NCBI RefSeq assembly: GCF_004137255.1
Contig: NZ_SDWT01000001.1
Coordinates: forward strand, 3,162,001-3,226,000
Direction of reading: 5' to 3'
DNA from: Nocardioides oleivorans
GTDB taxonomy: Bacteria > Actinomycetota > Actinomycetes > Propionibacteriales > Nocardioidaceae
Length of the DNA: 64,000 nucleotides
Below the pieces are notes generated by a model. That model had not been told where the DNA came from, searched no databases, and was given only the letters and a program-made list of their open reading frames with translations. Numbering within the stretch: position 1 is the first letter of the stretch; each line of letters starts with the position of its first letter. Made by a program: the position numbers and the translations under genes. Positions 1-64,000 of the stretch are shown here, one piece after another.

Positions 1-1
1 C

Positions 2-3000
2 GGCGCCTCGCACCCGCACGTGCTGGTCGAGCGGGCCGCCGAGCACGGGATGGACACCCTCGCCCTCACCGACCGCGACGGCACCTACGGCGCCGTCAGG
101 TTCGTCCGGGCGGCGCAGCGTGCCGGGATGCGTCCGGTGCTCGGCGTCGACCTCGCGGTGGCACCGACCGGTGCGCTGGGCGGTCCGTCCCGCGACGCAG
201 GCCGCCCCGCCCCTCGTCGTACGCCGGCACGGGGCGGCGCGGTGCGCGACACCTCCCTCGAGCAGGGCGGCCACCCGCGGGTGACCTTCCTGGCCAGCGG
301 CCGGTCCGGCTGGGCGGCGCTGTGCCGGATGGTGTCCGCGGTCCACCTGTCCGGTGAGCGCGGTCGTCCGGTGGCGACCCTCGAGGTGCTCGGGCCGTGG
401 CTCGCCGGCGGGGACCTCCTGGTGCTGCTCGGGCCCTCCTCGGAGCTCGGCCTCGCCGCCACCCGAAGGCGCGACGACCTCGGGCTCGCCACGATCGCGC
501 CGTGGCTCGACCTGCTGCCGCGCGACAACGTCGTCGTCGAGCTGGTCTCCCACCGGCTCGGCGGCCGACCGGGGGAGTGGGGGCCGGGCACCGCGCCCCA
601 CGCGGCCCGGATGGCCGGCATCGCCCGGAGCGCCGGGCTCGCGACCGTGCTGACCAACGCCGTGCGCTACGCCGACCGACTCGACGCGCCGACCATCGAC
701 GTGCTCGACGCCGCCCGTCGACTCGTCCCGCTGGGGTCGGCCAACCTCCGCGACGTCGGCCCCGGTGGTGTCCGCGGCAACGCCGAGGGCTTCCTGAAGT
801 CCGGCAAGCAGATGCACGACGTCGCCGAGGAGGTCTGCCGCCTCGCCGGGCTCGGTGACAGCGAGCTGGAGGCCCGGCGCCTGCTCGCCCGCACCCGGTT
901 GGTGGCCGACCGGTGCGCGATGGACCCGCGTGCCGACCTGGGCATCGGCGAGGTGCACCTCCCCGAGCTCGAGCTGTCCGACGCGACGGCGTCGTCCGCC
1001 GACGGCGCGCTGCGCCGGCGGTGCGAGGCGGCGATCGGGTGGCGCTACGGCACCGGCCCGAAGCAGGTGGTGTGGAAGCGGATCGACGACGAGCTCGAGG
1101 TCATCGCCGCGCTGGGCTACGCGTCGTACTTCCTCACCGTCGCCGACGTCACCGACCTCATCGCCGCGAGGGGCATCCGCCGGGCGGCCCGCGGGTCCGG
1201 CGCCGGCAGCGTCGTCAACTACCTCCTCGGCATCTCCGGGGTCGACCCGATCCGCCACGGCCTGCTGATGGAGCGCTTCCTGTCCCCGCTGCGGGTCTCG
1301 CTGCCCGACATCGACATCGACGTCGAGTCGGCCCGGCGCGAGGAGGTCTACCGCGCGATCCTCGACCGCTTCGGCGGCGAGCGGTGTGCCGCGGTCTCGA
1401 TGATGGACACCTACCGCGTGCGCCACGCCGTGCGCGACGTCGGGGCCGCGCTCGGCATGCCACCGGGCGAGGTCGACGCGATCGCCAAGGCGTTCCCGCA
1501 CATCCGGGCGCGTGACGCGCGGATGGCGCTGCGCGACCTGCCGGAGCTGCGGGTGAGTGGACTGGGCGACGGTGCCCTCGACCACTTCTTCGGGCTCGTC
1601 GAGCGGCTCGACGGGCTGCCCCGCCACATCGCCATGCACCCGTGCGGGGTCCTGCTGTCCGACGCCACGCTTCTCGACCGCACGCCGGTCGAGGCCTCGT
1701 GGGCGGGCTTCCCGATGAGCCAGTTCGACAAGGACGACGTCGAGGACCTCGGGCTGCTCAAGCTCGACGTGCTGGGCATCCGGATGCAGTCCGCGATGGC
1801 CCACGCCGTCGCCGAGATATCCCGCGTCGACGGCGTCCACATCGACCTCGACGACGAGGTGCAGGTGCCCTTCGACGACACCACGACCTACGACATGATC
1901 AGCTCCGCCAAGACCCTCGGCGTCTTCCAGATCGAGTCGCCGGGGCAGCGCGAGCTCGTCGGCAAGTCCGGCATCGAGAGCTTCGACGACATCATCACCG
2001 ACATCTCGCTGTTCCGGCCCGGCCCGGTCCAGAGCGACATGGTCACGCCCTACCTCGAGGCCAAGCACGGGTGGGCCGAGCCGCACTACCTCCACGACGA
2101 CCTCCGCCCGATCCTGGAGGGCACCCGCGGAGTGGTGGTGTTCCACGAGCAGGTCATCGAGATCATCGCCCGGTTCGCCGGCGTCCCCTACGACGAGGCC
2201 GACGAGGTGCGGCGCGCGCTCGGCACCACGGCCGGGATGGCGACCACGAAGACGTGGTTCTACGCCCGCGCCGCCGCGCTGGGCTACGACGAGCCGCTCG
2301 TCGCGCAGCTCTGGGCGGTCCTGGAGGCGTTCGCGTCGTTCGGCTTCTGCAAGGCCCACGCCGCGGCGTTCGCGCTCCCGACCTACCAGTCGGCTTGGCT
2401 CAAGGCCCACTGGCCGGCCCACTTCCTGGCCGGCGTGCTCACCCACGACCCGGGGATGTACCCCAAGCGGCTGATCCTCGACGACGCGCGCCAGCTCGGT
2501 GTCGGCGTGCTCGGCCTCGACGTCAACGCCAGCTCGTCGGACTACTCGGTCGAGCGCGGTGCGTCGGAGGAGGGGCACGCGATCCGGCTCTCGCTCACCG
2601 ACGTGAAGGGGATCAGCGCGGCCGAGGTGGCGCGGGTCGTCGAGGCCCGCGCCGGCTCGCCCTACGTCTCCCTGTCCGACTTCTTCCACCGCGCCCGCGT
2701 CTCCCGGCCGATCCTCGAGCGGCTGGTGCTGGCCGGCGGGTTCGACGGCGTCTACGGCATCGGCTCGGGCGAGCACCCGGTGACGCGGCGGGGCCGGGTG
2801 ACCCGCCGCGACCTGCTGCTCCAGGTCGCCGAGCTCGACCTCCACGCGCGCTCGCTCGAGCGCGCCTCACGCGCCCGGGGCCTGTCGCGCGGTCGTACGC
2901 CGTCGCCCTCCACCGTCGCGGCCGCGGAGGCGGCGCGGCGCAACAGCTCCGACGCCACGACGCGAGGGGGCGCGGAGACGACCGAGCGGCACGCCCTCGC

Positions 3001-3760
3001 CGACGGCGGCGTGTGGGCACGCGCAGCCGCCCAGTCGCAGGCGAGCCGCCCGGTGGTCGAGGCCGAGTCGGTCCAGCTGACCCTCCGCCTCGGGGACGAG
3101 CCGGGGGAGCCGGGGGAGCGCCCGACCGGCCTGCCGGAGATGACCAGCGTCGAACGGATGCGCGCCGAGCTCGAGATCCTCGGCCTCGACGTCACCCAGC
3201 ACGCCATCGCCGCCTACGACGAGTTCCTCGACGCGCTGGGCGTGACCCGCAGCCGCGACCTGCTGCAACGACGGAGCAGGTCGGAGCTCCTGGTGGCGGG
3301 CGTCAAGGTCGCCACCCAGACGCCACCGATCCGGTCGGGTCGCCGCGTGGTGTTCCTGACCGTCGACGACGGCAGCGGCCCGGTCGACGCGACGTTCTTC
3401 GAGGACGCCCAGGGCCCGTTCGCCGTCACCGTCTTCTCGTCGTGGCTGCTGCTGGTGCGCGGCGAGCTCCGCCGGACCGGGCGCCGCGGCGTCTCCGTGC
3501 GGGCCACCGGGGCCTGGGAGCTGCCACCGCTCCACGCGCTGTGGCAGCGCGCCCGCTCGAGCGAGGAGGGTCTCGCGCTGGTGCGCGCCGAGCTGGTGCG
3601 ACCCCGCGTGCCGGCCGCGGCCGAACCCGCCCACCGGCGCGTGCTCGTCCACAGCAGCGGCTTCCAGCTCTCGCCCTACGCCGACGTCCGGCCCGCCGGC
3701 GACGCCGCCAAGGACGTCGCGCGCCACTTGTGGCACCGCAGCCCCGGGAGCCCGGGATGA
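2..3760 (+). CDS. dnaE2: Error-prone DNA polymerase III alpha subunit DnaE2 (ImuC), 5' end missing
   Basis: Translesion replicative-type polymerase of the DnaE2/ImuC family, which makes SOS mutations with ImuA'/ImuB in actinobacteria. The frame is open to the left edge and reads GASHPHV before the first GTG at 20, so that GTG is an internal codon and the true start lies upstream. 1252 residues are visible: PHP-like domain first, then GSGAGS (about 399-404) and the catalytic palm motif LPDIDIDV (about 434-441), the FGFCKAHA region, helix-hairpin-helix, and an OB-fold domain (FLTVDDGSGPVDATFFED, near 1115). The PHP motif reads TDRDG where DnaE1 in this window has TDHG, so a probable metal ligand is lost. 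Distinguished from DnaE1 (at 35249) by the short PHP region and the missing clamp-rich insert. Neighbours include dinB. Confidence 0.95.
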   Translation, partial: GASHPHVLVERAAEHGMDTLALTDRDGTYGAVRFVRAAQRAGMRPVLGVDLAVAPTGALGGPSRDAGRPAPRRTPARGGAVRDTSLEQGGHPRVTFLASGRSGWAALCRMVSAVHLSGERGRPVATLEVLGPWLAGGDLLVLLGPSSELGLAATRRRDDLGLATIAPWLDLLPRDNVVVELVSHRLGGRPGEWGPGTAPHAARMAGIARSAGLATVLTNAVRYADRLDAPTIDVLDAARRLVPLGSANLRDVGPGGVRGNAEGFLKSGKQMHDVAEEVCRLAGLGDSELEARRLLARTRLVADRCAMDPRADLGIGEVHLPELELSDATASSADGALRRRCEAAIGWRYGTGPKQVVWKRIDDELEVIAALGYASYFLTVADVTDLIAARGIRRAARGSGAGSVVNYLLGISGVDPIRHGLLMERFLSPLRVSLPDIDIDVESARREEVYRAILDRFGGERCAAVSMMDTYRVRHAVRDVGAALGMPPGEVDAIAKAFPHIRARDARMALRDLPELRVSGLGDGALDHFFGLVERLDGLPRHIAMHPCGVLLSDATLLDRTPVEASWAGFPMSQFDKDDVEDLGLLKLDVLGIRMQSAMAHAVAEISRVDGVHIDLDDEVQVPFDDTTTYDMISSAKTLGVFQIESPGQRELVGKSGIESFDDIITDISLFRPGPVQSDMVTPYLEAKHGWAEPHYLHDDLRPILEGTRGVVVFHEQVIEIIARFAGVPYDEADEVRRALGTTAGMATTKTWFYARAAALGYDEPLVAQLWAVLEAFASFGFCKAHAAAFALPTYQSAWLKAHWPAHFLAGVLTHDPGMYPKRLILDDARQLGVGVLGLDVNASSSDYSVERGASEEGHAIRLSLTDVKGISAAEVARVVEARAGSPYVSLSDFFHRARVSRPILERLVLAGGFDGVYGIGSGEHPVTRRGRVTRRDLLLQVAELDLHARSLERASRARGLSRGRTPSPSTVAAAEAARRNSSDATTRGGAETTERHALADGGVWARAAAQSQASRPVVEAESVQLTLRLGDEPGEPGERPTGLPEMTSVERMRAELEILGLDVTQHAIAAYDEFLDALGVTRSRDLLQRRSRSELLVAGVKVATQTPPIRSGRRVVFLTVDDGSGPVDATFFEDAQGPFAVTVFSSWLLLVRGELRRTGRRGVSVRATGAWELPPLHALWQRARSSEEGLALVRAELVRPRVPAAAEPAHRRVLVHSSGFQLSPYADVRPAGDAAKDVARHLWHRSPGSPG

Positions 3761-3766
3761 AGCCAC

Positions 3767-3772
3767 TAGGGT
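3767..3772 (+). promoter_or_regulatory. -10-like hexamer TAGGGT before the methyltransferase gene
   Basis: TAGGGT lies 7 bases before the ATG at 3780 and there is no room for a ribosome binding site after it, so the transcript would start at or next to the ATG (leaderless). Inferred from position and hexamer only. Confidence 0.45.
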
Positions 3773-3779
3773 TGACGGC

Positions 3780-4517
3780 ATGGCCCAGCCCTCTGCCAGC
3801 GACCGCCGCCAGTCCGTCCGCGCGGGCGTGGTCTGGGACGGCGTACGCCGCCTCCTCGAGGCCGACGGCAGCGAGCACGCCCGCATCGTCGACATCGGCG
3901 GCGGCACCGGAGGCTTCGCCGTGCCGCTGGCCGAGCTGGGGCACTCCGTGCAGGTCATCGACCCCAGCCCCGACGCCCTCGCCTCGCTCGACCGGCGCGC
4001 CCGCGAGCGCGGCGTCGCCGACCAGGTCACCGGCCAGCAGGGCGACCTGTCCGACCTCGCCACCCTGGTCGACGAGGCCGACCTGGTCCTGTGCCACGGC
4101 GTGCTCGAGATGGTCGACGATCCCGCGGCGGCCCTGTCCGCGATCGCCGGGGTGCTGCGCCCGGGCGGGCACCTCAGCCTGCTCGTGGCCCAGCGTCACG
4201 CCGCGGTCATCGCGCGCGCCATGGCCGGTCACTTCCAGGCCGCCCGCGAGCTGCTCGACGACGAGGTCGACGCGGGTGCCACGAGCCGCGGCGGTCAGCG
4301 GTTCACCCACGACCAGCTCGTCGACCTGCTCGAGGCGGCCGGCCTGCAGGCGTCCGCGGTCCAGGCGGTCCGGGTCTTCGCCGACCTGGTGCACGGGAGC
4401 CTGCTCGACCTCGAGCCCGGCGCGACCGCGGCCCTGGTCGAGCTCGAGCGTGCCGTGGCCACCCGGCCGGAGTACCTCCCGCTCGCCGCGCAGCTGCACG
4501 TCATCGCCGCTCGCTGA
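3780..4517 (+). CDS. Class I SAM-dependent methyltransferase
   Basis: 245-aa cytosolic methyltransferase of the Rossmann type. Motif I is clear (VDIGGGTGGFAVPLA, residues about 36-50), followed by the acidic ribose-binding residue in QVIDPSPDAL, and post-I/motif II segments (DLVLCHGVLEMVDDP, then LRPGGHLSLLVA). The arrangement resembles small-molecule or tRNA wobble-uridine carboxymethyl (CmoM/SmtA-like) methyltransferases, but the substrate cannot be read from sequence. It sits between dnaE2 and dinB on the same strand, 19 bp after dnaE2 and 33 bp before dinB. Start is the ATG with the leaderless-type hexamer upstream. Confidence 0.85.
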   Translation: MAQPSASDRRQSVRAGVVWDGVRRLLEADGSEHARIVDIGGGTGGFAVPLAELGHSVQVIDPSPDALASLDRRARERGVADQVTGQQGDLSDLATLVDEADLVLCHGVLEMVDDPAAALSAIAGVLRPGGHLSLLVAQRHAAVIARAMAGHFQAARELLDDEVDAGATSRGGQRFTHDQLVDLLEAAGLQASAVQAVRVFADLVHGSLLDLEPGATAALVELERAVATRPEYLPLAAQLHVIAAR

Positions 4518-4550
4518 GACCGGCGCCGGCCCGGGTGCCGGGGGTGCGGC

Positions 4551-5732
4551 ATGACCGACACCCCGATCCTGCACGTCGACATGGACGCGTTCTACGCCTC
4601 CGTCGCTCTGCGCGAGCGCCCCGACCTGGTCGACCAGCCGGTGGTGGTCGGCGGCAGCGGGCGGGGCGTGGTGCTGGCGGCCAACTACGTCGCGCGGCGC
4701 TACGGCGTGCGCTCGGCGCTGCCGATGACCCGCGTACGCCGCCTGTGCCCGCACGTCGTCGTCCTGCCGCCCGACTACGACACGTTCACCAGCGTCTCGG
4801 CCTCGGTCATGGAGACGTTCCGCGAGGTCACGCCGATCGTCCAGGCGGTCTCGCTCGACGAGGCCTTCCTCGACGTCCGGGGGTCCGTCCGGCGGCTCGG
4901 CGCACCGGTCGTGATCGCCGAGCAGCTGCGCTCGGCCATCCACGACGAGCAGGGGATCACCTGCTCGGTCGGCGTCGCGGCGACCGTGTCGGTGGCCAAG
5001 CTGGCGAGTCGCCGCGCCAAGCCCGACGGAGTGATCGTGGTGCCGCCCTCGGAGGTCACGACCTTCCTCCACCCGCTCGACGTCGGTGAGCTCTACGGCG
5101 TGGGGGAGAAGACGCAGGCCCTCCTCCAGCGTTTCGGCCTGGTCACCGTGGGCGACGTCGCCCACACGCCCGTGCGCACCCTGCAGCGCGCCGTCGGACA
5201 CCATCTCGGGAGCCACCTCCACGACCTGGCATGGGGCACCGACCGCGGCGACCTCACCCCGACCGCCGGCCCCCACGAGCCCGAGCGGTCGATGGGTGCG
5301 GACGAGACCTTCTCCCGTGACACCGACGACCGCGACGTGATCGTGCGCGAGCTGCTGCGGCTCTCCGCCCGGGTGGCGGGCCGGATGCGCGCCGCCGGGG
5401 TGGCCGGACGCACGATCACCCTGAAGGTGCGGTTCGCCGACTTCACCACCATCACCCGCTCGCGCACGATGTCCGAGGCCACCGACGTGACCGTCGAGAT
5501 CCACCGCGCCGTGACGCGCCTCTACGACGCGCTCGGCCTGCAGCGCGCGCGCCTGCGCCTGGTCGGCGTACGCGTCGAGGGGCTGGTGCCGCGCTCGACC
5601 GTGCACCGCCAGCTGGTGCTCGGCGAGCCGGAGCACGGATGGGCGGAGGCCGATCGCGCCGTCGACCTGGCCACCCGGAGGTTCGGCTCGGCCGCCGTCC
5701 GGCCCGCGAGCCTGGTCGTCGAGCGGGCCTGA
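4551..5732 (+). CDS. dinB: DNA polymerase IV (Y-family translesion polymerase)
   Basis: 393-aa Y-family polymerase that bypasses DNA lesions. Palm motifs are intact: HVDMDAFYASV (residues about 6-16, first catalytic Asp) and SLDEAFLDV (about 102-110, second Asp-Glu pair); the fingers sequence GVVLAANYVARRYGVRS follows the palm start. Helix-hairpin-helix thumb (YGVGEKTQALLQRFGLVTVGDVA) and a C-terminal little-finger domain are present. A near-clamp-binding sequence RQLVLGE lies about residue 353, degenerate compared with the usual QLxLF. Overlap with dnaE2 neighbourhood suggests a damage-tolerance locus. ATG start follows a G-rich stretch (gggggtgcggc). Length is normal for actinobacterial DinB. 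Confidence 0.93.
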   Translation: MTDTPILHVDMDAFYASVALRERPDLVDQPVVVGGSGRGVVLAANYVARRYGVRSALPMTRVRRLCPHVVVLPPDYDTFTSVSASVMETFREVTPIVQAVSLDEAFLDVRGSVRRLGAPVVIAEQLRSAIHDEQGITCSVGVAATVSVAKLASRRAKPDGVIVVPPSEVTTFLHPLDVGELYGVGEKTQALLQRFGLVTVGDVAHTPVRTLQRAVGHHLGSHLHDLAWGTDRGDLTPTAGPHEPERSMGADETFSRDTDDRDVIVRELLRLSARVAGRMRAAGVAGRTITLKVRFADFTTITRSRTMSEATDVTVEIHRAVTRLYDALGLQRARLRLVGVRVEGLVPRSTVHRQLVLGEPEHGWAEADRAVDLATRRFGSAAVRPASLVVERA

Positions 5733-5843
5733 CGGGCGCCGCCGGTGACACGGATCCACCCACGGTGGGGTGAATTTTCGGAGGACGCCTACCGTACGCC
5801 CGGGAGCGTGCCTAGACTTGCGCTCGAGAGGTGAGGAGGAACG

Positions 5844-6290
5844 ATGGAGCTCTCCGAGGAAGAACTGCGACTGCTCGAGCAGATGGAGCGCGCTCTCGTC
5901 GAGGAGGACCCGAAGCTGGCCTCCACGCTGCGTGGCACCTCGTTCCAGCGAGCCGCCCGCCGTCGGGTCGTGCTCGGCGCCGTCATCCTCCTCGTGGGCA
6001 TCGGCCTCCTGATCGCAGCAGTGCTGATCGACGTGAGCACCGTCCTCCAGACCGTCCTCGGTGTCCTCGGCTTCGTGGTGATGCTCGGCGGTGCGGTCCT
6101 CGCCCTCACCTCGGCCCGTCACCCGGGTCACGCGAACCCCACCGTCCGCGCCTCCGGCAAGTCCGGACTCGGCGTCGTCGACGGTGGCCGCCAGCACCGC
6201 CCGGGGCGCTCGTCCCGCCAGCGGTCGGGCAGCCCCTTCATGGAGCGCATGGAGGAGCGGTGGCGTCGCCGCCGCGAGCGCGGCCTCTGA
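5844..6290 (+). CDS. DUF3040 membrane protein
   Basis: 148-aa member of the actinobacterial DUF3040 family, function unknown. N-terminal amphipathic segment MELSEEELRLLEQMERALVEE with LASTL motif is the family signature, followed by two predicted membrane helices (about residues 48-67 and 72-93) and a basic, Arg-rich cytoplasmic tail ending in MEERWRRRRERGL. The family is often found near mraZ/dcw genes and dinB in actinobacteria, as here. A good ribosome binding site (gaggagga) precedes ATG, and a possible -10 hexamer TAGACT lies at 5813-5818. Confidence 0.9.
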   Translation: MELSEEELRLLEQMERALVEEDPKLASTLRGTSFQRAARRRVVLGAVILLVGIGLLIAAVLIDVSTVLQTVLGVLGFVVMLGGAVLALTSARHPGHANPTVRASGKSGLGVVDGGRQHRPGRSSRQRSGSPFMERMEERWRRRRERGL

Positions 6291-6311
6291 GCTTCACACC
6301 CTCGCACCACG

Positions 6312-6342
6312 AACGAGCCCGGCCGGATCGGCTGGGCTCGTT
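6312..6342. terminator. Bidirectional hairpin between convergent DUF3040 and transglutaminase genes
   Basis: Nine-base arms aacgagccc / gggctcgtt enclose a 13-base loop in the 126-bp gap between two convergent genes. No U-tract follows on either strand, so efficiency is uncertain. A perfect 14-bp palindrome (gacccggccgggtc, 6364-6377) lies beside it. Confidence 0.5.
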
Positions 6343-6416
6343 GCACGTCCGGACGACTGAGCGGACCCGGCCGGGTCGGACGACAGCCGGAGCCGGAAGC
6401 CGCCCGCCCGACCGGA

Positions 6417-8795
6417 TCAGCCGACGAGCTCGTCGGCCGTCCGGGTCGACTCGTGGTCGGTGGTGGTCTCGGCCTGGCTCGACCGCGCGCGGGGGCGCCA
6501 CGACGTACGCCGCCCCACGACCGAGGCGGGCCACCACGCGGCGCGTCGTGCCTCGCGCGGCGTGACGCCGGCGGCGAGGGACTCCTCCACGAGAGCCAGG
6601 TCGGCGGCGAACCGGTCAGCGGTGAAGGTCTCCGGGTCGCGGGCGTAGCGGCTGCGCTCGAGCGCTTGGACGAGCCGGTCGAGGGAGGCCGCGGCCTCGG
6701 GCGCCTGGTCGCGCCCGCGACGCGGACGGTCGGGTCGTTCGCCACTCCCGACCGGGGTGGCGAGCAGGCGTCCGAGCCACTCGCCGGCCCGCCTCGGTGA
6801 GCGCCCGGTGGGCCAGGCGTGACCCAGGTCGCGCGCGACGTCGCGCAGCTCGACCCAGAGGTCCTCGATGTCGCCGCCGAGGCGCCGGCGCCGACGGGCC
6901 CCGCGCACGAGGCGCGGCGTCATCAGCAGCAGCGCCAGCACGACGAGTCCGAGGAGCCCGGCGAGCACCGGCACCCACGGGATCGAGCTGGTGTCGTCGG
7001 TGGCCGACTCGGCGGCGGGGTCGGCGGTCTCGCCGCGGTCGGGCAGCAGCTCGGTCGAGCGGCTCGCGCTGGGCGAGGGCTCCTCGGTGATCGGCGCGAA
7101 CTCCGCCGAGGTGTAGCCGGGGACGCCGGAGGCGCGGTCGGCGGGCGTCGGCTCGAACCGCACCCAGCCGGAGCCCGGGAAGTACAGCTCGGGCCAGGCG
7201 TGGAGGTCGTGCGCGGAGAACTCCCACGAGCCGTTGGTGGACTTCTCCGGCTCGAGGAAGCCCACGGCCACGCGGCTCGGGATGCCGATGACGCGCGCCA
7301 TGATCGCCATCGACGCGGCGAACTGCTCGCAGTAGCCGACCCGGTCGTTGAGGAAGGCCATCAGGTCGGCACCACCGTTGCCGGCGGACTCGACCTGGCT
7401 CACGTCGTAGCGGAACCCGCCGTCCTGGCGGAACCACTGCTGCAGCAGCTGGGCCTTCTGGAAGCGGGTGGGGGCATCGGCGGTGACGCTCGCGGCGAGC
7501 CGGCGGATCTCGTTGTTGAGCGACGGCGGCACCTCGCTGAAGATGCCGGCCACCGAGCCCGCACCGGAGACCGCGCTGTTCATGGAGTCGGCGTCGTAGG
7601 TGAGCTGGACGCCGGTGAAGTCGTAGGTGCGGTCGGCGGTCGTGACGTCGTCGTTGGCGCCGATGAAGTCGCGGGTGTTCACGTCGAAGCGCCAGTCGGT
7701 GCCCGCCGAGATCTGGGTGACCTGCTCGGTGGTCGGCAGCCACGTCGAGGCGAAGTCGGGGCCGACGCGCACGTCGTAGGTGGACTCCTTGCGCGGCACG
7801 TCCTGCGCGACTCCGTCGAGCGCCGGCATCAACCCGGTCGCGGTCTGCGTCTCGGGGATCTCGCGATCGCCCGGCGTCCACGACGAGCCGTTGAAGCGGG
7901 AGAGCACCGAGATCCGGAAGTACGACGGCTTCGGACCGGTCGTGGTGACCCAGAGCAGGGGGACGTCCTGGCCGCGCTGCAGGTCGCGGCGCAGGTCGAT
8001 CATCGGGTCCTTGACCTCGACCTCGCGGGTGCCCGGGCCGTTGCCGTCGAAGACGCTCATGCTCATCGTCGGAACGGCGACGGGGACCACGACGGCCAGC
8101 GCGATCGCCGCGGCACCCAGGGCGAGCGCGGTGTTGCCGATCGCGCCCGTGCGCACGGAGAACGAGCCCTTCTCGCCATCGGGCGCGCGACCCCAGCTGG
8201 AGACGTGGTCGCTGTGCTGGAGGAAGACGGTGGTGAGGAAGAGGCCGGCGATGACGATGAAGAGCCACCACGACACGGCCTCGCCGGTCACCGCGACCGG
8301 GAGGGTGTACGCCGCCAGCAGCGCGAGCCCGGCCACCGGTGCGCGGCGCAGGGTGCAGGCGAGGACGTCGACGAGCCACACCACGAGCGCGCCGCCGATG
8401 AGCAGCAGCGGGTGCACCGGCGGGACCCCGGCCTGCACCGGTGCGGCGTAGTTGCGCGAGGTCTCGAACGCGTCCTGCACGGCCAGCACGAACGAGTCGA
8501 CGGTGGCGGGCGTCGGGACCGGTGAGCCGGTGACGGTGCCGAGCACGAGCAGGGCGCCGACGACGAGCTGGCCGGCGATGATCACGACTGCGGGCAGGCG
8601 GCTCCAACGGGCCACGGCACCGCCGCCGGCCAGCACGACGCCGATCAGGAGGAGCGGGATGCCGACCTCGGCGAAGTCCGAGGTGAGGACCCGCCACGAC
8701 AGGACCGTGGTCCACGCCGCGAGCAGGGCGATCCCGGCGACGCGCAGCTGGTGCGGGAGCGAGCTCCAGGTGGACGACGCGATCGACGACCTCAT
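6417..8795 (-). CDS. TgpA-family transglutaminase-like membrane protein
   Basis: 792-aa protein with an N-terminal block of membrane helices (residues about 12-250, DUF3488-like), an extracytoplasmic transglutaminase core, another membrane helix (WVPVLAGLLGLVVLALLLM) and a cytoplasmic C-terminal domain (DUF4129-like). The Cys-His-Asp site is visible: Cys in VGYCEQFAASMAIM, His in FSAHDLHAWPEL, and the following E/D region in GWVRFEPTP. Start is the ATG at 8795, which overlaps the DUF58 stop (ATGA), implying translational coupling; the frame continues upstream inside DUF58 but that is not coding. Last gene of a moxR-DUF58-transglutaminase operon, a set linked to envelope or complex maturation in other bacteria; substrate unknown. 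Confidence 0.9.
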   Translation of the reverse strand: MRSSIASSTWSSLPHQLRVAGIALLAAWTTVLSWRVLTSDFAEVGIPLLLIGVVLAGGGAVARWSRLPAVVIIAGQLVVGALLVLGTVTGSPVPTPATVDSFVLAVQDAFETSRNYAAPVQAGVPPVHPLLLIGGALVVWLVDVLACTLRRAPVAGLALLAAYTLPVAVTGEAVSWWLFIVIAGLFLTTVFLQHSDHVSSWGRAPDGEKGSFSVRTGAIGNTALALGAAAIALAVVVPVAVPTMSMSVFDGNGPGTREVEVKDPMIDLRRDLQRGQDVPLLWVTTTGPKPSYFRISVLSRFNGSSWTPGDREIPETQTATGLMPALDGVAQDVPRKESTYDVRVGPDFASTWLPTTEQVTQISAGTDWRFDVNTRDFIGANDDVTTADRTYDFTGVQLTYDADSMNSAVSGAGSVAGIFSEVPPSLNNEIRRLAASVTADAPTRFQKAQLLQQWFRQDGGFRYDVSQVESAGNGGADLMAFLNDRVGYCEQFAASMAIMARVIGIPSRVAVGFLEPEKSTNGSWEFSAHDLHAWPELYFPGSGWVRFEPTPADRASGVPGYTSAEFAPITEEPSPSASRSTELLPDRGETADPAAESATDDTSSIPWVPVLAGLLGLVVLALLLMTPRLVRGARRRRRLGGDIEDLWVELRDVARDLGHAWPTGRSPRRAGEWLGRLLATPVGSGERPDRPRRGRDQAPEAAASLDRLVQALERSRYARDPETFTADRFAADLALVEESLAAGVTPREARRAAWWPASVVGRRTSWRPRARSSQAETTTDHESTRTADELVG

Positions 8796-10060
8796 CGCGT
8801 CGCCCCCGCCGACGCCGTGGCCCGGCTGGCCATCAGCCCGAGCTCCTGCCAGGCGGTGTCGAGCCGGTCGCGCGGGCCGAGCGTCACCGAGCGCCAGCCG
8901 CTCGCGGTCAGGTGGGTCGCGGCGCCGCGGCCGGGCTGCACCGGCAGGTGCGGCGCCCAGGCGTCCACGTCGAGCGCGAGGGCGAGGCTCGACGACGCGT
9001 GGTGCTGCAGCCGGCGCAGGAACGGGAGGTCCGAGTCGGCCAGAGAACCGAACACGCCGACGGTGAGACCGCCGTGGCCCGGCTCGGCGAGCCACTGGGT
9101 GTCGGGGGCGGGGGAGTGGTCGAGCTGGACGACGGCGAGGGCCTCGAGCAGCGGGACCGTGCTCGCCTCGGCGGTCTGCGAGTGCCACTGCGTCTCGCGG
9201 CTGTCGCCGGACGCGGTGACGAGCCGGACGGTGTAGCCGTGGTGGGCGAGGTGCACCGCGATCGAGGCGGCGGCCGACACCGCACCCTCGAGGGAGCTCG
9301 CAGCACCCTGGCCGCGGTGCGAGGTGCCGCGGTTGTCGAGGAACACGGTGGCGCGCGACTGCCACGGCTGCTCCTCGCGACGCACCATCAGCTCACCGAG
9401 GCGTGCCGAGCTGCGCCAGTGCACACGTCGCAGGTCGTCCCCGCGGCGGTACTCACGGACGGTGACGTCCTCCGCGCTGCCGGTCGCGAAGGCGCGCGGC
9501 CGGTTGTCGCCCGACCCGGTCCAGGCACCGCCCAGCGGGATGTTCGGCAGGGTGACCGTCCGCGGGGTCACGGTCAGCCGCGAGGTGGCGTGGAAGGTGC
9601 GGCCGAGCTCGACCAGCCCGAACGGGTCGGTGACCCGCACCGACATCGGTCCGATCTCGAACTGGCCACGCAGCTCCGAGCGCACCTGGTAGGTCGCGTG
9701 GCGGCGCCAGCCGTGCCCGAGGCCCTCCAGCACGAAGCGCGGGCGGGTGCCCAGGACGTACGGCAGTCGCTCCTCGAGCAGCAGCACGCCCGTCGGCGTA
9801 CGCGACTCGTTCGACACCGACAGCTCGACGGTCGACGGCTGGCCGGCGACGACCAGCTGCGGCGACACCGTGCGCACGAGCGCGAGGCGGTAGCGCGAGC
9901 GCCCCACCCACCACGCGGTGAGCAGCGGCAGCGCCGCGACCAGCACCCCGATGCGTACGACGGAGGAGTGGCCGACCACGATCGCCGCGACGACCGTGGT
10001 GGTGCCGGCGGCGAGGAAGGCCCGTCCGCGGACGGTCAGGGACGCGAGTGCCTCACGCAC
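8792..10060 (-). CDS. DUF58 domain protein
   Basis: 422-aa protein with two N-terminal membrane helices (about residues 14-45), a beta-rich region, then the DUF58 core with the family motif GSAEDVTVREYRRGDDLRRVHWRSSA split here at about 205-230, and a von Willebrand-like fold (ATVFLDNRG...). DUF58 proteins are partners of MoxR AAA ATPases. GTG start; preceding moxR ends 9 bp upstream and the following gene overlaps by 4 bases, so all three genes are one operon. Confidence 0.9.
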   Translation of the reverse strand: MREALASLTVRGRAFLAAGTTTVVAAIVVGHSSVVRIGVLVAALPLLTAWWVGRSRYRLALVRTVSPQLVVAGQPSTVELSVSNESRTPTGVLLLEERLPYVLGTRPRFVLEGLGHGWRRHATYQVRSELRGQFEIGPMSVRVTDPFGLVELGRTFHATSRLTVTPRTVTLPNIPLGGAWTGSGDNRPRAFATGSAEDVTVREYRRGDDLRRVHWRSSARLGELMVRREEQPWQSRATVFLDNRGTSHRGQGAASSLEGAVSAAASIAVHLAHHGYTVRLVTASGDSRETQWHSQTAEASTVPLLEALAVVQLDHSPAPDTQWLAEPGHGGLTVGVFGSLADSDLPFLRRLQHHASSSLALALDVDAWAPHLPVQPGRGAATHLTASGWRSVTLGPRDRLDTAWQELGLMASRATASAGATR

Positions 10061-10069
10061 GCCAGGTCC

Positions 10070-11074
<1,005 letters not shown>

Positions 11075-11130
11075 GTCTCGCCCATCCCCTCGTCGAACTG
11101 CTGTCGTCCCAGTCTGGCGCTCGGCACCAC

Positions 11131-11154
11131 GGTATGTGGTGCGCGCAACATACC
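11131..11154. promoter_or_regulatory. Inverted repeat, candidate operator of the moxR operon
   Basis: Seven-base arms ggtatgt / acatacc separated by 10 bases, 57-80 bp upstream of the moxR start and overlapping a possible -10 (TACCGT on the minus strand). Placement and symmetry suit a dimeric regulator; no regulator is identified. Confidence 0.4.
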
Positions 11155-11231
11155 CGGCTCCCCGAGCCCGGGCCGAGGGGTCGATCGCGACCGTTACCGG
11201 ACCGTTCTGAGGGACCTCTGCACCCAGGACT

Positions 11232-11267
11232 CCCGCTTGTCGGCCTGGATCCCGGCCGACAAGCGGG
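11232..11267. repeat. Perfect 14-bp inverted repeat with 8-base spacer
   Basis: Arms cccgcttgtcggcc / ggccgacaagcggg match perfectly around spacer tggatccc. No T-run follows on either strand. It lies between divergent genes, where a terminator is not expected; it could block read-through of upstream antisense transcripts or bind a regulator. Confidence 0.6.
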
Positions 11268-11402
11268 GTGGTCACCGGATATCCGGAGACCGCCCCAGCG
11301 ACGGGCCACCCACCCATTTCCCCACCTCTTCCCCCACTTCGCTCCACCACCGCGCCCCGGGTTCCCCCACCGGCGCTCCCCGGAGGACGCGGAAACGACC
11401 TC

Positions 11403-11434
11403 CTGAGCGTGGAATCAGCCCTTTCCACGCTCAG
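11403..11434. repeat. Perfect 12-bp inverted repeat with 8-base spacer
   Basis: Arms ctgagcgtggaa / ttccacgctcag are perfect around spacer tcagccct. Same geometry (8-base spacer) as the repeat at 11232, about 100 bp upstream of the mraZ promoter. Confidence 0.6.
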
Positions 11435-11529
11435 CGGGGCGTCGGCGTCCTAGCCCCGAGCCGGGACGGCGTACGGCCGCGGCCGGCGCGGAACAGCCGA
11501 AATTCACGCGTGAGACACGCGGAATCTGG

Positions 11530-11557
11530 TTGACGGTGGAGCGATGTGGAGTACTGT
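11530..11557 (+). promoter_or_regulatory. mraZ promoter
   Basis: TTGACG (11530-11535) and TACTGT (11552-11557) with a 16-bp spacer give a good sigma-70/SigA-type promoter; transcription would start near 11564, about 48 bases before the mraZ ATG. The MraZ boxes overlap the spacer, the -10 and the start point. Confidence 0.65.
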
Positions 11558-11570
11558 GGGGCGAAGTGGG
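11536..11570 (+). promoter_or_regulatory. MraZ operator: four GTGG(A/G) boxes at exact 10-bp spacing
   Basis: GTGGA at 11536 and 11546, GTGGG at 11556 and 11566, each separated by 5 bases. Direct repeats of TGGGN with 5-base spacers upstream of mraZ are the known binding sites of MraZ (shown in E. coli). The boxes cover the -35/-10 spacer through the likely transcription start, so binding should repress, giving autoregulation of the dcw cluster. Confidence 0.8.
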
Positions 11571-11611
11571 GGACAGGGTCGAACTTTCCCGCCGAGCGAG
11601 GGGGGTGCCGG

Positions 11612-12040
11612 ATGTTCTTCGGCACCTACACGCCCAAGCTCGACGAGAAGGGACGCCTCTTCCTCCCCGCCAAGTTCAGGGACGAGCTGACGGAGGGACT
11701 CGTGGTGACCAGGGGGCAGGAGCGCTGCCTCACTGTCTGGTCGCTGGAGGACTTCGGGAGGCTCACCGACCGGCTCCGCGAGGCGCCGGTCACGCAAAAG
11801 GGCACCCGTGACTACGTCCGCATGCTGTTCGCCGCCGCCAGCCAGGAGGTGCCGGACAAGCAGGGACGGATCAACATCCCGGCACCGCTGCGGGAGTACG
11901 CGTCGCTCCGCAAGGAGTGCGTGGTCATCGGGTCGATGAACCGGATCGAGATCTGGGACCCCACGGCGTGGGCGACCTACTCCGAGGAGCAGGAGCAGAA
12001 GTTCTCCGAGCTCAGCGACGAGGTCTTCCCCGGGATCTGA
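11612..12040 (+). CDS. mraZ: Transcriptional regulator MraZ
   Basis: 142-aa MraZ, first gene of the dcw cluster, a double SpoVT/AbrB-like (swapped hairpin) DNA-binding protein that controls its own operon. [22 protein letters not shown] and the second copy [16 protein letters not shown] are the two conserved half-domains (about residues 1-50 and 85-125), each with the DxKGRxxxP-type core. I chose ATG at 11612, which gives the family's usual length and is preceded by a gagggggg Shine-Dalgarno; the frame could extend to 11546 but that would run through the operator. Four MraZ boxes lie upstream. Confidence 0.95.
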
Positions 12041-12098
12041 GCAGGACCAGCACCAGTACCGGCACCACGACAACTGCAGAACTGACATCGGACCGCAT

Positions 12099-12196
12099 CA
12101 CCAGGTCTCGAGCCCGCTCCCTCGCGTGGCCATCTGGGGCACTTCCCCGGCACCAGAGGGCCACCCCATCAGCAGGGAGCGGGCAGGGACCTGGTG
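12099..12196 (+). ncRNA. mraW-type structured leader RNA upstream of rsmH
   Basis: Three nested helices are visible: 12099-12107 with 12188-12196 (caccaggtc / gacctggtg), 12112-12122 with 12174-12184 (11 perfect pairs, gcccgctccct / agggagcgggc), and 12126-12137 with 12153-12164 (12 pairs, one mismatch). The mraW RNA motif is a published conserved structure found in actinobacterial leaders of mraW (rsmH); position and host fit. A covariance-model search would confirm. It lies in the mraZ-rsmH gap, before a small gene. Ligand or regulator unknown. Confidence 0.7.
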
Positions 12197-12249
12197 CGGC
12201 GGCTCACCCCGGGGCCCATGAGAGCACCGGGGAGCGTCAGTCGCACCGC

Positions 12250-12274
12250 CAGCAGGACAGATCAGCAGGACAGA
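12250..12274 (+). repeat. Tandem 13-bp repeat in the CAGCA-rich leader
   Basis: cagcaggacaga occurs at 12250-12261 and 12263-12274, within a stretch rich in cagca units that runs to about 12300, just before the 53-aa gene. May keep the leader unstructured around its ribosome binding site (gtggggtcgag). Confidence 0.5.
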
Positions 12275-12318
12275 CCAGCAGCCAGCCAGCACGCAGCACC
12301 AACAGTGGGGTCGAGACC

Positions 12319-12480
12319 ATGAGCACCAGCCAGCCCTTGGCACGCACCGCAGCGGCACCGCCGCTCCGGGTGCGCGACCAGGCGCGCGAGGCGCTCACCC
12401 TGGTCGTCTTCTCCGCCGCCACCGCCTCGGCGCTGGCACTCGGCCTGCTCGTGCTGACGCACCTGGGCCGCCAGGGCTGA
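12319..12480 (+). CDS. Small single-span membrane protein between mraZ and rsmH
   Basis: 53-aa protein with a polar N-terminus ([20 protein letters not shown]) and one strong membrane helix ([24 protein letters not shown], described here as residues about 26-49), ending GRQG. Its stop is 2 bp before the rsmH start, so it should be co-translated with rsmH. ATG is preceded by a gggg-rich stretch. I do not recognise a named family; small unnamed proteins occur in this slot in related actinobacteria. Possibly a division or envelope peptide, by position only. Confidence 0.65.
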
Positions 12481-12482
12481 GC

Positions 12483-13472
12483 ATGGTGACTCCCAGCCAC
12501 GCCCCGGTGCTCCTCGACCGGGTCGTCGCCCTGCTGGCGCCTGCCCTCGAGGCACCCGGCTCGGTGTACGTCGACTGCACGCTCGGCCTCGGCGGCCACA
12601 GCGAGGCCGTCCTCGAGCGGCTCCCCGGGGCCCGGGTCATCGGCATCGACCGGGACCCGACGGCGCTCCGGATGTCGCGCGAGCGCCTGGCCGCCCACGG
12701 GGACCGCTTCACCGCGGTGCACGCGGTCTACGACGAGATCCCCGAGGTGATCGGCAGCCTCGGACTCGACCATGTCGACGCGATCTTCTTCGACCTCGGC
12801 GTCTCCTCCATGCAGCTCGACGTGCGCGAGCGCGGCTTCGCCTACTCCGAGGACGCGCCGCTCGACATGCGGATGGACCCGACCACGGGCCGGACGGCCG
12901 CCGACCTGCTCAACACCGCCTCGGCGCAGGACCTCACCCGGATCCTGCGTGACTACGGCGAGGAGAAGTTCGCCAGCAAGATCGCCCGCGAGGTCGTACG
13001 CCGTCGCGAGACGACGCCGTTCACGACGAGCGGCGAGCTGGTCGAGCTGCTCTACGCGACCATCCCGGCGCCGGCCCGGCGCACGGGCGGCCACCCGGCC
13101 AAGCGCACCTTCCAGGCGCTCCGGATGGCGGTCAACGACGAGCTCGACGTGCTGCGCCGCGCGATCCCGGAGGCGATCGAGGCCATCGGCGTCGGTGGGC
13201 GCGTGGTCGTGGAGTCCTACCACTCGCTCGAGGACCGCCTGGTCAAGCGCGCCTTCACCGAGGCCACCCGCCTCGACGTCCCGCCGGACCTGCCGTTCGT
13301 CCCCGACGGCGCCGAGCCGGCCCTGCGCCTGGTCACCCGCGGCGCCGAGCAGGCCGACGAGCACGAGATCGCCGAGAACCCCCGAGCAGCGTCCGTCCGG
13401 CTGCGTGCCGTCGAGCGCGTCCGCCCCGCAGCACCGTCCACGTCCCGCCTTCCCCAGGGAGTCCACCGATGA
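12483..13472 (+). CDS. rsmH: 16S rRNA (cytosine-1402-N4)-methyltransferase RsmH (MraW)
   Basis: 329-aa SAM-dependent methyltransferase that adds the N4 methyl group to C1402 of 16S rRNA. Starts [13 protein letters not shown] site [16 protein letters not shown] (residues about 31-46), [28 protein letters not shown] (about 101-118), [18 protein letters not shown], and the late signature [19 protein letters not shown] are all family hallmarks. ATG start 2 bp after the small membrane gene, downstream of the mraW-type RNA; its last 4 bases overlap the ftsL-like gene. Confidence 0.95.
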
Positions 13473-14083
13473 GCAGCCCCGCCCTGCAGACCAGGACCCG
13501 GGTCACCCGGATCGCCCAGGAGGCCGTCGACAAGGCGCGCCTCTCCGTCGTCCCCCGGGTGCGCACCCGCGCCCCGCGCGTGCCGTTCGTGACCCTGGTC
13601 AGCCTGGTGCTGGTGGGCGGCATCGTCGGGCTGCTCCTGTTCAACACCTCGATGCAACAGGCGTCGTTCGCCGCGTCCTCCCTCGAGGGGGAGGCCGACA
13701 CCCTGGCCGCGCGCGAGCAGACCCTCCGCATGGAGCTCGACCAGCTGCGCGACCCGCAGCGGGTGGCCGAGGCGGCCCAGCAGATGGGCATGGTCATCCC
13801 GCCCGCCCCGGTGTTCCTCGACCTCGAGACCGGGAGGACCAGCGGCGTCCGCACCCCGGCGACCCGCGAGAACGCGATCCGCCTCCAGGGGCCGGACCCG
13901 GTCAAGCCGAAGGTGCTCCAGCCCGACCCGACGGTCGTCGTCGTCCCGCCCACCACCGACACGACCACCGACACGACCACCGACACGACCACGGACCAGT
14001 CCGCGACGGCGGACGCCGCGGGCAACCAGAAGAACCAGAAGAACAAGAACCAGAACAAGCAGGGCAAGAACCGCAACCGGTGA
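13469..14083 (+). CDS. ftsL: FtsL-like divisome membrane protein
   Basis: 204-aa bitopic protein in the ftsL position, between rsmH and ftsI, overlapping rsmH by ATGA. A short cytoplasmic N-terminus is followed by one membrane helix ([21 protein letters not shown], about residues 32-52) and a short coiled-coil (about 66-100: [20 protein letters not shown]), as in FtsL/DivIC. The C-terminal half is low complexity: a TTTD tandem repeat and a Lys/Asn/Gln tail ([20 protein letters not shown]). FtsL recruits and activates FtsW/FtsI with FtsQ and FtsB. Family identity rests on position and topology because sequence conservation is weak. Confidence 0.8.
13957..13992 (+). repeat. Three perfect 12-bp tandem repeats in ftsL-like gene
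   Basis: Unit cgacacgaccac repeats three times without change and encodes the (TDTT) linker between the coiled coil and the basic tail. In-frame length, so copy number could vary without frameshift. Confidence 0.85.
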
Positions 14084-14180
14084 CGGCGCGGTCGCGCGGA
14101 TCCGCGGCCCGACCCACCTAGATTCAGCGACAGGCGACCGCCGGGGACAGGCCCGGCGGGGCCAGGAGACGAGGAGACCA

Positions 14181-15947
14181 GTGCCGAGCACCCGCCCCAA
14201 GCGCGGCGCCTCCCGCGGCGCGCCGATGCTGCGCCTGCGAGCAGGGTTCGTCCTCATCGCGATCGTCCTGTCGTTCTTCGGCGCACGGCTCGTGCAGCTG
14301 CAGGGCGTGGACCCCCGCTCGTACGCCGCCATGGCCGCCGCCGAGGGCTCGGCGCGGGTGACGCTGCCGGCCGAGCGCGGCGACATCCTCGACCGCAACG
14401 GCGTCCCCCTCGCCGACTCGATCAAGGGCAAGATGGTCGTCGCCGACCCGACGCTGACCGCCGACGACGCACCCGAGATCGCCCGGATCCTCTCCGACAG
14501 CCTCTCCATCGACTACTTCAAGGCGCTCGGCGCGCTGAAGGGCCGCAAGGAGGGCAGCAAGTTCGAGTACGTCGCCCGCCGGGTGCCGAGCACGCTGGCC
14601 AGCGACACCCTCGCGGAGCTCGAGAACGCCGGCTTCACGGGCGTCTCGCTCGAGGACGACCCGATCCGCGACTACCCGGCCGGTGAGGTCGCGGCCAACC
14701 TGCTCGGCTACATGGGCACCGACGAGCCGCTCGGCGGGTTCGAGCGGACCTTCGACAAGCAGCTCGCGGGCGTCGACGGCGAGGCCACCTGGCAGTCGAA
14801 CTCGAGCAAGGGCGTGCGGATCCCGCTGCGCGACAGCACGGTGAAGGCGGCCCAGAACGGCAAGCCGCTGACGACGACCATCGACCGCGACCTCCAGTGG
14901 TTCGTCCAGAAGGTGCTCGCGCAGTCGGTCGAGCAGTACCAGGCCGCGAGCGGCGCCGCCGTGGTGCTGGACACCCGCACCGGTGAGACCCTCGCGCTGG
15001 CCGACTACCCGACCTTCGACGCCAACGAGCCGGGCGAGGCGAACGAGGACGACCTCGGCTCGCGTGCCATGAACGACACCTACGAGCCGGGCTCGGTGGA
15101 GAAGGTGCTCACCGCCTCGTCCCTCATCGACGCCGGCAAGGCCTTCCCCCGCCAGAAGTTCAAGGTGCCCGGCAGCCTGGCCCGCCAGGACCGCGTCATC
15201 GGCGACTGGTTCGACCACGGCGACATCCGGCTGACGCTGGCCGGGATCATCGCGAAGTCGTCCAACATCGGCACCGTGCTGGCGGCCGACGCGTTCTCGC
15301 CGGTGCAGCTCGTCACCTACCTCAAGCAGTTCGGCCTCGGCCAGCGCACCAACATCGGCGTGCGCGGCGAGTCGCCCGGGCTGCTCACGGCCGGGGAGGC
15401 GATGACCTCGCAGACCAAGGACCGCGTCGCCTTCGGCCAGTCGCTGTCGGTCAACGTGATGCAGATGGCTGCCGCGGTCAACACCGTCGCCAACGGCGGC
15501 ATCCGCGTCTCGCCGAGCATCATCTCCGGCTCCGCCGTCACCGACGACGGGGTCACCGTCGGCACCGACACCGCCACCCGCAGCCGCGTCATCAGCAAGA
15601 AGGCCGCCACGGCGACCGCCAAGATGATGGAGAAGGTGGTCGACCCCGAGGACGGCGTCGCCCCCGGCGCCCAGGTGCCCGGCTACCTCGTGGCGGGCAA
15701 GACCGGCACCGCGCAGCGCGTGGTCGACGGGGTCTACGACGGCAGCACCTCGGTGTCCTTCGGCGGGTTCGCCCCGGCCGACGACCCGCGCTTCACCGTC
15801 TACGTCGTGATCCACGCCCCGAAGGTCGAGGGCGGCGGCGGCTCGATCACGGGACCGGTCTTCGCGCGGATCATGGGCTACGTCCTGGGCCGCTACGGCG
15901 TCGCTCCGACCGGCGGCAAGCCGTCGCGTCTTCCCGTCGAGTGGTGA
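14181..15947 (+). CDS. ftsI: Septal penicillin-binding protein FtsI (PBP2b/PBP3 class B)
   Basis: 588-aa class B penicillin-binding protein, the septal DD-transpeptidase. One N-terminal membrane helix (about 17-37, LRAGFVLIAIVLSFFGARLV), PBP dimerisation domain with RGDILDRNG, then the transpeptidase domain with S305-V-E-K308 (SxxK nucleophile), S360-S-N362 (SxN) and K507-T-G509 (KTG). GTG start preceded by gacgaggagac. A possible -10 (TAGATT, 14119-14124) lies in the 97-bp gap after ftsL, so a second promoter within the cluster is possible. Next gene murE begins at or just after its stop. Confidence 0.95.
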   Translation: MPSTRPKRGASRGAPMLRLRAGFVLIAIVLSFFGARLVQLQGVDPRSYAAMAAAEGSARVTLPAERGDILDRNGVPLADSIKGKMVVADPTLTADDAPEIARILSDSLSIDYFKALGALKGRKEGSKFEYVARRVPSTLASDTLAELENAGFTGVSLEDDPIRDYPAGEVAANLLGYMGTDEPLGGFERTFDKQLAGVDGEATWQSNSSKGVRIPLRDSTVKAAQNGKPLTTTIDRDLQWFVQKVLAQSVEQYQAASGAAVVLDTRTGETLALADYPTFDANEPGEANEDDLGSRAMNDTYEPGSVEKVLTASSLIDAGKAFPRQKFKVPGSLARQDRVIGDWFDHGDIRLTLAGIIAKSSNIGTVLAADAFSPVQLVTYLKQFGLGQRTNIGVRGESPGLLTAGEAMTSQTKDRVAFGQSLSVNVMQMAAAVNTVANGGIRVSPSIISGSAVTDDGVTVGTDTATRSRVISKKAATATAKMMEKVVDPEDGVAPGAQVPGYLVAGKTGTAQRVVDGVYDGSTSVSFGGFAPADDPRFTVYVVIHAPKVEGGGGSITGPVFARIMGYVLGRYGVAPTGGKPSRLPVEW

Positions 15948-17506
15948 GTCGATACCCTCGGTCGGTGGACCAGGCAGTGAGCGCGACCCGGCCGCGGCAG
16001 GCCCCGTCGACCTCCGCAGCCGACCTCGCCGACTGGCTGGGCGGCCTCGCCGACGTGTCCGTCCACGGCGACCTGCCCTACGCCGTCTCCGGGATCTCGC
16101 TGAGCACGGCACGCATCCACCCCGGTGACCTGTACGCCGCCCTGCCGGGCGCGCGTGCCCACGGTGCCGACTACGCCGGCCAGGCGCTCGACGCCGGCGC
16201 CGTCGTGGTGCTGACCGACCCGACCGGGCTCGACCGGCTGCCGCCCGGGACACCCGTGATCGTCGTGCCGGAGCCGCGCCGCGTGCTCGGCCGGCTGGCC
16301 GCCCACGTCTACCGCGACCCGGCCACCGACCTGCGCGTCATCGGCGTCACCGGCACCCAGGGCAAGACCACCACGACCCGGATCCTCGAGCAGGGCCTGA
16401 CCGCCTCCGGCGTCACCTCGGCGGTGATCGGCACGGTGGGCACCCGCATCGCCGGTGAGGACGTGAAGACGCAGCTCACCACTCCCGAGGCGCCCGACCT
16501 GCACGGGCTCTTCGCCGTGATGCGCGAGCGCGGCGTCGACACCTGCGCGATGGAGGTCTCCAGCCACGCGCTCGTGCTCGGCCGGGTCGACGGCGTGGTC
16601 TTCGACGTGGCCACCTTCCTCAACCTCGGGCGCGACCACCTCGACTTCCATCACGACCTCGACGACTACTTCTCGGCCAAGGCGAGCCTGTTCACCCCCG
16701 AGCGCGCGGGGGTCGGCCTGACCAACCTCGACGACGAGTTCGGCCGCCGGCTCCTCGACGTCGCCACGATCCCGATGTCGACGTACTCCGTCCGCGACCC
16801 CGGCGCCGACTGGCGCGCGAGCGACGTCGTGCTCTCGCCGAGCGGCGCGACCTTCACCGTGACCGGGCCCGGCGTCGAGGTCGCGGCCGCGGTCCACCTC
16901 CCCGGGGAGTTCAACGTCTCCAACACCCTCGCCGCCATCGCCTCGGCCGCGCTCGCCGGGCTCGACCCGCACCAGGTCGCCGACGGCATCGCGCGCGTCG
17001 GCGGCGTACCCGGTCGTCTCGAGCAGGTCGACCGCGGCCAGGACTTCTCCGTCGTCGTCGACTACGCCCACAAGCCCGACGCCCTCGAGGCCGTCCTCGC
17101 GACGCTGCGCCCCCTCACCGACGGCCAGCTCGTCGTCGTCGTCGGAGCGGGCGGCGACCGCGACACCCTCAAGCGCCCGGTGATGGGGGAGATCGCGGCC
17201 CGGCTCGCGGACGTCGTCGTCGTCACCGACGACAACCCGCGCACGGAGGACCCCGCGTCGATCCGCGCCGCCGTCCTCGCGGGGGCGCAGGGCGCCGCGG
17301 AGGTGCTCGAGGTGGGCGACCGGCGGCTCGCGATCCGTGAGGCCGTACGACGAGCGCGCACCGGCGACGTCGTGCTGATCGCCGGCAAGGGTCACGAGAC
17401 CGGCCAGACGGTCGGCGACGTCGTGCACCCCTTCGACGACCGGGTGGTGGCAGCGGAGGAGATCGGTGCCGCGACCGGCGCCCGGGCCGAGGGGAGCACG
17501 TCGTGA
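15941..17506 (+). CDS. murE: UDP-MurNAc-tripeptide synthetase MurE
   Basis: Adds the diamino acid (diaminopimelate class) to UDP-MurNAc-L-Ala-D-Glu, in the cytosol. ATP-binding motif GVTGTQGKTTTT (residues about 129-140) and the late DDNPRTED motif, whose DNPR is typical of diaminopimelate-adding MurE. Whether the substrate is meso- or LL-diaminopimelate cannot be told from sequence. Start choice is open: GTG at 15941 overlaps ftsI by 7 bases; GTG at 15965 sits 6 bases after TACCCT (15953-15958), matching the leaderless pattern in this window. Overlaps murF by 4 bases. Confidence 0.93.
   Translation: MVSRYPRSVDQAVSATRPRQAPSTSAADLADWLGGLADVSVHGDLPYAVSGISLSTARIHPGDLYAALPGARAHGADYAGQALDAGAVVVLTDPTGLDRLPPGTPVIVVPEPRRVLGRLAAHVYRDPATDLRVIGVTGTQGKTTTTRILEQGLTASGVTSAVIGTVGTRIAGEDVKTQLTTPEAPDLHGLFAVMRERGVDTCAMEVSSHALVLGRVDGVVFDVATFLNLGRDHLDFHHDLDDYFSAKASLFTPERAGVGLTNLDDEFGRRLLDVATIPMSTYSVRDPGADWRASDVVLSPSGATFTVTGPGVEVAAAVHLPGEFNVSNTLAAIASAALAGLDPHQVADGIARVGGVPGRLEQVDRGQDFSVVVDYAHKPDALEAVLATLRPLTDGQLVVVVGAGGDRDTLKRPVMGEIAARLADVVVVTDDNPRTEDPASIRAAVLAGAQGAAEVLEVGDRRLAIREAVRRARTGDVVLIAGKGHETGQTVGDVVHPFDDRVVAAEEIGAATGARAEGSTS
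15953..15958 (+). promoter_or_regulatory. -10-like hexamer TACCCT, favouring murE start at 15965
   Basis: TACCCT ends 6 bases before the in-frame GTG at 15965. If used, murE could be transcribed from its own leaderless promoter and would start eight residues later than the longest frame. Confidence 0.35.
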
Positions 17507-18912
17507 TCGAGATGACGCTGGCCGAGATCGCCGACGTCGTCGGGGGAGTGGCCCACGGCGACGCCACCGTCACCGGCGGCGCGTTCCTCGACACGCGCAC
17601 CCCGGAGGCCGGCGGGCTCTTCGTCGCGATCTCCGGCGAGCGGGTCGACGGTCACGACTTCGCCGCCGCCGCCGGTGAGGCCGGCGCCGTCGCGGTCCTG
17701 GGCAGTCGCACCACCGAGCTGCCCACGGTCGTGGTCGACGACGTGACCGGCGCGCTCGGTCGGCTCGCGCGCCACGTGGTCGACGCGCTCCCCGACGTCA
17801 CCGTGCTCGCCATGACCGGCTCCCAGGGCAAGACCGGGACCAAGGACTACCTCGCCCACCTGCTGGGGGAGGCCGCGCCGACCGTGGCCACCCGGGGCAA
17901 CTTCAACAACGAGCTCGGCGTGCCCCTGACCGTGCTGCGTGCCACGCCCGAGACCCGCTACCTCGTCGTCGAGATGGGCGCCCGCGGCGTCGGGCACATC
18001 GCCGAGCTCTGCGCGATCGCCCCGCCCCGCGTCGCGGCCGTGCTCAACGTCGGCACCGCGCACATCGGCGAGTTCGGCAGCCGCGAGGCCATCGCACGCG
18101 CCAAGGGCGAGATCGTCGAGGCGCTGCCGGCCGACGGGACGGCCGTGCTGAACGCCGACGACGACCTGGTCGCCGCCATGGCACCGCGCACCCGGGCCGC
18201 CGTCACCACCTTCGGCAGCACCTCGGGAGGTCCCACCGACGTCGTCGTCAGCGAGGTCACCACCGACGAGATCGGCCGGCAGTCCTTCGAGATCACCCAT
18301 CGCGGTGCCGGCGCGACGGTGCACCTGGCCCAGATCGGTGCCTTCCAGTGGCGCAACGCCGCGGCCGCCGCGGCGATGGCGCTCGCCGCCGGGCTCGACC
18401 TCGACACGGTCGCCGACACCCTGGGCGACGTCGTGCCCGCGAGCCGCTGGCGGATGGAGGTCACCGAGCGCGCCGACGGCGTGGTGGTCATCAACGACGC
18501 CTACAACGCCAACCCCGAGTCCGTGCGGGCCGCCCTCGAGACCCTCGGCGGCATCGGCGCGCGCAGCGGCCGGCGCACCATCGCGGTGCTCGGCGAGATG
18601 CGCGAGCTCGGCGACGGATCCGCCGAGGCGCACCGCGGCGTCGGGGACTACGCCGCCCGGGTCGGGGTCGACGTGCTGGTGAGCGTCGGCGCCGGAGGGA
18701 TCTCCGACGGCTTCGCCGCCGTCGAACAGTCGCAGGCAGGTGGGGGAGTGACCATCCCCACGGCGGGGCGTGGCGAAGCAGTCGAGTGGCTGCGGCAGAA
18801 TGTCTCGGCTGCTGATGTCGTCCTGGTGAAGGCATCACGAGGGGCCGCACTGGAACTGATCGCCGACGACCTCCTCGCGGAGAGCGGCAACGAAGGGAGA
18901 AGCACCGGATGA
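17503..18912 (+). CDS. murF: UDP-MurNAc-tripeptide--D-Ala-D-Ala ligase MurF
   Basis: 469-aa ligase that adds D-Ala-D-Ala to complete the UDP-MurNAc-pentapeptide. ATP site is [13 protein letters not shown] (about residues 103-115, the GKTGTK form of MurF), with [13 protein letters not shown] and [18 protein letters not shown] as MurF signatures. GTG start overlapping murE (GTGA); ends overlapping mraY (ATGA). Normal length. Confidence 0.95.
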
Positions 18913-20021
18913 GAGCCATCCTGTTCGGAGGAGGACTCTCCCTGCTGATCTCGCTGCTCGGCACGCGCTACGCGATCCGCTTCTTCACCCGCCAGGGGTT
19001 CGGGCAGCCGATCCGCGACGACGGTCCCACCTCGCACCACGTGAAGCGCGGGACGCCGACCATGGGCGGCGCGGTGATCATCATCGCGACGGTGGTCGGC
19101 TACTTCGCCGCCAAGGTGATCACCGGCTCGGCGCCGACGGCGTCCGCGCTGCTGCTGCTCTTCCTCCTCGTGGGGATCGGTGCGGTCGGGTTCCTCGACG
19201 ACTTCCTCAAGGTGAGCCGCCAGCACAACCTCGGCCTGCGCAGCCGCGCCAAGATGATCGGGCAGACGGTGGTGGGGCTCGTCTTCGGCGTCCTCGCCCT
19301 GTCCCCGGTCCTGGAGGACGAGCGCGGCTGGCGCCCGGCGTCCAACCACATCTCCTTCATCCGCGACCACGAGGGCTTCGCGCTGCCGATGGTGCTCGCG
19401 ATCCTGCTCATCTGGCTGATCGTCACCGGTGCGAGCAACGCGGTGAACCTCGCCGACGGGCTCGACGGACTGGCCGCCGGCTGCTCGATCCTCGTCTTCG
19501 CCGCCTACACGCTGGTCAACATCTGGCAGAACAGCCAGTCGTGCGCCCTCGAGGCCGGGCCCAAGTGCTACGAGGTGCGCGACCCGCTCGACCTCGCCGT
19601 GGTCGCGGCCGCGATCACCGGCGCCTGCTTCGGCTTCCTCTGGTGGAACGCCTCGCCCGCGCAGATCTACATGGGCGACACCGGCTCCCTCGCCCTCGGC
19701 GCGGCGATGGCCGGCTTCGCGATCATGACCCGCACCGAGCTGCTGCTGGTGATCATCGGCGGCCTCTTCGTGGCCATCACCGTCTCGGTGATCATCCAGG
19801 TGTCGGTCTTCAAGATCAGCCGCGCGAGCGGGCTCTTCCGGAGCATCTTCAAGGTGCAGCCGGGTCACCGGGTCTTCCGGATGACGCCGCTGCACCACCA
19901 CTTCGAAATGATCGGCTGGGAGCAGGTCACCATCGTGATCCGCTTCTGGATCATCACCGGCCTCGCGGTCGCGACGGGCATCGGCATCTTCTACGCCGAG
20001 TGGGTCGCCGGCATCGGATGA
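18909..20021 (+). CDS. mraY: Phospho-MurNAc-pentapeptide transferase MraY
   Basis: 370-aa polytopic membrane enzyme that makes lipid I from UDP-MurNAc-pentapeptide and undecaprenyl phosphate. About ten membrane helices. Active-site segments are visible: [21 protein letters not shown], the [12 protein letters not shown] aspartate loop, [15 protein letters not shown], and [11 protein letters not shown] near the C-terminus. ATG overlaps murF stop; its stop overlaps the murD start. Confidence 0.96.
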
Positions 20022-21493
20022 GCGACCCCACCGACTCCCGCACCGACTCCCTCGGTCGCACGAGCGACTGGTCCGGCGTCCGCGTCGTCGTCGCCGGCTT
20101 CGGCGTCTCCGGCTTCGCCGCCGCCGACAACCTGCTCTTCCTCGGCGCCACGGTCACCGCGCTCGACGAGTCCTCCAGCGAGGAGAAGGCCGAGAAGGCC
20201 CAGCTCCTCGAGACCCTCGGTGCGACCGTCCGCCTCGAGCCGGGCGCGACCGCGGTCCTGCCCGACGAGGTCGACCTCGTCGTCACCTCTCCCGGCTGGA
20301 AGCCGACCGCACCGCTCCTCGCGCAGGCGAGCGAGCGTGGCGTCCCGGTGTGGGGCGAGGTGGAGCTCGCGTGGCGCCTGCGTGATCCCGTGACGGCGGC
20401 GCCGTGGCTCGCGGTGACCGGCACGAACGGCAAGACCACGACGGTCCAGATGCTCGAGTCGATCCTGCGCGCCGCCGGGCTGCGCGCCGTCGCGGTCGGC
20501 AACGTCGGCCTGCCGATCGTCGAGGCCGTGATGGACCCCGAGCCCTACGACGTGCTCGCGGTCGAGCTCTCCAGCTTCCAGCTGCACTACACGCACTCGA
20601 TGTCCGCGGAGGCGGCCGCGGTGCTCAACCTCGCCGAGGACCACCTCGACTGGTACGACGGTCCCGACGGCATGCGCGACTACGCCGCCGACAAGGCCCG
20701 GATCTACGAGCGCGTCCAGCGCGCCTGCGTCTACAACCTGGCCGACCCCGCGACCCAGGAGATGGTCCGCGAGGCCGACGTCCTCGAGGGCGCGCGGGCG
20801 GTCGGCTTCACCCTCGGTACGCCGTCCTCGGGCGACGTCGGGCTGGTCGAGGACCTGCTCGTCGACCGTGCCTTCATCGAGGAACGCGCCTCCAGCGCCG
20901 CCGAGCTGTGCACGCTGGCCGACCTCGCCTCGCCGGCCCCGCACTTCGTGGCCAACGCACTGGCCGCCGCCGCGCTCGCGCGGGCCCACGGCGTGAGCCA
21001 GCAGGCCGTCCGCGACGGGCTGCGCGCCTTCCGGCCCGACGGGCACCGGATCGCGCACGTGGCCGAGGCCGACGGCGTCACGTGGGTCGACGACTCCAAG
21101 GCCACCAACCCGCACGCGGCACAGTCCTCGCTGGCCGCCTTCGAGCCGGTCGTCTGGGTCGCCGGCGGGCTCGCGAAGGGGGCGCGCTTCGACGACCTCG
21201 TGGTCGCCGTCCGCGACCGGCTACGCGGCGTCGTGCTGCTGGGGCGCGACCGGCAGGTCGTCGCCGACGCACTTTCGCGACACGCGCCCGATGTGCCGGT
21301 CATCGATGTGGGAGACGACCAGACTGGTGACCCCATGGAGCGGGTCGTCGACGCTGCCGCCGGGCTCGCCAGGTCCGGGGACACCGTGCTGCTGGCGCCG
21401 GGATGCGCGTCCATGGACATGTTCACCCACTACGGCGCCCGCGGCGACGCGTTCGCAGCGGCCGTCCACCGCAGGATCGCCCGCCAGACCTGA
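20018..21493 (+). CDS. murD: UDP-MurNAc-L-Ala--D-Glu ligase MurD
   Basis: 491-aa ligase that adds D-glutamate. N-terminal Rossmann-like domain ([17 protein letters not shown], about residues 17-33), ATP site [14 protein letters not shown] (about 133-146), HLDWYDG, and [18 protein letters not shown] region are family features. True start is the ATG at 20018 overlapping mraY by 4 bases; the frame extends further upstream only through mraY's alternate frame. ftsW follows after 30 bp. Confidence 0.95.
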
Positions 21494-21523
21494 GCAGCGC
21501 CCGACCACGACCGAAGGGGACCG

Positions 21524-22813
21524 ATGACCATCGTGAACCCCGGCGACACCCAGGTCGTCCCCGGCAGCGTGGTCGCCACGACACCCGAGGTCTCGGCCAA
21601 GGTCCGGGCACCGCTCGGCTCCGGGGTCGTCGCCGGCTGGCGCTCGGTGCGCGAGGCGCTCGACAAGCCGCTCGCCTCCTACTACCTGCTCCTCGGGGCG
21701 TCCGCCCTGCTGCTGACCATCGGCCTGATCATGGTGCTGAGCGCCTCGAGCGTCCGCTCCTACGTCAGCACCGGCGACTCCTACGCCGTCGTGAAGCGCC
21801 AGCTGCTGTGGGTCGTGATCGGCCTGCCGTGCGCATGGGTCGCCTCGCGGCTGCCGATCAGGCACATCCGGCGCCTGGCCTACCCCGGCTTCCTCTTCGC
21901 GCTCGTCCTGCTGGCGCTCGTCGCGCGCTTCGGCGTGCTCATCAACGGCAACAAGAACTGGCTGGCGATCGGCCCGTTCACCATGCAGCCCGCCGAGGTC
22001 GCCAAGCTCGCCATCGTGCTGTGGGCGGCCAACATCTACGCCCACAAGGAGCGCCGGTTGCGCGAGCTCCACCACCTGCTGGTGCCGGTCGTGCCGGGAC
22101 TCTTCGCCGTCATCGGCCTCGTCCTCGTCGGTCGTGACCTCGGCACCGCGCTGGTCCTCGTCGCGATCCTGCTCGGCATGCTCTGGGTCGTCGGGGCCCC
22201 GCTGCGGCTCTTCGTGCTGAGCCTGTCGATCCTCGGCGCCGGCGCCCTGGCGCTCGCCGCGACCAACGCGGAGCGGCTCAAGCGCATCACCAACTTCACC
22301 GACCCGTTCAAGGACTTCACCGACGCGGGCTGGCAGCCGGCCCACGGCCTCTACGCGCTCTCGAGCGGCGGCTGGTTCGGCCAGGGAATCGGGGCCTCCA
22401 CCCAGAAGTGGGGCGACCTGCCCGAGGCCCACACCGACTTCATCTTCGCCGTGCTCGGCGAGGAGCTGGGCCTAGTCGGCACGCTCCTGGTCATCGGCCT
22501 GTTCTTCACCATCGCCTACGCCGCCATCCGGGTCGCCCTCAGCACGGAGGACCCCTTCGTCCGCTACACCACCTTCGGCATCGTGGTCTGGATCCTCGGG
22601 CAGATGATCATCAACGTCGGCATGGTGCTCGCCGTCCTGCCCGTCATCGGCATCCCCCTGCCGATCGTGTCCTACGGCGGCTCCGCGCTGCTGCCCTCGC
22701 TGGTGGCGCTCGGCCTGGTCATCGGCTTCGCCCGGCGCGAGCCCGACGCCGCCGCAGCCCTGGCGGCACGGCGGCGCAACCGGTCCGCCGGGCTGTCCGC
22801 CTCCACCCGATAG
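21524..22813 (+). CDS. ftsW: Septal peptidoglycan polymerase FtsW (SEDS)
   Basis: 429-aa SEDS-family glycosyltransferase that polymerises lipid II at the septum with FtsI. A 40-residue cytoplasmic N-terminus precedes about ten membrane helices starting YYLLLGASALLLTIGLIMVL. SEDS signatures: NGNKNWLAIGPFTMQPAEVAK (given as about residues 144-164), the catalytic Asp in the loop before GLYALSSGGWFGQGIG, EAHTDFIFAVLGEELG, and GIPLPIVSYGGSALLPSL. ATG with gaaggggacc ahead. MurG follows after 23 bp. Confidence 0.94.
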   Translation: MTIVNPGDTQVVPGSVVATTPEVSAKVRAPLGSGVVAGWRSVREALDKPLASYYLLLGASALLLTIGLIMVLSASSVRSYVSTGDSYAVVKRQLLWVVIGLPCAWVASRLPIRHIRRLAYPGFLFALVLLALVARFGVLINGNKNWLAIGPFTMQPAEVAKLAIVLWAANIYAHKERRLRELHHLLVPVVPGLFAVIGLVLVGRDLGTALVLVAILLGMLWVVGAPLRLFVLSLSILGAGALALAATNAERLKRITNFTDPFKDFTDAGWQPAHGLYALSSGGWFGQGIGASTQKWGDLPEAHTDFIFAVLGEELGLVGTLLVIGLFFTIAYAAIRVALSTEDPFVRYTTFGIVVWILGQMIINVGMVLAVLPVIGIPLPIVSYGGSALLPSLVALGLVIGFARREPDAAAALAARRRNRSAGLSASTR

Positions 22814-22822
22814 CCCACTCGA

Positions 22823-22828
22823 TAGATT
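22823..22828 (+). promoter_or_regulatory. -10-like hexamer TAGATT before murG
   Basis: TAGATT sits 8 bases before the murG ATG at 22837, directly after the ftsW stop; no Shine-Dalgarno sequence fits in between. Suggests an internal leaderless promoter. Confidence 0.4.
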
Positions 22829-22836
22829 CGGCCCCG

Positions 22837-23919
22837 ATGCGCGTCCTTCTCGCCGGCGGCGGTTCCGCCGGCCACACCTCGCCCCTGCTCGCCACGGCCG
22901 ACGCCCTGCGTCGCCTCGACCCGGCGACCGAGATCACCTGCCTCGGCACCCGTGAGGGGCTCGAGGCCCGGTTGATCCCCGAGGCGGGGCTCCCGCTCGA
23001 GGTCGTGCCCCGGGTGCCGCTGCCGCGCCGGCCCGGACCCGACCTGCTGCGTACGCCGACCCGGTTGCGCGCCGCCCGCTCCGCCGCCCTCGAGGTCGTC
23101 GACCGGGTGCGCCCCGACGTGGTCGTCGGCTTCGGCGGCTACGTCTCGGTCCCGGCCTACCTGGCCGCTCGCCGCCGCGGCCTGCCGATCGTGGTGCACG
23201 AGGGCAACGCGATCCCGGGCGTGGCCAACAAGCTCGGCGCGCGGATGACCACGCACGTCGCTACCAGCTTCCCCGACACCGCGCTGGCCCACGCCGTCCT
23301 CACCGGGCTGCCCGTCCGGCGGCTCATCTCCACCATGGACCGTTCGGCGCTGCGCGCGGAGGCGCTGGCCACCTTCGGGCTCCGCGACGACCTGCCGACG
23401 TTGATGGTGACCGGCGGGTCGCAGGGCGCCGCCCGGATCAACGCCGCCGTCTCCGGCGCCGCTTCCGCCCTGGCCGCCGCCGGCGTGCAGGTCCTCCACA
23501 TCGTCGGACCACGGCACGAGCTCGACGTGCCGTCGGGCGAGGTGCCCTACGTCGTGCTCAACTTCGTCGACCGGATGGACCTGGCCTACGCCGCCGCCGA
23601 CGCCGTCCTCTGCCGCTCCGGCAGCAACACGGTCACCGAGGTGTCCGGCGTCGGCCTGCCCGCGATCTACGTCCCGCTGCCGATCGGCAACGGCGAGCAG
23701 TCGCTCAACGCCCGGCCCGTGATCGACGCCGGCGGCGGACTGCTGGTCGCCGACGGGGCGCTGACGCCGGAGTGGGTCGAGGCCACGGTGCCGGGCCTGC
23801 TCACCGACGCCCGGAGGCTCTCCGAGATGGGCGCCGCCGCGCGGGGCGTCATCCCGCTCGACGCCGACGAGAAGCTCGCCCGGATGATCCTGGACGCCGG
23901 GCAGGAGGGCTCGGCATGA
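22837..23919 (+). CDS. murG: Lipid II synthase MurG
   Basis: 360-aa GT-B glycosyltransferase that adds GlcNAc to lipid I at the inner membrane face. N-terminal glycine-rich loop VLLAGGGSAGHTSPLLA (about residues 3-19), GFGGYVSVPAYLAA, HEGNAIPGVANK, the second glycine loop TGGSQGAARIN, and CRSGSNTVTEVSGVGLPAIYVPLP (quoted in part; about 249-272) for UDP-GlcNAc binding. Stop overlaps the murC start (ATGA). Length is normal. Confidence 0.95.
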   Translation: MRVLLAGGGSAGHTSPLLATADALRRLDPATEITCLGTREGLEARLIPEAGLPLEVVPRVPLPRRPGPDLLRTPTRLRAARSAALEVVDRVRPDVVVGFGGYVSVPAYLAARRRGLPIVVHEGNAIPGVANKLGARMTTHVATSFPDTALAHAVLTGLPVRRLISTMDRSALRAEALATFGLRDDLPTLMVTGGSQGAARINAAVSGAASALAAAGVQVLHIVGPRHELDVPSGEVPYVVLNFVDRMDLAYAAADAVLCRSGSNTVTEVSGVGLPAIYVPLPIGNGEQSLNARPVIDAGGGLLVADGALTPEWVEATVPGLLTDARRLSEMGAAARGVIPLDADEKLARMILDAGQEGSA

Positions 23920-25328
23920 GGATCCCGGTGCCCGACGAGATCCTGCCCGCCGACCGGCTCGGCCGTGTCCACTGCGTGGGCATCGGTGGGGCCGGGATCT
24001 CCGCCATCGCGCGGATCATGGCGCAGCAGGGTGTCGAGGTCAGCGGCAGCGACGACCACGACACCCCGTTCCTGCCCGCCCTGCGCGAGCTCGGCGTGAC
24101 CTGCCACCTCGGCTACGACGCCGACCACGTGGCCGCCGCGGACACGCTCGTCGTGACCACGGCCGCCAGCGAGGACAACCCCGAGGTGCTCGAGGCGCGG
24201 CGCCGTGGCCTGCGGATCCTGCCGCGCTCGGCCGGGCTGGCCGCGGTGATGGCCGGCTCACGTGTCCTCGCCGTGGCCGGCACGCACGGCAAGACGACGA
24301 CCACCGGGCTGCTCACCTCGGCGCTGCTCGCGGCCGGCCGGGATCCGTCGTACGCCGTCGGGGGAGTGCTGAGCGCCACCGGCCGCAACGCCGACGCGGG
24401 CAGCGACGACCTCTTCGTCGCCGAGGCCGACGAGAGCGACGGCGCCTTCCTCCACTACCGCCCGCACGCCGCGATCGTCACGAACGTCGAGGCCGACCAC
24501 CTCGACAACTGGGGCACGGAGGAGGCCTACCACCGCGCCTTCGAGGAGTTCGTCGACTCGATCGACCGCGACGGCTTCCTGGTCTGCGTCCTCGACGATC
24601 TCGGAGCCGCCGACCTCGCGCGGTTCGCCCGCGACTCCGGCCTCGACGTGGTGACGGTGGGGGAGTCCGCCGATGCGGACCTGCGGATCCACGACCTCGC
24701 GCTCGCCGGCTCCACGTCCACCTGCCGGGTCTCGCGCTCCGGCACCGACCTCGGCGAGGTGCGGCTGCGGATCCCCGGTCGCCACTACGTCCTCGACGCC
24801 GTCGCCGCACTGGCGACCGGCCTGCGGCTGGGCTGCGCGTTCGACGCCCTCGTCGACGGCCTCGGTGCGTTCACCGGCACCGGCCGCCGGATGGAGCTCA
24901 AGGGCGAGGTCGACGGCATCCGCGTCTACGACTCCTACGCGCACCACCCGGTGGAGATCCGCGGGGACCTCGAGGCCGCCCGCGCGCTCGCCGGCGAGGG
25001 CCGGGTCGTCGCGGCCTTCCAGCCGCACCTGGTCTCGCGCACCCGCATCTTCGGTGAGGCCATGGGCGTCGCCCTCGGCGCGGCCGACGAGGTGGTCGTG
25101 CTGGACGTCTACGTCGCCCGCGAGGATCCCGACCCCGCCGTGACCGGCCGCCTCGTCGCCGACGCCGTACCCCTCGCGCCGGAGCAGGTGGCCTACGTCG
25201 GCGGGCTGCCCGCCGCGGCCCGCGAGCTCGCCGCCCGGGCGCGCCCGGGCGACCTCGTCATCACCCTCGGCGCCGGCGACATCACCACCGTCGGTCCGCA
25301 GGTGCTCGCGCTGCTCGGGAGCGCCTGA
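23916..25328 (+). CDS. murC: UDP-MurNAc--L-alanine ligase MurC
   Basis: 470-aa first amino-acid ligase of peptidoglycan synthesis. RVHCVGIGGAGISAIARIM (about residues 16-34), ATP site VAGTHGKTTTTGLL (about 118-131), EADESDGAFLHY, and YDSYAHHPVEIRGDLEAAR are MurC signatures. ATG at 23916 overlaps murG; the frame runs further upstream inside murG but homology starts here. ftsQ starts at the very next base after its stop. Confidence 0.95.
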   Translation: MRIPVPDEILPADRLGRVHCVGIGGAGISAIARIMAQQGVEVSGSDDHDTPFLPALRELGVTCHLGYDADHVAAADTLVVTTAASEDNPEVLEARRRGLRILPRSAGLAAVMAGSRVLAVAGTHGKTTTTGLLTSALLAAGRDPSYAVGGVLSATGRNADAGSDDLFVAEADESDGAFLHYRPHAAIVTNVEADHLDNWGTEEAYHRAFEEFVDSIDRDGFLVCVLDDLGAADLARFARDSGLDVVTVGESADADLRIHDLALAGSTSTCRVSRSGTDLGEVRLRIPGRHYVLDAVAALATGLRLGCAFDALVDGLGAFTGTGRRMELKGEVDGIRVYDSYAHHPVEIRGDLEAARALAGEGRVVAAFQPHLVSRTRIFGEAMGVALGAADEVVVLDVYVAREDPDPAVTGRLVADAVPLAPEQVAYVGGLPAAARELAARARPGDLVITLGAGDITTVGPQVLALLGSA

Positions 25329-26117
25329 GTGGACCAGCGCACCGGAGAGGTCCGGACCGACCAGCCCGCACGGCCCGACGCGAAGCAGCAGCGCACCGAG
25401 AAGCGCACCCGCAGGCGCTTCGCCCGGCGCCAGTGGGCGCGACGCTGGCTGTCGCTGCGCTACGTCCTGGCCCTGGTGCTCGTCGTGGCCCTCATCGGCA
25501 CGGCCGTCTACCTGGTGTTCTTCTCGACCGCGCTGCAGGTGAAGAAGGTCCAGGTCACCGGCAACTCGCTGGTCAGCGACGCGCGGGTCCGCGAGATCGC
25601 CGACGTCCCGCTCGGCGAGCAGCTCGCCCTCGTCGACCTGGCGCGCGCCTCGGCGCGGGTCGGCGCGCTGGCCGAGGTGAAGTCGGTCGACGTCACCCGC
25701 TCCTGGCCCGACGGCGTGCGCGTCGCGGTCGTCGAGCGCACACCTGTCGCGGTGGTCGAGCTCGCCGGTCGGCTGCGCGGGCTCGACGCCGACGGCGTCG
25801 TGTTCCGCGACTACAAGGCCGCGCCGAAGGGGATGCCGCGCATCCGGCCGGGCGCCGCGGCCGGCACCGACGCGCTGAAGGAGGCCGCGACCGTCGTCTC
25901 GGCACTGCCGAAGGACCTCGCCGCACGTGTCGACCACGTCGAGGTCGCCACGGTCGACCAGATCACCCTCGTCCTGCGCGACCAGCGCCAGGTGATGTGG
26001 GGGAGCGCGGAGGACTCCGCCACCAAGGCCGAGGTCCTCGACGGGCTGCTCGCCGCCGTCCAGGCGCAGGTGTACGACGTCAGCGTCCCCGGCAACCCGA
26101 CCACCAGCGGCGGCTGA
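25329..26117 (+). CDS. ftsQ: Cell division protein FtsQ
   Basis: 262-aa bitopic divisome protein. Basic cytoplasmic N-terminus (KRTRRRFARRQWARRW), one membrane helix (YVLALVLVVALIGTAVYLVF, about residues 44-63), then a POTRA domain beginning LQVKKVQVTGNSLVSDARVR and an FtsQ beta domain. It bridges FtsL/FtsB and the synthases. GTG start directly abuts the murC stop. Followed by a 215-bp non-coding region before ftsZ. Confidence 0.93.
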   Translation: MDQRTGEVRTDQPARPDAKQQRTEKRTRRRFARRQWARRWLSLRYVLALVLVVALIGTAVYLVFFSTALQVKKVQVTGNSLVSDARVREIADVPLGEQLALVDLARASARVGALAEVKSVDVTRSWPDGVRVAVVERTPVAVVELAGRLRGLDADGVVFRDYKAAPKGMPRIRPGAAAGTDALKEAATVVSALPKDLAARVDHVEVATVDQITLVLRDQRQVMWGSAEDSATKAEVLDGLLAAVQAQVYDVSVPGNPTTSGG

Positions 26118-26185
26118 GCCGGAATTTCTTTGCCGACACGCGCGTGGTGGGCGTGTCCGGCGGCGTTTCGTGCTGCCCGGCTCCT

Positions 26186-26253
26186 AACCTCTAGCGAAAG
26201 GCGAGGTTGACATAACTATAACCCTCAGGTTCACCGTTAGGGTTCACGGTTGC
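26186..26253 (+). promoter_or_regulatory. ftsZ upstream control region
   Basis: The 215-bp ftsQ-ftsZ gap contains an AT-richer island in this GC-rich DNA. It holds TTGACA (26207-26212), a good -10 TATAAC (26217-26222) not properly spaced from it, two inverted repeats (aacctc 26186-26191 / gaggtt 26203-26208; aaccct 26220-26225 / agggtt 26239-26244), and a 13-bp direct repeat (ggttcaccgttag 26228-26240, ggttcacggttgc 26241-26253). This is where extra ftsZ promoters lie in other actinobacteria. Confidence 0.55.
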
Positions 26254-26332
26254 CGAGGGCACCGGTCGATCGACCTCCTCACCCTTCCCCAGTACTCGCA
26301 CCAGCCGTCCCAGAATCGAAAGGCCCCGAGCC

Positions 26333-27514
26333 GTGGCAGCAGCGCAGAACTACCTGGCGATCATCAAGGTCGTGGGCATCGGTGGTGGCGGCGTCAACGC
26401 CGTCAACCGGATGATCGAGGTCGGCCTCAAGGGCGTCGAGTTCATCGCGATCAACACCGACGCCCAGGCACTCCTCATGAGCGACGCCGACGTCAAGCTC
26501 GACATCGGCCGCGAGCTCACCCGCGGCCTCGGTGCCGGCGCCAACCCCGACGTCGGGGCCAAGGCCGCCGACGACCACGCCGACGAGATCGAAGAGGTCA
26601 TCAAGGGCGCCGACATGGTGTTCGTGACGGCCGGCGAGGGCGGCGGCACCGGCACGGGCGGCGCGCCCGTCGTGGCCCGCATCGCCCGTTCGCTCGGTGC
26701 ACTGACGATCGGTGTCGTCACCCGCCCGTTCGCCTTCGAGGGCCGCCGTCGCGCCAACTCCGCGGAGGAGGGCATCAGCCAGCTCCGCGAGGAGGTCGAC
26801 ACCCTCATCGTGATCCCCAACGACCGGCTGCTGTCGATCTCCGACCGCAACGTGTCGATCCTCGACGCCTTCAAGCAGGCCGACCAGGTGCTGCTCCAGG
26901 GCGTCTCGGGCATCACCGACCTCATCACCACGCCCGGCCTGATCAACCTCGACTTCGCCGACGTGAAGTCCGTGATGGCCAACGCCGGCTCGGCCCTGAT
27001 GGGCATCGGCTCGGCCCGCGGCGAGGACCGCGCGGTCGCCGCCGCCGAGATGGCGGTCTCGAGCCCGCTGCTCGAGGCCAGCATCGAGGGCGCGCACGGC
27101 GTGCTGCTCTCGATCGCCGGTGGCTCCGACCTCGGCCTGTTCGAGATCAACGAGGCCGCCGCCCTGGTGTCGCAGTCCGCCCACGCCGAGGCCAACATCA
27201 TCTTCGGCGCCACGATCGACGACGCCCTCGGCGACGAGGTCCGGGTCACCGTGATCGCGGCCGGCTTCGACGGCGGCATGCCCAAGCGCCGCTCCGACGG
27301 CAACGTGCTGGGTCGTACGACGCCGCCCGCGCAGACGCAGGAGCAGACCCGCGCCGCCGCCCAGCAGATCGCCACGAAGGCTCCCGAGCCCGCGGCGACC
27401 CCGGCTGCGCAGCCCAGCCAGTCCGCGCAGCCGATCACGCCGAGCGCACCGCGCCCGGCCCGCCAGGTGCAGTTCGACGACGACGACCTCGACGTTCCCG
27501 ACTTCCTGAAGTGA
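26333..27514 (+). CDS. ftsZ: Cell division GTPase FtsZ
   Basis: 393-aa tubulin homologue that forms the Z-ring. GTP-binding tubulin signature [10 protein letters not shown] (about residues 103-112), [14 protein letters not shown] near the N-terminus, and the T7-loop [11 protein letters not shown] needed for hydrolysis. The linker is Ala/Pro/Gln-rich, and the conserved C-terminal peptide [11 protein letters not shown], which binds SepF and FtsW in actinobacteria, is intact. GTG start with gaaaggcc ahead. Overlaps the next gene by 4 bases (GTGA). Confidence 0.97.
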
Positions 27515-28206
27515 CGCTGCTCCACCACCGCGACCGGATCGAAGGCGACCTCGTGATCGAGGTCGCCTTCACCGACCTCTCCCTCAGCCTCGGCGACGCT
27601 GCCGGGGCCGAGGCGCGGGCCGAGGCGCTGCGCCAGGTCGCGGCTGCGACCGGCGCGGCTCCCGTGCTGATGCACCAGGTGCACGGCGCCGACGTGGACG
27701 TCGTCGACGACCCGCGGACCAGCGGCCGGGTGTCCTGCGACGCGATGGTCACGGCCCGCGCCGACGTGGCGCTCCTCGCGCGTGCCGCCGACTGCGTGCC
27801 GGTCCTCCTCGCCGACCCGGCCACGGGCTGGATCGCCGCGGTGCACGCGGGTCGACCCGGCCTGGCCGCGGGCGTCGTACCCGCCACGGTCGCTGAGCTG
27901 CGCGAGCAGGGTGCCGATCCGAGCATCGCGTGGATCGGCCCGCACGTCTGCGGGGCGTGCTACGAGGTCCCGGCGCAGATGCAGCAGGACGTGGCCGCAC
28001 TGGTCCCGGAGTCGCGCTCGACCACCTCGTGGGGCACCCCCGCCCTCGACCTCGGTGCGGGCGTGCACGCCCAGCTGTCCGCTGCGGGCATCACCGACGT
28101 CCGTGTGGTCGACGTGTGCACGCGCGAGGACGCCTCCTGGCCCTCGCACCGCCGCGACGGCGCCGCGTCCACCCGGTTCGCCGGGGTCATCTGGAGCCAC
28201 GCGTGA
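27511..28206 (+). CDS. pgeF: PgeF/YfiH-family protein (laccase-domain, DUF152)
   Basis: 231-aa member of the YfiH/YlmD family, known as peptidoglycan editing factor and as purine nucleoside phosphorylase with polyphenol oxidase-like fold. Metal ligands and core motifs are present: [37 protein letters not shown] and [11 protein letters not shown] (Cys-rich zinc/copper site). Sits between ftsZ and yggS as in many bacteria. GTG start overlapping ftsZ, stop overlapping yggS. Confidence 0.88.
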
Positions 28207-28904
28207 CGAGTCGGGCGGACGAGCTCGCCGCCAACCTCGATGCCGTACGCCGTCGCATCGACGCCGCCTGCGCCGAGGCCGGGCGCGCGTCGGACGAGGT
28301 GCGCCTCGTCGTCGTGACGAAGTTCTTCCCCGCCTCCGACGTGCGCCTCCTGGCGGCCCTCGGGGTCACCGACGTGGGGGAGAACCGGCACCAGGAGGCC
28401 GAGGCCAAGTCCGCCGAGTGCGCCGACCTCGGCCTGCGGTGGCACTTCATCGGTGGGCTCCAGTCCAACAAGGCCGGCGCCGTGGCGTCGTACGCCGACG
28501 TGGTCGAGTCCGTCGACCGCGCCAAGCTGGTCGGCCCCCTGTCGCGCGGCGCCCACGGCCGCGGCCACGAGGTCGACGTCCTGCTCCAGGTCAGCCTCGA
28601 CCCGCCCGGCGCCGACCACCGCGCCGGCGCCGACCCGGCCGGGCTGGACGAGCTCGCCGCCGCCGTCGAGGAGGCGGGCATGCTCCGGCTGCGCGGCCTG
28701 ATGGCCGTCGCGCCCCTCGGCGAGGCTCCGGAGGCCGCCTTCGACCGGCTCGCCGACGTCCACGCGTCGTTCGTCTCCGACCACCCCGGAGCCACCGTGC
28801 TGTCCGCCGGGATGAGCGGCGACCTGGAGGCGGCGATCACGCGTGGTGCGACACACGTGCGTGTCGGCTCCGCGGTCCTCGGTCCGAGGCCTGCGGTCCA
28901 GTAA
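28203..28904 (+). CDS. yggS: YggS-family pyridoxal phosphate homeostasis protein
   Basis: 233-aa PLP-binding TIM-barrel protein. The PLP lysine is in VVVTKFFPASDV (about residue 38), with GENRHQEAEAK, WHFIGGLQSNKAG and the phosphate-binding end LSAGMSGDLEAAI and VRVGSAVLG. GTG start overlaps the previous stop; homology starts at SRADELAANLDAVRRRI. Family role is PLP homeostasis rather than a defined catalysis. sepF follows after 61 bp. Confidence 0.9.
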   Translation: MTSRADELAANLDAVRRRIDAACAEAGRASDEVRLVVVTKFFPASDVRLLAALGVTDVGENRHQEAEAKSAECADLGLRWHFIGGLQSNKAGAVASYADVVESVDRAKLVGPLSRGAHGRGHEVDVLLQVSLDPPGADHRAGADPAGLDELAAAVEEAGMLRLRGLMAVAPLGEAPEAAFDRLADVHASFVSDHPGATVLSAGMSGDLEAAITRGATHVRVGSAVLGPRPAVQ

Positions 28905-28965
28905 TGTCCACAACAGTCAACAGGCGTCCCGTCCGGGGCGTCAGGTCTAGCAGAGGATCAGTCTC

Positions 28966-29451
28966 ATGAGCGGCGCGATGCGCAAGATCGGCGAGTACCT
29001 CGGCCTGCTCGAGGACACCGGCCACTACGACGACTACGACGGCGACGCCGAGACCTCGACCCAGGAGGCTGTCGACCAGCGTCCGGTCCAGCGCGAGCGT
29101 CGCCCTGCCCCTGTGTCCGACCTTGCCGAGCGCCGCCGACCGGCCTCGGTCCAGACGGGAGTCGTGGCCGAGTTGAGCCGCATCACCACCCTTCACCCCC
29201 GCAACTACAACGAGGCGCGTCTCGTCGGTGAGAACTACCGCGACGGCACGCCCGTGATCATGAACCTGAGCGAGATGGACGACAACGACGCCAAGCGCCT
29301 CGTCGACTTCGCCGCCGGCCTGATCTTCGCCACCCGTGGGTCCATCGAGCGGGTGACCAACAAGGTCTTCCTGCTCTCCCCGCCCAACGTGGCGATCTCG
29401 GCCGAGGACAAGGAGCGGATGGCCGAGGACGGGTTCTTCAACCAGTCCTGA
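28966..29451 (+). CDS. sepF: FtsZ membrane anchor SepF
   Basis: 161-aa SepF. N-terminal amphipathic membrane-targeting segment ([13 protein letters not shown]), an acidic/tyrosine-rich linker, then the core domain with [40 protein letters not shown] and [12 protein letters not shown]. In actinobacteria lacking FtsA, SepF tethers FtsZ to the membrane through the FtsZ C-terminal peptide. A start at 28978 (MRKIGEYLG) would match family length better than 28966. Confidence 0.94.
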
Positions 29452-29463
29452 CCAGTCGTCCCC

Positions 29464-29469
29464 GATACT
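29464..29469 (+). promoter_or_regulatory. -10-like hexamer GATACT before yggT-like gene
   Basis: GATACT ends 6 bases before the GTG at 29476, between sepF and the yggT-like gene; same spacing as the other leaderless candidates. Confidence 0.35.
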
Positions 29470-29475
29470 GACACC

Positions 29476-29769
29476 GTGCTCGCCATCGGTCTGACGCTCT
29501 ACTACATCCTCTTCTTCTTCATCGCGCTGCTCTGGATCCGGTTCATCGTGGACTGGGTCCAGGTCTTCGCGCGGCAGTGGGAGCCGAAGGGGCCGCTGCT
29601 CGTGGCGCTCGAGGGCGTCTACTCAGCCACCGACCCGCCGATCGTGGCCCTGCGCCGCGTGATCCCGCCGCTGCGGATCGGTCAGGTCGCCCTCGACCTG
29701 AGCTTCCTGCTGGTGATGGTGACAGCATGGCTGCTGCTCAACGTGGTGCGCACCATCTTCCAGCTCTGA
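29476..29769 (+). CDS. YggT-family membrane protein
   Basis: 97-aa protein with two membrane helices (about residues 3-25 and 74-95) flanking a conserved PPIVALRRVIPPLRIGQVALDLSF segment characteristic of YggT/YlmG. Lies between sepF and divIVA as in other Gram-positive dcw clusters; linked to division or osmotic/membrane organisation in the family. GTG start. Confidence 0.88.
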   Translation: MLAIGLTLYYILFFFIALLWIRFIVDWVQVFARQWEPKGPLLVALEGVYSATDPPIVALRRVIPPLRIGQVALDLSFLLVMVTAWLLLNVVRTIFQL

Positions 29770-29814
29770 ACCATCCGTCACATGGGTCACTGTGCCCCGT
29801 GGCATTCCGGGCGC

Positions 29815-29820
29815 TATTGT
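29815..29820 (+). promoter_or_regulatory. Possible divIVA -10 hexamer TATTGT
   Basis: TATTGT lies 54 bases upstream of the divIVA ATG in the 105-bp gap; no convincing -35 at 17 bp. The leader contains gtgaaagtttgggtgaggtc. Confidence 0.35.
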
Positions 29821-29874
29821 CTTCTGACAGCAGAGCCACCGTTGTATTCGAAGAGTGAAAGTTTGGGTGAGGTC

Positions 29875-30648
29875 ATGCCGCTGACGCCTGAGGACGTGAG
29901 CAACAAGCGTTTTACGCCTGTACGACTCCGTGAGGGTTACGACATGGGCGAGGTGGACCAGTTCCTCGACGAGGTCGAGGCCGAGCTCGCCCGCCTCACC
30001 AAGGAGAACGACGACCTCCGGTCCAAGCTGTCGGCCGCGCAGTCCGGTGGCTCCTCGACCCAGGCCTCCGCGCCCGTCTCGTTCGCCCCCGTCACCCCGG
30101 AGCCCGAGCCGGAGCCCGAGCCCGAGCCGGAGCCCGAGCCGGTCGCAGCCGCCCCGGCCCCCGTGGCCGCCGCCGCGCCGGCGCCCGTGGAGACCGTCCG
30201 TGTCTCGACCGTGGCCGACGCGTCCAACGCCGCTGCCCGCCTGCTCGAGATCGCGACCCGCAACGCCGACGAGCTCGTCGAGGACGCCAAGAACGAGGCC
30301 GACCGCATCGTCGGCGCCGCACGCACCAAGGCCGAGCGCCTCGAGGGCGAGTCGAAGACGAAGGCCGACCGCATGGAGGCCGACGCCCGCCAGCGTTCGC
30401 AGATGCTCGACTCCGAGACCGCCGAGCGTCGCCAGCAGATGTTCGGGGACCTGGAGAAGGAGCGCGACAAGCTCAACGGCGACGTGGAGACGCTGCGCCA
30501 GTTCGAGCGCGAGTACCGCTCCCGCCTCAAGACCTACTTCACCCAGCAGCTCGAGTCGCTCTCCACGGGCGCCGAGAGCCAGGCTCCGGTGGACAGCGGC
30601 ACCGCTCCGAAGCGGCTGCGCTCCGTCCTCGGCGACGACGAGGGCTGA
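29875..30648 (+). CDS. divIVA: Polar growth and septum-site protein DivIVA (Wag31)
   Basis: 257-aa coiled-coil scaffold that senses membrane curvature and directs polar cell wall growth in actinobacteria. Starts MPLTPEDVSNKRFTPVRLREGY, the conserved membrane-binding head, then coiled coil GEVDQFLDEVEAELARL, a Pro-Glu repeat linker (about residues 76-92), an Ala/Pro/Val stretch, and a long C-terminal coiled coil (about 118-235). Chosen start is the ATG with the conserved MPLTPxDV motif. A strong hairpin follows, so divIVA ends the dcw transcript. Confidence 0.95.
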   Translation: MPLTPEDVSNKRFTPVRLREGYDMGEVDQFLDEVEAELARLTKENDDLRSKLSAAQSGGSSTQASAPVSFAPVTPEPEPEPEPEPEPEPVAAAPAPVAAAAPAPVETVRVSTVADASNAAARLLEIATRNADELVEDAKNEADRIVGAARTKAERLEGESKTKADRMEADARQRSQMLDSETAERRQQMFGDLEKERDKLNGDVETLRQFEREYRSRLKTYFTQQLESLSTGAESQAPVDSGTAPKRLRSVLGDDEG

Positions 30649-30672
30649 CACCTTCGAACAGGCCTGTGAAAA

Positions 30673-30708
30673 GCGAGGACGACCGCCCTTCCGGGTGGTC
30701 GTTCTCGC
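30673..30708 (+). terminator. Rho-independent-type terminator after divIVA
   Basis: A 16-pair stem (gcgaggacgaccgccc / gggtggtcgttctcgc, two G-U pairs) with UUCC loop, 24 bases after the divIVA stop, followed by atttcgg. Confidence 0.7.
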
Positions 30709-30725
30709 ATTTCGGCGTGGCTGTG

Positions 30726-30754
30726 TTGGCTCGCCCCCCGACAGCGGCTACTGT
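30726..30754 (+). promoter_or_regulatory. Promoter of the DksA-like gene
   Basis: TTGGCT (30726-30731), 17-bp spacer, TACTGT (30749-30754); start expected near 30761, about 47 bases before the ATG. Lies directly after the divIVA terminator. Confidence 0.6.
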
Positions 30755-30807
30755 CCCTGCCACCGTGTGGTGTGAGCCACACCCACGCACCTTGGGGGTC
30801 CTCGGAG

Positions 30808-31875
30808 ATGGCTGGCACAACCCGCAAGTCCCTGGCTGGTACGGCGGCTGCCGCCGCGCGTCGGGTGATCGGTCGCCCGGCCGCCTCGACCTCCGCCTCG
30901 ACCTCCGCGTCGTCGAAGAAGGCGGCGGCGAAGAAGGCCGAGAAGAAGGCCCCCGCGAAGAAGGCCGCTCCCGCGAAGAAGGCCGCTCCCGCGAAGAAGG
31001 CCGCTCCCGCGAAGAAGGCCGCGGCTCCCGCGAAGGCTCCTGCCAAGAAGGCCGCCCCCGCGAAGAAGGCCGCGCCCGCCGCGAAGGCTCCTGCCAAGAA
31101 GGCCGCCCCCGCGAAGAAGGCCGCGCCCGCCGCGAAGGCTCCCGCCAAGAAGGCCGCCCCCGCGAAGAAGGCCGCGCCGGCCGCGAAGGCTCCTGCCAAG
31201 AAGGCGGCTCCCGCGAAGAAGGCTCCGGCGAAGAAGGCCCCCCCGGCGAAGAAGGCGGCGCCCGCTGCGAAGGCCCCGGCGAAGAAGGCCGCCCCGGCGA
31301 AGAAGACGCCGGCTGAGAAGACCCCTGCTGCCGGGAAGAAGGCGGCGGCGAAGAAGGTTGGAGCGGCCAGCAAGACTGTTGCCACCCAGACCGCGACTAC
31401 CCAGAAGGCAGCTCCCGTGACGAAGGCCGCCCCCGCGCCCGAGAAGTCGGCCGCACCCAAGAAGGTCCGCAAGGCGACCCCCAGCACGCTCGTCGTGCTC
31501 GAGGGTGAGGAGCCCTGGAGCAGGGCCGAGCTCAACGAGGTCGTCAAGGAGCTCAAGGAGCACCAGGACCGGCTCACCGTGATTGTCAACCAGGCCGAGG
31601 AGGAGCTCTCCGGCCTGATGCGCGACGCCGGTGACGGCGCCGGCCAGGACCAGGCCGACGTCGGCGCGACGAGCTTCGAGCGCGACCACGAGTTCACCGT
31701 GCTGGCCAAGGAGCGCGAGACGCTGGCCGAGATCGAGCGGGCGCTGGCCCACATCGACGACGGCTCCTACGGCGTCTGCGACTCGTGCGGCAACCCCATC
31801 GGCAAGAATCGGTTGATGGCGCGGCCCCATGCCACACTGTGCCTGTCATGCAAGCAGCGCGAGGAGCGTCGCTGA
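30808..31875 (+). CDS. TraR/DksA-type zinc-finger protein with histone H1-like Lys/Ala/Pro tail
   Basis: 355-aa protein (ATG at 30808; a GTG 36 bases upstream is in frame). The N-terminal half is a histone-like repeat of PAKKAA units (about residues 46-170). The C-terminal half has coiled coil/DksA features (RAELNEVVKELKEHQDRL) and a C4 zinc finger: VCDSCGNPIGKNRL...LCLSCKQRE, CxxC near 324 and 345. DksA/TraR proteins bind RNA polymerase, but lacking the DksA coiled-coil tip acidic pair here is not verified. The tail probably binds DNA or RNA; H1-like tails occur in actinobacterial HU. Overlaps lspA slightly. Confidence 0.9.
   Translation: MAGTTRKSLAGTAAAAARRVIGRPAASTSASTSASSKKAAAKKAEKKAPAKKAAPAKKAAPAKKAAPAKKAAAPAKAPAKKAAPAKKAAPAAKAPAKKAAPAKKAAPAAKAPAKKAAPAKKAAPAAKAPAKKAAPAKKAPAKKAPPAKKAAPAAKAPAKKAAPAKKTPAEKTPAAGKKAAAKKVGAASKTVATQTATTQKAAPVTKAAPAPEKSAAPKKVRKATPSTLVVLEGEEPWSRAELNEVVKELKEHQDRLTVIVNQAEEELSGLMRDAGDGAGQDQADVGATSFERDHEFTVLAKERETLAEIERALAHIDDGSYGVCDSCGNPIGKNRLMARPHATLCLSCKQREERR
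30949..31319 (+). repeat. Codon-level repeat region encoding PAKKAA units
   Basis: Imperfect tandem repeats such as cccgcgaagaaggccg, period 18 to 51 bases, encoding the histone-like tail. Repeat units are identical enough in DNA to allow slippage or recombination in frame. Confidence 0.8.
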
Positions 31876-32438
31876 ACCCCAGCGACCAGGCCGATCCGGA
31901 GCGGGTCCGTCGACGCATCGACGCCCGCCTCGTCTTCGCTGCAGTGGCCCTCGTGGCCTACGCCGCGGACCTCGGCACCAAGCAGTGGGCGCTGTCGGCG
32001 CTCACCGACGGTGACGTGCCCCTGATCGGTGACTGGTTCACGCTGCACCTGACCTTCAACCCGGGCGCGGCGTTCAGCACGGGCACCGGCTTCACGATCG
32101 TCTTCACCTGCCTGGCGATGGTCGCGGTGGTCGTCGTGCTGTGGTTGAGCCGGCGTCTCGGCAGCACGGGCTGGGCCCTCGGCCTGGGTGTGCTCCTCGG
32201 CGGCGTCAGCGGCAACCTCACCGACCGGATCTTCCGTGAGCCCGAGCCGTTCCACGGGCACGTGGTCGACTTCCTGATGCTCCCGAGCTGGCCGGTGTTC
32301 AACATCGCCGACGTGTGCATCAACATCGCCGCCGGCGTGATCATCCTCCAGACGTTCCGCGGCATCCGGATCGACGGCACGCGGGAGTCCCACCCGGCCG
32401 CCGACGGCGTGCGCGAGCAGGATCCCGGGGCGGCGTGA
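31848..32438 (+). CDS. lspA: Lipoprotein signal peptidase LspA
   Basis: 196-aa aspartyl membrane peptidase that cleaves lipoprotein signal peptides. Four membrane helices; catalytic Asp residues in [12 protein letters not shown] and [13 protein letters not shown]. Start is uncertain: ATG at 31848 ([13 protein letters not shown]) has no Shine-Dalgarno and overlaps the previous gene by 28 bases; CTG at 31872, overlapping that gene's stop as CTGA, is preceded by gaggag (31859-31864), a better site. Position before rluD is conserved in bacteria; stop overlaps the next gene. Confidence 0.9.
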
Positions 32439-33373
32439 CCTCCCACACCGAGCAGCGCACGGTCTTCGTCCCCGACGGCCTCGCCGGGGAGCGGGTGGAC
32501 GCCGCGATGGCGCGGATGTTCGGCCTGTCCCGCACGAAGGCGGCCGACCTGATCTCCCAGGGCCTGGTGCAGGTCGACGGGGAGGCAGCCGGCAAGAGCG
32601 ACCGTGTCGACGCGGGCGCCATGCTCGACGTCACGATCCCTGCCGAGCGTGACCCCCTCGAGGTGAAGCCCGAGCTCGTCGAGGGCATCCGGATCATCCA
32701 CGACGACGACGCCATCGTGGTGATCGACAAGCCCGTGGGAGTCGCCGTCCACCCCTCGCCGGGGTGGCGCGGCCCGACCGTCGTCGGGCACCTCGCCGGC
32801 GCGGGCTTCCGGATCTCCACCTCCGGGGCCAAGGAGCGCGAGGGCATCGTCCAGCGCCTCGACGTCGGCACCTCCGGCGTGATGGTGATCGCGAAGTCCG
32901 AGCACGCCTACTCGGTGCTGAAGAACGCCTTCCGCCACCGCACGGTCGACAAGACCTACCACGCGCTCGTCCAGGGCCACCCCGACCCGCTCGCGGGCAC
33001 GGTCGACGCCCCGATCGGTCGCCACCCCCACCACGACTACAAGTTCGCGGTGATGGCCGACGGCCGCCACAGCGTGACCCACTACGAGACGCTCGAGGCG
33101 CACCGCTTCGCCAGCCTGCTCGAGATCCACCTCGAGACCGGACGCACCCACCAGATCCGCGTGCACATGAGCGCGCTCAAGCACCCCTGCGTCGGCGACC
33201 TGACCTACGGGGCCGACCCGACGCTCGCGAAGCGGGTCGGCCTCGAGCGGCAGTGGCTGCACGCGATGCGGCTCGGCTTCGAGCACCCCGAGACCGGCGA
33301 CCACGTCATCTACGAGTCCTCCTACCCCGACGACCTCGCCCACGCGCTCGAGGTCATCCGCGACGCCCACTGA
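32435..33373 (+). CDS. RluD-family 23S rRNA pseudouridine synthase
   Basis: 312-aa synthase of the RluA/RluD family. N-terminal S4-type RNA-binding domain ([21 protein letters not shown], residues about 29-49), catalytic motif [12 protein letters not shown] with the catalytic Asp, and C-terminal [17 protein letters not shown]. RluD modifies 23S rRNA helix 69; here the specific target is not shown. GTG at 32435 overlaps lspA. Confidence 0.9.
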
Positions 33374-33390
33374 CGGGACGCGTGGTGACC

Positions 33391-34104
33391 ATGGACCTGT
33401 CGCTCCGGCCGGCGACGGCAGCGGACCTGCCGGCCGTCGCGGAGGTGCACCTCGCCTCGCGCGCCGGCGCGGGCGAGGCGTTCCCACCCGACGTGCACAG
33501 CGCCGACGAGGCGCGCGCATGGGTCGCCGGCTGGGACCTGGCGTCGTACGACGTCCACGTGGCCGAGCTGGGGGGTCGGGTCGTCGGCTACACCCGGGCC
33601 ACGCCCACCTGGCTCGACGACCTCTACGTGCTGCCCGACGCGCAGGGGAGCGGGGTCGGCACCGCCCTGCTGCTGCGGATCCTCGCCGAGCACCCGCACG
33701 GGGTCGGGCTCTGGGTGTTCGAGTCCAACGTCCCGGCTCGGGAGTTCTACGCGCGCCACGGCTTCCTCGCACTGGAGCGCACCGACGGCTCGGCCAACGA
33801 CGAGAAGGCTCCCGACATCAAGCTGGTCTGGCCGGGCCGTGCTCCGCTCGCCTTCCTGCGCTCGATGATCGACGAGGTCGACCTCGTCCTGGGTGACGTG
33901 CTCGCCCGCCGGACCGCGCTCACCCGCGTCGTCCAGGGGATCAAGCCGACCACCGAGCGCGATCCTGCCCGCGAGGCCGAGATCGCCCGTCGCGTCGCGG
34001 ACGTGGTGCCCGAGCTCGGCGTCGAGCGGGTCGCCCGCATCGTCGACCTGATCATCGCCGAGTCCATCGCCGCGGCGACCGACACCGCAGCACCCGGCCG
34101 CTAG
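33391..34104 (+). CDS. GNAT acetyltransferase fused to a chorismate mutase-like domain
   Basis: 237-aa two-domain protein. N-terminal GNAT fold with acetyl-CoA loop PDAQGSGVGTALL (about residues 87-99) and the usual last strand FYARHGFLALERTDG. C-terminal domain IDEVDLVLGDVLARRTALTR ... IKPTTERDPAREAEIARRV (about 160-230) has the all-helical AroQ chorismate mutase pattern (Arg/Lys-rich active-site helix). The fusion suggests an activity on a metabolite linked to aromatic amino acids, but neither substrate is known. Start ATG at 33391; GTG at 33382 and 33385 are possible. Starts 17 bases after the previous stop. Confidence 0.85.
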   Translation: MDLSLRPATAADLPAVAEVHLASRAGAGEAFPPDVHSADEARAWVAGWDLASYDVHVAELGGRVVGYTRATPTWLDDLYVLPDAQGSGVGTALLLRILAEHPHGVGLWVFESNVPAREFYARHGFLALERTDGSANDEKAPDIKLVWPGRAPLAFLRSMIDEVDLVLGDVLARRTALTRVVQGIKPTTERDPAREAEIARRVADVVPELGVERVARIVDLIIAESIAAATDTAAPGR

Positions 34105-34122
34105 GTCAGGCGCTCGCAGGCG

Positions 34123-34128
34123 CAGGAT
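34123..34128 (+). promoter_or_regulatory. -10-like hexamer CAGGAT before the DUF2332 gene
   Basis: CAGGAT ends 6 bases before the ATG at 34135 (spacing as for TAGGAT elsewhere). Confidence 0.3.
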
Positions 34129-34134
34129 GGCCCC

Positions 34135-35103
34135 ATGCTGCTGCACGGCGACCTGATCGACGAGTACCGCGACTTCGCCACCTACGCCGCGGGCGACTCG
34201 CCCTGCTTCGAGGAGTGGGCGCTCGGTGTGATCGAGGACGAGCAGGTGCTGGCGTGGCTGGCCACGCTGCCGCCGATCAAGCGCCAGCCCAACCTCGTCT
34301 TCGCCGCGGCGCGCTGGCACGGCGCGCCCGCGCCCGGGTCGTACGCCGGCCTGCGACGGGTGCTGGTCGAGCAGGAGCTCGCCGTCAGGGCGACGGTCAT
34401 GGCCCGCGCGACCCAGACCAACGAGGTCGGCCGGCTGGCCACCCTGACGCCGGTGCTGGGGCTGCTGGAGGGTCCGCTCGCGCTGGTGGAGGTCGGGGCG
34501 AGCGCCGGACTGTGCCTCTACCCGGACCGCTACGACTACGACTGGCCGCCGGTCGGAGCGCTGCGGGGGAGCGGCGGCCGGCTCCTCACCGCCACGGCCA
34601 CCGGGCCGGTGCCGGTCCCGGTCGCACACCCGGAGGTCGCCTGGCGCGCTGGCGTCGACCTCAACCCGCTCGACGTGGGCGACGCCGACGCGATGGCCTG
34701 GCTGGAGAACCTGGTGTGGCCCGAGCAGGACGAGCGCCGCGACCGGCTGCGCGCCGCGGTCGAGGTGGCCCGGCGCGAGCCGCCGTCGCTGCGGCGAGGT
34801 GACCTGTTCGACCACGTGGTCGACCTCGTCGACGAGGCGGCCGCCCACGGCACGCCAGTGGTCCTCCACTCGGCCGTGATCGCCTACCTCGAGCCGGCCG
34901 ACCGCGAGCGCTTTCACGACCTGATGACGGGCCTGGTGGCCGACGCGAGGTGCCGGTGGATCAGCAACGAGGGCAGGCGGGTGCTGCCGCGCGTGACGGG
35001 CGCCCTGGAGGTCCCCTCGGGTCGCTTCGTGACCGCGCTCGACGGCGTACCCGTCGCCTGGAGCCACGGACACGGCCACGCCCTCGACTGGCTGGAGCGG
35101 TGA
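34135..35103 (+). CDS. DUF2332 family protein
   Basis: 322-aa protein of DUF2332, uncharacterised, common in actinobacteria. Conserved parts: FATYAAGDSPCFEEWALGV, TQTNEVGRLATLTPVL, LVEVGASAGLCLYPDRYDYDW and, late, WISNEGRRVLPRV. The internal ASAGL segment resembles SAM-methyltransferase motif I, so a methyltransferase-like fold is possible. No neighbours on the same strand except dnaE1 145 bp downstream. Confidence 0.85.
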   Translation: MLLHGDLIDEYRDFATYAAGDSPCFEEWALGVIEDEQVLAWLATLPPIKRQPNLVFAAARWHGAPAPGSYAGLRRVLVEQELAVRATVMARATQTNEVGRLATLTPVLGLLEGPLALVEVGASAGLCLYPDRYDYDWPPVGALRGSGGRLLTATATGPVPVPVAHPEVAWRAGVDLNPLDVGDADAMAWLENLVWPEQDERRDRLRAAVEVARREPPSLRRGDLFDHVVDLVDEAAAHGTPVVLHSAVIAYLEPADRERFHDLMTGLVADARCRWISNEGRRVLPRVTGALEVPSGRFVTALDGVPVAWSHGHGHALDWLER

Positions 35104-35248
35104 CGGCGAGGACGACCGTGTCTTGTCGGTGGGGCCCGGCACACTGACGTAGGCTGGTTGCTCTTCCCACCTTCCCCGGCTGATCAGCCAGCAGCCCCGC
35201 CAGAGATGGCACCGTCAGCGACCCACGAAAGGCGCGGAAGTCTCCTCC

Positions 35249-38200
35249 ATGTCGGCCGGTTCCACAGACAACTTCGTGCACCTCCACGTGCACACGGAAT
35301 ACTCCATGCTCGACGGGGCCTCGCTCCTCGACGGCCTCTTCACCCGCACCAGCGAGCTCGGCATGCCGGCGATCGCGATGACCGACCACGGCAACCTGCA
35401 CGGGGCCTACGACTTCTACAGCAAGGCCAAGCGCCACGGTGTGAAGCCGATCATCGGCATCGAGGCCTACCTCACGCCCGGGACCGCGCGCGGCGAGCGC
35501 CGGCGGATCCGGTGGGGCAAGGGCGACCTCGCCGAGGAGGGCGGCAAGGACGTCGCCGGTGGTGGCGCCTACACCCACATGACGATGTGGGCCGAGACCA
35601 CCGAGGGCATGCACAACCTCTTCCGCCTGGCGAGCCTGGCCAGCCTCGAGGGCTACTACTACAAACCCCGCATGGACCGTGAGCTGCTCCAGCAGTACTC
35701 CAAGGGCATCATCGCGAGCACCGGGTGCCTCTCGGGCGAGATCCAGACCCGGCTGACGCTGGGCCAGTACGACGAGGCGCTCCGGGCCGCGGGCGAGTTC
35801 CAGGACATCTTCGGCAAGGACAACTTCTTCCTCGAGCTGATGGACCACGGCATCGCCGCCGAGCGGGCCACCCGGGAGGACCTGGTCAAGATTGCCAGGA
35901 CGCTGGGCCTGCCGACCATCGTCACCAACGACACCCACTACACCAACCCCGAGGACGCCGACGGCCAGGACGCCCTCATCTGCGTCGCGTCGGGCAAGCG
36001 GCTCTCCGACACCAACCGGCTCAAGTTCGACGGCGGTGGCTACTACATCAAGTCGGCCGCCGAGATGCGTGAGCTCTGGTCGGAGTTCCCCGACGGCTGC
36101 GACAACACCCTCGCCATCGCCGAGCGGTGCAACGTCGAGTTCACCGAGTCCACCGGCGGCTACATGGCCCGCGCCGACGTGCCGGCGGGCGAGACCGAGG
36201 AGAGCTGGTTCCGCAAGGAGGTGTGGCGCGGCATCGAGGCCCGCTACCCCGGCGAGCGCACGACCCAGGAGGTCCGCGACCGCGTCGACCTCGAGCTCGG
36301 CGTCATCTCGCAGAAGGGCTACTGCGGCTACTACCTCGTCGTCGCCGACTTCATCCAGTGGTCCAAGCGCAACGGCATTCGCGTCGGCCCCGGACGAGGG
36401 TCGGGCGCGGGCTCGATCGCCGCCTACGCGCTGAGCATCACCGACCTGTGCCCGCTGGAGCACGGCCTGTTCTTCGAGCGCTTCCTCAACCCCGAGCGCC
36501 CCTCCATGCCCGACTTCGACATCGACTTCGACGACGCCCGCCGCGGTGAAGTCATCAAGTACGTCACCGAGAAGTACGGCAGCGAGCGTGTGGCCCAGAT
36601 CGCCACCTTCGGCCGGCTGAAGTCCAAGGCCGCGATCAAGGACGCCGCCCGCGTGCTCGACCACGGCTTCGCGATCTCCGACCGCATCACCAAGGCCCTG
36701 CCGCCCGACGTGATGGGCAAGGGCGTCGCCCTCAAGGACATCTTCAACGCCGACCACAAGCGCTACGGCGAGGGCGGCGAGTTCCGCGCGCTGCACGACG
36801 CCGAGGCCGACGTCCGCACGATCTTCAACACCGCCCTCGGCCTCGAGGGGCAGATCCGCAACTGGGGCGTGCACGCGGCCGGCGTGATCATGTCGAGCGC
36901 GCCGATCATCGACGTCGTCCCCATCATGGCGCGGCCGCAGGACGGCGCGATCATCACCCAGTTCGACTACCCGATGTGCGAGTCGCTCGGGCTGGTCAAG
37001 ATGGACTTCCTGGGCCTGTCCAACCTCCGGATCCTCGAGGACGCGCTGTCCAACATCAAGGTCAACCGCGACCTCGACGTGGTGCTCGAGGACCTGCCGT
37101 TCGACGACCGGCCCACCTACGAGCTGATGGGCCGCGGCGACACGCTGGGCGTCTTCCAGCTCGACGGCTCGGGCATGCGCTCGCTGCTGCGCTCGATGCA
37201 GCCCGACGTGTTCGCCGACATCACGGCCGTCTCGGCGCTCTACCGTCCCGGCCCGATGGGTGCCGACTCCCACAACAAGTACGCCCGCCGCAAGAACGGC
37301 CGCGAGCCGATCGAGCCGATCCACCCGGCGCTGGCCGAGGCGCTCGAGCCGGTGCTGGGCGAGACCTACGGCCTGATCGTCTACCAGGAGCAGGTGATGG
37401 CGATCGCCCAGGTCCTGGCCGGCTTCACCCTGGGCGCCGCCGACAACCTCCGCCGCGCGATGGGCAAGAAGAAGAAGGAGGAGCTCGACAAGCAGTACGC
37501 CGGCTTCCAGGCCGGCATGCTGGAGCGGGGCTTCCCGCAGGTCGCGATCGACAAGCTGTGGGAGATCCTCCTCCCGTTCTCCGACTACGCCTTCAACAAG
37601 TCCCACTCGGCGGCCTACGGCGTCATCACCTACTGGACCGCCTACCTCAAGGCCAACTACCCGACCGAGTACATGGCCGCGCTCCTCACCTCGGTGAAGG
37701 ACGACAAGGACAAGATGGCGATCTACCTCAACGAGTGCCGCCGGATGAAGATCCAGGTCCTCCCGCCCGACGTCAACGAGTCCCACGCCGACTTCACGCC
37801 CGTCGGCCACGACATCCGCTTCGGCCTCACCGCCGTGCGCAACGTCGGGCACAACGTGGTGGCCGGGATCGCCGCCGCGCGCGAGGAGAAGGGCCGCTAC
37901 GCCGACTTCAACGACTTCATGGAGAAAGTCCCCGCGCTGGTCTGCAACAAGCGCGTCGTGGAGTCGCTCATCAAGGCGGGCGCCTTCGACGACATGAAGC
38001 ACAAGCGGCGCGCGCTGGTGGCGGTCCACGAGACCGCGGTCGACCAGTTCGTCGACCTCAAGAAGAACGAGGCGATCGGCCAGGACTCCCTGTTCGGCGG
38101 GCTCAGCGAGGACGACGGCGGCTTCGGGGTGAGCGTCACCATCCCCGACATCGACGACTGGGACAAGATGACCCTGCTGAGCCACGAGCGGGAGATGCTC

Positions 38201-38797
38201 GGGCTCTACGTCTCCGACCACCCGCTCCTCGGCCTCGAGCACGTCCTCTCCCAGGGCACCGACTGCACCATCGGCCAGCTGATGCTCGACGAGGACCGGC
38301 CGCACGGCTCGACCCTCACGGTGAGCGGGCTCATCACGTCGGTCGCCCGGCGCATCACCAAGCGCGGCGACCCGTGGGCCACGATCACGCTCGAGGACCT
38401 CGACGGCGCCATCGACGTGCTGCTCTTCCCGAGCTCGTACTCGCTCGCCTCGACGCTGCTCGTCGAGGACAACATCGTGCGGATCAAGGGCCAGCTCTCG
38501 CGCGACAAGGACCAGCCCGAGCTCCGCGCGCAGGAGGTCACCGCTCCGGACCTCACCCAGGGACCGACCGGTCCGGTCGTGATCAGCCTGCCGTCGACGC
38601 GCTGCACCCCACCGGTGGTGGCGCAGCTGCGCGACGTGCTCGGCACCCACCCCGGCATGACCGAGGTGCAGCTGCGCCTGCTCACCCGCAGCTCGACCAA
38701 GGTGCTCCGGCTCGACGACAACCTCCGGGTGAGCCCGAGCCCCGCCCTGTTCGCCGACCTCAAGCAGCTGCTGGGGCCGGGGTGCCTGGCCGGATGA
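35249..38797 (+). CDS. dnaE: DNA polymerase III alpha subunit DnaE1
   Basis: 1182-aa main replicative polymerase. PHP domain at the start with intact metal-site motifs VHLHVHTEYSMLDGA and IAMTDHGNLHG (proofreading-type domain in actinobacterial DnaE1), palm motif PDFDIDFDDARR (about residues 420-431), PGRGSGAGSI, helix-hairpin-helix and OB-fold (about 1010-1075), and a clamp-binding-type segment near the C-terminus. ATG with gaaaggcgcggaag ahead. A possible -10 TAGGCT at 35150-35155 lies in the 145-bp gap. Followed directly, with ATGA overlap, by a membrane protein gene. Confidence 0.97.
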   Translation: MSAGSTDNFVHLHVHTEYSMLDGASLLDGLFTRTSELGMPAIAMTDHGNLHGAYDFYSKAKRHGVKPIIGIEAYLTPGTARGERRRIRWGKGDLAEEGGKDVAGGGAYTHMTMWAETTEGMHNLFRLASLASLEGYYYKPRMDRELLQQYSKGIIASTGCLSGEIQTRLTLGQYDEALRAAGEFQDIFGKDNFFLELMDHGIAAERATREDLVKIARTLGLPTIVTNDTHYTNPEDADGQDALICVASGKRLSDTNRLKFDGGGYYIKSAAEMRELWSEFPDGCDNTLAIAERCNVEFTESTGGYMARADVPAGETEESWFRKEVWRGIEARYPGERTTQEVRDRVDLELGVISQKGYCGYYLVVADFIQWSKRNGIRVGPGRGSGAGSIAAYALSITDLCPLEHGLFFERFLNPERPSMPDFDIDFDDARRGEVIKYVTEKYGSERVAQIATFGRLKSKAAIKDAARVLDHGFAISDRITKALPPDVMGKGVALKDIFNADHKRYGEGGEFRALHDAEADVRTIFNTALGLEGQIRNWGVHAAGVIMSSAPIIDVVPIMARPQDGAIITQFDYPMCESLGLVKMDFLGLSNLRILEDALSNIKVNRDLDVVLEDLPFDDRPTYELMGRGDTLGVFQLDGSGMRSLLRSMQPDVFADITAVSALYRPGPMGADSHNKYARRKNGREPIEPIHPALAEALEPVLGETYGLIVYQEQVMAIAQVLAGFTLGAADNLRRAMGKKKKEELDKQYAGFQAGMLERGFPQVAIDKLWEILLPFSDYAFNKSHSAAYGVITYWTAYLKANYPTEYMAALLTSVKDDKDKMAIYLNECRRMKIQVLPPDVNESHADFTPVGHDIRFGLTAVRNVGHNVVAGIAAAREEKGRYADFNDFMEKVPALVCNKRVVESLIKAGAFDDMKHKRRALVAVHETAVDQFVDLKKNEAIGQDSLFGGLSEDDGGFGVSVTIPDIDDWDKMTLLSHEREMLGLYVSDHPLLGLEHVLSQGTDCTIGQLMLDEDRPHGSTLTVSGLITSVARRITKRGDPWATITLEDLDGAIDVLLFPSSYSLASTLLVEDNIVRIKGQLSRDKDQPELRAQEVTAPDLTQGPTGPVVISLPSTRCTPPVVAQLRDVLGTHPGMTEVQLRLLTRSSTKVLRLDDNLRVSPSPALFADLKQLLGPGCLAG

Positions 38798-39312
38798 GCG
38801 CCCTGCGCCGGATCGGTCTCGTGTCCGCGCTGTTCCTCGTGGCCGGCGCGGCCGCAGGCGTGCTCTGGGAGTGGCTCTGGGACCCGACGACGGGCGTGAC
38901 CTACCAGGGCCAGTGGTACCTCGAGCCCGCCGGACCCGACCAGTCGTTCAGCAGCATCGCGCTCTTCGTCGTGATCGCGGTCCCGCTCGGGATCGTCCTC
39001 GGCGTGCTGAGCGGGATCTGGCGCGACCAGGAGGTCGTCACCACCGTGACGGTGCTGGTCGCGGCGGTGGGCGCGGGCCTGCTGATGTACGCCGTCGGCC
39101 ACGCGCTCGGACCGCCTGATCCGCAGGTGCTGGCCGCCGCCAAGCCCGACTACACGACCCTGCCGGGCGACCTCGTCCTGACCGCTCCGGACGCCGACCG
39201 GGTCGCCTGGCACTCCAGCGCGCTCGTCGCCCTCCCGGCCGGTGCGATGGCTGGTCTGGTCGCCACCTATCTCTTGGGGAAGCAGGGGTTGACCCGCCGT
39301 TCGCGTGGGTAG
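38794..39312 (+). CDS. Small multi-span membrane protein (DUF2567-like)
   Basis: 172-aa protein with about four membrane helices: near residues 6-24, 50-70, 78-98, and 150-168 (HSSALVALPAGAMAGLVATYL), with a soluble loop after the first (WLWDPTTGVTYQGQWYLEP) and another before the last (PPDPQVLAAAKPDYTTLPG). Resembles uncharacterised actinobacterial membrane proteins; I assign no function. Starts ATG overlapping the dnaE1 stop, so it may be translated with dnaE1. Confidence 0.7.
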   Translation: MSALRRIGLVSALFLVAGAAAGVLWEWLWDPTTGVTYQGQWYLEPAGPDQSFSSIALFVVIAVPLGIVLGVLSGIWRDQEVVTTVTVLVAAVGAGLLMYAVGHALGPPDPQVLAAAKPDYTTLPGDLVLTAPDADRVAWHSSALVALPAGAMAGLVATYLLGKQGLTRRSRG

Positions 39313-39315
39313 GCT
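39289..39315 (+). promoter_or_regulatory. Possible promoter of the DUF3352 gene
   Basis: TTGACC (39289-39294) and TAGGCT (39310-39315), 15-bp spacer, at the end of the preceding gene; start about 70 bases before the ATG at 39385. Confidence 0.4.
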
Positions 39316-39384
39316 GACCCCCGACCAGACGGGGTGGTCCCGACCTTCTTCGGGGCGCGTGTGACGGTGGGGGAGTAGATCGAG

Positions 39385-41169
39385 ATGAGCACGACGCCGG
39401 GTGGACCCAACGGTCCGGAGTTCAGTCCCGAGTCCAGCGGTCCGGGCAGCACCCCGGAATACCTGGACAGCTCGGGACCGGCCATGGCCGCTCCGGGCAA
39501 CGACAACAAGAAGCGTCTCGTCGCGCTCGGCGCCCTCGTCGTCGGCGGTGCCGTCGTCGCAGGTGGGGCGTGGGCCGCGACCAGCTTCTTCTCGACCGGT
39601 GCCCAGCCCGCCGAGGCACTGCCCGCCTCGACGATCGCCTACGCCAGCGTCGACCTCGACCCGGCCGGTGGCCAGAAGATCGAGGCCATCAAGACGCTCC
39701 GCAAGTTCCCGGCCTTCACCGACGAGGTCAACCTCGACACCGACGACGACCTGCGTGAGCGCCTCTTCGAGGAGATCACCAAGTCCGGCGAGTGCGAGGG
39801 CCTCGACTACGCCGACGACGTCAAGCCGTGGCTCGGCTCTCGCGCGGCGATGGCCGCCGTCGACCTCGGCGAGGACCAGCCGGCCGCGGTCGGGGTGGTC
39901 CAGGTCAGCGACGCCGGCAAGGCCGAGGAGGGCATGGCCACCCTGGTCGAGACCTGCGGCGGCAGCACCGACGGCGAGGCCGGCGGCTGGGTCGTCGACG
40001 GGGACTGGATGGTCGTCGCCGAGACCAAGGACATCGCGCAGCAGGTCGTCGACGCCACCGACGACGGCACGCTCGCCGCGGACTCCGCCTTCGGCGAGTG
40101 GACCGGCGAGGCCGGCGACGACGGCTTCATGTCGTTCTACGTCGCCAAGTCGGCCGCGAAGTACCTCGAGGACGCAGCCGGGATGGGCAACATGCTCGGG
40201 GTCCCGCTGGGCGACCCGCTGGCCATGACGGACGAGCCGGAGGCGCTGGGCTTCGACGAGGAGTGCTTCGCCGACGCCACCACGTCGGAGGAAATGGACG
40301 CCTGCTTCGAGACCTCGACCGAGGAGTCCCCGGCCGACGACTCCGCGTCGGGCACCGGCTCGGAGGAGATCCCGCCGGAGCTGCAGCAGATGATCAACGA
40401 CTTCGACGGCGCGGCGGCGACGGTCCGCTTCGACGACGGCTCGGTCGAGGTCGAGTACGCCATGAGCAACTACCAGAAGGACCTGACGAAGTTCCTCACC
40501 AGCGAGGAGGGCGTCGACATGGTCTCCGACCTCCCCGAGGACACCATCGCCGCCTTCGGCTTCTCCCTCGGCGACGGCTGGGCCCAGGGCCTGCTCGACT
40601 ACGTCAAGACCCTCGCGCCCGACGAGGCCGCCACGATCGACGACCAGCTCGCCCAGTTCGAGACCGAGACCGGCCTGTCGTTCCCCGAGGACGTCGAGAC
40701 CCTCCTCGGTGAGGGCGTGACCGTCTCCGTCGGCAGCGGCATCGACCCCGACGCCATCGCCAACGGCGGACCGGAGGAGATCCCGGTCGGCATCAAGATC
40801 AAGGGCGACGCCGGCGACATCCAGGCCGTCCTCGACAAGATCAGCGCGATCGCGGGCCCGGAGGCCGAGCAGTACCTCCAGGTCACCGAGGGCGACGGCT
40901 ACGCCGTGCTCGCCTTCAACGACGACTACCGCGGCACGCTCGAGAGCGACAGCGGCCTCGGCGGCAGCGACGTCTACTCGAAGGTCATCGACGGTGACGC
41001 CCAGACGGTGCTGTTCGTGAACTTCGACGCCGACGACGACTGGCTGGTCCGGCTCACCCAGGACGAGCCCGAGCTCAGCAAGAACCTCGAGCCGCTCTCG
41101 TCGTTCGGGGTCAGCGGCTGGGTGGACGGCGACGTCGTCCACGGCATGCTCAAGCTGACGACCGACTGA
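39385..41169 (+). CDS. DUF3352 membrane-anchored protein
   Basis: 594-aa actinobacterial DUF3352 protein. Pro/Gly-rich cytoplasmic N-terminus, one membrane helix (LVALGALVVGGAVVAGGAWA, about residues 44-63), and a large acidic extracytoplasmic region beginning LPASTIAYASVDLDPAGGQ, with an internal duplication-like pattern of lipid-binding barrel proteins in this family. Function unknown. ATG, Shine-Dalgarno gtgggggag. It is followed by convergent ybaK. Confidence 0.85.
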   Translation: MSTTPGGPNGPEFSPESSGPGSTPEYLDSSGPAMAAPGNDNKKRLVALGALVVGGAVVAGGAWAATSFFSTGAQPAEALPASTIAYASVDLDPAGGQKIEAIKTLRKFPAFTDEVNLDTDDDLRERLFEEITKSGECEGLDYADDVKPWLGSRAAMAAVDLGEDQPAAVGVVQVSDAGKAEEGMATLVETCGGSTDGEAGGWVVDGDWMVVAETKDIAQQVVDATDDGTLAADSAFGEWTGEAGDDGFMSFYVAKSAAKYLEDAAGMGNMLGVPLGDPLAMTDEPEALGFDEECFADATTSEEMDACFETSTEESPADDSASGTGSEEIPPELQQMINDFDGAAATVRFDDGSVEVEYAMSNYQKDLTKFLTSEEGVDMVSDLPEDTIAAFGFSLGDGWAQGLLDYVKTLAPDEAATIDDQLAQFETETGLSFPEDVETLLGEGVTVSVGSGIDPDAIANGGPEEIPVGIKIKGDAGDIQAVLDKISAIAGPEAEQYLQVTEGDGYAVLAFNDDYRGTLESDSGLGGSDVYSKVIDGDAQTVLFVNFDADDDWLVRLTQDEPELSKNLEPLSSFGVSGWVDGDVVHGMLKLTTD

Positions 41170-41188
41170 CCCGACAGGACGGCCAGTC

Positions 41189-41704
41189 CTAGCGACCGAT
41201 GGTGGCGGTCACCGCTGCGGTGATCGCCGCCAGGTCGCGCGGTGCGAGCTCGAGGTCGAAGCCGCGCCGCCCGCCCGAGACCAGGATCGTGTCGTGGTTG
41301 AGGGCGGAGGAGTCCAGGACGGTCGGGTGCGCGCGCTTCTGCCCGATCGGGGAGATGCCTCCCGCGACGTAGCCGGTCGCGCGCTCGGCGGCGGCGACCT
41401 CGGCCATCACGGCCTTGCTGCCGCCCAGCGCCCGGGCCAGCGCCTTGAGGTCCAGCTGCCCGGTGACCGGCACGATCCCGACGACGAGCCTGCCGCGCTG
41501 TCCTGAGCCCGTCGAGGGGTCGAGGGAGGCGAGCAGCGTCTTGAACACCCTCGCCGGGTCGGCGTCGAGGGCCTCGGCCGCCTCCAGCCCGTAGGACTCC
41601 GCGCGAGGGTCGTGCTCGTAGGCCCGCACCTCGAAGGCGATGCCGGCGGCGGTCAGCGCCACCGTGGCCGGCGTACCCCCCGCGGTCTTCGGCTTCTTCG
41701 CCAT
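41189..41704 (-). CDS. ybaK: YbaK/EbsC-family Cys-tRNA(Pro) deacylase with a short REP-like insert
   Basis: 171-aa YbaK-family deacylase that hydrolyses mischarged Cys-tRNA(Pro). Family motifs: TVALTAAGIAFEVRAYEHDP, DPARVFKTLL, VPVTGQLDLKALARALG with GSKAVMAEVAAAERATGYVAGGISPIGQKR (quoted in two parts; the GGISPIG/K region is the active-site signature). Between the two, residues LDPSTGSGQRGR break the usual strand and match an interspersed genomic repeat (41497-41524). ATG start at 41704; the gene lies after the Lon-domain gene, same strand, 8 bp apart. Confidence 0.88.
   Translation of the reverse strand: MAKKPKTAGGTPATVALTAAGIAFEVRAYEHDPRAESYGLEAAEALDADPARVFKTLLASLDPSTGSGQRGRLVVGIVPVTGQLDLKALARALGGSKAVMAEVAAAERATGYVAGGISPIGQKRAHPTVLDSSALNHDTILVSGGRRGFDLELAPRDLAAITAAVTATIGR
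41497..41524. repeat. REP-like 28-bp sequence inserted in ybaK-like gene
   Basis: The segment around tgtcctgagcccgtcgagg resembles a widespread bacterial interspersed repeat with core ctgagc(tt/cc)gtcga(a/g)ggg, here encoding DPSTGSGQ in frame. Only one copy was found in the window. Confidence 0.5.
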
Positions 41705-41712
41705 CAGTGGAT

Positions 41713-42378
41713 CTAGTTCGGCGACCAGGCGGTGCGCGCCACCTGGGTGGCCGGCAGCGACGGGATGACGTTGATCGCCCGCAGCTCCTCGGTGAGCAGC
41801 CGGGTGACGAGCTCGAGCCGCTCGGTCGCGTCCTCGGCCTCGAGCAGCGACTGCCGCTCGGCCATCGGCAGCGGCGTCAGCGCCGACAGCGTCCACGCGA
41901 GGTAGTCGGGGTCGCGGGGGAGCGTGCCGCTGAACGGGTCGCCCTGGAGCTCGGTCATCGCAGCACGGAACGCGGTGAAGGTCGAGCGCGCGCGGTCGAG
42001 CACCTCGGTCGGTACGTCGACCTCCGGCTCGCCGAGCTTGGCGACCACGCCGTGGGGGAACTCCTCGCCGCGCTGCATCTCCTCGAGCATCATCCGCTCG
42101 CGGGCGACGGCGACGATGTCGAAGGTGCCGTCGTCGCGGCGGTCCACCTCGGTCAGCTGCAGGACGCAGCCGACGCGGTAGACCGACTGGGCGCCGTGGT
42201 CACCGACCTCGTAGCCCTCGCGGATGGCGACGGTGCCGAAGACGCGCTCGGCCGGGTCCTCGACGGTGAGCAGGTGCCGCACGAGCATGCGGTAGCGGTC
42301 CTCGAAGACGTGGAGCGGCACGCTCATGCCCGGGAACACCACGCTGTTCAGCGGGAACATCGGCAGCTGGTCGCTCAC
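41713..42378 (-). CDS. Lon N-terminal (substrate-binding) domain protein
   Basis: 221-aa protein consisting of a LON-type PUA-like substrate-binding domain with no protease domain. N-terminus MSDQLPMFPLNSVVFPGMSVPLHVFE (about residues 1-26) and GTVAIREGYEVGDHGAQ are family features. GTG start. Divergent from hisD with a 77-bp gap. Confidence 0.88.
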   Translation of the reverse strand: MSDQLPMFPLNSVVFPGMSVPLHVFEDRYRMLVRHLLTVEDPAERVFGTVAIREGYEVGDHGAQSVYRVGCVLQLTEVDRRDDGTFDIVAVARERMMLEEMQRGEEFPHGVVAKLGEPEVDVPTEVLDRARSTFTAFRAAMTELQGDPFSGTLPRDPDYLAWTLSALTPLPMAERQSLLEAEDATERLELVTRLLTEELRAINVIPSLPATQVARTAWSPN

Positions 42379-42443
42379 GCTTCGACCCTAGCCCGCACTG
42401 TCCACGTCACACCCGCGAGGCCGGGGCGACCCGCCGGGGAAAC

Positions 42444-42449
42444 TAGGAT
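42444..42449 (+). promoter_or_regulatory. hisD -10 hexamer TAGGAT (leaderless)
   Basis: TAGGAT ends 6 bases before the hisD ATG; transcription would begin at the start codon. Head of the his operon. Confidence 0.55.
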
Positions 42450-42455
42450 CGGGGC

Positions 42456-43790
42456 ATGTCCCTGATCCGCCGCATCGACCTGAGGGGCGCCGACCCGGCG
42501 TCCGTCGACTACCGCGCGAGCGTGCCCCGCGCCGAGTTCGACGTCGAGGCCGCCACGCATCAGGTGCAGCCGATCATCGACGCCGTACGAGCCCGCGGGG
42601 TCGAGGCCATCACCGAGCTGTCCGCGCGCTTCGACGGGGTCGACAGCGACGAGATCGCCGTGCCGCGCGAGGCGATCACGGCCGCGCTGGAGACGCTCGA
42701 CCCGGCCGTCCGGGCAGGACTGGAGGAGTCGATCCGGCGTCTGCGGATCACCTCGGCCGCCGAGCTCGAGCACGACGTCACCACCGAGCTCGCCCCGGGC
42801 GCGGTCGTCACCCACCGCAAGGTGCCCATCGACCGCGTCGGCCTCTACGTCCCCGGCGGGCTCGCCCCGCTGGTGAGCAGCGTCGTGATGAACGTCGTGC
42901 CGGCCCAGGTGGCCGGTGTCCGCTCGATCGCGCTCTCCAGCCCGCCGCAGAAGAACAGCGGCGGCCTGCCCGAGCCGACGATCCTGGCCGCGTGCGCGCT
43001 GCTCGGCGTCGACGAGGTCTACGCCGTGGGCGGGGCGCAGGCCATCGCGATGTTCGCGCACGGCGCGGGTCCGTGCGAGCGGGTCGACCTCGTGACCGGC
43101 CCGGGCAACGTCTACGTCGCCGCCGCCAAGCGGCTGCTGCGCGGCGTCGTCGGCATCGACTCCGAGGCCGGCCCGACGGAGATCGCGATCCTCGCCGACG
43201 ACAGTGCCGACGCGGCGTTCGTGGCGGCCGACCTGATCAGCCAGGCCGAGCACGACCCGATGGCGGGCTCGGTGCTCGTCACCGACTCGCTGGCCCTGGC
43301 CGACGCGGTCGAGGCCGAGCTCGACAAGCAGGTGTTCGCCACCCGGCACACCGAGCGGATCCGCACGGCCCTCGACGGGCGACAGTCCGGCATCGTCCTG
43401 GTCGACGACATGGACCAGGGCGTCGAGGTCGTCAACGCCTACGCCGCCGAGCACCTCGAGATCCACACGGCCGACGCGCAGGCCCACGCGGCCCGGATCC
43501 GCAACGCGGGTGCGGTGTTCATCGGGCCCTGGGCGCCCGTCTCCGTCGGTGACTACTGCGCCGGCTCCAACCACGTCCTGCCCACCGCAGGCTGTGCGTG
43601 CCACTCCAGCGGGCTGTCGGTGCGTGCCTTCACGCGGTCGATGCACGTCGTCGACTACTCGCAGGCCGCGCTCGCGGAGGTGGCCGACCACGTGGTCGCG
43701 CTCGCCGAGGCCGAGGACCTGCCGGGCCACGGCCAGGCCGTGACCGTCCGCTTCGACGCCTCCCGGACCGAGACGCGAGCCGAGCAGTGA
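42456..43790 (+). CDS. hisD: Histidinol dehydrogenase HisD
   Basis: 444-aa zinc enzyme for the last two steps of histidine synthesis. [46 protein letters not shown] (about residues 208-226), AEHLEIHT and the late [11 protein letters not shown] segment. Length normal. First gene of the his operon, with leaderless-type promoter; overlaps hisC start (GTGA). Confidence 0.96.
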
Positions 43791-44938
43791 GCGCCGCGTT
43801 CCCACCCCTGCGCGAGGAGCTGCAGGGGATCGAGCCCTACGGTGCACCGCAGCTCGACGTGCCCGTGCAGCTCAACGTCAACGAGAACCCCTACGGTCCC
43901 TCGCCGGAGGCGGCGGCCGACATCGCGCGGTCCGTGGGCGAGGCGGCGGTGACGCTCAACCGCTACCCCGACCGCGAGTTCTCCGAGCTGCGCACCGGGC
44001 TGGCGGCGTACCTCAACGGCGACGGCGGCGACGGCATCACGCCCGAGATGGTGTGGGCGGCCAACGGCTCCAACGAGGTGATGCTGCAGCTGCTCCAGGC
44101 CTTCGGCGGCCCCGGGCGCGTGGCGCTGTCGTTCGCGCCGACGTACTCGATGTACCCGGAGTACGCCCGCGACACCCTCACCGAGTGGGTGGCCGGTCAC
44201 CGCGCGGAGGACTTCTCCCTCGACCTCGAGGCGGCGCGTGACCTGGTCCTCGAGCAGCAGCCGACCGTCGTGCTGCTGCCGAGCCCGAACAACCCGACCG
44301 GGACGGCGCTGCCGCCCGAGGCGGTCACGATGCTGTGCGAGGCCGCCGCGTCCTACGAGCCGGCCGGCATCGTCGTGGTCGACGAGGCCTACGTCGAGTT
44401 CCGGCGCACCGGTACGCCGAGCGCGCTGGAGCTGCTGCCCGTCCACCGCAACCTGGTGGTGACCCGCACGATGAGCAAGGCGTTCGCCCTGGCCGGTGCG
44501 CGACTGGGCTACCTCGCCGCCGACCCGGCGATCTGCGACGCGATCCGCGTGGTGCGGCTGCCCTACCACCTCTCGGCCGTCACGCAGGCGACCGCGCTGG
44601 CCGCCTTGCGGCACGCGCCCGAGCTGCTCGGCAAGGTCGAGGAGCTGCGGGTCGAGCGCGACGCGACGGTGGCGTGGCTGCGCGAGCAGGGGTTCGAGGT
44701 GGCCGACTCCGACGCCAACTTCGCCCTCTTCGGCCGCATCGCCGACCGGCACGCCGTGTGGCAGGGGCTGGTCGACCGCGGGGTGCTGATCCGCGAGACC
44801 GGACCCGACGGCTGGCTGCGCGTCTCGATCGGGACGGCCGAGGAGATGGCAGCATTCAGGCAGGCACTCCTGGAGACCATCGAGGAGACGGCCCGGGACA
44901 CGCCCCAGGACAAGTTCGAGCAGAAGGACCTCGCATGA
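43787..44938 (+). CDS. hisC: Histidinol-phosphate aminotransferase HisC
   Basis: 383-aa PLP-dependent aminotransferase (fold type I). [16 protein letters not shown] at the N-terminus, [25 protein letters not shown] lysine in [18 protein letters not shown]. Makes L-histidinol phosphate. GTG start overlaps hisD; stop overlaps hisB by ATGA. Homology begins at the GTG. Confidence 0.95.
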
Positions 44939-45543
44939 GCCGCACCGCGAAGATCGAGCGCACCACCAAGGAGTCGCAGGTCGTCGTCGAGGTCGACCTC
45001 GACGGGACCGGTCGGTCCGAGGTGTCGACCGGCGTGGGGTTCTACGACCACATGCTCGACGCGTTCGCCCGCCACTCGCTCGTCGACCTCGTCGTGCGGA
45101 CCACGGGCGACACCCACATCGACGCGCACCACTCGGTCGAGGACACCGCGATCGTGCTCGGCCAGGCGCTGCGCGAGGCGCTGGGCGACAAGTCCGGCAT
45201 CCGGCGCTTCGGCGACGCGACCGTGCCGCTCGACGAGGCCGTCGTGCAGGCTGTCGTCGACGTGTCCGGGCGCCCGTTCTGCGTCCACAGCGGCGAGCCC
45301 GAGGGCCAGCAGTACGTCGCCATCGGGGGCACCGGCGCGGCCTACATGGGCTCCCTCACCCGCCACGTCTTCGAGTCGATCTCGTTCCACGCCCACCTCG
45401 CGCTCCACGTGCGGGTGCTCGGCGGGCGCGACCCGCACCACGTCGTCGAGGCGCAGTACAAGGCGTTCGCGCGGGCGTTCCGCGACGCGGTCGCGTTCGA
45501 CCCGCGCGAGACGGGTGTGCCGTCGACGAAGGGTGCTCTGTGA
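44935..45543 (+). CDS. hisB: Imidazoleglycerol-phosphate dehydratase HisB (monofunctional)
   Basis: 202-aa dehydratase. [17 protein letters not shown] and [15 protein letters not shown] (about residues 62-76) plus [23 protein letters not shown] are metal-binding signatures. Monofunctional, without the phosphatase domain. ATG overlaps hisC; GTG of hisH overlaps its stop. Confidence 0.95.
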
Positions 45544-46208
45544 GCGAGCCCGCGAGCTCACCGTCGGACGCCGCACCCGCTGACGTCGTCGTCCTCGACT
45601 ACGGCTCCGGCAACGTCCGCTCGGTCGTCCGCGCCGTCGAGCGCGCCGGGGCGTCGGTCACGCTGACCAGCGACTTCGACACCGCGCTGGGGGCCGACGG
45701 TCTCGTCGTGCCCGGAGTCGGGGCGTACGCCGCCTGCATGGCGGGGCTACGCGCGATCAAGGGCGAGCGGATCATCGGCCGTCGGCTGGCGGGTGGTCGA
45801 CCCGTGCTCGGCATCTGCGTCGGCATGCAGATCCTCTTCGCCGGTGGCGTCGAGCACGGCGTCGAGACCGACGGTTGCGACGAGTGGCCGGGCCTGGTCA
45901 CCCGGCTCGAGGCCGACGTCGTGCCGCACATGGGTTGGAACACCGTGGAGGCGCCCGGCGGCTCGCGGCTGTTCGCCGGCGCCGAGGACGAGCGGTTCTA
46001 CTTCGTGCACTCCTACGCCGCGCGGTCCTGGGACCTCGTCACGAACGACCGCACGGCGCCGCCCCTCGTGACGTGGGCCGAGCACGGCGGTGACCGCTTC
46101 GTCGCGGCCGTCGAGAACGGACCGCTGTGGGCGACCCAGTTCCACCCGGAGAAGTCCGGGGACGCTGGCGCGAAGCTCCTGGAAAACTGGGTCGAGTCCC
46201 TGGCCTGA
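45540..46208 (+). CDS. hisH: Imidazole glycerol phosphate synthase glutaminase subunit HisH
   Basis: 222-aa class I glutamine amidotransferase that delivers ammonia to HisF. Cys nucleophile in [12 protein letters not shown], oxyanion region VPGVGAY, catalytic His/Glu in [12 protein letters not shown]. Coupled to hisB by overlap. hisF, its partner, lies 4.3 kb downstream. Confidence 0.95.
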
Positions 46209-46215
46209 ACGGGGT

Positions 46216-46221
46216 TAGCGT
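46216..46221 (+). promoter_or_regulatory. -10-like hexamer TAGCGT before hemerythrin gene
   Basis: TAGCGT ends 6 bases before the ATG at 46228. Confidence 0.4.
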
Positions 46222-46227
46222 CCCGGC

Positions 46228-46860
46228 ATGGGTGAAGAGATGAGCATGAACCAGGTCATCCATGCCGCGGTGCGCAGGGACGTGGCACGGACGGAGCAGG
46301 CGTTGCGCGAGCTCGCCGACGGGGACGCCGGCCGGGCCCGCGAGGTGCGCACGGCGTGGCGCAACCTCGCACGGGAGCTGACGCACCACCACGAGGCCGA
46401 GGACGAGCACATGTGGCCGTTCCTCGAGTCGCGCGGCTTCGACGTCGGCCTGCTGGAGGAGATGGAGGCCGAGCACGCAGCCATGAAGGCGGCGCTCGCC
46501 TCGGTGTCGGCCAGCCTGGACGCCCTCGTGGCCGCGCCCACGTCCGCCAGCGCGTCCGCCGCGGCCGACGAGGTCGCCCGTGCCCGCGTCGTCGTCAACG
46601 GGCACCTCGACCACGAGGAGCGCGACGTCGAGGGCCTGATGGCCGACATCAAGGAGGACGCGGACTTCAAGGAGCTGACCAAGAAGCTGCGCCCGGCGAG
46701 CACGGTCGACGCCGCGAACGCGCTGGCCTGGATGCAGGACGGGGCGGGGGAGCGGGAGCTCGCCGCGCTGCGTGCCGCGGTGCCCGCACCGGTCGTCGCG
46801 ATCCTCACCCGGTTCCTCGCCCGCCGCTACCGTCGCGAGGTCGCTCCGGTCTGGCGCTAG
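46228..46860 (+). CDS. Hemerythrin HHE domain protein
   Basis: 210-aa protein with an HHE cation-binding (hemerythrin-like) fold: His/Glu ligands at MNQVIHAAVRRD, HHHEAEDEHMWPF (about residues 53-65), MEAEHAAM and NGHLDHEERDV. C-terminal half is helical (about 150-210). Binds a di-iron centre in the family. ATG with leaderless hexamer. It interrupts the his operon; its TAG stop overlaps the convergent gene at CTAG. Confidence 0.85.
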   Translation: MGEEMSMNQVIHAAVRRDVARTEQALRELADGDAGRAREVRTAWRNLARELTHHHEAEDEHMWPFLESRGFDVGLLEEMEAEHAAMKAALASVSASLDALVAAPTSASASAAADEVARARVVVNGHLDHEERDVEGLMADIKEDADFKELTKKLRPASTVDAANALAWMQDGAGERELAALRAAVPAPVVAILTRFLARRYRREVAPVWR

Positions 46861-47366
46861 CCCCGCTCGTCGGCCTCGGCCAGCCGCTTCAGGGTGAGCA
46901 GCTGCTTGCGGGCCATCACGAGGTCGCCGACCGAGACGGCCGGCGCCAGCCAGCGGCTGGTCCGCGCCACCACCTTGAGCACCAGCCTGCACCGGGCAGG
47001 CGTCCCGGCGCCCGCGAGGACGGCGTACGACAGGTGGGCGCCGGTGATCGTCGCGGTCAGCTCGCGCCCCGACACGACGGCCAGGACGCGACCCTGCGGC
47101 CGGCCGAGCGCGTGGGTGAACGGGTCGCCGACCCGTGGCTCCGGGACCTCGCGCAGGTCGCGGGGCGAGCGTCGACCGAGGTTGTCGACGAGGTCGTAGG
47201 AGTACGGCGCCAGCCGGACCTGCCGCACCCTGGCCCAGACGGCCGCCGGCGTCGCACGGACGCTCACGCCGCGCCACGCCTCCAGCGTCGGGTCGGGCAC
47301 GAGGTCGTCGCAGCCGTAGTGACGCCGGACCTCCTCGTCCGTGACGCCCCACCGGTCCCCGATCAT
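46857..47366 (-). CDS. SRPBCC (START-like) domain protein
   Basis: 169-aa protein with an SRPBCC-like segment (VSVRATPAAVWARVRQVRLAPYSYD, described as about residues 33-58). Probable hydrophobic ligand binding fold; function unknown. Convergent with the hemerythrin gene; stops share CTAG. ATG start at 47366. Confidence 0.65.
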   Translation of the reverse strand: MIGDRWGVTDEEVRRHYGCDDLVPDPTLEAWRGVSVRATPAAVWARVRQVRLAPYSYDLVDNLGRRSPRDLREVPEPRVGDPFTHALGRPQGRVLAVVSGRELTATITGAHLSYAVLAGAGTPARCRLVLKVVARTSRWLAPAVSVGDLVMARKQLLTLKRLAEADERG

Positions 47367-47541
47367 GGCCCGACGCTAGCCCTCCGCGGCCGCGGCCCCG
47401 CGACAGGCCGGGGGGAAGGACCCCGGCCGTTCCTGCGATCGCCCTGACGTACCCCTCCTGTGGGATACCGCGGCACCGGCGGCAGGTCTACCTTCGGGGG
47501 TCACGGTTCGCGGCAGTGCAGCCGCGCCGGGAGGGATCACC

Positions 47542-49254
47542 ATGCCCCAGCGTCGTACCCGCGTGCTCGCCGTCGCCTCCGCAGCCGTGGTCGCGCTCGC
47601 CGTCCTCGGGACCCAGTCGGGTGCCGAAGCCGGCGGGCGCGGCGGCCACGGCCCGAAGCCGGCGCCGAAGCCGACGAAGGTCGTCGTCATCGTCGTCGAC
47701 GCGCTCAGCAAGGAGATCGTCGAGAAGTACGACATGGGCAACGTCGAGGCGCTGATGAAGGGCGGTGTGGACAGCCCCCGGTCCTACCTCGGCCACACCG
47801 GCTCGGTCACCGTCGTCACCCACAACGTGATCACGACCGGGGCCCAGCCCAAGCACATGGGATGGACCACGGAGGGCTACCGCGACGTCGACGGGCTCCT
47901 CGGCGCTCCCGGTGGCCTCTACCTCACCAGCAACTTCGGACTCGCGCAGATGGCGCCGCTGCAGCAGGCGGCCGGCTATCCCCACCTGTCCGACTACCTG
48001 GACGACACCGGCAAGGTGTTCACCGTGAGCCCGAAGGGGTACGCCGCCTACGGGCTCAGCGGCCCCGGCTCGCCCAGCACCTCGACCATCACCTTCGGCA
48101 GCGGCCCGACCTGCGCCAACCCCGACGGCACCACGACGCGCTACCGCCAGCCGACCGGGGTGAACGTGCCGGCGTACTTCTCCACCGCCTGCGGCTCGCG
48201 CTGGCTGGCCCGGCGCGACACCATCTACGACACCGGCCAGCCGCCGGCCCAGCTCTACCCCGCCACCGACAACCGCTACGTCGTCGGCCACGACCCCGCG
48301 CAGCAGGGCGGCGACGTCTGGGCCGCCGACGCGGCCCTCGAGATCATGGCGCAGGAGGGCGACGGCTGGAGCGGGATCTTCGTCAGCCTGCCCGGCGTCG
48401 ACAAGGCCGCGCACATGTGGGGTGGCGTCAACGACCCGGAGGCCGCGACGCCCGGCTACGACCCGATGACGCACATGCGGTACGCCACCGCGACGGCCGA
48501 CGCGCAGGTCGGTCGGATCGTGCAGGCCCTCGAGGACAGCGGCCAGCTCGACGACACGCTGGTCGTGCTCACCGCCGACCACGGCTCGGTCGCGGCCGCC
48601 GAGGGCCACTTCCATGGCGACGTCGAGCTGGAGAACGACTACGGCTACTACAACTGGTACTACGGCGCACCGGTCAACGACGTCCCCTACCAGCGCCCGC
48701 AGGACGCCCTGCTGCCGCTCATCGAGGGCACCGACGACGGCACGGGTGCGACCAACGTCGGCTTCTCCTACAGCGACTCCTCGCTCAACGTGTGGCTCAA
48801 GGACCAGTCCCCGACGGCGGTCACCGCGGCCGCGACGATCATGAAGGACCTGCCCGACGTGACGGCCGTGTGGAAGCGGCACGGCGACCACTACGACCGG
48901 GTCACCCCCGTCAGGTGGGACCGGATGAGGACCTGGGGCGAGCGGATCTGGTTCGCCGCGAAGGCCCAGGAGCTCGTCGACACCCAGGCCGCCGGCTACG
49001 GCCCGGACCTGGTCGCGACCCTGCCCGACAACACGACGTACTCGGTCGCGGGCGACCACGGCGGCATCCAGCGCGCCGCCCAGCAGATCCCGATCGTCTT
49101 CGCCGGAGGGGGCCTCTCCAGCCAGGACCTGCGCGGCGAGGTGCGCTCGGTCGACATCATGCCGACCATCCTCCGGGCGATGGGCATCCGGGCGACCCAC
49201 CCGATGGACGGCGTCGCCTACGAGCTCCCGACGCGGAAGCGGGGCCACCGCTAG
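47542..49254 (+). CDS. Secreted alkaline phosphatase-superfamily phosphodiesterase
   Basis: 570-aa exported enzyme. Signal peptide MPQRRTRVLAVASAAVVALA...GAEA (cleavage near residue 30), then metal site VVVIVVDALSKEIV (first Asp), a nucleophile Thr in HTGSVTVVTHNVI (a type I phosphodiesterase layout), LTADHGSVAAAEG and VAGDHGGIQRAAQ giving metal-binding Asp/His. Hydrolyses a phosphate diester or monoester, substrate unknown. Lies between the halves of the his operon. Shine-Dalgarno gggaggga before ATG; TACCTT about 47491 may be its -10. Confidence 0.85.
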   Translation: MPQRRTRVLAVASAAVVALAVLGTQSGAEAGGRGGHGPKPAPKPTKVVVIVVDALSKEIVEKYDMGNVEALMKGGVDSPRSYLGHTGSVTVVTHNVITTGAQPKHMGWTTEGYRDVDGLLGAPGGLYLTSNFGLAQMAPLQQAAGYPHLSDYLDDTGKVFTVSPKGYAAYGLSGPGSPSTSTITFGSGPTCANPDGTTTRYRQPTGVNVPAYFSTACGSRWLARRDTIYDTGQPPAQLYPATDNRYVVGHDPAQQGGDVWAADAALEIMAQEGDGWSGIFVSLPGVDKAAHMWGGVNDPEAATPGYDPMTHMRYATATADAQVGRIVQALEDSGQLDDTLVVLTADHGSVAAAEGHFHGDVELENDYGYYNWYYGAPVNDVPYQRPQDALLPLIEGTDDGTGATNVGFSYSDSSLNVWLKDQSPTAVTAAATIMKDLPDVTAVWKRHGDHYDRVTPVRWDRMRTWGERIWFAAKAQELVDTQAAGYGPDLVATLPDNTTYSVAGDHGGIQRAAQQIPIVFAGGGLSSQDLRGEVRSVDIMPTILRAMGIRATHPMDGVAYELPTRKRGHR

Positions 49255-49306
49255 GTGCACTGTCTCGCGCGCGCGGCACCGAAGTGGTCCCGGGGGCTCC
49301 GGCTCC

Positions 49307-49312
49307 TAGGAT
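49307..49312 (+). promoter_or_regulatory. -10-like hexamer TAGGAT before priA
   Basis: TAGGAT ends 6 bases before the priA ATG; independent leaderless promoter for the second half of the his genes. Confidence 0.5.
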
Positions 49313-49318
49313 CGACCC

Positions 49319-50071
49319 ATGCCCAGCACCCCCGAGCAGCCCTACCTCGAGCTCCTGCCCGCCGTCGACATCAAGGGCGGCCAGGCCGTGCAGCTGGTGC
49401 AGGGCGTGGACGGCTCCGAGAAGCGCTTCGGCGACCCGATCGAGGCGGCACTGCGCTGGCAGGAGGCGGGTGCGGAGTGGATCCACCTCGTCGACCTCGA
49501 CGCAGCGTTCGGCCACGGGCACAACCGCGAGCTGCAGGCGAGGATCGTGGGCACCCTCGACATCCAGGTGGAGATGAGCGGCGGCATCCGTGACGACGAG
49601 TCGCTCGAGGCGGCGATGGCCACCGGCTGCCGCAGGGTCAACATCGGCACGGCGGCGCTCGAGCAGCCCGAGTGGTGCGCGAAGGCCATCGCGACCTACG
49701 GCGACCGGGTGGCCGTCGGCCTCGACGTGAGGGGTACGACGCTCGCGGCCCGCGGCTGGACCCGCGAGGGCGGTGACCTCTACGAGACGCTCGCACGCCT
49801 CGACGGCGAGGGCTGCGCGCGCTACGTCGTCACCGACGTCAACAAGGACGGGATGCTCCAGGGCCCCAACCTCCAGCTCCTGCGCGAGGTGTGCGCGGCC
49901 ACCGACAAGCCCGTCGTGGCCAGCGGCGGCGTCACGACGCTCGCCGACATCGAGGCGCTGATGGGTCTCGTGGGCGACGGTGTCGAGGGCGCGATCGCCG
50001 GCACGGCGCTCTACGAGGGCCGCTTCACGCTCGAGGACGCGCTCGCCCTGACCCTGCCGCGGAACGGCTGA
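49319..50071 (+). CDS. priA: Phosphoribosyl isomerase (HisA / PriA)
   Basis: 250-aa (beta/alpha)8 isomerase for ProFAR to PRFAR; in actinobacteria the PriA form also acts in tryptophan synthesis in place of Trp[50 protein letters not shown] (about residues 137-155) and [18 protein letters not shown]. The Arg-Gly-Trp loop matches the PriA type; bifunctionality is inferred. Confidence 0.92.
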
Positions 50072-50084
50072 GGTCGCGACGGCC

Positions 50085-50543
50085 ATGGAGTTCACCGACT
50101 ACCACGTGCGGCTGGCGTCGTACGCCCTGCTGGTCGACCAGGACGACGAGGGGGCCGACCGCGTCCTCCTCGCCTGGTGGAACGGCGAGGGGCACAGCGA
50201 GCCCGAGTGGTCGCTCCCGGGCGGCGGAATCGAGTTCGAGGAGTCGCTCACCGACGGCCTGGTCCGCGAGGTCTTCGAGGAGACCGGCTACCACGTCACG
50301 CCCGGCCCGCTGCTGACCGACGACTTCTTCACCGCCCGCGGCCGGTCCTTCGACGGGTGGCTGCGCTCGCAGCGCTTCGTCTACGACGCGACCATCACCG
50401 GCGGCGAGCTCGGCACCACCGAGGTGGACGGGTCGACCGACCGCGCGGCGTGGGTGCCGCTCGCCGAGCTCGAGGGACAGCGTCGCTCGTCCATCGTCGA
50501 CGTCGCGCTGGCCGCCCGGGCGGCGAGGGAGGCGCAGTCATGA
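50085..50543 (+). CDS. NUDIX hydrolase
   Basis: 152-aa NUDIX protein. Nudix box [24 protein letters not shown] (about residues 44-67), pattern Gx5Ex7REUxEE, intact. Hydrolyses a nucleoside diphosphate-linked compound; specificity unknown. Inserted between priA and hisF, 13 bp after priA, and overlapping hisF by 4 bases, so co-expressed with them. Confidence 0.9.
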
Positions 50544-51313
50544 GCCTCGCGATCCGTGTCATCCCGTGCCTCGACGTCGACGGCGGGCGGGTGGTCAAGG
50601 GCGTCAACTTCACCGAGCTCCGCGACGCCGGCGACCCGGTCGAGCTCGCCCGGCTCTACGACGCCGAGGGTGCCGACGAGCTGACGTTCCTCGACATCTC
50701 CGCCTCCCACGAAGGCCGCGCCACGACCATGGAGGTCGTCTCGCGCTGTGCCGAGGAGGTCTTCATCCCACTCACCGTCGGCGGTGGCGTGAGCAGCGTC
50801 GACGACGTCGACCGGCTGCTCCGCGCCGGGGCCGACAAGGTCGCGGTCAACACCGCCGCGATCCACCGCCCCGCGCTCGTCGCCGAGATCGCCGACCGCT
50901 TCGGCAACCAGGTGCTCGTCCTGAGCGTGGACGCCCGCCGCACCCGTCCGGACCAGCCGGGCACGGACAGCGGCTTCGAGGTCACCACCCACGGTGGTCG
51001 CAAGAGCGCCGGGCTGGACGCCGTCGAGTGGGCCGTGCGCGCGGCCGAGCTGGGCGCGGGCGAGATCCTGCTCAACGCGATGGACGCCGACGGCACGACC
51101 GACGGCTTCGACCTGGAGCTGATCCGGGCCGTACGCCGTGAGGTGAGCATCCCGGTCATCGCGAGCGGGGGAGCGGGCGCCGTCGAGCACTTCCCACCGG
51201 CCGTCGACGCCGGCGCGGACGCCGTTCTCGCAGCCACCGTCTTCCACTTCGGCACCCTCAGCATCGGGGACGTCAAGGGCGGTCTGTCCGCGGCTGGTCG
51301 CCCGGTCCGCTGA
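50540..51313 (+). CDS. hisF: Imidazole glycerol phosphate synthase cyclase subunit HisF
   Basis: 257-aa TIM-barrel cyclase that works with His[67 protein letters not shown], and [13 protein letters not shown] are family motifs. ATG at 50540 overlaps the NUDIX stop. Ends 28 bp before the ABC substrate-binding gene. Confidence 0.95.
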
Positions 51314-51329
51314 GGCCCGGGCGGAGCCG

Positions 51330-51335
51330 TAGGAT
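51330..51335 (+). promoter_or_regulatory. -10-like hexamer TAGGAT before ABC substrate-binding gene
   Basis: TAGGAT ends 6 bases before the ATG at 51342. Confidence 0.5.
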
Positions 51336-51341
51336 TCCGCC

Positions 51342-52253
51342 ATGCTGAAGACCTCCCGGACCCGGGTGCGGCCGCTCGCCGTCGCCGCGCTCGCCACCGC
51401 CACGATCGCCCTCTCCGCCTGCGCCCCGACCGACGAGGCCGACAGCGGCACCGACTCCGGCGCCTCCGAGAGCGCCGGCACCTCGGAGACCCCGGCCGCC
51501 GACGAGTGCACGCCCGACACGATGGAGACCGTCGCCGACGGCACCCTGACCATCGCGACCGACGACCCGGCGTACTCGCCGTGGTTCGTCGACAACGACC
51601 CGACCAACGGCGAGGGCTACGAGTCCGCGGTGGCCTACGCCGTCGCCGAGCAGCTCGGCTACACCGCCGACCAGGTGGCCTGGGTGACCGTGCCCTTCAA
51701 CAAGGTCGTCCAGCCCGGCCCGAAGGAGTTCGACTTCGACGTCAACCAGGTCTCGATCACCGAGGCCCGCCGCAAGGCCGTCGACTTCTCCTCCGGCTAC
51801 TACGACGTCGTGCAGACCGTCATCACCAACAAGGGCAGCTCGATCGACGGCATCACGAGCCTCGCCGAGCTCGCCGACGCCAAGCTCGGTGCGCAGGTCG
51901 GCACCACCAGCTACAACGCGATCGTCGACCAGATCCAGCCCTCGCAGGACCCGGCCGTGTTCGACACCAACGACCAGGCCGTCCAGGCGCTCAAGAACGG
52001 CCAGATCGACGGCATCGTCGTCGACCTGCCGACGGCCTACTACATGACCGCGGTCCAGCTCGACGACGGCCTCATCGTCGGCCAGCTGCCCCTCGCCGGC
52101 GACGAGCCGGAGCAGTTCGGCGCCGTGCTCGCCAAGGACAGCCCGCTCACCGGCTGCATCTCCAGCGCCGTCGACGCGCTGCGCACCGACGGCATCCTCG
52201 ACCAGATCGGGCAGGAGTGGCTGGAGCAGCAGGGCGCTCCCGAGCTCTCCTGA
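51342..52253 (+). CDS. Polar amino acid ABC transporter substrate-binding lipoprotein
   Basis: 303-aa lipoprotein of the family 3 amino acid binding proteins. Lipobox ALSAC at about residues 23-27 (Cys 27) after a basic signal sequence, an acidic Ser/Thr/Asp linker, then GTLTIATDDPAYSPWF, VSITEARRKAVDFSSGYYD and LGAQVGTTSYNAIV. Captures a polar amino acid; adjacency to hisF hints at histidine or related, not proven. Permease starts 6 bp after its stop. Confidence 0.92.
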   Translation: MLKTSRTRVRPLAVAALATATIALSACAPTDEADSGTDSGASESAGTSETPAADECTPDTMETVADGTLTIATDDPAYSPWFVDNDPTNGEGYESAVAYAVAEQLGYTADQVAWVTVPFNKVVQPGPKEFDFDVNQVSITEARRKAVDFSSGYYDVVQTVITNKGSSIDGITSLAELADAKLGAQVGTTSYNAIVDQIQPSQDPAVFDTNDQAVQALKNGQIDGIVVDLPTAYYMTAVQLDDGLIVGQLPLAGDEPEQFGAVLAKDSPLTGCISSAVDALRTDGILDQIGQEWLEQQGAPELS

Positions 52254-52259
52254 CCGTCC

Positions 52260-53138
52260 GTGACTGACCAGGTGGCGACCACCGAGGCACCCGAGGACTG
52301 GGAGCCCTCCGAGGTCCAGCGCGAGCGCAACGAGTGGCGACGACGCCGCACGCTGCGCAGCGCCGTGATCGCGGCGGGCAGCACGCTGCTCCTGCTGGGG
52401 ATCATCGGCGGACTCGTCGTCAGCTCGCCCGGGTGGGAGCGGGTCCAGGCGACCTACTTCGACTGGGACAAGGCCGTCTCGTCGTTCCCCGCCGTCCTCG
52501 AGGGCCTCTGGCTCAACATCCGGGTGATGGCGTTGTGCGCCGTGCTGATCGTCGCGCTCAGCCTGACGATCGCGGTGATGCGCACCATCCGCGGGCCCGT
52601 CGCGTTCCCGCTGCGCCTGGTCGGGACGGCGTACGTCGACATCTTCCGCGGCCTCCCGCTGCTGCTGGTGATCTTCCTGCTGGGCTTCGGTGGGCCGGCG
52701 CTGAGCCTGCAGGGGCTGCCGACTTCGGCGCTGTTCTGGGGCTGCTCGGCGCTCGTGCTGTCGTACTCCGCGTACGTCGCCGAGGTGTTCCGCGCCGGCA
52801 TCGAGTCGGTCCACCCCAGCCAGCGGCTCGCCGGGCGCTCGCTCGGGCTGACCTACGGGCAGACGCTGCGCCACGTCGTGCTGCCGCAGGCCTGGCGCCG
52901 GGTGATCCCGCCGCTCATGAACGACCTGGTCTCGCTCCAGAAGGACTCCGGACTCATCGCGGTCCTCGGTGTCGTCGACGCGATCCGGGCGGCGCAGATC
53001 CAGACGGCCATCGACTTCAACTACACGCCCTACGTCGTGGCGGGCTTCCTGTTCTGCTGCCTGACCATCCCGATGGCCCGGCTGACCGATCGCTACGCCC
53101 GCAAGAAGGGCTACCACGGGGCAGGGGGCCACCTGTGA
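52260..53138 (+). CDS. Polar amino acid ABC transporter permease
   Basis: 292-aa permease of the HisMQ type. About five membrane helices after a charged N-terminus, including EGLWLNIRVMALCAVLIVAL; EAA loop GIESVHPSQRLAGRSLGLTYG...VLPQAWRRVIPPLMND contacts the ATPase. GTG start. Overlaps the ATPase gene by 4 bases. Confidence 0.92.
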   Translation: MTDQVATTEAPEDWEPSEVQRERNEWRRRRTLRSAVIAAGSTLLLLGIIGGLVVSSPGWERVQATYFDWDKAVSSFPAVLEGLWLNIRVMALCAVLIVALSLTIAVMRTIRGPVAFPLRLVGTAYVDIFRGLPLLLVIFLLGFGGPALSLQGLPTSALFWGCSALVLSYSAYVAEVFRAGIESVHPSQRLAGRSLGLTYGQTLRHVVLPQAWRRVIPPLMNDLVSLQKDSGLIAVLGVVDAIRAAQIQTAIDFNYTPYVVAGFLFCCLTIPMARLTDRYARKKGYHGAGGHL

Positions 53139-53890
53139 GCACCGAGGCCGAGCCGCGCACCGAGGTGCTGCGCCTCGACGGCGTCCGGAAGTCGTTCGGC
53201 GACCACGTGGTGCTCCGCGAGGTCGACCTCACGATCGAGCCCGGCCAGTGCGTCGTGCTGATCGGGGCGTCCGGCTCCGGCAAGTCGACGCTCCTGCGCT
53301 GCGTCAACCTCCTCGAGGTCGTCGACGACGGGGTCATCACCTTCGAGGGCCGCGACATCACCGACCCGAAGGTCGACGGGGACGAGGTCCGCTCGCGGAT
53401 GGGGATGGTCTTCCAGGCCTACAACCTCTTCCCGCACCTCGACGTCATCGGCAACGTCACCCTCGCCCTGCGCCTCGTGCACGGCGTGGGCGCCGACGAG
53501 GCCCACACCCGCGGGCTCGCGATGCTCGACCGGGTGGGTCTGGCGGAGAAGTCGGGCGCCCGTCCCGACGACCTGTCCGGCGGCCAGCAGCAGCGCGTCG
53601 CGATCGCTCGCGCCCTCGTGGCCAACCCGCGGCTGATGCTGCTCGACGAGGTCACCAGCGCGCTCGACCCCGAGCTCGTCGGCGAGGTGCTCGACCTGCT
53701 CACCGAGCTGAAGGGCGAGGGCGTCACGATGCTGCTCAACACCCACGAGATGGGCTTCGCACGCGACGTCGCCGACCAGGTCTGCTTCCTCCACGACGGC
53801 CGCATCCACGAGCAGGGCAGCCCCGACCAGGTGATCGGCGACCCCCAGCAGGAGCGCACCCGCGCCTTCCTCTCGCGCATCCGCGCCTGA
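53135..53890 (+). CDS. Polar amino acid ABC transporter ATP-binding protein
   Basis: 251-aa ATPase of the GlnQ/HisP group. Walker A GASGSGKSTLL (about residues 40-50), Q-loop MVFQAYNLFPH, signature LSGGQQQRVAIARAL, Walker B LMLLDEVTSALDPE, H-loop NTHEM. GTG start overlaps permease. Completes the importer. Confidence 0.94.
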   Translation: MSTEAEPRTEVLRLDGVRKSFGDHVVLREVDLTIEPGQCVVLIGASGSGKSTLLRCVNLLEVVDDGVITFEGRDITDPKVDGDEVRSRMGMVFQAYNLFPHLDVIGNVTLALRLVHGVGADEAHTRGLAMLDRVGLAEKSGARPDDLSGGQQQRVAIARALVANPRLMLLDEVTSALDPELVGEVLDLLTELKGEGVTMLLNTHEMGFARDVADQVCFLHDGRIHEQGSPDQVIGDPQQERTRAFLSRIRA

Positions 53891-53982
53891 CGTACGCCGG
53901 CAGCGAACGCGACGCGACTGATTCGTCCCCTGTCGGTGGCGAGGAATAGCCTGAGTCGGCTGGTCGGTTGTGATCAGCAACG

Positions 53983-53998
53983 GTCCACGTGCGTGGAC
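53983..53998. promoter_or_regulatory. Inverted repeat upstream of the ABC exporter
   Basis: gtccacg / cgtggac with a 2-base spacer, 33 bases before the GTG at 54032 and after a possible -10 TAGCCT (53947-53952). Placed where a repressor would block the start of transcription elongation or 5' end. No regulator gene nearby. Confidence 0.45.
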
Positions 53999-54031
53999 GG
54001 GAACGGCTGATCCAGGAGGCGGGCAACACCG

Positions 54032-55837
54032 GTGGGCGACGACGCGGAGCTGCGGGGCACCACCACACTCGACGGCTTCCGGGTCCTGTGGGTCGCGATC
54101 AAGCGCGAGCCCACGGTCTTCACCGTCTCGACGCTCGGAGCGGTCCTCTTCGGCGTGCTCACCGTGGCGGACGCCTGGGTGCTCGGCTGGTCGACCCAGC
54201 ACGTCCTGATCCCCGCCTTCGACACCGGCGAGATCGGCACCGACATGCTCGTGTGGGTGTTCGCGCTCTTCATGGGTGTGGCGCTGCTGCGGGCCGTCGG
54301 CATCGTGGCCCGGCGCCTCGGCGGCGGGATCATGTACTACCGGATGCAGTCGCACACCCGTCGCGGCGTCACGCGGCAGTACCTGTCCCTGCCCATGGAG
54401 TGGCACCAGCGCCACCCGACCGGCCAATTGCTCTCCAATGCCTACTCCGACGTCGAGGCGGCCTGGGCGCCGATCATGCCGCTGCCGATGGCGCTCGGGA
54501 CGATCGTGATGATGGTGATCGCGGTCATCCAGATGTTCGTCGCCGACGTGGTGATGGCGATCGTCGGCCTGCTCGTCTTCCCCGCGGTCGTGGTGGCCAA
54601 CCTGCTCTACCAGCACTACTCCTCGCCGCTGATGACGCGCGCGCAGGGCCTGCGCGCCGAGGTCAGCGAGATCGCGCACGAGTCGTTCGACGGCGCCATG
54701 GTCGTCAAGACCCTGGGCCGCGAGGTCGAGGAGACCGAGCGGTTCCGCGTCAAGGTCAACGAGCTGCGCGACGTCAACATCCGCGCCGGCCGGATCCGGG
54801 CCGTCTTCGACCCGGCCCTGGCCAGCCTGCCCAACCTCGGCGTGCTCGTCGTGCTGGCGGTCGGCGTCGCCCGGGTGACCAGCGGCGCCACCGAGCCCGG
54901 CGACGTCATCACCATCGCCTACCTGCTGACGATCGTCGCCTTCCCGATCCGCGCGATCGGCTGGCTGCTCGGTGAGTTCCCGCGCTCCGTCGTCGGCTAC
55001 CGCCGCGCCCAGGCCGTCCTCGACGCGGAGGGCAACATGGTCTACGGCGACGACTCCCTGCCGCACACCTCGACCGGCGCGCTGCTCCAGGTCGACGGCC
55101 TCCACTACTCCTACGACGCCGACACGCCGCTGCTGCGCGGCGTCGACTTCGACGTCGAGCCCGGCCGGACCGTCGCGCTCGTGGGCGCCACGGCGTCCGG
55201 CAAGAGCACGCTGACCAGCCTGCTCACCCGACTCGTCGACCCCGACGCCGGGGAGATCCGCATCGACGGCCACGACCTCAAGGGCCTGCGCCGCGGCGAG
55301 CTCCCGCGCGAGGTGGCCCTCGTGCCCCAGACCGCCTTCATGTTCGACGACACCGTCCGCGGCAACGTCACGCTCGGCGCCGACGTCCCCGACTCGGTGG
55401 TCTGGGACGCGCTGCGCACCTCGCAGGCCGACGGCTTCGTCGCGGCGCTGCCCGCGGGCCTCGACACCCGCCTGGGCGAGCGAGGCACGTCGCTCTCCGG
55501 GGGCCAGCGCCAGCGGCTCTCGCTGGCCCGCGCGCTGGTGCGCCGGCCGCGGCTGCTGATCCTCGACGACGCCACCTCTGCGGTCGACCCCGAGGTGGAG
55601 GCCCGGATCCTGGCCTCGCTGCGCGAGGAGCGCGGGGACGCCGCGGCCTCGCTCCTCGTCGTCGCCTACCGCAAGGCCACGATCTCCCTGGCCGACGAGG
55701 TCGTCCACCTCGACGACGGCCGGATCGTCGGACGCGGCACCCATGACGAGCTGCTCGTCACCAGCCCGGCCTACGCCCAGCTGGTCAACGCCTACGAGAC
55801 CGCGGTCGAGGCTCCCGCCGAGGAGGGCACGCGATGA
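54032..55837 (+). CDS. Heterodimeric ABC exporter, degenerate-site subunit
   Basis: 601-aa half-transporter: six membrane helices (about residues 30-320), then an ATPase domain. Walker A GATASGKST, Q-loop LVPQTAFMF, signature LSGGQRQR are normal, but Walker B ends LILDDATSAVD (catalytic Glu replaced by Asp) and the switch residue is Tyr (VVAYRKAT) instead of His. This is the pattern of the non-hydrolysing partner in TM287/288-type heterodimers. GTG start preceded by aggaggcggg. Overlaps the second subunit by 4 bases. Cargo unknown. Confidence 0.9.
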   Translation: MGDDAELRGTTTLDGFRVLWVAIKREPTVFTVSTLGAVLFGVLTVADAWVLGWSTQHVLIPAFDTGEIGTDMLVWVFALFMGVALLRAVGIVARRLGGGIMYYRMQSHTRRGVTRQYLSLPMEWHQRHPTGQLLSNAYSDVEAAWAPIMPLPMALGTIVMMVIAVIQMFVADVVMAIVGLLVFPAVVVANLLYQHYSSPLMTRAQGLRAEVSEIAHESFDGAMVVKTLGREVEETERFRVKVNELRDVNIRAGRIRAVFDPALASLPNLGVLVVLAVGVARVTSGATEPGDVITIAYLLTIVAFPIRAIGWLLGEFPRSVVGYRRAQAVLDAEGNMVYGDDSLPHTSTGALLQVDGLHYSYDADTPLLRGVDFDVEPGRTVALVGATASGKSTLTSLLTRLVDPDAGEIRIDGHDLKGLRRGELPREVALVPQTAFMFDDTVRGNVTLGADVPDSVVWDALRTSQADGFVAALPAGLDTRLGERGTSLSGGQRQRLSLARALVRRPRLLILDDATSAVDPEVEARILASLREERGDAAASLLVVAYRKATISLADEVVHLDDGRIVGRGTHDELLVTSPAYAQLVNAYETAVEAPAEEGTR

Positions 55838-57648
55838 GCACGACCACCCCCAATCCCGCCGCCGGCACGACGATGGACACCGGCGAGGACATCGGCGCGA
55901 TGGCGACCATCCGGCTCGGGATGAGGTACTCACCCGAGCTGCGCGAGGGCCTCGGCGTCACGCTGCTCCTCGCCGTGCTCGCCTCCTGCGGCCAGATCGT
56001 CGTGCCCGTCGCGGTGCAGCAGACCCTCGACAAGGGCCTCGGTGCCGCCGGCGGTCCGCGCCTCGACTACGTCCTCTGGATGGGCGTCGTGGCAGCCCTC
56101 GCGATCGCGGTGACCAGCTGGGCGTCGTACGCCATGACGCGCCGGCTGTTCACCACCTCCGAGCGGGGCCTGGCGACGCTGCGCACCAAGGCGTTCCGCC
56201 ACGTCCACGACCTGCCGCTGCTGACGCAGAACACCGAGCGCCGCGGTGCACTGGTCTCCCGGGTGACCACCGACGTCGACCAGGTCAGCCAGTTCCTGGT
56301 CTTCGGCGGACTGATCTTCGTCGTCAGCATCGGCCAGATGCTGGTCGCGACGGTGCTGATGCTGGTCTACAGCTGGCAGCTCGCCGCGGTCGTGTGGATC
56401 GCCTTCGCGCCGCTGTTCATGTCGATCCGGTGGTTCCAGAAGAAGCTGTCGGTCGCCTACACCGTCGTGCGCCACCAGGTGGGCGTGCTGCTCGGCGCGA
56501 TCTCCGAGCCGGTCGTCGGCGCAGCCGTGGTCCGGTCCAACGGTGTCGAGGACCGCACCCAGGCGCGCATCGACACCGCGATCCAGGACTGGCAGAACGC
56601 CTACACCAACGCCCAGAAGTTCACCGTCACCTCGTTCTCGCTCGGCGGCATCTCCGCCGGCCTGGCCAACGCCGGGGTCATCGTCATCGGTGTGTGGCTC
56701 GGCTTCACCGGCGACATGACGCCGGGCAAGGTGCTGGCGTTCGCGTTCCTCGTGTCGCTGTTCGTCGGCCCGGTCCAGATGGGAACCCAGATCCTCACCG
56801 ACGCCCAGAACGCGATCTCGAGCTGGCGCCGCGTGCTCGGCATCCTCGAGACGCCGGCCGACCTGGTCGACCCCGGCTCCGAGGGCGAGGAGCTGCCCCG
56901 CGGGCCGATCGACGTGCGGTTCGCCGACGTCACCTTCGCCTACCCCGGCGGCCCGCCGGTGCTGCGCGACGTCGACCTGACGATCGACGCCGGCACCCGG
57001 ATCGCGATCGTCGGCGAGACCGGATCGGGGAAGTCGACCTTCGCCAAGCTGCTCACCCGCCTGATGGACCCCGTCGACGGCGCCGTCCTGCTCGACGGTG
57101 TCGACGTCCGCCGCCTCGACGCGCGCTCGCTGAGGCGCAGCGTGGTGCTGGTGCCGCAGGAGGGCTTCCTCTTCGACGACACCATCGCGGCCAACGTCCG
57201 CTACGGCAAGCTCGACGCGACCGAGGACGAGATCCGCACCTCTGCGACGGAGCTCGGCCTCGACGACTGGCTCTCGGGCCTGCCGCGTGGGCTGCACACG
57301 GCCGTCGGGCAGCGCGGTGAGTCGATGTCAGCGGGGGAGCGACAGCTCGTGGCCCTGCTGCGGGCGCACCTCGCCGACCCCGACCTGCTGGTGCTCGACG
57401 AGGCGACGAGCGCGGTCGACCCGGCCCTGGAGATGCAGATCGGCCGGGCGCTGGAGCGGCTGATGCAGTCGCGCACGTCGGTCACGATCGCGCACCGCCT
57501 CTCGACGGCCGAGAGCGCCGACGAGGTGATCGTCGTCGACAAGGGCCGCGTCGTGCAGCGCGGGCCGCACGCCGAGCTGGTCCGTCAGGACGGCAGCGTC
57601 TACGCCGGGCTGCACGCGAGCTGGATCGCCCAGCACTCGCGCGCCTGA
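55834..57648 (+). CDS. Heterodimeric ABC exporter, consensus-site subunit
   Basis: 604-aa partner half-transporter with six membrane helices and an ATPase domain. Walker A GETGSGKST, Walker B LLVLDEATSAVD with Glu, H-loop TIAHRLST with His are canonical; its signature is MSAGERQL, not LSGGQ. The weak signature faces the first subunit's weak Walker B, so one ATP site is degenerate, the other normal. ATG overlaps the first subunit (ATGA). A small family of drug, lipid or peptide exporters; substrate unknown. Confidence 0.92.
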   Translation: MSTTTPNPAAGTTMDTGEDIGAMATIRLGMRYSPELREGLGVTLLLAVLASCGQIVVPVAVQQTLDKGLGAAGGPRLDYVLWMGVVAALAIAVTSWASYAMTRRLFTTSERGLATLRTKAFRHVHDLPLLTQNTERRGALVSRVTTDVDQVSQFLVFGGLIFVVSIGQMLVATVLMLVYSWQLAAVVWIAFAPLFMSIRWFQKKLSVAYTVVRHQVGVLLGAISEPVVGAAVVRSNGVEDRTQARIDTAIQDWQNAYTNAQKFTVTSFSLGGISAGLANAGVIVIGVWLGFTGDMTPGKVLAFAFLVSLFVGPVQMGTQILTDAQNAISSWRRVLGILETPADLVDPGSEGEELPRGPIDVRFADVTFAYPGGPPVLRDVDLTIDAGTRIAIVGETGSGKSTFAKLLTRLMDPVDGAVLLDGVDVRRLDARSLRRSVVLVPQEGFLFDDTIAANVRYGKLDATEDEIRTSATELGLDDWLSGLPRGLHTAVGQRGESMSAGERQLVALLRAHLADPDLLVLDEATSAVDPALEMQIGRALERLMQSRTSVTIAHRLSTAESADEVIVVDKGRVVQRGPHAELVRQDGSVYAGLHASWIAQHSRA

Positions 57649-57677
57649 GCGAGGTGCCCGGGCAGGGTACCCGAGGA

Positions 57678-58112
57678 TCAGGCGGACAGGACCTGGCTGA
57701 TGAGCAGGTCGGCGTCGAAGAAGTCGGACTCGGCGCCCGGCGCGACGATCGCGGCCGTGCGGTCGAGGAAGTCGTTGATGTCGGAGGAGCGGGCCAGCAG
57801 GACCAGGTGGCCGTCGGGCGAGCTGAGCTCGATGCTGACCATGGCGCGACCGGACAGGCCGATGGCGGGTGCCACGTGGACGTCGCCCTCGCCGGTGGGC
57901 TTCTCGGTGCCCCGCATGAGCAGGTCGCGGCCGAACGTCCACACGAGGTTGCCGTCGGCGGTGACGAAGGTCATCGCCACGGCGAACGGGTCGCTGCTGC
58001 GGTAGCCGAGGACCGTGTCGATCTCGTGCCGGATGCCGCGGTCGTCCATGCACTCGACCGTGATGTCCAACGCGACGTCGGACAGGGTGTGGCCGCCTCC
58101 GGACATGTTCAT
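57678..58112 (-). CDS. SsgA-like sporulation/cell-division regulator (SALP)
   Basis: 144-aa SsgA/SsgB-family protein. Family pattern is visible: VLGYRSSDPFAVAMTF, NLVWTFGRDLLMRGTEKPTGEGDVHV split here by residue number about 40-75, VSIELSSPDGHLVLLARSSDI, and FLDRTAAIV. In Streptomyces SALPs recruit FtsZ and control septation. Outside the dcw cluster here. ATG at 58112, with an aggaga Shine-Dalgarno 4 bases upstream; a later AUG two codons in is also possible. Convergent with the ABC exporter. Confidence 0.88.
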   Translation of the reverse strand: MNMSGGGHTLSDVALDITVECMDDRGIRHEIDTVLGYRSSDPFAVAMTFVTADGNLVWTFGRDLLMRGTEKPTGEGDVHVAPAIGLSGRAMVSIELSSPDGHLVLLARSSDINDFLDRTAAIVAPGAESDFFDADLLISQVLSA

Positions 58113-58214
58113 CGGGTCTCCTAGGTGTTTCCCGGGGCGGGGGCTCCCGGGTTGGTGTTGCTCATGAGACGGCATGTGGACCCCCTGATGATGCGAAACG
58201 GCCAAATATGACCC

Positions 58215-58234
58215 GGGCCGGTCCAGACCGGCCC
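58215..58234. promoter_or_regulatory. Perfect 20-bp palindromic site upstream of SsgA-like gene
   Basis: gggccggtc / gaccggccc with 2-base spacer, 103 bases upstream of the ssgA-like ATG, in the 242-bp divergent gap; a 10-bp palindrome ctcgtacgag (58245-58254) lies beside it. Possible operator for either gene, or a short hairpin in the leader. Confidence 0.45.
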
Positions 58235-58342
58235 TTCGTGATGGCTCGTACGAGTCTTGAGAATTGCTTAACGATTCGGAGACGACCGGGATACGGATTG
58301 CCTCGTCGTCACTGGTCCAGACGGGTGTCAGGAGGGTCTGGA

Positions 58343-58348
58343 TAGGTT
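58343..58348 (+). promoter_or_regulatory. -10-like hexamer TAGGTT before PGPGW gene
   Basis: TAGGTT ends 6 bases before the ATG at 58355. Confidence 0.45.
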
Positions 58349-58354
58349 GTCGCC

Positions 58355-58858
58355 ATGACAGGCGCAGCCAGACGGATCGTGCTCGAGGGTCTGGGGTGGC
58401 TCCTGCTGCTCCTGGGCGTGGCGATGATCTTCCTGCCCGGTCCCGGGCTGCTCGGGATCTTCGGCGGACTCGCACTGCTGTCGCAGCAGTACGACTGGGC
58501 CGAGCGCCGCGTCGAGCCCGTCCGCCTGCGCGCCCTCAAGGGCGCGGCCGAGGGCGTCGAGTCGTGGCCGCGCATCATCGCCTCGTGCCTGGGTGCGCTG
58601 GCCCTCGTGGCGTGCGGCGTGCTCTGGATCGCCGATCCGCCGGCTCCCGGCTGGTGGCCCCTCTCCGACTCCTGGTGGCTGCCCGGCGGGATGTGGACCG
58701 GCATCACCCAGGTCGGCTCCGCGGTCATCGCGGCCGCGCTGATCGTCTACAGCTACCGCCGCTTCCACGGGAAGCCCGAGGCGCTCGAGGCGCTGACGCG
58801 CGAGATCGAGACGGCCGACCACGACCGCGAGGACCGCGAGCGACACGGCCAGCGCTGA
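58355..58858 (+). CDS. PGPGW-motif membrane protein
   Basis: 167-aa protein with two or three membrane helices; the family motif FLPGPGLLGIFGGLALLSQ (about residues 26-44) matches the PGPGW (TIGR02611) family of putative membrane proteins. Further helix SWPRIIASCLGALALVACGVLWI and WTGITQVGSAVIAAALIVYSY. No function assigned. Lies just upstream of the tRNA gene, which begins 67 bp later. Confidence 0.85.
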   Translation: MTGAARRIVLEGLGWLLLLLGVAMIFLPGPGLLGIFGGLALLSQQYDWAERRVEPVRLRALKGAAEGVESWPRIIASCLGALALVACGVLWIADPPAPGWWPLSDSWWLPGGMWTGITQVGSAVIAAALIVYSYRRFHGKPEALEALTREIETADHDREDRERHGQR

Positions 58859-58925
58859 CCCCGGCCGGACGGAGCGACCCGATTCATCGCCGGGACGGGC
58901 CATGGGATATCGTTCCGGCGAGCTC

Positions 58926-58997
58926 GGGCGATTGGCGCAGTGGTAGCGCGCTTCGTTCACACCGAAGAGGTCACTGGTTCGAACCCAGTATCGCCCA
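58926..58997 (+). tRNA. tRNA-Val (anticodon CAC)
   Basis: Cloverleaf is complete: acceptor GGGCGAT / ATCGCCC (7 pairs), D-stem GCGC / GCGC, anticodon stem CTTCG / CGAAG with loop TTCACAC, anticodon CAC at 58958-58960, T-arm ACTGG-TTCGAAC-CCAGT, discriminator A. Reads GUG codons. CCA is not encoded in full (ACC follows). A hairpin follows at 59009. Confidence 0.95.
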
Positions 58998-59008
58998 CCC
59001 GAGTGACA

Positions 59009-59044
59009 CAGCCCCTGACCTGCAGAGATGCGAGTCGGGGGCTG
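59009..59044 (+). terminator. Terminator hairpin after tRNA-Val
   Basis: Stem cagcccctgac / gtcgggggctg (11 pairs, one G-U), 14-base loop, 11 bases after the tRNA end. No U-run. Confidence 0.55.
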
Positions 59045-59116
59045 CGTTCGTATCCCGCAGTTGCGGTGCATGCGGCGGACAACCCGTCCGCAAGCGTGCG
59101 GCGGCACGGTCGGCCC

Positions 59117-59782
59117 ATGACCACCACATCGCTCTACCGCCTCAGCGCGGTCGCACTCGTCCTGTCCTTCGTCTTCAGCCTCGTCGGCGGCGTCCTGCAC
59201 CCCGTCGTCGACGGGCAGTCGCACTCCATCGAGGTGTTCCTGGCCCCGCGCTCACCGTGGGCCCAGTACTCCATCTACGTCGGAGCCCTCTTCCTGATGC
59301 TGGGCCTGCCCGGCGGCTACCTCTACTTCCGTGAGGAGCTCGGCCGCCTCGGGTTCGTCGGCTTCACGATGTACATGCTCGGCAACGCGCTCAGCGCGAT
59401 GTCGCACCTCGTCGTGGAGGCGTTCGTCGGTCCGACGCTGGCCGGCGACCCGGACGGTCGCCACCTCGTCTCCGACCGGGGCGAGATCTTCGACGGCACC
59501 GCCTTCATCACGTTGCAGGCCGTCGGCGGGCTGATCTTCGTGTTCAGCCTGATCATCATCGGGATCGCGCTGGTCAAGGCGCGGGGGATCCCGAGCTGGA
59601 TCGGCATCGTGCTCATCGTGGGCGCGCTGCCGCTCTTCGTGCCGTTCCCCGAACGGCCCGTCATCGCCGGGCTGGTCGTCGAGCTCCCCCGAGGAGTCAT
59701 GGTGGCTGCCCTCGCGACGATCATCCTGCGCCGGTCCAGCCAGGGCCACCCGGCGTCAGAGCGCGACCTGGCTCGGGTCTGA
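59117..59782 (+). CDS. Multi-span membrane protein of unknown function
   Basis: 221-aa protein with about six membrane helices (first MTTTSLYRLSAVALVLSFVF...), conserved-looking segments YSIYVGALFLMLGLPGGYLY, FTMYMLGNALSAMSHLVVEAF and IPSWIGIVLIVGALPLFVPF. I do not recognise a family. ATG at 59117 is the first start that leaves the tRNA intact; a longer frame through the tRNA (from 58940) is not coding. Weak Shine-Dalgarno. A terminator follows at 59823. Confidence 0.7.
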   Translation: MTTTSLYRLSAVALVLSFVFSLVGGVLHPVVDGQSHSIEVFLAPRSPWAQYSIYVGALFLMLGLPGGYLYFREELGRLGFVGFTMYMLGNALSAMSHLVVEAFVGPTLAGDPDGRHLVSDRGEIFDGTAFITLQAVGGLIFVFSLIIIGIALVKARGIPSWIGIVLIVGALPLFVPFPERPVIAGLVVELPRGVMVAALATIILRRSSQGHPASERDLARV

Positions 59783-59822
59783 CGCCAGGCTCCGTCCCGC
59801 CGCGCCCCATGCGGCACCCACC

Positions 59823-59854
59823 ACAGGACCGTCCCCATCCGGGGGCGGTCCTGT
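59823..59854 (+). terminator. Terminator hairpin after membrane protein gene
   Basis: 14-pair stem acaggaccgtcccc / gggggcggtcctgt (one G-U) with atcc loop, 40 bases after the gene stop. Confidence 0.65.
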
Positions 59855-59982
59855 CTGCGTGCGCCTGACGTGCACCGACTTGCAGCACCAGGTGTCGGCC
59901 ACGGCCAGCCGGTCGCAACTCGCCGACAAGCGGCGCAGGCGAGCGTGGGACCACCAACCACCTACACCAAGGAACAAGCGCC

Positions 59983-60996
59983 ATGAACACGCAGATCGCA
60001 CGACGTGGACCCCTACGTCGCCGCACGCTCCGTACCCGCCTCGGCACAGCCCTCCTGGGCGTGCTGCTCACCGCCGGTCCTGTCGCCGCCAGCGCCCAGG
60101 CGGCCGGCGAGTGGAACCCGGGCAAGCACGACGAGGACACCGTGATCAACTGCATCACCCAGCAGCCGGCACCCGGCGTCAGCGCCGACGTGGGCTGGCG
60201 CTCGGAGACCGGCCAGGTCCCGAAGGTCGGTGAGGTCTTCTACGTCCGCGGCTACGCCGGACTCGTGTCGCTGCCGTGCAGCGGCTCGGTCGCCGTGCTC
60301 CCCGAGCTGATGCTGCCGGCCGGTGTCGTGCCTGCGGACGACAAGGCACCGATCTACTGGGACCTCACGAAGTCCGGCACGTCGCAGGCGCTCAGGACCA
60401 CGAAGCTGACCTTCGCCAACGGTCGCAACGGCGGCTACCTCATCGGCAGCCCCGAGGGCCTGAAGTGGGAGCTCCGGGTCGGTGACGTCCTCGAGATCCA
60501 GGTCCCCGTCGTGGCCACCCGCGAGCTCAAGGGCCCCGCGACCCAGCAGCCCGAGTGCCAGACCCGCCTCGACGGCACCGCCCCCTGCCCGATCAACCAG
60601 GCCGGCGACCACCTCCAGATCGCCTTCACCGTGGCCGGGCACGGCGGCACCAAGTCGTACGTCACGCCGTACGTCGGACTGTTCGCGTCCCCGGCCACCG
60701 CCGGCCCGACCGGTCCGACCACCGGCACCACCCAGGCTGCCTCGGCGACCAGGGCGGCGTACCAGGTCGGCAAGCGCAGGGCCGTCGTCACGATCACCAG
60801 CACCGGCACCCTCGCCGGCACGGTCGTCATCACCGACAAGGGCAAGAAGATCGCATCCGCCAAGGTCACGGGGAGGGTCACGACCCTCAAGCTGCCCCGG
60901 CTGAAGAAGGGCAGGCACGTGCTCGTCGCCCGCTACAGCGGAACCTCGCAGGTGCTCGCCTCCACGTCGGCTCCCACGAAGGTGACCGTCCGATGA
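59983..60996 (+). CDS. Secreted protein with C-terminal Ig-like domain
   Basis: 337-aa exported protein. Basic N-terminus and hydrophobic segment (LGTALLGVLLTAGPVAASAQAA, about residues 20-41) form a signal peptide. The middle has four cysteines in a distinct but unrecognised domain. The C-terminus (about 258-337) is a single Ig-like beta-sandwich with VVITDKGKKIASA and GRHVLVARYSGTSQVLAS motifs, also found in the next gene. ATG preceded by aagga; next gene overlaps by ATGA. Confidence 0.8.
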   Translation: MNTQIARRGPLRRRTLRTRLGTALLGVLLTAGPVAASAQAAGEWNPGKHDEDTVINCITQQPAPGVSADVGWRSETGQVPKVGEVFYVRGYAGLVSLPCSGSVAVLPELMLPAGVVPADDKAPIYWDLTKSGTSQALRTTKLTFANGRNGGYLIGSPEGLKWELRVGDVLEIQVPVVATRELKGPATQQPECQTRLDGTAPCPINQAGDHLQIAFTVAGHGGTKSYVTPYVGLFASPATAGPTGPTTGTTQAASATRAAYQVGKRRAVVTITSTGTLAGTVVITDKGKKIASAKVTGRVTTLKLPRLKKGRHVLVARYSGTSQVLASTSAPTKVTVR

Positions 60997-62357
60997 GGGG
61001 CCGGGCAGGCACCACGCTGGCGCTCTCGGCCCTGGCGGTCGTGGCCGGCACCGTGACCTCGGCCGTCGCGCCGCCGGTGAGCGCCGCGGAGCAGCGCGTC
61101 ACCACGGTCTCGGGCTGGGGCGGCTTCGACGTCGGCCAGTCGGTCGTGCCGGGCAGCCTCGCAGGCCGTGAGGTCTGGGGCGTGTCGGCGGGCGACGAGC
61201 ACTCGCTGGCCATCACCTCCGACGGTGCCGTCACCGGGTGGGGCTGGAACGGCGACGGCCAGACCGACATCCCGGCCGACCTCGCCACGGGTGCGACCAT
61301 GGCTTCCTCGGTCGATGCCGGCGTCTACGCCTCGTTGGCCATCGCGTGGGACGGCAGCGTCCGCGGCTGGGGTGCCCTCGGCGACACCGACGAAGGGCAG
61401 GTCGACATCCCGGCGGAGCTGCGCGGGCCTGACCCGGCGAGTCGCGCCAGCACCGTGTCGATGGGCACCTACCACGCGCTCGCCATCATCGGGGGCGGTC
61501 GGGTCGTGGCGTGGGGCGCCGAGGGACGGCACGCGGCGATCAACGCCGGGCAGACCCACGTGCCCCAGTACCTCCTCGAGGGGTCGCGCTACGCCGTCGA
61601 CGTCGCTGCCGGATACCTGCACTCGATGGCGGTGGACACGGGAGGACGGGTCTACGTGTGGGGATCCAACCGGTACGGCGAGCGGCAGGTCCCCGCACGC
61701 GTCGCCGAGGAGGACGTCGTCGACGTCGAGGCCCACGGAGCCACGTCCATGGTCCTCACCGCCGACGGTGAGGTGATCGCCTGGGGCGACTCGGGGACCG
61801 GCCTGACGGACCTCCCTGCAGCGCTCGACGGCGTGAAGGTCGTCGACATCGACCTCGGCGCCGAGGTCGCCATGGCGCTGACGAGCACCGGTGACGTGAT
61901 CACGTGGGGCAACGTCGGGAAGAACCACCCGCTCCCTGCTGCGGTCGGCCAGTACGCACCGATCACGGGCATCGCCGCCGGTGGTCGCCACCTCCTGGCG
62001 ATGCACGTGGCTCCCGTGCCCCCGCCGCCCGTCGTCGTACCGCCGGTCACCCAGCCGGTACCGGCGCCGGGCAAGGCGACCACCTCCCTCGCGCTGAAGG
62101 CGCCGGGCAAGGTCGTCGCCGGGAAGCGGGCCGCGGTGAAGGTGGTGCTCTCCGGTGTGCGCTCGGGCGCCGTCGTGATCACCGACAAGGGCAAGAAGGT
62201 CGCCACCCTCGCCGGGTCGGGAACCGTCAGGCTGCGCCTGGCGAAGGGCCGGCACACCCTCGTGGCGGCCTACGCCGGCTCGGCGAGCGCCCTCGCCTCG
62301 ACGTCGACTCCGGTCACGGTGAAGGTGGTGGCCAGGAAGAAGCGGGCGAAGGGCTGA
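60993..62357 (+). CDS. Secreted RCC1-like repeat protein with C-terminal Ig-like domain
   Basis: 454-aa exported protein. Signal peptide MRGRAGTTLALSALAVVAG...PPVSAA (about residues 1-29). About six RCC1-like beta-propeller repeats with SxxxDGxVxxWG elements (SLAITSDGAVTGWGWN, ALAIIGGGRVVAWG, SMAVDTGGRVYVWGSN, ATSMVLTADGEVIAWG), then a Pro-rich linker and an Ig-like domain near-identical in layout to the preceding gene (VVITDKGKKVATL, GRHTLVAAYAG). ATG overlaps upstream stop. Likely co-transcribed; surface or secreted function unknown. Confidence 0.85.
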   Translation: MRGRAGTTLALSALAVVAGTVTSAVAPPVSAAEQRVTTVSGWGGFDVGQSVVPGSLAGREVWGVSAGDEHSLAITSDGAVTGWGWNGDGQTDIPADLATGATMASSVDAGVYASLAIAWDGSVRGWGALGDTDEGQVDIPAELRGPDPASRASTVSMGTYHALAIIGGGRVVAWGAEGRHAAINAGQTHVPQYLLEGSRYAVDVAAGYLHSMAVDTGGRVYVWGSNRYGERQVPARVAEEDVVDVEAHGATSMVLTADGEVIAWGDSGTGLTDLPAALDGVKVVDIDLGAEVAMALTSTGDVITWGNVGKNHPLPAAVGQYAPITGIAAGGRHLLAMHVAPVPPPPVVVPPVTQPVPAPGKATTSLALKAPGKVVAGKRAAVKVVLSGVRSGAVVITDKGKKVATLAGSGTVRLRLAKGRHTLVAAYAGSASALASTSTPVTVKVVARKKRAKG

Positions 62358-62363
62358 GCCGCT

Positions 62364-62385
62364 GCAAGTGGCTCGCAAGTGGGGC
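62364..62385 (+). promoter_or_regulatory. 11-bp direct repeat, candidate SARP-type operator
   Basis: gcaagtggctc followed at once by gcaagtggggc: an 8-base core repeated with 11-bp period, 53-74 bases upstream of the SARP-like regulator's ATG. SARP proteins bind direct repeats at about 11-bp period. Part of the second copy also forms the left arm of the hairpin at 62379. Confidence 0.45.
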
Positions 62386-62416
62386 GGTTGACGATGAGAT
62401 CCGTCAGCCGCCCCAC
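62379..62416 (+). terminator. Hairpin after the RCC1-like gene
   Basis: 15-pair stem gtggggcggttgacg / cgtcagccgccccac (one G-U) with an 8-base loop, 22 bases after the gene stop, followed by cttcg. Can terminate the upstream transcript or lie in the SARP promoter. Confidence 0.6.
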
Positions 62417-62425
62417 CTTCGTCCC

Positions 62426-62431
62426 TAGGAT
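62426..62431 (+). promoter_or_regulatory. -10-like hexamer TAGGAT before the SARP-like gene
   Basis: TAGGAT ends 6 bases before the ATG at 62438; leaderless layout, with the 11-bp direct repeat about 40-60 bases upstream of it in the -35 zone. Confidence 0.45.
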
Positions 62432-62437
62432 CAGCCC

Positions 62438-64000
62438 ATGCTCGAGGTCCGCGCCTTCGGCAGCGTCCGCGCCCGTCTCGATGGCGAGCCTGTCGACCTC
62501 GGCGGGCCACGGCAGCGTGCGGTGCTCGGCATGCTCGTCGCGGCCGGGCACCGCACGGTCTCCACCGACCGCTTCCTCGAGGAGTTGTGGAGCGGGGAGC
62601 CTCCGCCGAGCGCCACGGGCGCGCTCCAGGCCTACGTCTCACGGCTCAGGTCTGCGCTGGAGCCGCACCGCGAGAAGCGACGTCCGGCCGCAGTGCTCGT
62701 CAGCAACCCGCCCGGCTATGCCCTGGCCCTGCCCGACGAGGCGGTCGACACCTGGCACTTCGCCTCACTCGTACGCCGTGCCGGCGGGCTCGGTGACGGG
62801 GAGGCACTGGTCGTCCTCGACGAGGCGCTGACGCTGTGGGGCGACGGACCCTTCGCGGAGTACCTCGACCAGGAGTGGGCGGCCACGGTCGCTGCCCGGC
62901 TCGCCGAGCAGCACGCCGAGGCCGTCGAGCTCCGGGCCTCGGTGGCGCTGCGCGTGGGTCGTGGCGCGAGCGCTGTGCAGGACCTCGAGGAGCACGTGCG
63001 CGAGCACCCGCTGCGCGAGCAGGCGGTCGCCCTCCTGGCACGCGGCTACTACCAGTCCGGGCGTCAGGCCGAGGCGCTCTCGACGCTGGCAGCCCTGCGC
63101 GAGCGGCTGGTCGACGAGCTCGGCGTCGACCCGAGCCCGGAGCTGCGCAAGCTCGAGGCCGACATCCTCAACCAGGCGGCCCACCTCGCAGCACCACCCC
63201 GGCCGGTGCCGATCGTCGTCCCGCCCACTCCCGAGCCCGACGTCGTTCCGGAAGGGCCGCCGCTGGTCGGGCGCGAGGACGAGCTGGCCAGGCTGGAGGC
63301 GGCTGCGGACTCCCTGCGCAGCCGTGCCGGCGTCGTGTGGGTCGAGGGGGACGCCGGCTTCGGCAAGTCGGCGCTGGTCTCGGGCTTCGCGGACCGGTCG
63401 GTCGCACGGTGGTCGGTCGTGCGCGGGCACTGCTCCGAGGTGGCTGGCACACCGTCGAGCCACGTGTGGCTGGAGATCCTCTCCGGGCTGGGGGCACCCG
63501 CCCCGGCCGACACCCACCCGTTCGCCCTCGCCGACGCCGTACGACACTGCCTCGAGGAGCGCGGCACCCGCACGATGCTCCTCCTCGAGGACGTCCACCG
63601 CGCAGACGACGAGACGCTCCAGGTGCTGTGGCACCTCGTGGAGTCGGTCGGTGCCCCGGTGCTCGTCGTCGCCACCTTCCGCAGCCACGACGTGGGCCGC
63701 GACCTCACGGCGACGCTGGCGCTGACCGCCGAGCGCACCCTCGACCGTGTCGTGCTGGGCGGGCTGGACGAGCGCGCTGCCCGCCAGCTCCTGAACCAGC
63801 ACGTCGCCGCTCCACTGCCGCCAGCCGCGCTCGAGCAGCTGCTCGACCGCGCGGCCGGCAACCCGTTGTTCCTGCGGCAGCTGGCCCAGCTGGTCGAGTC
63901 GGAGGGAGTGGGATCCGTCGACGCGGTCCCGGTCGCGATCCGCGACCTCCTGCTGCGCCGGATCGAACGGCTCCCGGAACCGACCGTCGACGCACTGTCG
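62438..64000 (+). CDS. SARP/AfsR-type transcriptional regulator with AAA ATPase domain, 3' end beyond window
   Basis: 521 codons are visible, open to the right edge, so the gene is truncated by the window. N-terminal winged helix of the SARP type (MLEVRAFGSVRARLDGEPV, AYVSRLRSALEP, about residues 1-90), bacterial transcriptional activation domain (about 95-245, DEALTLWGDGPFAEYLD, LREQAVALLARGYYQSGRQ), then a predicted AAA/NACHT-like ATPase with Walker A GDAGFGKSALVSG (about 303-315) and Walker B-like TMLLLEDVHRADD. AfsR-family proteins activate secondary metabolism or development genes. The first ATG has a leaderless hexamer ahead. Confidence 0.9.
   Translation, partial: MLEVRAFGSVRARLDGEPVDLGGPRQRAVLGMLVAAGHRTVSTDRFLEELWSGEPPPSATGALQAYVSRLRSALEPHREKRRPAAVLVSNPPGYALALPDEAVDTWHFASLVRRAGGLGDGEALVVLDEALTLWGDGPFAEYLDQEWAATVAARLAEQHAEAVELRASVALRVGRGASAVQDLEEHVREHPLREQAVALLARGYYQSGRQAEALSTLAALRERLVDELGVDPSPELRKLEADILNQAAHLAAPPRPVPIVVPPTPEPDVVPEGPPLVGREDELARLEAAADSLRSRAGVVWVEGDAGFGKSALVSGFADRSVARWSVVRGHCSEVAGTPSSHVWLEILSGLGAPAPADTHPFALADAVRHCLEERGTRTMLLLEDVHRADDETLQVLWHLVESVGAPVLVVATFRSHDVGRDLTATLALTAERTLDRVVLGGLDERAARQLLNQHVAAPLPPAALEQLLDRAAGNPLFLRQLAQLVESEGVGSVDAVPVAIRDLLLRRIERLPEPTVDALS

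Follow-up and report, generated by a model that had tools for sequence, protein, structure and literature searches.

The element described here lies between mraZ and rsmH (mraW) of Nocardioides oleivorans, within a stretch of 64,000 nucleotides to which we refer as the window; the features of the locus are collected in Table 1. RsmH is, as we take it, the 16S rRNA m4C1402 methyltransferase, and the rsmH of N. baculatus (L233) has 90% identity to that of the window. Before mraZ there is a promoter-like pattern of a kind found in 66 of 110 mraZ loci and in none of 108 control stretches inside rsmH, and its -10 is overlapped by GTGG(A/G)G repeats that are presumably the MraZ operator. Remnants of these repeats are still seen in genomes that have no mraZ. 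The small membrane-type gene that the initial annotation had placed before rsmH was recovered as an ORF of 53 amino acids, which had no match in Pfam or NCBIfam and is conserved in relatives: a small ORF precedes rsmH in 62 of 85 loci of the window's own family by ORF scan, or in 60 on manual reading, as those of L031 and L103 look like wrong frames. We read it as a small protein of the division cluster that is conserved but has no name, and that is perhaps older than the RNA. Outside the class, 4 of 11 loci (L345, L349, L351, L352) have similar small ORFs ahead of rsmH. Many own-family loci show striking conservation of GGGGTCGA, which lies at 12307-12314 just 5' of the small ORF start; GGGTCGA also occurs in the mraZ leader (11576-11582).

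Table 1. Features of the mraZ-rsmH region of the window (positions in the window).
Feature	Position	Strand	Basis
Promoter-like TTGACG-N16-TACTGT before mraZ	11530..11557	+	sequence
Four GTGG(A/G)G direct repeats, exact 10-base spacing	11536..11571	+	sequence
mraZ	11612..12040	+	PF02381, 1.1e-41
Whole RNA element	12087..12212	+	own-family covariance model R2, 84.9 bits, E 3.8e-15
Rfam mraW RNA match	12095-12204	+	Rfam covariance search
Outer helix, 5' strand CACCAGGUCUC, 11 pairs with 12186-12196	12099..12109	+	folding, covariation
Middle helix, 5' strand, 11 pairs with 12174-12184	12112..12122	+	folding, covariation
Upper helix and apical hairpin	12124..12164	+	folding; apical pairs covary
CUUCCCC apical loop motif, first C paired in the predicted fold	12142..12148	+	alignments, folding
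Asymmetric 7-nt 3' bulge splitting the upper helix; no CUUCCC in the window copy	12165..12171	+	folding
Middle helix, 3' strand	12174..12184	+	folding, covariation
Outer helix, 3' strand GGGACCUGGUG	12186..12196	+	folding, covariation
53-aa ORF, one hydrophobic stretch, between RNA and rsmH	12319..12480	+	ORF reading; related ORFs in relatives
rsmH (mraW)	12483..13472	+	PF01795, 1.1e-109

The RNA sits in the mraZ-rsmH gap, flanked by both genes as first annotated. Folding of 12099-12196 gives one long hairpin of 38 pairs (-69.7 kcal/mol) with a stability z of -7.06, and none of 200 dinucleotide shuffles was as stable. The centroid is the same as the best fold, so that one fold and its close variants dominate; for this reason an internal UCCCC-GGGGA pairing that would compete with it was considered and set aside. 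The nested three-helix arrangement of the initial annotation is thus recovered, while its 9, 11 and 12 pairs were close but inexact: we find 11 in the outer and 11 in the middle helix, 2+6 in the upper helix (12124-12131 with 12159-12164 and 12172-12173) and, in the predicted fold, 5+2+1 around CUUCCCC. Extending the Rfam match by 8 bases at both ends lengthens the base of the hairpin by 6 pairs. Over 108 related loci the mean fold z was -5.5 (30 shuffles per locus). The 5' strand of the outer helix contains a conserved GGUCUC segment with a U.G pair that is kept in most relatives, and the 3' bulge carries a second CUUCCC in many of them. We also considered that the outer arm might form a switch with the ribosome site of the small ORF (12306-12321), and dropped this because by eye such a switch did not look kept in relatives.

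The element belongs to an already known family, the mraW RNA (RF01746). The likeness noticed from its placement was supported by covariance search, in which mraW RNA was the best Rfam match in 11400-13200 and aligned over its full length (model positions 1-107 of 107, E 2e-5), but the score of 36.3 bits is below the curated gathering score of 50, and in the search of the window at the Rfam cut-offs nothing but a tRNA passes. Among 100 genomes of the own family, 85 have an Rfam match and 22 reach the cut-off. Because the other 63 of the 85 matching genomes also fall under it, our reading is that the cut-off marks the reach of the model, without implying any biological feature, and we claim homology. 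Further features of RF01746 are found here, the position upstream of mraW/rsmH in actinomycetes and the covarying hairpin with the ACUUCCCC loop; as the family is described (PMC2864571), the mraZ-rsmH location, the hairpin architecture, the ACUUCCCC loop and the full-length model match are shared. The differences are that the window copy is under the cut-off, that relatives have extra CUUCCC sites or a doubled hairpin, and that the RNA is also present without mraZ, over a range wider than the model detects. In turn, our own model (R2, see below) finds the top Rfam scorer, L032 (80.1 bits with Rfam, E 1.2e-8 with R2). We are practically certain that this is a real RNA and a homologue of mraW RNA. 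The motif is rated 'y' (probable) as cis-regulatory in Table 1 of Weinberg 2010 (PMC2864571), and it is listed as transcribed in two Corynebacterium species (PMC3890552, PMC5784534). We found no functional work on it since 2010 in the open-access literature. As far as our searches of that literature show (the supplements of the 2010 paper aside), what is new is the breadth of its distribution, its independence from mraZ and the multiplication of CUUCCCC.

The compensatory changes expected of real helices were found in abundance. In an alignment of 63 own-family sequences, with near-identical ones removed, 87.2% of the cells of the 38-pair structure are paired and 28 of the 38 pairs have changed on both sides; covariation was 0.260, against 0.125 in shuffled and at most 0.106 in slid alignments. 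R2 is a covariance model built from own-family copies, with a structure taken from the fold of one relative and filtered by alignment pairing; the window locus (L001, R2 match at L001 1493-1618) belongs to its training set. A previous model, R1, was dropped, as its consensus lacked most of the outer helix. The alignment of other families (A3) covers 52 of about 87 loci, largely chosen from earlier matches, leaving out weak loci and every locus of genus g28 except L175, and R2 gave 53 matches on them, one row being an antisense match of L144. These rows are outside the training of R2 and their alignment is fitted to it; covariation in the 53 rows was 0.360 (0.135 shuffled) and 32 of the 38 pairs were doubly changed. 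In own and other families alike, slid alignments show that pairing holds at the exact register only. The U.G pair of the outer helix is kept in 42 of 63 own-family and 42 of 53 other-family rows. The signal for the RNA strand was weaker than expected, the excess of G.U over A.C not being clear (197 vs 161 in the 94 sense rows of alignment A2, 115 vs 91 in 52 rows of A3), and at many loci R2 has a match on the antisense strand as well, with fewer bits. Antisense overlaps aside, there is one place per genome in the own family. L109 (and, before alignment, L107) was omitted from several counts, its match being partial.

The distribution is wide. Rfam misses 15 own-family genomes; R2 recovers the RNA in 12 of these, all with TTCCCC between mraZ and rsmH, bringing to 97 of 100 the genomes that carry it by one model or the other. 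A further genome, G006, has a partial R2 match at its rsmH locus (L134, E 1.9e-4), and the last two without a match, G065 and G017, are incomplete (82% and 62%). For the class we drew 60 genomes, 58 of them with rsmH, and took the best 30 loci by rsmH score, three of which are of the own family (the window, L134 and L137). R2 reached E <1e-3 in 27 of the 30, and in 24 of the 27 outside the own family. One miss, L155, has mraZ and a CCUUCCCC hairpin recognisable by eye (partial match, E 0.41); the other two, L146 and L148, belong to genus g28 and are without mraZ. At 11 rsmH loci outside the class there was no R2 match below E 0.8, with mraZ present in all 11. An exact pattern of 23-24 bases for the apical hairpin occurs in at least 120 stretches of the GTDB genome collection, and among the 80 matches listed, 77 have rsmH on the same strand, 48-352 bases downstream; in the other three the end of the locus cuts off the rsmH side and mraZ is present. 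Carriers among the matches listed include Nocardioides, Pseudonocardia, Lentzea, Actinomadura, Thermobifida, Microbacterium and Cellulosimicrobium. The R2 matches in 11 of 396 genomes of the phylum, with 9 candidates scored in each, are unusable as a distribution, and the Rfam matches in 29 of the 396 come from a set that includes genomes outside the class; two of these (L057, L058) were taken as chance, having no mraZ or rsmH nearby, and L059 was dropped as an antisense copy of L038. The element is an mraW-type structured RNA in the message of the division and cell-wall operon, at the same place and in the same orientation across the sampled class loci.

Family f3 provides the cases where mraZ is missing. 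It is represented by 37 rsmH loci, 11 of genus g28 and 26 others (the best of 41 genomes). All 15 loci with mraZ have R2 matches at E <1e-3. Of the 22 loci without mraZ, the 11 outside g28 all keep the R2 match and the loop (the match of L216 being partial, E 6.8e-4), and a whole-genome search for MraZ in those 11 genomes found none over the cut-off, with three of three controls positive; a match of 22.5 bits elsewhere in the genome of G566 compares with a cut-off of 23. A feedback element in the 3' UTR of mraZ would depend on mraZ, and this dependence was not observed; as all 11 mraZ-less genomes outside g28 retain the RNA, it is not only a mraZ device. Genus g28 itself has MraZ in none of 11 genomes, and R2 reaches E 1e-3 in only 3 of its 11 loci. 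By eye, the copy of L175 is intact, 7 of 11 loci have an apical loop that is shorter or altered, the left arm is missing in L148 and L170, nothing recognisable is left in L172, and TCCCCTTC is seen at the bulge in 7 of 11 loci, L175 included. The element is dispensable in g28 and has decayed in most of the 11 genomes. The idea that loop and mraZ are lost jointly, which came from g28 with L175 already as an exception, failed in six other mraZ-less genera of f3. In the 700 bases before rsmH, 8 of the 11 mraZ-less genomes outside g28 and 10 of 11 of g28 have a pattern TTGAC-N16-18-TANNNT, mostly with GTGGAGTA or GTGGACTA over its -10, as at mraZ; two of the eight, L211 and L212, are without these sequences. 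From this promoter-like pattern upstream of rsmH we infer that in mraZ-less genomes the element would look like an rsmH leader fed by the ancestral promoter of the cluster.

While most stems drift with compensation, the single-stranded CUUCCCC stays constant: none of the 63 own-family and 52 other-family sequences aligned departs from it. All of these were found via Rfam or R2, and g28, the genus with exceptions, is represented among them by L175 alone. Moreover, the site is multiplied. Among loci with a CTTCCCCGG, 34 of 84 in the own family and 24 of 28 in f3 have a further CUUCCC within about 38 bases 3' of the loop, where shuffles predict 0.2 and 0.1, as against 2 of 25 loci of other families. 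Of 97 own-family loci, 52 fold with a single site and 40 show another, single-stranded one besides; the other 5 have two hairpins, and among these L124 and L127 have a third site as well. Two CUUCCCC hairpins inside one outer helix are seen in L124, L126 and L127 of the own family and in L054 of family f4. L107 and L161 also have a doubled CUUCCCC hairpin, with a different fold outside the two hairpins. The site is therefore displayed once, twice or three times, in the apical loop, in the 3' bulge or on a second hairpin. This display of one short motif by three structural routes is the strongest clue to function, and CUUCCCC is probably the part that is read. Multiplicity is not needed, as single-site copies, that of the window included, are the commonest own-family class (52 of 97).

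There are several possible explanations for such an RNA. The best, to which we give a probability of about 40%, is that it acts as a platform whose CUUCCCC is read by a trans-acting partner. The long helix would be a rigid scaffold that keeps one to three CUUCCCC sites open, the partner recruited to them would most likely be an RNA-binding protein, and occupancy would set the amount or survival of the rsmH-ftsL-ftsI message. That own-family genomes have the RNA at one place each speaks for a partner that is dedicated or autogenous, more than for a broad regulon, and the first candidates would be RsmH itself and KH-domain proteins. A precedent for KH proteins acting on division-gene leaders is EloR/KhpA of S. 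pneumoniae, reported to bind 5' UTRs including that of ftsA, in a paper whose authors could not reproduce the related FtsA overexpression effect (PMC6403258). Counting against the platform, part of the rsmH mRNA may be without the element, as the transcript start listed for C. glutamicum is inside the 3' part of the motif and that listed for C. diphtheriae is downstream of it (PMC3890552, PMC5784534). The unclear G.U excess, the decay in g28 and the single-site copies that are commonest in the own family also weigh against this reading.

It is unlikely that the element is a terminator switch or that it directly blocks the start or ribosome site of rsmH, since over 108 loci the 80 nt downstream of the element have no conserved hairpin (mean z +0.48), the U-run of an intrinsic-terminator attenuator is rare (TTTT after the element in only 3 of 109 loci) and the distance to rsmH goes from 9 to 434 nt. 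The UpsM RNA of the Rhodobacter dcw cluster, another structured leader of the same cluster and proposed to be regulatory (PMC5089854), differs by its description in lying before mraZ, ending in an intrinsic terminator and being released as an sRNA.

The C-rich loop might instead pair with RNA, in cis with the ribosome-binding site of mraZ, as a feedback, and in trans with G-rich sites. Among 30 predicted ribosome sites of the window that of mraZ is the best partner (-21.4 against a mean of -10.3 kcal/mol); over 18 genomes its mean rank fraction was 0.33 (0.5 expected, KS p 0.012), with the mraZ start used probably wrong in L002, L012 and L013. Over 109 loci, own loop-site pairs gave -14.43 and permuted ones -14.04, a difference found in 0.35% of 2000 permutations, kinship uncorrected. 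There is also a precedent in the B11/6C sRNA of actinobacteria, mycobacterial ones included, which is described as sharing C-rich single-stranded loops; its two loops are redundant, B11 still repressing with either loop mutated and not with both, which resembles the redundancy of loop and bulge here (PMC10470900). The difference is that B11/6C is a free sRNA acting in trans, whereas the window element is part of an operon message and carries CUUCCCC. As partners, the ribosome sites of the small ORF and of rsmH are ordinary (-8.5 each). Any G-rich site will pair with a C-rich loop, and the enrichment may therefore be trivial. Feedback on mraZ by this pairing was attractive at first, and we demoted it on finding loop and RNA kept in all 11 mraZ-less genomes outside g28; pairing as a whole appears to us fairly unlikely.

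It is also rather unlikely that the long helix is a processing site, cut by RNase III to part mraZ from the rsmH message and set the stability of each. The outer and middle helices do offer 22 nearly stacked pairs, the 5' ends of rsmH mRNA in Corynebacterium fall within or after the 3' arm (PMC3890552, PMC5784534) and in C. glutamicum mraZ mRNA is a reported target of RNase III (Maeda 2016). Against processing, the cut reported there is, going by the title, in the mraZ coding region, and the RNA is kept where there is no mraZ to separate. Furthermore, the loop is the most constrained part of the element, while RNase III is not known to depend on an invariant loop.

Autogenous control by RsmH is a special case of the platform, in which the loop CACCUUCCCCGG would mimic the decoding-site RNA around C1402. 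We take the 16S sequence methylated there by RsmH to be CACCGCCCG; the resemblance is partial, the CACC part varies and RsmH acts on assembled subunits, all of which counts against this version. That rsmH lies downstream in 77 of the 80 pattern loci listed (three being cut by the locus edge) and that there is one copy per genome would suit such feedback, which we still consider improbable. No better are the prospects of processive antitermination, in which RNA polymerase would run through the long operon, the RNA acting at a distance without a terminator of its own, as in the put or EAR elements to which we liken it; the variable distance to the next gene with no local terminator, and the near promoter-like pattern in mraZ-less genomes, would agree with it. 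Lastly, a palindrome working as DNA, either operator or cruciform, would agree with the unclear G.U excess and with the lower-scoring antisense matches of R2, but it is very improbable given the listed transcription in Corynebacterium (PMC3890552, PMC5784534), the rsmH strand in 77 of 77 testable loci among the matches listed, the kept U.G pair (42 of 53 and 42 of 63 rows) and pairing at the exact register alone.

Extended to the whole class, the platform reading would be one of multivalent CUUCCCC display, in which the number of sites is lineage-specific and a dedicated actinobacterial factor, possibly RsmH, ties ribosome maturation to septum synthesis independently of MraZ; this wider proposal we hold as somewhat doubtful. 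In any case, the mraW RNA passes from an odd intergenic motif to an element that is widespread in Actinomycetes and stands ahead of an essential operon, and functional testing can draw on a defined candidate recognition site, on loop variants and duplications found in nature and on examples free of mraZ.
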